A stretch of 13,303 nucleotides of DNA from Bacteroidota bacterium (GTDB lineage Bacteria; Bacteroidota; Bacteroidia; Chitinophagales; LD1). The notes beneath the pieces were generated by a model, which saw nothing but the letters and a program-made list of their open reading frames with translations, searched no databases and had not been told where the DNA came from. This document shows, in pieces, positions 1-13,303 of this stretch. Within the stretch, counting starts at the first letter, position 1. Each line of letters opens with the position of its first letter. The position numbers and the translations under genes were made by a program. The stretch is taken from positions 1 through 13,303 of the forward strand of contig JAEYZB010000033.1 of NCBI GenBank assembly GCA_023428205.1, read 5' to 3'.

Positions 1-909
1 AAAATAGCAACCTTTTTGGGGACAGAGGACACCATTTTATATGCCGCAGCGTTTGATGCAAACGGGGGTGTTTTTGAGCCTTTGTTCGATGAGAATGATG
101 CCATAATTTCTGATTCGCTCAACCATGCTTCTATCATTGACGGAGTGCGGTTATGCAAAGCCGTTCGCTATCGCTATGCGAATAATGATATGGCAGAATT
201 GGAGAAATGTTTACAACAATCGCAGGCGCAAAAAAATCGCATTATCGTTACCGATGGCGTTTTTTCAATGGACGGTTATGTAGCGCAGCTAGATAAAATA
301 TGTGTACTTGCGGAGCAATACAACGCACTCGTAATGGTGGACGAAAGCCATGCTACCGGCTATATCGGCAAAGGGGGACGCGGTACAATTGAGTTGCGAA
401 ATGTGATGGGGAAAGTGGATATTATCACCGGGACTCTTGGTAAGGCATTGGGTGGAGCCATGGGAGGATTCACTACCGGCAAAAAAGAAATCATTGATTT
501 GCTTCGTCAGCGTTCGCGGCCATATCTTTTCTCAAATTCATTAATGCCTTCGATAGTTGGAGCCTCCATTGCAGTAATAGATTTATTAAGTGAAAGTACA
601 GCTCTTCGCGACAAATTGGATTGGAATATTCAATACTTCAAAAAAGGAATCAGTCAAACGGGTTTGAAAATTTTGAATGGTGATTCGGCAATTGTTCCGG
701 TGATGCTATATGATGCAAAACTCGCGCAACAATTCGCAAAAGAATTATTGAACGAAGGAATTTATGTTGTCGGCTTTTTCTTTCCTGTGGTTCCGAAAGA
801 GCAAGCGCGAATTCGAGTTCAACTTTCCGCTGCACACGAAAAAGAACATTTGGATAAAGCGATTGCCGCGTTTGAAAAAGTCGGAAAGCGTTTAGGCGTT
901 ATCGTCTAA
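1..909 (+). CDS. kbl: Glycine C-acetyltransferase (2-amino-3-ketobutyrate CoA ligase), 5' end outside window
   Basis: PLP-dependent enzyme of the alpha-oxoamine synthase family. It converts 2-amino-3-oxobutyrate plus CoA to glycine and acetyl-CoA, the second step of threonine breakdown after threonine dehydrogenase, in the cytosol. The frame is open from base 1, and 302 residues are visible against about 398 in E. coli Kbl, so roughly 95 N-terminal residues are missing. Kbl signatures are clear: FLGTEDTILY with FDANGG, SLNHASIIDG, the RYRYANNDM stretch, TDGVFSMDG, VDESHATGY, and the PLP-lysine motif GTLGKALGG with the lysine codon at 442-444. QRSRPYLFSNSL and the C-terminal GFFFPVVPKEQARIR follow. 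These motifs separate it from BioF and serine palmitoyltransferase. The TTG at 16-18 is not a start; reading continues upstream. The 3' end overlaps the convergent membrane-protein gene by 18 bases. Confidence 0.96.
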   Translation, partial: KIATFLGTEDTILYAAAFDANGGVFEPLFDENDAIISDSLNHASIIDGVRLCKAVRYRYANNDMAELEKCLQQSQAQKNRIIVTDGVFSMDGYVAQLDKICVLAEQYNALVMVDESHATGYIGKGGRGTIELRNVMGKVDIITGTLGKALGGAMGGFTTGKKEIIDLLRQRSRPYLFSNSLMPSIVGASIAVIDLLSESTALRDKLDWNIQYFKKGISQTGLKILNGDSAIVPVMLYDAKLAQQFAKELLNEGIYVVGFFFPVVPKEQARIRVQLSAAHEKEHLDKAIAAFEKVGKRLGVIV

Positions 910-1467
910 AAAATGTTGCATCTTATCTTTGATTCCCCAATGGGTCATTAGTGCATTGAATGCGCACAACGCTGCACAGAATAGCAAACTCAGGTAGCCC
1001 TTGATGGAAGAGAAATTGAAATCACCTTCCCAAAGTTGATTGATTTTTTTGAATTGAAATAGCGCATCTTCTAGTAAAAAATCATCAAGCACTACGAATA
1101 GTGCGTAAATCGCGAATGTGAAAATGTACATTGCAATTCGCACTTTTTGCGCGCTCATGGAATACACATTGCTCAAAATAATCAGCCCCATAAAGCCGAT
1201 GTGCAAGAAAAAAATCAACATAGATTCATAGTCTTGAAATCGTTGCATTTTGTCTTCTGCCATGCCGGTTTCATGAAAGGACTTGATGGCTTTGTAGCTC
1301 AAAAAAGCACAAAGTAGAATAATCGCTGTCGCCAATCGCCAATACAATTTCCGTACTTTAAGCGGTTCGAATTTCAGCCCGCTGACAGAAGATACGGAAC
1401 GCTTATAAACCGTTCCCATCATAATTCCAATCAACGTAATCAATATGTAAATGATAATGGTAAACAT
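892..1467 (-). CDS. Hypothetical five-helix membrane protein downstream of rmuC
   Basis: I do not recognise this family. The 191-residue product has about five hydrophobic segments (residues roughly 1-18, 43-59, 82-101, 110-128 and 156-172) separated by short charged loops, and no signal peptide or catalytic motif. It is therefore probably a small inner-membrane protein. The ATG lies five bases after the rmuC stop codon, which implies co-transcription and probably translational coupling with rmuC. Its last 18 bases overlap the 3' end of kbl on the other strand, with no terminator between the convergent genes. The ORF is long, hydrophobicity is regular and the placement is operon-like, so it is very likely real. 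Its function cannot be inferred from the sequence. Confidence 0.8.
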   Translation of the reverse strand: MFTIIIYILITLIGIMMGTVYKRSVSSVSGLKFEPLKVRKLYWRLATAIILLCAFLSYKAIKSFHETGMAEDKMQRFQDYESMLIFFLHIGFMGLIILSNVYSMSAQKVRIAMYIFTFAIYALFVVLDDFLLEDALFQFKKINQLWEGDFNFSSIKGYLSLLFCAALCAFNALMTHWGIKDKMQHFLDDNA

Positions 1468-1472
1468 ATTTT

Positions 1473-2771
1473 CTATTCGTTATCTTCTGCTCTGTCATTT
1501 AATGGTTGCGGTAATTGTTTAGATGCCTTTAATCCTAATTTTCGCATGTCCTCTGCTTTTTTGACAAGGTTTCCGCGCCCCTCACTCAATTTTTTCATTG
1601 CTTCGGAATATGTTTTCTTGCTTTCGTCCATTTTTTGTCCGACCTTGATCAGGTCTTCGGTGAACGATACAAATTTATCGTAGAGCTCTGCGCCTTGTCG
1701 CGCAATTTCTACTGAGTTCTGATTTTGATATTCTTGTTTCCAAATATTAGCAACGGTACGCAATGTGGCAAGCAAGGTTGAGGTAGAAACGATGATAATG
1801 TTTTTATCAAAGGCATCGTTATACAATTCATTGTCGTTGCTAACGGCTAAGGCAAAGGCGGATTCTATCGGTACAAAGAGTAGCACAAAGTCCGGGGTTT
1901 TGATGTCGTACAATTTATGATATTCTTTCCCGCTCAGCCCTTTTACGTGTGTACGAAATGACAAAATATGTTCTTTCAAAAACAAAACTTTTTGCGCTTC
2001 ATCGTCACTGGACATGAATTTTTCATAAGCCGTAAGACTTACTTTTGAGTCTACAATCAGCGTTTTGCTATCAGGTAAACGCACCAACACATCGGGTTGT
2101 ACGCGGCTACCATTTTCATTTATGAAAGATTGTTGTACTTCGTATTCGCGTCCTTTTTCCAGTCCTGATTTCTCCAAAATTTTTTCTAAAATCATTTCGC
2201 CCCAATTGCCTTGCGTTTTATTGTCGCCTTTCAGCGCGCGCGTCAAATTCAAGGCTTCGTTGCTCATGCGATGGCTCATGTCGGAAAGCTGTTTTAGCTG
2301 TTCGCGTAATGCGCCTCGCTCTTTTTCGGTTTGTAAATGAGTCTCGCTTACACGCTGTTCATATTCACGCAACCGATCTTTTAACGGGTCTAAAATCGCT
2401 TTCAGTACGTCATCGTTTTTCTGTACGAACTTTTGCGATTTTTCATCTAAAATTCGGTTGGCCAAAAGTTCGAAATCTTTCTGCATTTTCTGTTGTAGCA
2501 ATTCCAATTCTTCTTTTTGTCCTTGTAGTTTTTCCTGTAAATTTTTGTTCTCCGTTAATGAGATAGAGAGCCTATTCGCCAATTCATCGTGGCGTGTTTT
2601 TGTGGCTTGCAGCTCTTGTTTGGTTATTTCGTGCAATCGCTCGGTGCTGCGTTTTTGTTCGTTCAATACCGCTAACTGGGTTTGGTTTTTTGCCTTTGTC
2701 AGCAACATATAAACCAAAACGCCCGCTACTGCGCCAATTAATAATCCAACGACAACCGCTACAACTTCCAT
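1473..2771 (-). CDS. rmuC: DNA recombination protein RmuC
   Basis: 432 residues, a usual length for RmuC. An N-terminal transmembrane helix (about residues 3-24) is followed by a long coiled coil (about 30-175, rich in K/E/Q/L heptads) and the conserved RmuC domain from about residue 185. Visible hallmarks are GNWGEMILEKILEKSGL (188-204), then QPDVLVRLPDSKTLIVDSKV (225-244). The latter carries a PD-(D/E)XK-nuclease-like pattern (D227, D241, K243). In E. coli rmuC limits recombination at inverted repeats; the biochemical activity is inferred from the fold. The ATG at 2771 gives the membrane helix directly. The acylase gene lies 73 bases upstream across a strong inverted repeat, and a membrane-protein gene follows after 5 bases. 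Confidence 0.95.
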   Translation of the reverse strand: MEVVAVVVGLLIGAVAGVLVYMLLTKAKNQTQLAVLNEQKRSTERLHEITKQELQATKTRHDELANRLSISLTENKNLQEKLQGQKEELELLQQKMQKDFELLANRILDEKSQKFVQKNDDVLKAILDPLKDRLREYEQRVSETHLQTEKERGALREQLKQLSDMSHRMSNEALNLTRALKGDNKTQGNWGEMILEKILEKSGLEKGREYEVQQSFINENGSRVQPDVLVRLPDSKTLIVDSKVSLTAYEKFMSSDDEAQKVLFLKEHILSFRTHVKGLSGKEYHKLYDIKTPDFVLLFVPIESAFALAVSNDNELYNDAFDKNIIIVSTSTLLATLRTVANIWKQEYQNQNSVEIARQGAELYDKFVSFTEDLIKVGQKMDESKKTYSEAMKKLSEGRGNLVKKAEDMRKLGLKASKQLPQPLNDRAEDNE

Positions 2772-2801
2772 AGTTGCGCAAGTTAGAAAAAATATGAGGT
2801 T

Positions 2802-2839
2802 ATAGAAGTAATACGAGAAGAGAGACGTGTTGCTTCTAT
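2802..2839. repeat. 14-base inverted repeat between acylase and rmuC (possible terminator or processing hairpin)
   Basis: Arms 2802-2815 and 2826-2839 enclose a 10-base purine-rich loop. The seven outer pairs and the CG pairs next to the loop are perfect. Two inner positions are G.U if transcribed on the + strand but C.A mismatches on the minus strand. It begins five bases past the acylase stop on the minus strand, and a T-run (T6) follows about nine bases after the hairpin in that direction. This could attenuate or end acylase transcription before rmuC. The T-run is farther from the stem than in a textbook terminator. Confidence 0.45.
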
Positions 2840-2844
2840 CTCAA

Positions 2845-4944
2845 TTAATGTTCTAATCGATAAATCTTTTCGGCATGTTTATACACCCATTCTTTACTCA
2901 AACTTTCTTCTTTTGTTTGATGATTTACATATAAATGCATTTGGTCGGTATAGTGTTTTGAGCCTTCTTTGTTGCTTGAGCCATAAGGCGAAACGGTTCT
3001 TATGATTGGTCCGTCTTTTGTGAATTTAGCGAGTAAAATAAAGGTTTCTCCTAACCAAGTTTTTCGTTGGCCTTTGCCGTGAGGATTGCCATATTTCGCA
3101 TTCCACATATCGGGTCCGCCATTAGTCGGCAAATCAACGTCTCCGCGAATGTGACGCTGGTAATCGCCTAAAGGGATATTCAGTTTGCCGTGATGTTCCA
3201 AGAAAAACTTTTTTACTTCTTGGATGGTTGTTATGTACATTTCTGTTTTGAGTTTTAAATCATTGCGGTATTTCGCTTCCATCTCTCCGCCCGATTTGTC
3301 GTACATGCGGTACATCACTTCATATACAAATGCAGCATTGGTGTCAACAACGGCTCCTTCTTTGTTCCATTGTTGCATGGTGCGAATAGCATCAGCAATA
3401 TCAGGGTATGTTTCCGGCTTTAAGCTGTATAAATCGCTAATGTCAAAATTGCGAAGGAAAACGACTTTTTCGGGAAGGCGACTATCATATTTTATTTTCA
3501 GAAAATCGTCCCACGTCACTTTGTCGTATTGGGAGATATTTTCATAGAATCTTCTGCTTCGGATGTTTTCCAACGTGTCGTAACCAATATTCAAATTGAC
3601 TTCTCCCACTTTCGGGTTTTCTTCCGGAGCCGTGATTTGATACGAAGTTTGATTCGTATTAAACACATAACCACTCTTTGGATTCAGCCTTTGCAATAAC
3701 GAATCTTGAGGAAAAAATTCTGTCCACAAGGTTTTTTCTGTATTTCCGGGAACGGTGCCCTTCCAGTCGTATCCTTCCGCGCGTTTCGGCATTGTTCCGT
3801 TGCTGATTATGAAAATGGTATCATACTTGTCTCCATAAATAATGTTTTGATTAATGATTCCCTGCATATCCAATGCTTTTCGGAACTCCGTATAATTTTT
3901 AGCTTTGTTCATTCTAAACCATTGTTCAGGGGCTTTAACGGTCATATTAGATGCGAGTCGCATCGCAAAAATTCCTTTTTTGTTTACAATAGTTGCTCCG
4001 TATTTACTCCACCAAATTTTCTTTTTCAGTTTCAGGATAAATTTGTGTTTTTCGGGGTGCTTTGCAAGATTCACCGCCAACTTTGCTTTGCCTTTTTCCA
4101 GCGGATAGGAAACGCCATCTACTAAATAATTCCCTTTTTTCTTCGGGTCTGCCTGCAATTGAAAAATGTCAATTGCGTCAAATCCGTTTATGGTATGCGC
4201 CCAGCCTAGATTTTCATTCACTCCGTGGAAAATGGTAACGCCACCGTGAAAGGTTGACCCCAACATATTCCAACCTTCCTCGCTTTGTACATGCGCTTCG
4301 TACCATGATAACGGACCTTCAAGCGGTTGATGAGAATTTACATCAAGAAAAACATTTCCGTCTGCTGTCTTGTTAGCGTTCATCGCCAATCCGTTTGAGC
4401 CACGACCCGTTTCAGCAAAAGGGACTTCCGGTGCGGTGCCGGAAACTAAGGAATTCAATGCTCCATCAACTCCGGTCATTAGCGCCATTGCCAGCATATA
4501 GCCACTTAAAAAATCTTGCGGTTTGACAGGAAACGCTTGTTTTACTAATACCTCTTCCGGATGTTTTTCTGCATATAAATTTCCTGCTGCAGCACCGGCT
4601 TCCAATATTTTTTTAAATTCCGGTGAAACATCTTTTTCGTAGCGCTCATTTATGGTTTGCTGCACCCGGAGCAGTTGCACTGCATAATCAATTTTTGCGC
4701 CATCAGGCCCGATATTGCGACCTAACATTCCTCGCGCAATAAGAAGAACAAACTGTAATGTTTTGAAGTCATCTTCGCACTCGGCCCATACCAAACCATA
4801 AGCACAGTCGGCATCTGTTTTCCCGAAAATGTGTGGAACCCCAAAGCTGTCGCGCACGATTTCCACACTATATTTGGGCGTTTTTTGCGAAAAAGAAAAG
4901 CTGGAAATCAGTATCAAGAAAGAAAGAAAGAATCCTTTAAGCAT
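2845..4944 (-). CDS. Exported penicillin acylase family protein (Ntn-hydrolase amidase)
   Basis: 699 residues. A Sec signal peptide (residues 1-19, MLKGFFLSFLILISS then FSFSQ) precedes a precursor of the penicillin G acylase / acyl-homoserine-lactone acylase superfamily, which is cut into alpha and beta subunits by autocatalysis. The alpha-chain motif RDSFGVPHIFG (31-41) and ECEDDF are present. The beta chain should start at S183 in TGRGSNGLAMN, the N-terminal nucleophile. H205 falls exactly 22 residues later, matching the beta-23 histidine described for PvdQ-type acylases, and the FNTNQ segment (428-432) supplies the family's active-site Asn. The product is periplasmic or outer-surface and hydrolyses an amide. 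The substrate (beta-lactam, N-acyl-homoserine lactone, lipopeptide or other) cannot be told from sequence. The Lrp-type regulator gene lies 92 bases upstream on the same strand. No clear TAnnTTTG element precedes this gene. Confidence 0.92.
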   Translation of the reverse strand: MLKGFFLSFLILISSFSFSQKTPKYSVEIVRDSFGVPHIFGKTDADCAYGLVWAECEDDFKTLQFVLLIARGMLGRNIGPDGAKIDYAVQLLRVQQTINERYEKDVSPEFKKILEAGAAAGNLYAEKHPEEVLVKQAFPVKPQDFLSGYMLAMALMTGVDGALNSLVSGTAPEVPFAETGRGSNGLAMNANKTADGNVFLDVNSHQPLEGPLSWYEAHVQSEEGWNMLGSTFHGGVTIFHGVNENLGWAHTINGFDAIDIFQLQADPKKKGNYLVDGVSYPLEKGKAKLAVNLAKHPEKHKFILKLKKKIWWSKYGATIVNKKGIFAMRLASNMTVKAPEQWFRMNKAKNYTEFRKALDMQGIINQNIIYGDKYDTIFIISNGTMPKRAEGYDWKGTVPGNTEKTLWTEFFPQDSLLQRLNPKSGYVFNTNQTSYQITAPEENPKVGEVNLNIGYDTLENIRSRRFYENISQYDKVTWDDFLKIKYDSRLPEKVVFLRNFDISDLYSLKPETYPDIADAIRTMQQWNKEGAVVDTNAAFVYEVMYRMYDKSGGEMEAKYRNDLKLKTEMYITTIQEVKKFFLEHHGKLNIPLGDYQRHIRGDVDLPTNGGPDMWNAKYGNPHGKGQRKTWLGETFILLAKFTKDGPIIRTVSPYGSSNKEGSKHYTDQMHLYVNHQTKEESLSKEWVYKHAEKIYRLEH

Positions 4945-5003
4945 AATAATTGGTTTTGTTTTGGTAATGATAAAAAACGGTTAATCATTAAAAACAACAA
5001 CTC

Positions 5004-5038
5004 AATTAACGTGCATTTTTTGCCGTTCAACGTTAATT
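5004..5038. repeat. 9-base inverted repeat overlapping the 3' end of the Lrp gene
   Basis: The arms at 5004-5012 and 5030-5038 are perfect reverse complements and surround a 17-base spacer. The right arm overlaps the stop codon of the Lrp-type gene. Read on the minus strand, a T-rich stretch follows about ten bases after the hairpin. It may be a weak terminator, or a protein-binding palindrome between regulator and acylase. The arms are AT-rich and the evidence is structural only. Confidence 0.3.
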
Positions 5039-5510
5039 ATTCACGTAGTGAAAGCGCAATCGGACGCTCAAAACTTTCTTCCAATGAGATGAGTGTTTCG
5101 GTCCGATTAATGCCATTTATTTTTTGCAACTTATCATGTAGTACCCTGCGCAAATGGTCGGTATCGGAACAAATGATTTTTAAAAACAAACTGTAATTTC
5201 CTGTCGTGTAATGACACGAAACCACTTCGTTTATTTTTTTCAACTCTTTCACTACACTGTCATATTGATCGGACTTATTGAGGTACACCCCGATAAAAGC
5301 AATCACATCTAAGCCTAATTTTTTTGTGTTCAGTTGAATTTGTGGTGGACGCGTGATGCCGAGTTTTTCCATTTTCTTCATGCGCACATGAACTGTTCCC
5401 GATGATACGTACAATTTTTCGCCAATTTCAGTATAAGGAGTGTTGGCGTCTTTGAGCAACACGTTTAAAATGCCTAAGTCGGTATTATCAATTTCGTAAT
5501 TGAGTGCCAT
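5037..5510 (-). CDS. Lrp/AsnC family transcriptional regulator
   Basis: 157 residues from the ATG at 5510, a normal Lrp length. Upstream in-frame codons would add 13 residues, but the family normally begins at the IDNTDLGIL segment and a TAATTTTG promoter element overlaps the extension, so the internal ATG is preferred. An N-terminal winged helix-turn-helix (about residues 7-55, with TEIGEKLYVSSGTVHVRMKKM as recognition region, written across 22-42) is followed by the RAM/AsnC effector domain (about 68-150). That domain contains HYTTGNYSLFLKI and GINRTETLISLEES, typical of Bacteroidota Lrp homologues. Members bind DNA as octamers or dimers and sense amino acids or related small molecules; the ligand here is unknown. 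It may regulate itself or the neighbouring acylase, which is inference from position. Confidence 0.93.
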   Translation of the reverse strand: MALNYEIDNTDLGILNVLLKDANTPYTEIGEKLYVSSGTVHVRMKKMEKLGITRPPQIQLNTKKLGLDVIAFIGVYLNKSDQYDSVVKELKKINEVVSCHYTTGNYSLFLKIICSDTDHLRRVLHDKLQKINGINRTETLISLEESFERPIALSLRE

Positions 5511-5537
5511 TATTTTGCTGTTTTTTTGTGATAAACT

Positions 5538-5545
5538 CAAAATTA
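5538..5545 (-). promoter_or_regulatory. -7 element of the Lrp-type regulator promoter (TAATTTTG)
   Basis: On the minus strand this octamer matches the Bacteroidota -7 consensus TAnnTTTG at all fixed positions. It sits 28 bases upstream of the ATG, which predicts a leader of about 20 nt. No good -33 TTTG is seen at the usual spacing. Confidence 0.6.
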
Positions 5546-5618
5546 GCACTAAATTTTAAACGAAATGTATTTTTTGTCTTAATTCATTACGTTTTTTACA
5601 AAGTAATCATTGCTTATT

Positions 5619-5626
5619 TATCTTTG
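5619..5626 (+). promoter_or_regulatory. -7 element of the tRNA-like RNA promoter (TATCTTTG)
   Basis: Perfect match to TAnnTTTG on the + strand. A start site 5-8 bases downstream would fall at about 5631-5634, only a few bases before the predicted acceptor stem at 5636. The precursor would thus have an almost absent 5' leader. The -33 region is a T-run (5592-5597) rather than a full TTTG. The Lrp-type gene is transcribed divergently. Confidence 0.65.
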
Positions 5627-5635
5627 CGTCAAAAT

Positions 5636-5744
5636 TGTTGGGTGATGGAATAGGTAGTAATATCCGCTCCATTCTCAGGACGGGAAAGCAAACATAAGTT
5701 TTGAAACATACTTTCCTATGCAGGTTCGACTCCTGCTCCAACAG
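5636..5744 (+). tRNA. tRNA-like RNA, class II (Leu-type D loop), anticodon not assignable; aberrant tRNA, pseudo-tRNA or novel tRNA-like ncRNA
   Basis: Three tRNA hallmarks are clear. A 7-bp acceptor stem joins 5636-5642 (TGTTGGG) to 5737-5743 (TCCAACA), with G at 5744 as discriminator; as often in Bacteroidota, CCA is not encoded. A perfect T arm has stem GCAGG/CCTGC (5720-5724 and 5732-5736) around the consensus 7-base loop TTCGACT. A D loop (GGAATAGGTAG, 5647-5657) resembles tRNA-Leu. A large variable arm has a 6-bp stem GGAAAG (5683-5688)/CTTTCC (5711-5716) and a 22-base loop. The anticodon arm is abnormal. The best stem, CCG-C-TCC (5664-5670) with GGACGG (5678-5683), needs a bulged C, and its loop ATTCTCA would read UCU with C at position 37. 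A Leu(CAG)-type loop CTCAGGA (5674-5680) is also present but lacks a stem. At about 109 nt it is longer than a normal tRNA. A perfect -7 element just upstream argues that it is transcribed. Confidence 0.55.
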
Positions 5745-5778
5745 CACTAAAGATGGTTTGGTTTTGGTTTCGTGAAAC

Positions 5779-5873
5779 GGTTGAGTGAAAGCTCAACCTT
5801 TCGCGTTTTTAAGCGAAAGGGGCGATGCTTCGGCAAGCTCAGCAACCAAAAACGAGCAAGAATTTGCTCGTTT
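5779..5873. repeat. Cluster of three strong hairpins after the tRNA-like RNA; REP-like intergenic element
   Basis: Three adjacent perfect inverted repeats are present. The first is GGTTGAG/CTCAACC (5779-5785, 5792-5798). The second is CCTTTCGC/GCGAAAGG (5797-5804, 5813-5820) with a T-rich loop. The third is a 10-bp stem (5850-5859, 5864-5873) with loop GAAT. Between the second and third lies GCTTCGGCAAGCTCAGC (5827-5843), similar to short palindromic segments I recall as dispersed in many Bacteroidota genomes. GGTTGAG could alternatively pair with that segment. The cluster probably ends transcription from the upstream RNA gene, although no hairpin is followed by a long T-run on the + strand. 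Confidence 0.5.
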
Positions 5874-5930
5874 GCCAAAAATCAGAAACACATTATGCTA
5901 ATTAAATTATCAAAGCTAAATATATTAGTC

Positions 5931-5938
5931 TATTTTTG
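5931..5938 (+). promoter_or_regulatory. -7 element of the radical SAM gene promoter (TATTTTTG)
   Basis: Perfect TAnnTTTG match ending four bases before the ATG at 5943. With the usual 5-8 base distance to the start site, the mRNA would begin at or just inside the start codon, so a leaderless transcript is predicted unless another promoter is used. No -33 TTTG is visible. Confidence 0.45.
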
Positions 5939-5942
5939 GTGT

Positions 5943-7016
5943 ATGGAAAATAATTACATCAAAAGTCGCGGTGCTCAGGTAAATCCAACCAACCGCTTCA
6001 TTAAAAAAGAAGTGCAGAAATATTATGATGATCTGCCAACACACGATGAGCGGGAAGATCTCGCATTGCACAATGCGAAAACGAAGTTCATCGAAGTTTT
6101 CCCGAAAACGATTTTAAATAAAGTTACGAGTCCTGACATCGGTCCGGCTTGGAGTATGAATCCGTATCAGGGTTGCGAACACGGCTGCACGTATTGCTAT
6201 GCGAGAAACTCTCATGAATATTGGGATTACAGCGCAGGAATGGATTTTGAACAAAACATTTTGGTGAAAAAATCTGCTCCAAAATTGCTCCGCGAAGCAT
6301 TGAAAAATCAGAAGTGGAAAGCCGATGCTATCATGCTCGCAGGAAATACGGATTGCTATCAACCTGCGGAGCGAAAATTTGGAATCACTCGCGAACTGCT
6401 CGAAGTGTTTTGGGAATTTCGCCATCCTGTGGGTGTGATAACAAAGAACAGTTTAATAGAGAGAGACGTTGATATTCTGCAGAAACTCGCTTCCGAAAAT
6501 TTGGTGCGCGTAACACTAAGTCTGACGACCTTAGACGAAGATGTGAAACGTATTTTAGAACCGCGCACTTCGTCCGTTCGTCATGTACTACGAACAATAA
6601 AAGAATTAAGTAACGCAGGAATTGGCGTGAACGTAAATATGGCTCCAATCATTCCCGCCATCAACGACCACGAAATTTTTGAGTTAGTCAGAACCGTCTC
6701 AGAAGCAGGAGCAAGTTCGGTGAACTACACCATTGTTCGTTTGAACGGACAGCTCGCGCAAATTTTTGAAGATTGGATTATGAAAAATATGCCCGATAGA
6801 GCTAATAAGGTGTTGAACAGAATTCGTGCAATGCATGGAGGCAAACTAAACGATTCGCAATATGGAAGACGGATGGGGGGCGAAGGCGAATGGGCGGAAC
6901 TTATCAAAAGACAATTTGCCATGGCGCGATTAAAATTTTTGCAAGGGAAAAGTTTGCCAAAACTGAATTACGATTTGTACGAACAGTACCGAGGCGGACA
7001 AATGAAGTTGTTTTAA
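5943..7016 (+). CDS. PA0069-family radical SAM protein (spore photoproduct lyase-like)
   Basis: 357 residues from ATG 5943. The open frame reaches back to 5772, but that extension runs through the hairpin cluster and has no family resemblance, so it was rejected. The [4Fe-4S]/SAM cysteine motif CX3CX2C is in YQGCEHGCTYCYARNSH (C78, C82, C85). It is followed by AGNTDCYQPAERKFGITR (about 137-154) and ITKNSLIERD, then PRTSSVRHVLRTI and NVNMAPIIPAIND. This is the arrangement of the COG1533/SplB-related PA0069 group. These proteins bind an iron-sulfur cluster and cleave SAM reductively. The true substrate of the PA0069 group is not established to my knowledge, and a DNA lesion repair role is only suggested by similarity to spore photoproduct lyase. 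The stop lies one base from the stop of the convergent ABC-F gene. Confidence 0.93.
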   Translation: MENNYIKSRGAQVNPTNRFIKKEVQKYYDDLPTHDEREDLALHNAKTKFIEVFPKTILNKVTSPDIGPAWSMNPYQGCEHGCTYCYARNSHEYWDYSAGMDFEQNILVKKSAPKLLREALKNQKWKADAIMLAGNTDCYQPAERKFGITRELLEVFWEFRHPVGVITKNSLIERDVDILQKLASENLVRVTLSLTTLDEDVKRILEPRTSSVRHVLRTIKELSNAGIGVNVNMAPIIPAINDHEIFELVRTVSEAGASSVNYTIVRLNGQLAQIFEDWIMKNMPDRANKVLNRIRAMHGGKLNDSQYGRRMGGEGEWAELIKRQFAMARLKFLQGKSLPKLNYDLYEQYRGGQMKLF

Positions 7017-7017
7017 A

Positions 7018-8928
7018 CTATAAACTTCCCACTAGTGTTTCCCATTGTTCCGTAACAGTTGCCAATTCCTTTTTCAACTTTTCATAATTGGCGAAAAATT
7101 TCGTGTCGGCTGTCAGTTTTTCGTATTGCTCGGAGCTTTGCAACTGCGCATCAATGTCGGCAATCTGTTTTTCTAATTTTTCAATTTGAATTTCCAGTTG
7201 CCCAATTTGTTTTTTGAGATCCTGTTGCGTGTCCGATTTGGTAGCGGAGTTTGTCGAAGATTTCACCTCTTGTTTCACTTCTTTCGGTTTATCCACTTTC
7301 TCAAAAGCGCGCATACTATCTACTTTTTTGCGCTCCATAAATGCGTCAATTCCTTCCAGATGTTCTTTAATTCCGTCCGGTGTAAATTCCAATAATCTAT
7401 CCGTCAAGCCCGACAAGAAATCTCTATCGTGTGAAATAACAAGCACCGTTCCTTCAAAGTTTTTCACGGCATTTTTCAAAATTTCTTTTGACACCAAATC
7501 CAAGTGATTCGTGGGTTCGTCTAATACTAAAAAGTTGCGTGGCTCCAAAATCAAACGACATAACGCCAAGCGCCCTTTTTCTCCACCCGAAAGTACTTTC
7601 ACTTTTTTATAAACGTCATCGCCTGTGAAAAGGAAACAGCCGAGCAAGTCGCGGAGCTTTGTTCGAATGTCGCCCACAGCCACTTTATCAACCACTTCCA
7701 AAACCGTATCATTTCCATCAATGGTATCCGCTGCGTGCTGGGCATAGTAGCCAACAGTTGTGTTGTAGCCAAGCGTAACGGTTCCGCTATCAGGCGTAAT
7801 GTCGTTTACGAGCATACGCGAATAAGTCGTTTTACCCATTCCGTTTTTGCCGATGAGCGCTACTTTTTCGCCACGTATAATTTCGATGGATTGTTGGTCA
7901 ATCACTTTTTTCGGTCCATACGATTTCGATAATTTATCGGCCGTAATCACTACTTTCCCTGAAGGTTGCGCCACAGGGAAACGCAAATTCATCGCGAAAA
8001 CTTTATCTTCTTCCACTTCAATTCGATCCATTTTGTCGAGCTTCTTCACGAGCGATTGCGCAAAAGTTGCTTTACTTGCTTTGGCGCGGAAACGTTCAAT
8101 GTTTCGTTCGATTTGCGCGATTTCACGTTGCTGATTTTTCGCTGCATTTATCTGGCTTTCGCGTCTTTCTTCGCGCAAAAGTTTGTACTGTGTATAGGGT
8201 ACGTTGTAGTCTTCCACATCGCCACCGCCCACTTCAATGGTGCGATTCGTGATATTGTCCAAAAACGAACGGTCGTGCGAAACCATTACAATTGCTCCGT
8301 TGTAATCTTTCAAGAATTTTTCGAGCCACATAATAGAATCAATATCCAGGTGATTCGTAGGCTCATCGAGTAAAATCAACTGCGGTTTTTGCAACAAAAT
8401 CTTCGCGAGTTCCACACGCATTTGCCAGCCTCCCGAAAGGTCTTTCATTGCTTTGCTGAAATCTGCTTCCGCAAAACCCAAGCCTTTCAAAATGCGTTCC
8501 GTTTGTTCGTCAATGCCGCTTGTGTCGTGCATTTCCAAAAGATGTTCCGCATCCTGCAACTCGTTGATGAGTTCCATGTAGCTGTCGGTTTCGTAGTCGG
8601 TGCGCGTTTCCAAATCGTGTAAAATTTGGTCGCGTTTCGCTTGCAAATTCACGGCTACTTCAAACGCCAATTTCGCTTCCTCCACCACCGTGAGCTTCGA
8701 CTGATAGTGCAACTCTTGCGGCAAATAACCGATAATCGTTCCTTTCGGCAACATCACATTGCCTCCGTCTAATGGCTGAATGCCTTTCAGCACTTTCAAG
8801 AGCGTAGATTTGCCTGCACCATTGCGGCCTACCAAACCGATTTTATCCGTTTCATTTATCAAAAACGAAACTTCGTCAAACATTACACGTCCGCTGAAAT
8901 GCAGCGATATATTAGAAATTGCTATCAT
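7018..8928 (-). CDS. ABC-F family ATP-binding cassette protein (ribosome-associated type)
   Basis: 636 residues with two nucleotide-binding domains and no membrane domain, the layout of ABC-F translation factors (EttA, Uup, YheS, YdiF). Domain 1 has Walker A GRNGAGKST (34-42), signature LSGGWQMR (164-171) and Walker B LILLDEPTNHLD (184-195). A charged linker (about 240-320), the P-site tRNA-interacting motif region, follows. Domain 2 has Walker A GKNGMGKTT (360-368), signature LSGGEKGR (446-453) and Walker B FLVLDEPTNHLD (466-477). A C-terminal coiled coil (about 570-632) resembles that of Uup/YdiF-type members. It is probably a cytosolic ATPase acting on stalled or assembling ribosomes. Assignment to housekeeping versus antibiotic-resistance subgroups is not possible here; the general layout favours housekeeping. 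It lies downstream of engB and the kinase-like gene. Confidence 0.95.
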   Translation of the reverse strand: MIAISNISLHFSGRVMFDEVSFLINETDKIGLVGRNGAGKSTLLKVLKGIQPLDGGNVMLPKGTIIGYLPQELHYQSKLTVVEEAKLAFEVAVNLQAKRDQILHDLETRTDYETDSYMELINELQDAEHLLEMHDTSGIDEQTERILKGLGFAEADFSKAMKDLSGGWQMRVELAKILLQKPQLILLDEPTNHLDIDSIMWLEKFLKDYNGAIVMVSHDRSFLDNITNRTIEVGGGDVEDYNVPYTQYKLLREERRESQINAAKNQQREIAQIERNIERFRAKASKATFAQSLVKKLDKMDRIEVEEDKVFAMNLRFPVAQPSGKVVITADKLSKSYGPKKVIDQQSIEIIRGEKVALIGKNGMGKTTYSRMLVNDITPDSGTVTLGYNTTVGYYAQHAADTIDGNDTVLEVVDKVAVGDIRTKLRDLLGCFLFTGDDVYKKVKVLSGGEKGRLALCRLILEPRNFLVLDEPTNHLDLVSKEILKNAVKNFEGTVLVISHDRDFLSGLTDRLLEFTPDGIKEHLEGIDAFMERKKVDSMRAFEKVDKPKEVKQEVKSSTNSATKSDTQQDLKKQIGQLEIQIEKLEKQIADIDAQLQSSEQYEKLTADTKFFANYEKLKKELATVTEQWETLVGSL

Positions 8929-8937
8929 AAGAGGGCG

Positions 8938-8945
8938 CGAATATA
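8938..8945 (-). promoter_or_regulatory. Possible -7 element upstream of the ABC-F gene (TATATTCG)
   Basis: It differs from TAnnTTTG at one position and lies nine bases before the ATG. The 83-base gap to the preceding gene is otherwise featureless apart from A/T runs. The same octamer occurs upstream of the secreted-protein gene at 10970-10977. Weak evidence. Confidence 0.28.
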
Positions 8946-9011
8946 CGAATCCTGCTCGTTTTTTCAGCCCACTTGCAAACCCCGCGAAAAAATGGACAAA
9001 AGAGAGGTTTT

Positions 9012-9665
9012 TTAGAAACGAATTATGTTGTCCACGATATAGATAATTCCGTTCTCATCTTTCAAAACATTTCGCGGGTATAAGTCGGAAACGATGTATT
9101 CATCACGTCTAAACGTATATTCATTTATTTTCTCAAAACCAATAGCGAGCATAAAGTCCGCGATTTCTTGTTCCGTTGCGGGCATTGCGTTCGGTACATA
9201 ATCTTGTTTCAGAATTACTTCAACGTAAGGGGTTCGTTTTGAGCCATTATCAAAACCTGTAAAGCCGATTAACTCATATTTCGTTTCGGGAAACAAAAGG
9301 TTGTGCGCTTTTACTTGCTTAAGCAGGGTAGAAACAAGAAAATTAGTGTTGAATAAATTGTTGCTTTTGTAGAGTGCGCCTGTTTCAGCATTGATAGCAA
9401 GTGTGTTTTCGTTGCCTCCGCCTTTCATCGGAACGCCAAGCGTGTATAGGTCTTCTATCCAAAGATTATTAGCTTTCGCAAAGTCAAAAACTATGCGCTT
9501 TTCAAGGTCGGCTTTTGCGTGTCTGTCGAGTTGCGCAAGATTTCCTCTTGTACTTTTTTCAAGTTCAACGGCAATTTCCGCTCGGATAACGCTTTCATCG
9601 CGCGTTCCCAATTTTTTCGGTGTGCTTCGTTTAGAATCTGCATTGTTGTCGTTTTTCACAGCCAA
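9012..9665 (-). CDS. Protein kinase-like domain protein, C-terminally short (resembles kinase domain of polyvalent proteins)
   Basis: At most 217 residues. The lysine/serine-rich N-terminus (1-20) is followed by a predicted helical stretch (26-70) and a kinase-like region with a Gly-rich segment KGGGNENTL (81-89) and a possible beta-3 lysine (K100). The catalytic segment at 194-212 reads DLYPRN then VLKDENG then YIVD. D194, N199 and D212 have exactly the spacing of the catalytic Asp, the Asn and the DFG Asp of eukaryotic-type kinases. The protein stops five residues after D212, so the C-lobe is absent. It resembles kinase-like domains I recall from large 'polyvalent' proteins of phages and conjugative elements in Bacteroidota; this needs a profile search. 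There is no in-frame ATG before residue 80. The start is TTG 9665, GTG 9659 or an internal TTG near 9611, so the 5' end is uncertain. It lies between engB and ABC-F. Confidence 0.75.
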   Translation of the reverse strand: MAVKNDNNADSKRSTPKKLGTRDESVIRAEIAVELEKSTRGNLAQLDRHAKADLEKRIVFDFAKANNLWIEDLYTLGVPMKGGGNENTLAINAETGALYKSNNLFNTNFLVSTLLKQVKAHNLLFPETKYELIGFTGFDNGSKRTPYVEVILKQDYVPNAMPATEQEIADFMLAIGFEKINEYTFRRDEYIVSDLYPRNVLKDENGIIYIVDNIIRF

Positions 9666-9670
9666 AAATA
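9663..9670 (-). promoter_or_regulatory. -7 element in the engB / kinase-like gap (TATTTTTG)
   Basis: Perfect TAnnTTTG on the minus strand inside the few bases between the engB stop and the next ORF. The predicted start site at about 9655-9659 would give the kinase-like gene its own, nearly leaderless transcript from the GTG at 9659, or a short leader to the TTG near 9611. The sequence is T-rich, so chance is possible. Confidence 0.4.
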
Positions 9671-9674
9671 AAAA

Positions 9675-10337
9675 TTATTTCGCCAAACTTTTATTGCATT
9701 CCTCAATATACTCCAACACATTTTCCTTGCCGAAGCGTTTTTCGGAAGAAGTAACAAATTGTAACGGTAACTCTCCCCATGTTTTCAAAAGCTCTTTTTG
9801 GAAATTTTGAATGTTTTTGAGCATTTCGGGTGATTTCGGTTTGTCGTTTTTTGTAAAAATAATAGCAACCGGTAATTGATTTGCGCCTAACCAATTGACA
9901 AATTCCAAATCAATTTTTTGGGGAGCAATGCGCGAATCAATCAGCACAAAAACGGTTACGAGTTGTTTCCTGTTTTTCAGATAATAGCGAATAAACTTTA
10001 TCCATTCTTCGCGTTTGCTTTGTGAAATTCGGGCGTAGCCGTAGCCCGGCAAATCCACCAAATGCCAAGTGTTATTGATTTTGAAAAAGTTTATTGTCTG
10101 TGTTTTGCCGGGGGTGGAAGAGACTTTCGCTAAATCTTTTTGATTCGTGATGTAGTTGATAAGAGAAGATTTCCCCACATTCGAGCGACCAATAAATGCG
10201 TACTCCGGAACTTCTTCTTTTGGGCAACTTTCTTCTTTTACGAATGAACCCATAAACACCGCATTCGTGTTTTTGTCGTGCAAGCGATTACTGCTGTTTC
10301 GTTCGGAAGCGATGCCTTTTCTGCTTTTTAATAACAT
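9675..10337 (-). CDS. engB: Ribosome biogenesis GTP-binding protein EngB (YihA/YsxC)
   Basis: 220 residues. EngB is an essential-type small GTPase for large ribosomal subunit assembly. All G motifs are present: G1 GRSNVGKSS (50-58), the STPGKTQ switch I region (74-80), G3 DLPGYGYAR (95-103), G4 TKND (162-165) and G5 TSSEK (196-200). The conserved PEYAFIGRSNVGKSSLIN block is diagnostic of this family. The N-terminus is about 20 residues longer than usual. ATG 10337 is used because the only later ATG (M29) falls inside the normally conserved first strand, but a non-ATG start in between cannot be excluded. The kinase-like ORF follows in the same frame four codons after the stop, and the secreted-protein gene lies 53 bases upstream. 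Confidence 0.95.
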   Translation of the reverse strand: MLLKSRKGIASERNSSNRLHDKNTNAVFMGSFVKEESCPKEEVPEYAFIGRSNVGKSSLINYITNQKDLAKVSSTPGKTQTINFFKINNTWHLVDLPGYGYARISQSKREEWIKFIRYYLKNRKQLVTVFVLIDSRIAPQKIDLEFVNWLGANQLPVAIIFTKNDKPKSPEMLKNIQNFQKELLKTWGELPLQFVTSSEKRFGKENVLEYIEECNKSLAK

Positions 10338-10390
10338 GAGTATTTTGTGTGTTTAACGGGTTTACTGCTGCGAAGAAAAGAAATTCGCGC

Positions 10391-10942
10391 TTACCATTGT
10401 GTAACGACATGCACTCTTGCATCCGGCAGAGAGACACTTAATTCATAATCTGCCAATGTAGAAACCACCGGAGCATGGAGAGAAGAAGGGTTAAATACAC
10501 TCAAAAAATTCAATCGTGTGCGGCTAACTTCCTCCATTTGATTGGGAAAATGTTGTGTTGTGTATGTTGCGGCTACGGGAATAGAGTTGTTGCTGTAATG
10601 CCAAACACCGTTAAGAATCGGGTAGCTGTTTTCATTATTTGGTTGAAAAAAACGAGCAGGTTCACTCACGACTCCCGTAAAGAGAATCCATTGAACATTC
10701 AATGCTCGAAACGAAGCGTCTAACGCAGAATCTTGGGTAACAATCCGGTCTAAGTCCACGCGAATACGCAATCCGTTATCAGTCGTATTGTAGAAGGCTT
10801 CCACGCTTTCGGCATTCGCATATACGATACGGCCGCTGTTGTTTTTAAAGACGAGATTCGCACGGCTCAACGGAAGTTGTGCTTGAACCGTTATGGTCAA
10901 GATACTCACAAGAGCAGAAAGAAAGAGTAATTTTGATTTCAT
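10391..10942 (-). CDS. Secreted protein of unknown function
   Basis: 183 residues from ATG 10942; the GTG nine bases upstream is disfavoured because the ATG gives a cleaner signal peptide. Residues 1-21 form a typical Sec signal (MKSKLLFLSALVSILTITVQA), with cleavage predicted after VQA. There is no lipobox cysteine; indeed no cysteine is present. The mature part (about 162 residues) is rich in Asn, Ser, Thr and aromatic residues with alternating hydrophobic strands, consistent with a beta-rich periplasmic or secreted domain. No catalytic motif and no T9SS sorting domain is seen. I do not recognise the family. It sits between the T9SS surface-protein gene and engB on the same strand. Confidence 0.8.
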   Translation of the reverse strand: MKSKLLFLSALVSILTITVQAQLPLSRANLVFKNNSGRIVYANAESVEAFYNTTDNGLRIRVDLDRIVTQDSALDASFRALNVQWILFTGVVSEPARFFQPNNENSYPILNGVWHYSNNSIPVAATYTTQHFPNQMEEVSRTRLNFLSVFNPSSLHAPVVSTLADYELSVSLPDARVHVVTQW

Positions 10943-10969
10943 AATCCCCACATTTACCGAACTAAAGTA

Positions 10970-10977
10970 CGAATATA
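10970..10977 (-). promoter_or_regulatory. Possible -7 element upstream of the secreted-protein gene (TATATTCG)
   Basis: One mismatch to TAnnTTTG, about 28 bases upstream of the ATG, predicting a leader near 20 nt. It is identical to the octamer upstream of the ABC-F gene. No -33 element is seen at standard spacing. Low confidence. Confidence 0.28.
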
Positions 10978-11013
10978 TTTCAAAAGAGTTGCTCTCATTG
11001 TCCTCAAAGGGGT

Positions 11014-13303
11014 TTATTTCAATAATGTAACATTCCCTTTCACCGAAAACTTTTCGTTATTTACGCAATAACCTTCAATGTAATAACCAAACACAGAAGG
11101 GTCTAAAGGTTTGCCGTTAAACGTGCCGTCCCAACCGTCATTCAGGCTATTTGATTCAAACATTTTCTGCCCCCAACGATCATACACTGCAATGGTTACT
11201 TTCTGAATTTCGTAGCCGCGCACATACCATACATCGTTTTCGCCATCGCCATTTGGCGTAAACGCATTCGGCACAAACAATCCTCTGTCGCTGCAGGGTG
11301 TGCGCAATACGACCACCATAGTGGACCGTTTCAACTTGCAGCCGTTTGTGTCGGTAGCGGTAAGTGTAAATATTCTTGTCTCTCTCGGAAACGCCAAGGG
11401 GTTTGGAATGTTCAAATTACTCAACGACACATCGGTGTCCCAGAGAAAATCAATGATGCTGCTGTCATATATCGAAGTGATTTGCGAAGTATCTCCAAAA
11501 GTAATCGTATCAGGCTCTGCAAAAACGCTTACATCGCCCAAGCTGGAAGCCACTTGTACAAAAACAGAATCATAATACACACACCCGTTTTGATCCGTTG
11601 CAGTAACATAAAATGTAGTGTCTGTAGTCGGCAAAACTGTTGGATTTGCGGTATTCGCTCCCGAGGCAATCAAGTCAATCGGCTGCCAAGAATAGGTTAC
11701 GGTATTTGCAGCATTAATGTGCGTTGCGGAGAGCATAAGAGTATCGTTCGGACACAGTACTGCTCCTCCGGTAGTGTTTATGGAATCTGAAAAAACAATT
11801 ACTTGTTGTTTCAAGGTGTCTACACAATAATCGTGAGAGTAATACAAGGTATAAAGCGTATTCGTATTGGTGCTCGAAAATGGATTTGATACATTCGGAT
11901 TGCTCAATGCTGATGAGGGAATCCAAGTATATGTCGCATTGGGATCTATAGACGGAGCAATGCCAATTTGCACAGAATCATTTAGACAAACCGAAACGGT
12001 AGGCAAGGTGTCGCTTTGCGAAATATTGATGATCACGGTTTTGGTAATGGAATCGGTGATGTTGCAGCTCAGCGGGTCGTTTAAGCGCAATGTAACTTGA
12101 TATGTTCCGGGTTCTGCGTAGGTATGTGTCGGATTTGCTAAGTTGGAAGTGTCTCCATCGCCAAAATTCCAGTGATAGGTTGTGCTTCCACTTACCAAAT
12201 TGCTCAAATTGTCAAATGGCACATTCACTCTCGAACAACCGCGTACACCAAAATCAGCAATCACAGCAGGCAAATCCAAATCAAATTTAAACACTAAATT
12301 ATTGCAGTTCGGGCTTTGATTTGTCGGAGAAACACAGTTTGCGGGAAAGGTTGGAAAATTGCTCGTGGCGCCACAACTTGCACACACCGATTGGTACACG
12401 ACTCCTTTGCGGTCAAAGCGACTCGTTCCTCCATCTACGTGATCCGCTTCTCCATTACCACCAATAAAGGTGGCATACTGTAAAGCCGAAGCATCATCAC
12501 GGAGCACCATTAAATAAAAATCGTGATTGTCCGTAGTGGATTGATAGGTGCCGGGAGTTACATCTAAACCCGATGTCCCCAACACATTTGCCCAGCCGGC
12601 ATAACTATTTACATTCGGACTTCCCCAACCGCTTGCGTAAATACTATTGCATATATCTACCAAAAACGCGGTAGGCGAAATATCTGCCACACCCACTCCG
12701 CGCCCAAACGATGTGGACCAATCCCAGTTTGTCAAATCATTGGTGAATTTTGTGATGAACTGCCCTCCATTCGGTTTATTATATGCGGCATTAAAAATAA
12801 AATTTGTTTGACTGCTATCACATTGTCCGAACACAAACACATCACCATTACGATTCAATTCCACAAAATAAATTTGGTCGTAACGAAAAAATCCCTGAAA
12901 GGATGTTGCGTAAATCGTATCAGCATCTTTTCCGATGTGATAAATCCAACCGTCTGTCAGCCCACCTCCGTAAATTTTTTGCCTGCCGATTCCGGGAACA
13001 GGAAAGTCCGGAGAAGCGGTTCCTCCTACAACATAAATACTGCTGTCGCGCCCGAACGCTACAGAGTATGCCGCGTCATCATTTGCTCCACCAAATTTTA
13101 CGCTCCATATCACACTGTCGAGCATGGGTGTTAGTTTGGTGATACAGGCGTCAGCATCTGTGCCCGTAGAAGCCGTAAAAATCGTGTCCGTTTGCGGATA
13201 GTTTTGCGAACGAGTGGTAGTGGCAATTACAATATTCCCGTCAGGGGCAATGTCAATTTCTCCGCGCACTTCATCCGCGTAGTTGTGGCGAGTAGTCCCT
13301 TGT
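11014..13303 (-). CDS. T9SS type B sorting domain surface protein with SBBP-type propeller repeats and PKD domain, 5' end outside window
   Basis: The frame is open through the right edge; 762 C-terminal residues are visible. The GTG at 13269 is not the start, since reading continues through 13303. The N-terminal visible part (about 12260-13303) has SBBP-like beta-propeller repeats of the form DACITKLTP, GGANDDAAYSVAFG, IYVVGGTASPDFP. It continues with ADHVDGGTSRFDRKGVVYQS and a cysteine pair CASC, typical of large Bacteroidota secreted proteins. A PKD domain follows (about 12040-12240; motif YHWNFGDGDTSN, then HTYAEPGTYQVTL). Two to three Ig/PKD-like segments (about 11330-12000) come next. 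The C-terminus (11014-11290) is the gliding-motility-associated/CHU_C type B sorting domain: FVPNAFTPNGDGENDVW, YDRWGQKMFES, GWDGTFNGKPL. The protein should cross the outer membrane by T9SS and stay surface-attached or be released. An adhesion or matrix role is inferred from architecture only. Confidence 0.93.
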   Translation of the reverse strand, partial: QGTTRHNYADEVRGEIDIAPDGNIVIATTTRSQNYPQTDTIFTASTGTDADACITKLTPMLDSVIWSVKFGGANDDAAYSVAFGRDSSIYVVGGTASPDFPVPGIGRQKIYGGGLTDGWIYHIGKDADTIYATSFQGFFRYDQIYFVELNRNGDVFVFGQCDSSQTNFIFNAAYNKPNGGQFITKFTNDLTNWDWSTSFGRGVGVADISPTAFLVDICNSIYASGWGSPNVNSYAGWANVLGTSGLDVTPGTYQSTTDNHDFYLMVLRDDASALQYATFIGGNGEADHVDGGTSRFDRKGVVYQSVCASCGATSNFPTFPANCVSPTNQSPNCNNLVFKFDLDLPAVIADFGVRGCSRVNVPFDNLSNLVSGSTTYHWNFGDGDTSNLANPTHTYAEPGTYQVTLRLNDPLSCNITDSITKTVIINISQSDTLPTVSVCLNDSVQIGIAPSIDPNATYTWIPSSALSNPNVSNPFSSTNTNTLYTLYYSHDYCVDTLKQQVIVFSDSINTTGGAVLCPNDTLMLSATHINAANTVTYSWQPIDLIASGANTANPTVLPTTDTTFYVTATDQNGCVYYDSVFVQVASSLGDVSVFAEPDTITFGDTSQITSIYDSSIIDFLWDTDVSLSNLNIPNPLAFPRETRIFTLTATDTNGCKLKRSTMVVVLRTPCSDRGLFVPNAFTPNGDGENDVWYVRGYEIQKVTIAVYDRWGQKMFESNSLNDGWDGTFNGKPLDPSVFGYYIEGYCVNNEKFSVKGNVTLLK

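Follow-up and report, generated by a model that had tools for sequence, protein, structure and literature searches.

The stretch of DNA analysed here, 13,303 nt from a member of the Bacteroidota and referred to below as the window, contains on its forward strand a tRNA-like RNA gene of 109 nt, which runs from U1 to G73 at positions 5636-5744 with C74 encoded at 5745, and which was delimited using a covariance model of its relatives (R1, see below) and alignment to them. The element TATCTTTG, which we take to be a promoter element of the Bacteroidota -7 type, can be read on the same strand at 5619-5626, 9 bases before U1. Divergent from the RNA, on the reverse strand at 5037-5510, lies the gene for an AsnC-type regulator of the Lrp family, the conserved partner of the RNA, which falls outside the feature (5619-5746) singled out by an earlier note made from the sequence of the window. 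Downstream are a weak terminator-like hairpin (5785-5804, forward strand), detected by a loose scan but not by a stricter one, and a radical SAM gene of the PA0069 family which begins at 5943. Elsewhere in the window, a protein with a Kinase-PolyVal domain (PF18762) is encoded at 9012-9665 on the reverse strand, and the gene beside it codes for a 50S ribosome-binding-type GTPase.

The acceptor stem of the RNA is formed by TGTTGGG (5636-5642) and TCCAACA (5737-5743), which make 7 bp including U1-A72, and its 3' strand is followed by the discriminator G73 at 5744. The D arm (5645-5663) has a D loop of the Leu type, and its stem lacks the third pair, 12-23, present in the nearest relatives (L018 and L019), so that the arm is not fully intact. 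The anticodon arm (5664-5683) is remodelled: it can be paired only with a bulged C (CCG-c-TCC / GGA-CGG), which gives 6 bp closing a loop AUUCUCA at 5671-5677, while the sequence CUCAGGA is present without a stem. The variable arm (5683-5716), which in this pairing has its first base in common with the anticodon arm, consists of a 6-bp stem GGAAAG/CTTTCC and a 22-nt loop containing two copies of AAACATA, and the T arm (GCAGG-TTCGACT-CCTGC) occupies 5720-5736. The earlier note had described the bulged arm, both loop sequences, the repeated AAACATA and the unusual length, all of which are seen. Its view that the acceptor stem with U1-A72, G73, the T arm and the Leu-like D loop are intact is borne out, save that the D arm has lost one stem pair; its remark that U1-A72 combined with G73 is unlike tRNA-Leu and resembles tRNA-Asn and tRNA-Gln also stands.

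ARAGORN, which the earlier note had recommended as a check, calls neither a tRNA nor a tmRNA in the window, and a search of the window against Rfam yields no family at the RNA up to E=10, the tRNA model RF00005 included. The single-sequence folding energy of the RNA is ordinary (z of -1.2, with 28 of 200 shuffles folding as well), and the case that it is more than a chance match therefore rests on comparison. The model R1, derived from relatives, scores it at 58.8 bits (E of 6e-15 in the window), and the arrangement of RNA and AsnC-type gene seen here recurs elsewhere. These results uphold the earlier claim that the match is not accidental, and they confirm the gene as a real feature encoding a tRNA-derived RNA which has a promoter element of its own and whose aminoacyl end has been selectively kept.

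A family of tRNA-like RNAs

The route to homologues led from the radical SAM neighbour to three Bacteroidetes MAGs. Two of these, UBA1941 and SZAS-56, carry 167-nt homologues which share the acceptor stem of the window RNA, resemble it in the D and T arms and exceed it in the size of the variable arm, each divergent from an AsnC gene; the third, RYN_284, has no RNA scoring at least 88 bits. The radical SAM gene was rejected as the partner of the RNA, because no RNA lies beside it in loci L001-L003. A structure-aware scan produced 103 distinct family members, all 103 of which have the CAGC end that earned a bonus in that scan. An alignment of 30 members was made with MAFFT (A1), and the covariance model R1, whose 30 source sequences mostly recur among its own matches, gives 111 strong matches (at least 88 bits) in 84 loci, the window being the 85th source. 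The threshold was placed at 88 bits because R1 also matches apparent ordinary tRNA-Leu genes of 82-87 nt at up to 67 bits; when 395 genomes sampled from the phylum were searched, no match fell between 67.3 and 88.7 bits. A larger, model-fitted alignment (A2) has 116 rows, 113 of them distinct, and includes the window and four tRNA-like phage rows.

The proposed structure is strongly supported by covariation, which the earlier note had suggested should be sought in relatives. In A1, 99.6% of the cells are paired and 18 of the 27 pairs have changed on both sides, a result equalled by none of 500 shuffles, and in slid controls the proportion of paired cells falls to 48-61%; in A2, 25 of the 27 pairs have changed on both sides. 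Compensatory changes occur in all six helices, namely the acceptor, D, anticodon and T stems and two helices of the variable domain. The acceptor and T stems are of 7 and 5 bp, and the variable arm forms a structured domain that varies in length. Within it GAUAAAC and GCUAA make up a conserved internal loop, and the sequence GGGUUGACCAC is found in many members. Members are 108-263 nt long (median 148) in a second scan of 152 distinct members, which required positions 1, 2 and 71-74 and from which those positions were accordingly not counted. Palindromic repeat-like inserts are found inside the variable domain in L005, L006 and L156, and tandem copies of the RNA are present within L084 (up to 5), L074, L076 and L066, with variable domains that differ among the copies in some of these loci.

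U1-A72, G2-C71, G73, U35, C36 and C38 are invariant in the 111 strong matches. The anticodon, nearly always presented by a 5-bp stem, is GUC in 108 of them, the exceptions being two with CUC and one with UUC (L153), so the anticodon that the earlier note had called unassignable is in the family that of tRNA-Asp, and the broken arm is special to the window copy. Position 33 is U in 97/111 and A, C or G in the other 14, and position 37 is a pyrimidine in 107/111, G in 4 and never A.

According to R1, the RNA is present in 40 of the 395 sampled genomes, which is a lower bound because 8 first-look candidates were scored per genome under stricter filters. A count of 176/298 genomes obtained by loose blastn was dropped, since it contains partial matches, that in the genome of RYN_284 among them. 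On the viral side, a 22-base core has exact matches in 27 IMG/VR contigs, and a 636-kb phage record has a copy with 75.5% identity over 85% of the query; the tRNA scan of phage LR756504.1 covered 200 of its 636 kb. Some phage copies lie within tRNA arrays (L089, L105, L109). Of four phage-side proteins that were tested, one is a terminase large subunit; its cluster occurs in 6 phage loci. When the window RNA was compared by blastn with phages and plasmids, only short matches appeared, some of them at tRNA genes, and no family RNA was matched among 72,556 plasmids. Phage contig L109 also has, at 3170-3298 on the forward strand near a tRNA-Leu gene, a 129-nt tRNA-like sequence with an apparent insert that scores 40 bits against R1.

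Rfam 15 reports no family at the RNA up to E=1 in L005 and L006, the Rfam tRNA model has no hit at the RNA places of three further genomes (G109, G668, G436), and ARAGORN and the Rfam tRNA model miss the RNA at all places checked. No account of such an RNA was found from the titles or the opening lines of the abstracts of open-licence papers in PMC. The RNAs constitute a well-conserved and apparently undescribed family of Bacteroidota and phages. A tmRNA was rejected because the anticodon arm covaries and because ARAGORN calls none in the window, L005 or L006. The allo-tRNAs, a kind to which the earlier note had thought the RNA might belong, and the selC-like tRNAs share with the family a long variable arm and an odd anticodon loop, and GUC is among the commoner allo-tRNA anticodons, but their acceptor and T stems are of 8/4 or 9/3 bp in the extract of PMC7609411 consulted; the 7/5 stems of the family led to this assignment being rejected.

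Association with an AsnC-type regulator

The regulator encoded in the window scores 166.1 bits against the NCBIfam equivalog NF008384, whose cut-off is 227, compared with 72.0 for the next family and 59.2 for Lrp, and its best PDB match is E. coli AsnC (123.5 versus 70.3 bits). It is called AsnC-type here because the cut-off is not reached, although NF008384 is by far the best family.

Among 100 non-redundant loci fetched through the RNA, an AsnC-type gene lies divergently beside the RNA in 73, at a distance of 129-370 bp (median 158); in the remaining 27 no AsnC was found in the stretch examined, and no other placement was seen. This count replaces one of 74 out of 101 bacterial loci that included some fetched through AsnC. 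No other neighbour is conserved to this degree. The two next-largest clusters of neighbouring open reading frames, in 21 and 17 loci and with a median distance of 0, overlap the RNA genes and have the appearance of spurious antisense frames; the next real-looking neighbours after AsnC recur in 10 of 121 loci. None of the phage loci in the neighbourhood analysis has the AsnC cluster.

Gene order and occurrence agree. In the 395 genomes the RNA was found in 40 and AsnC (E of at most 1e-45) in 44, with both in 40 and the RNA in 0 of the 351 others (Fisher p of about 1e-50, not corrected for kinship). RNA and AsnC gene are side by side in 30 of the 40 carriers and apart in 10, so that the co-occurrence cannot be due only to hitch-hiking. 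In a separate set, the RNA is directly beside the best AsnC match in 22 of 24 RNA genomes, and of 12 RNA-less genomes 10 lack any AsnC match at 1e-20, the other 2 having weaker matches. In the four genomes that have AsnC alone, no RNA lies beside it even with the filters off; two of them encode divergently from AsnC a protein of 341-349 aa with no Pfam match (L218 1-1024 and L227 53-1102, both on the reverse strand). By AsnC identity the nearest relatives of the window are G056 (81%) and G173 (83%), in which the RNA lies beside AsnC; of ten window proteins, AsnC was the only one found in about 19.5 kb of these genomes.

Of 75 intergenic regions between AsnC and the RNA, 47 have the motif TAnnTTTG within their final 70 nt (mean 3.7 in mononucleotide shuffles), and a terminator-like hairpin follows 60 of 133 RNAs (ten mononucleotide shuffles gave 1-3). 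Taken together, this looks like a gene that stands alone. No convincing AsnC palindrome was found between AsnC and the RNA, the best candidate being present in 9 of the 75 regions.

Identity marks and ordinary tRNAs

The determinants read by bacterial AspRS are G73, G34, U35, C36 and C38, with G2-C71 as a minor one, and bacterial tRNA-Asp has G1-C72, which helps AspRS in E. coli (extract of PMC9976931). Bacterial GatCAB recognises tRNA-Asn by U1-A72 (PMC4206432, in part), and a purine at position 37 aids decoding (PMC8007984, in part). The complete set G34, U35, C36, C38 and G73 is found in 108 of the 111 strong matches, and G2-C71 in all of them, while the first pair in all 111 is not the G1-C72 of tRNA-Asp but the U1-A72 that marks a GatCAB substrate. 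U33 is favoured in decoding. The family keeps what AspRS reads and relaxes, at positions 33 and 37, what decoding favours. It differs from canonical tRNA-Asp (GUC), a class I tRNA of about 75 nt, in being class II, with an extra domain in the variable arm. It shares U1-A72 with tRNA-Asn and tRNA-Gln, which decode, with anticodons GUU and UUG; we know of no AsnC partner for either.

A blastn search for canonical tRNA-Asp and tRNA-Asn in 24 genomes found 2, and tRNAs for Asp, Asn, Gln or Glu were obtained from 5 of 6 genomes looked at, those of G001-G003 (RYN_284, SZAS-56 and UBA1941) coming from unusual arrays. An ordinary tRNA-Asp was found in 4 genomes, in all four cases with G1-C72. U1-A72 occurs in the tRNA-Gln of G001-G003 and in the tRNA-Asn of G109 and G436, the tRNA-Asn of G001-G003 having G1-C72. 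Because the array tRNA-Asp of G001-G003 also has U37, this base need not mean that decoding has been lost, and because G1-C72 aids AspRS in E. coli, U1-A72 may carry a cost in charging. The arrays themselves (L007 in G001, L008 in G003 and L009 in G002) are dense, with 12-14 tRNA genes each that include a Leu(UAG) of about 74 nt and an Asp with the loop CTGTCTA, and in L007 and L008 there are sub-threshold matches to YrlA (Y-RNA-like) between the tRNAs.

Proposed function and alternatives

These observations hint at a tRNA that serves asparagine metabolism instead of protein synthesis. The reading which we favour, while judging it somewhat short of an even chance, is that the RNA does not decode, is charged with Asp by AspRS, is amidated to Asn-RNA by GatCAB, and stands under the control of AsnC. 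The RNA combines two tRNA identities: the Asp marks fit AspRS, which would load Asp onto it, and the first pair of the Asn/Gln type would allow GatCAB to convert Asp-RNA into Asn-RNA, from which Asn would be supplied outside decoding. Such a hybrid, if transcribed and read by the ribosome, would put Asn at GAU and GAC and would thus have to be kept from decoding, a role that may be played by the large and structured variable arm together with the loss of U33 in some members and the lack of purine 37 in most. AsnC would control the RNA gene as E. coli AsnC controls asnA, which it activates, less so in the presence of asparagine, while repressing itself (PMC8707732, in part). In both systems an AsnC-type regulator is found; the gene beside it is an enzyme gene that makes Asn in E. 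coli and an RNA gene in the family. The invariant positions and the AsnC link fit this proposal of charging and amidation; to our knowledge no enzyme frees or uses the Asn from such an RNA.

The Asn-related enzymes were surveyed in the 24 RNA genomes and 12 RNA-less genomes (36 in all). AsnRS is present in all 36, and GatB in 24/24 and 8/12 respectively. AsnA (PF03590) is present in a single genome, an RNA genome (1/24; G453) which is one of the two whose RNA has a CUC anticodon, and it is absent from all 12 RNA-less genomes. AsnB is over its cut-off in 18/24 RNA genomes and 8/12 RNA-less ones, which led to the rejection of missing Asn synthetases as a simple correlate of the RNA; neither synthetase is over cut-off in 6 of the 24 (G253, G109, G293, G174, G097, G535). 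Most carriers therefore have another source of Asn, which speaks against the RNA as their only one. Several points count against a donor of Asn: genomes without the RNA lack AsnB equally often (4/12), 97/111 members retain the U33 that decoding would need, phages carry the RNA, and three members have CUC or UUC. The equal AsnB counts and the U37 of the array tRNA-Asp weaken two supports of the proposal.

The tight link to a one-component regulator, the retained AspRS determinants and the large structured extra domain could also be explained by a regulatory mimic, a sensor or decoy and not a donor, which is bound or charged by AspRS, GatCAB or both and which reports Asp/Asn levels or charging state so as to tune the AsnC regulon. 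We think this unlikely, though deserving of weight, since the RNA is preceded by a promoter element of its own and in many cases followed by a terminator-like hairpin, as befits a stand-alone gene without cis control, and since phages carry it although no phage locus analysed has the AsnC cluster. An unusually shaped but functional tRNA-Asp that reads GAU and GAC is improbable: GUC in 108/111, U33 in 97/111 and the location of some copies in phage tRNA arrays would suit it, but 14 members have A, C or G at 33, U1-A72 would expose the RNA to GatCAB, the link to AsnC is invariant, and an ordinary tRNA-Asp is present in each of the 4 genomes where one was seen. An aminoacyl donor for another product (lipid, peptide or cell wall), which AsnC would regulate on account of the drain on Asp or Asn, seems less probable again, given that within the neighbourhoods surveyed no transferase gene recurs beside the RNA; a precedent is the tRNA-Gly of S. 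aureus that serves the pentaglycine bridge, where a charged tRNA leaves translation by small changes in an ordinary tRNA and with a different amino acid (PMC8007984, in part). Diverting a tRNA from translation thus has precedents, beyond which the function proposed here would go. For the S. aureus cell-wall tRNA-Gly we know of no regulator partner.

The family offers a concrete example, open to test, of tRNA-based metabolism apart from translation, the prediction being that Asp goes on and Asn comes off. If amidation on the RNA under AsnC control is correct, the RNA gene would hold the place that the enzyme gene asnA has as AsnC target in E. coli. A wider form of the proposal, which is possible but which we hold with more doubt, is that in a branch of Bacteroidota and some phages this tRNA of hybrid identity acts as an RNA cofactor for asparagine production, with an asparagine-responsive AsnC in control and in the place of asnA; that a few lineages have changed to the Glu-type anticodons CUC and UUC, with glutamine as the expected product; and that losing U33 and having a giant variable arm evolved to guard against the misreading of Asp codons.

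The window copy

The window copy is an outlier, a divergent member of the family which has lost the Asp anticodon. Its score of 58.8 bits is below the 88-bit mark and within the range of the tRNA-Leu matches, and its assignment to the family accordingly depends not on score but on its acceptor end (U1-A72, G2-C71, G73), its leader, which is close to that of L018, and the divergent AsnC-type gene close by. It has neither an NUC anticodon in a 5-bp stem nor the GAUAAAC/GCUAA motif, and the set G34, U35, C36, C38 and G73 is incomplete. Compared with L018 and L019 it has lost G34 and D-stem pair 12-23 and gained bases in the anticodon arm, and a short hairpin replaces the variable domain.

The earlier note had offered a decaying tRNA as one explanation. 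Decay is excluded for the family as a whole; for the window copy alone it is possible, with the chances for and against it evenly balanced. The low score against at least 88 bits for other members and the loss of G34, of pair 12-23 and of the conserved motif are what decay would produce, and tandem copies are common enough in other loci that an intact copy could exist in the same genome. On the other side, the acceptor stem keeps all 7 of its pairs and the T stem all 5, G73 and the promoter element are intact, the leader is close to that of L018, the AsnC frame beside the RNA is open, and two new stems have formed: 32 of 5000 shuffles of the stretch (0.6%) reach the 6 pairs of the anticodon arm, and 83 of 2000 (4%) reach the 6 pairs of the variable arm. 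The copy may have been repurposed or may equally be decaying. The case also shows that a tRNA gene which looks like a pseudogene may be a member of a conserved family. Read in the register of the family, the loop of the window copy is CAUUCUC, although its stem is then left unpaired, and the resulting UUC recalls the UUC member L153.
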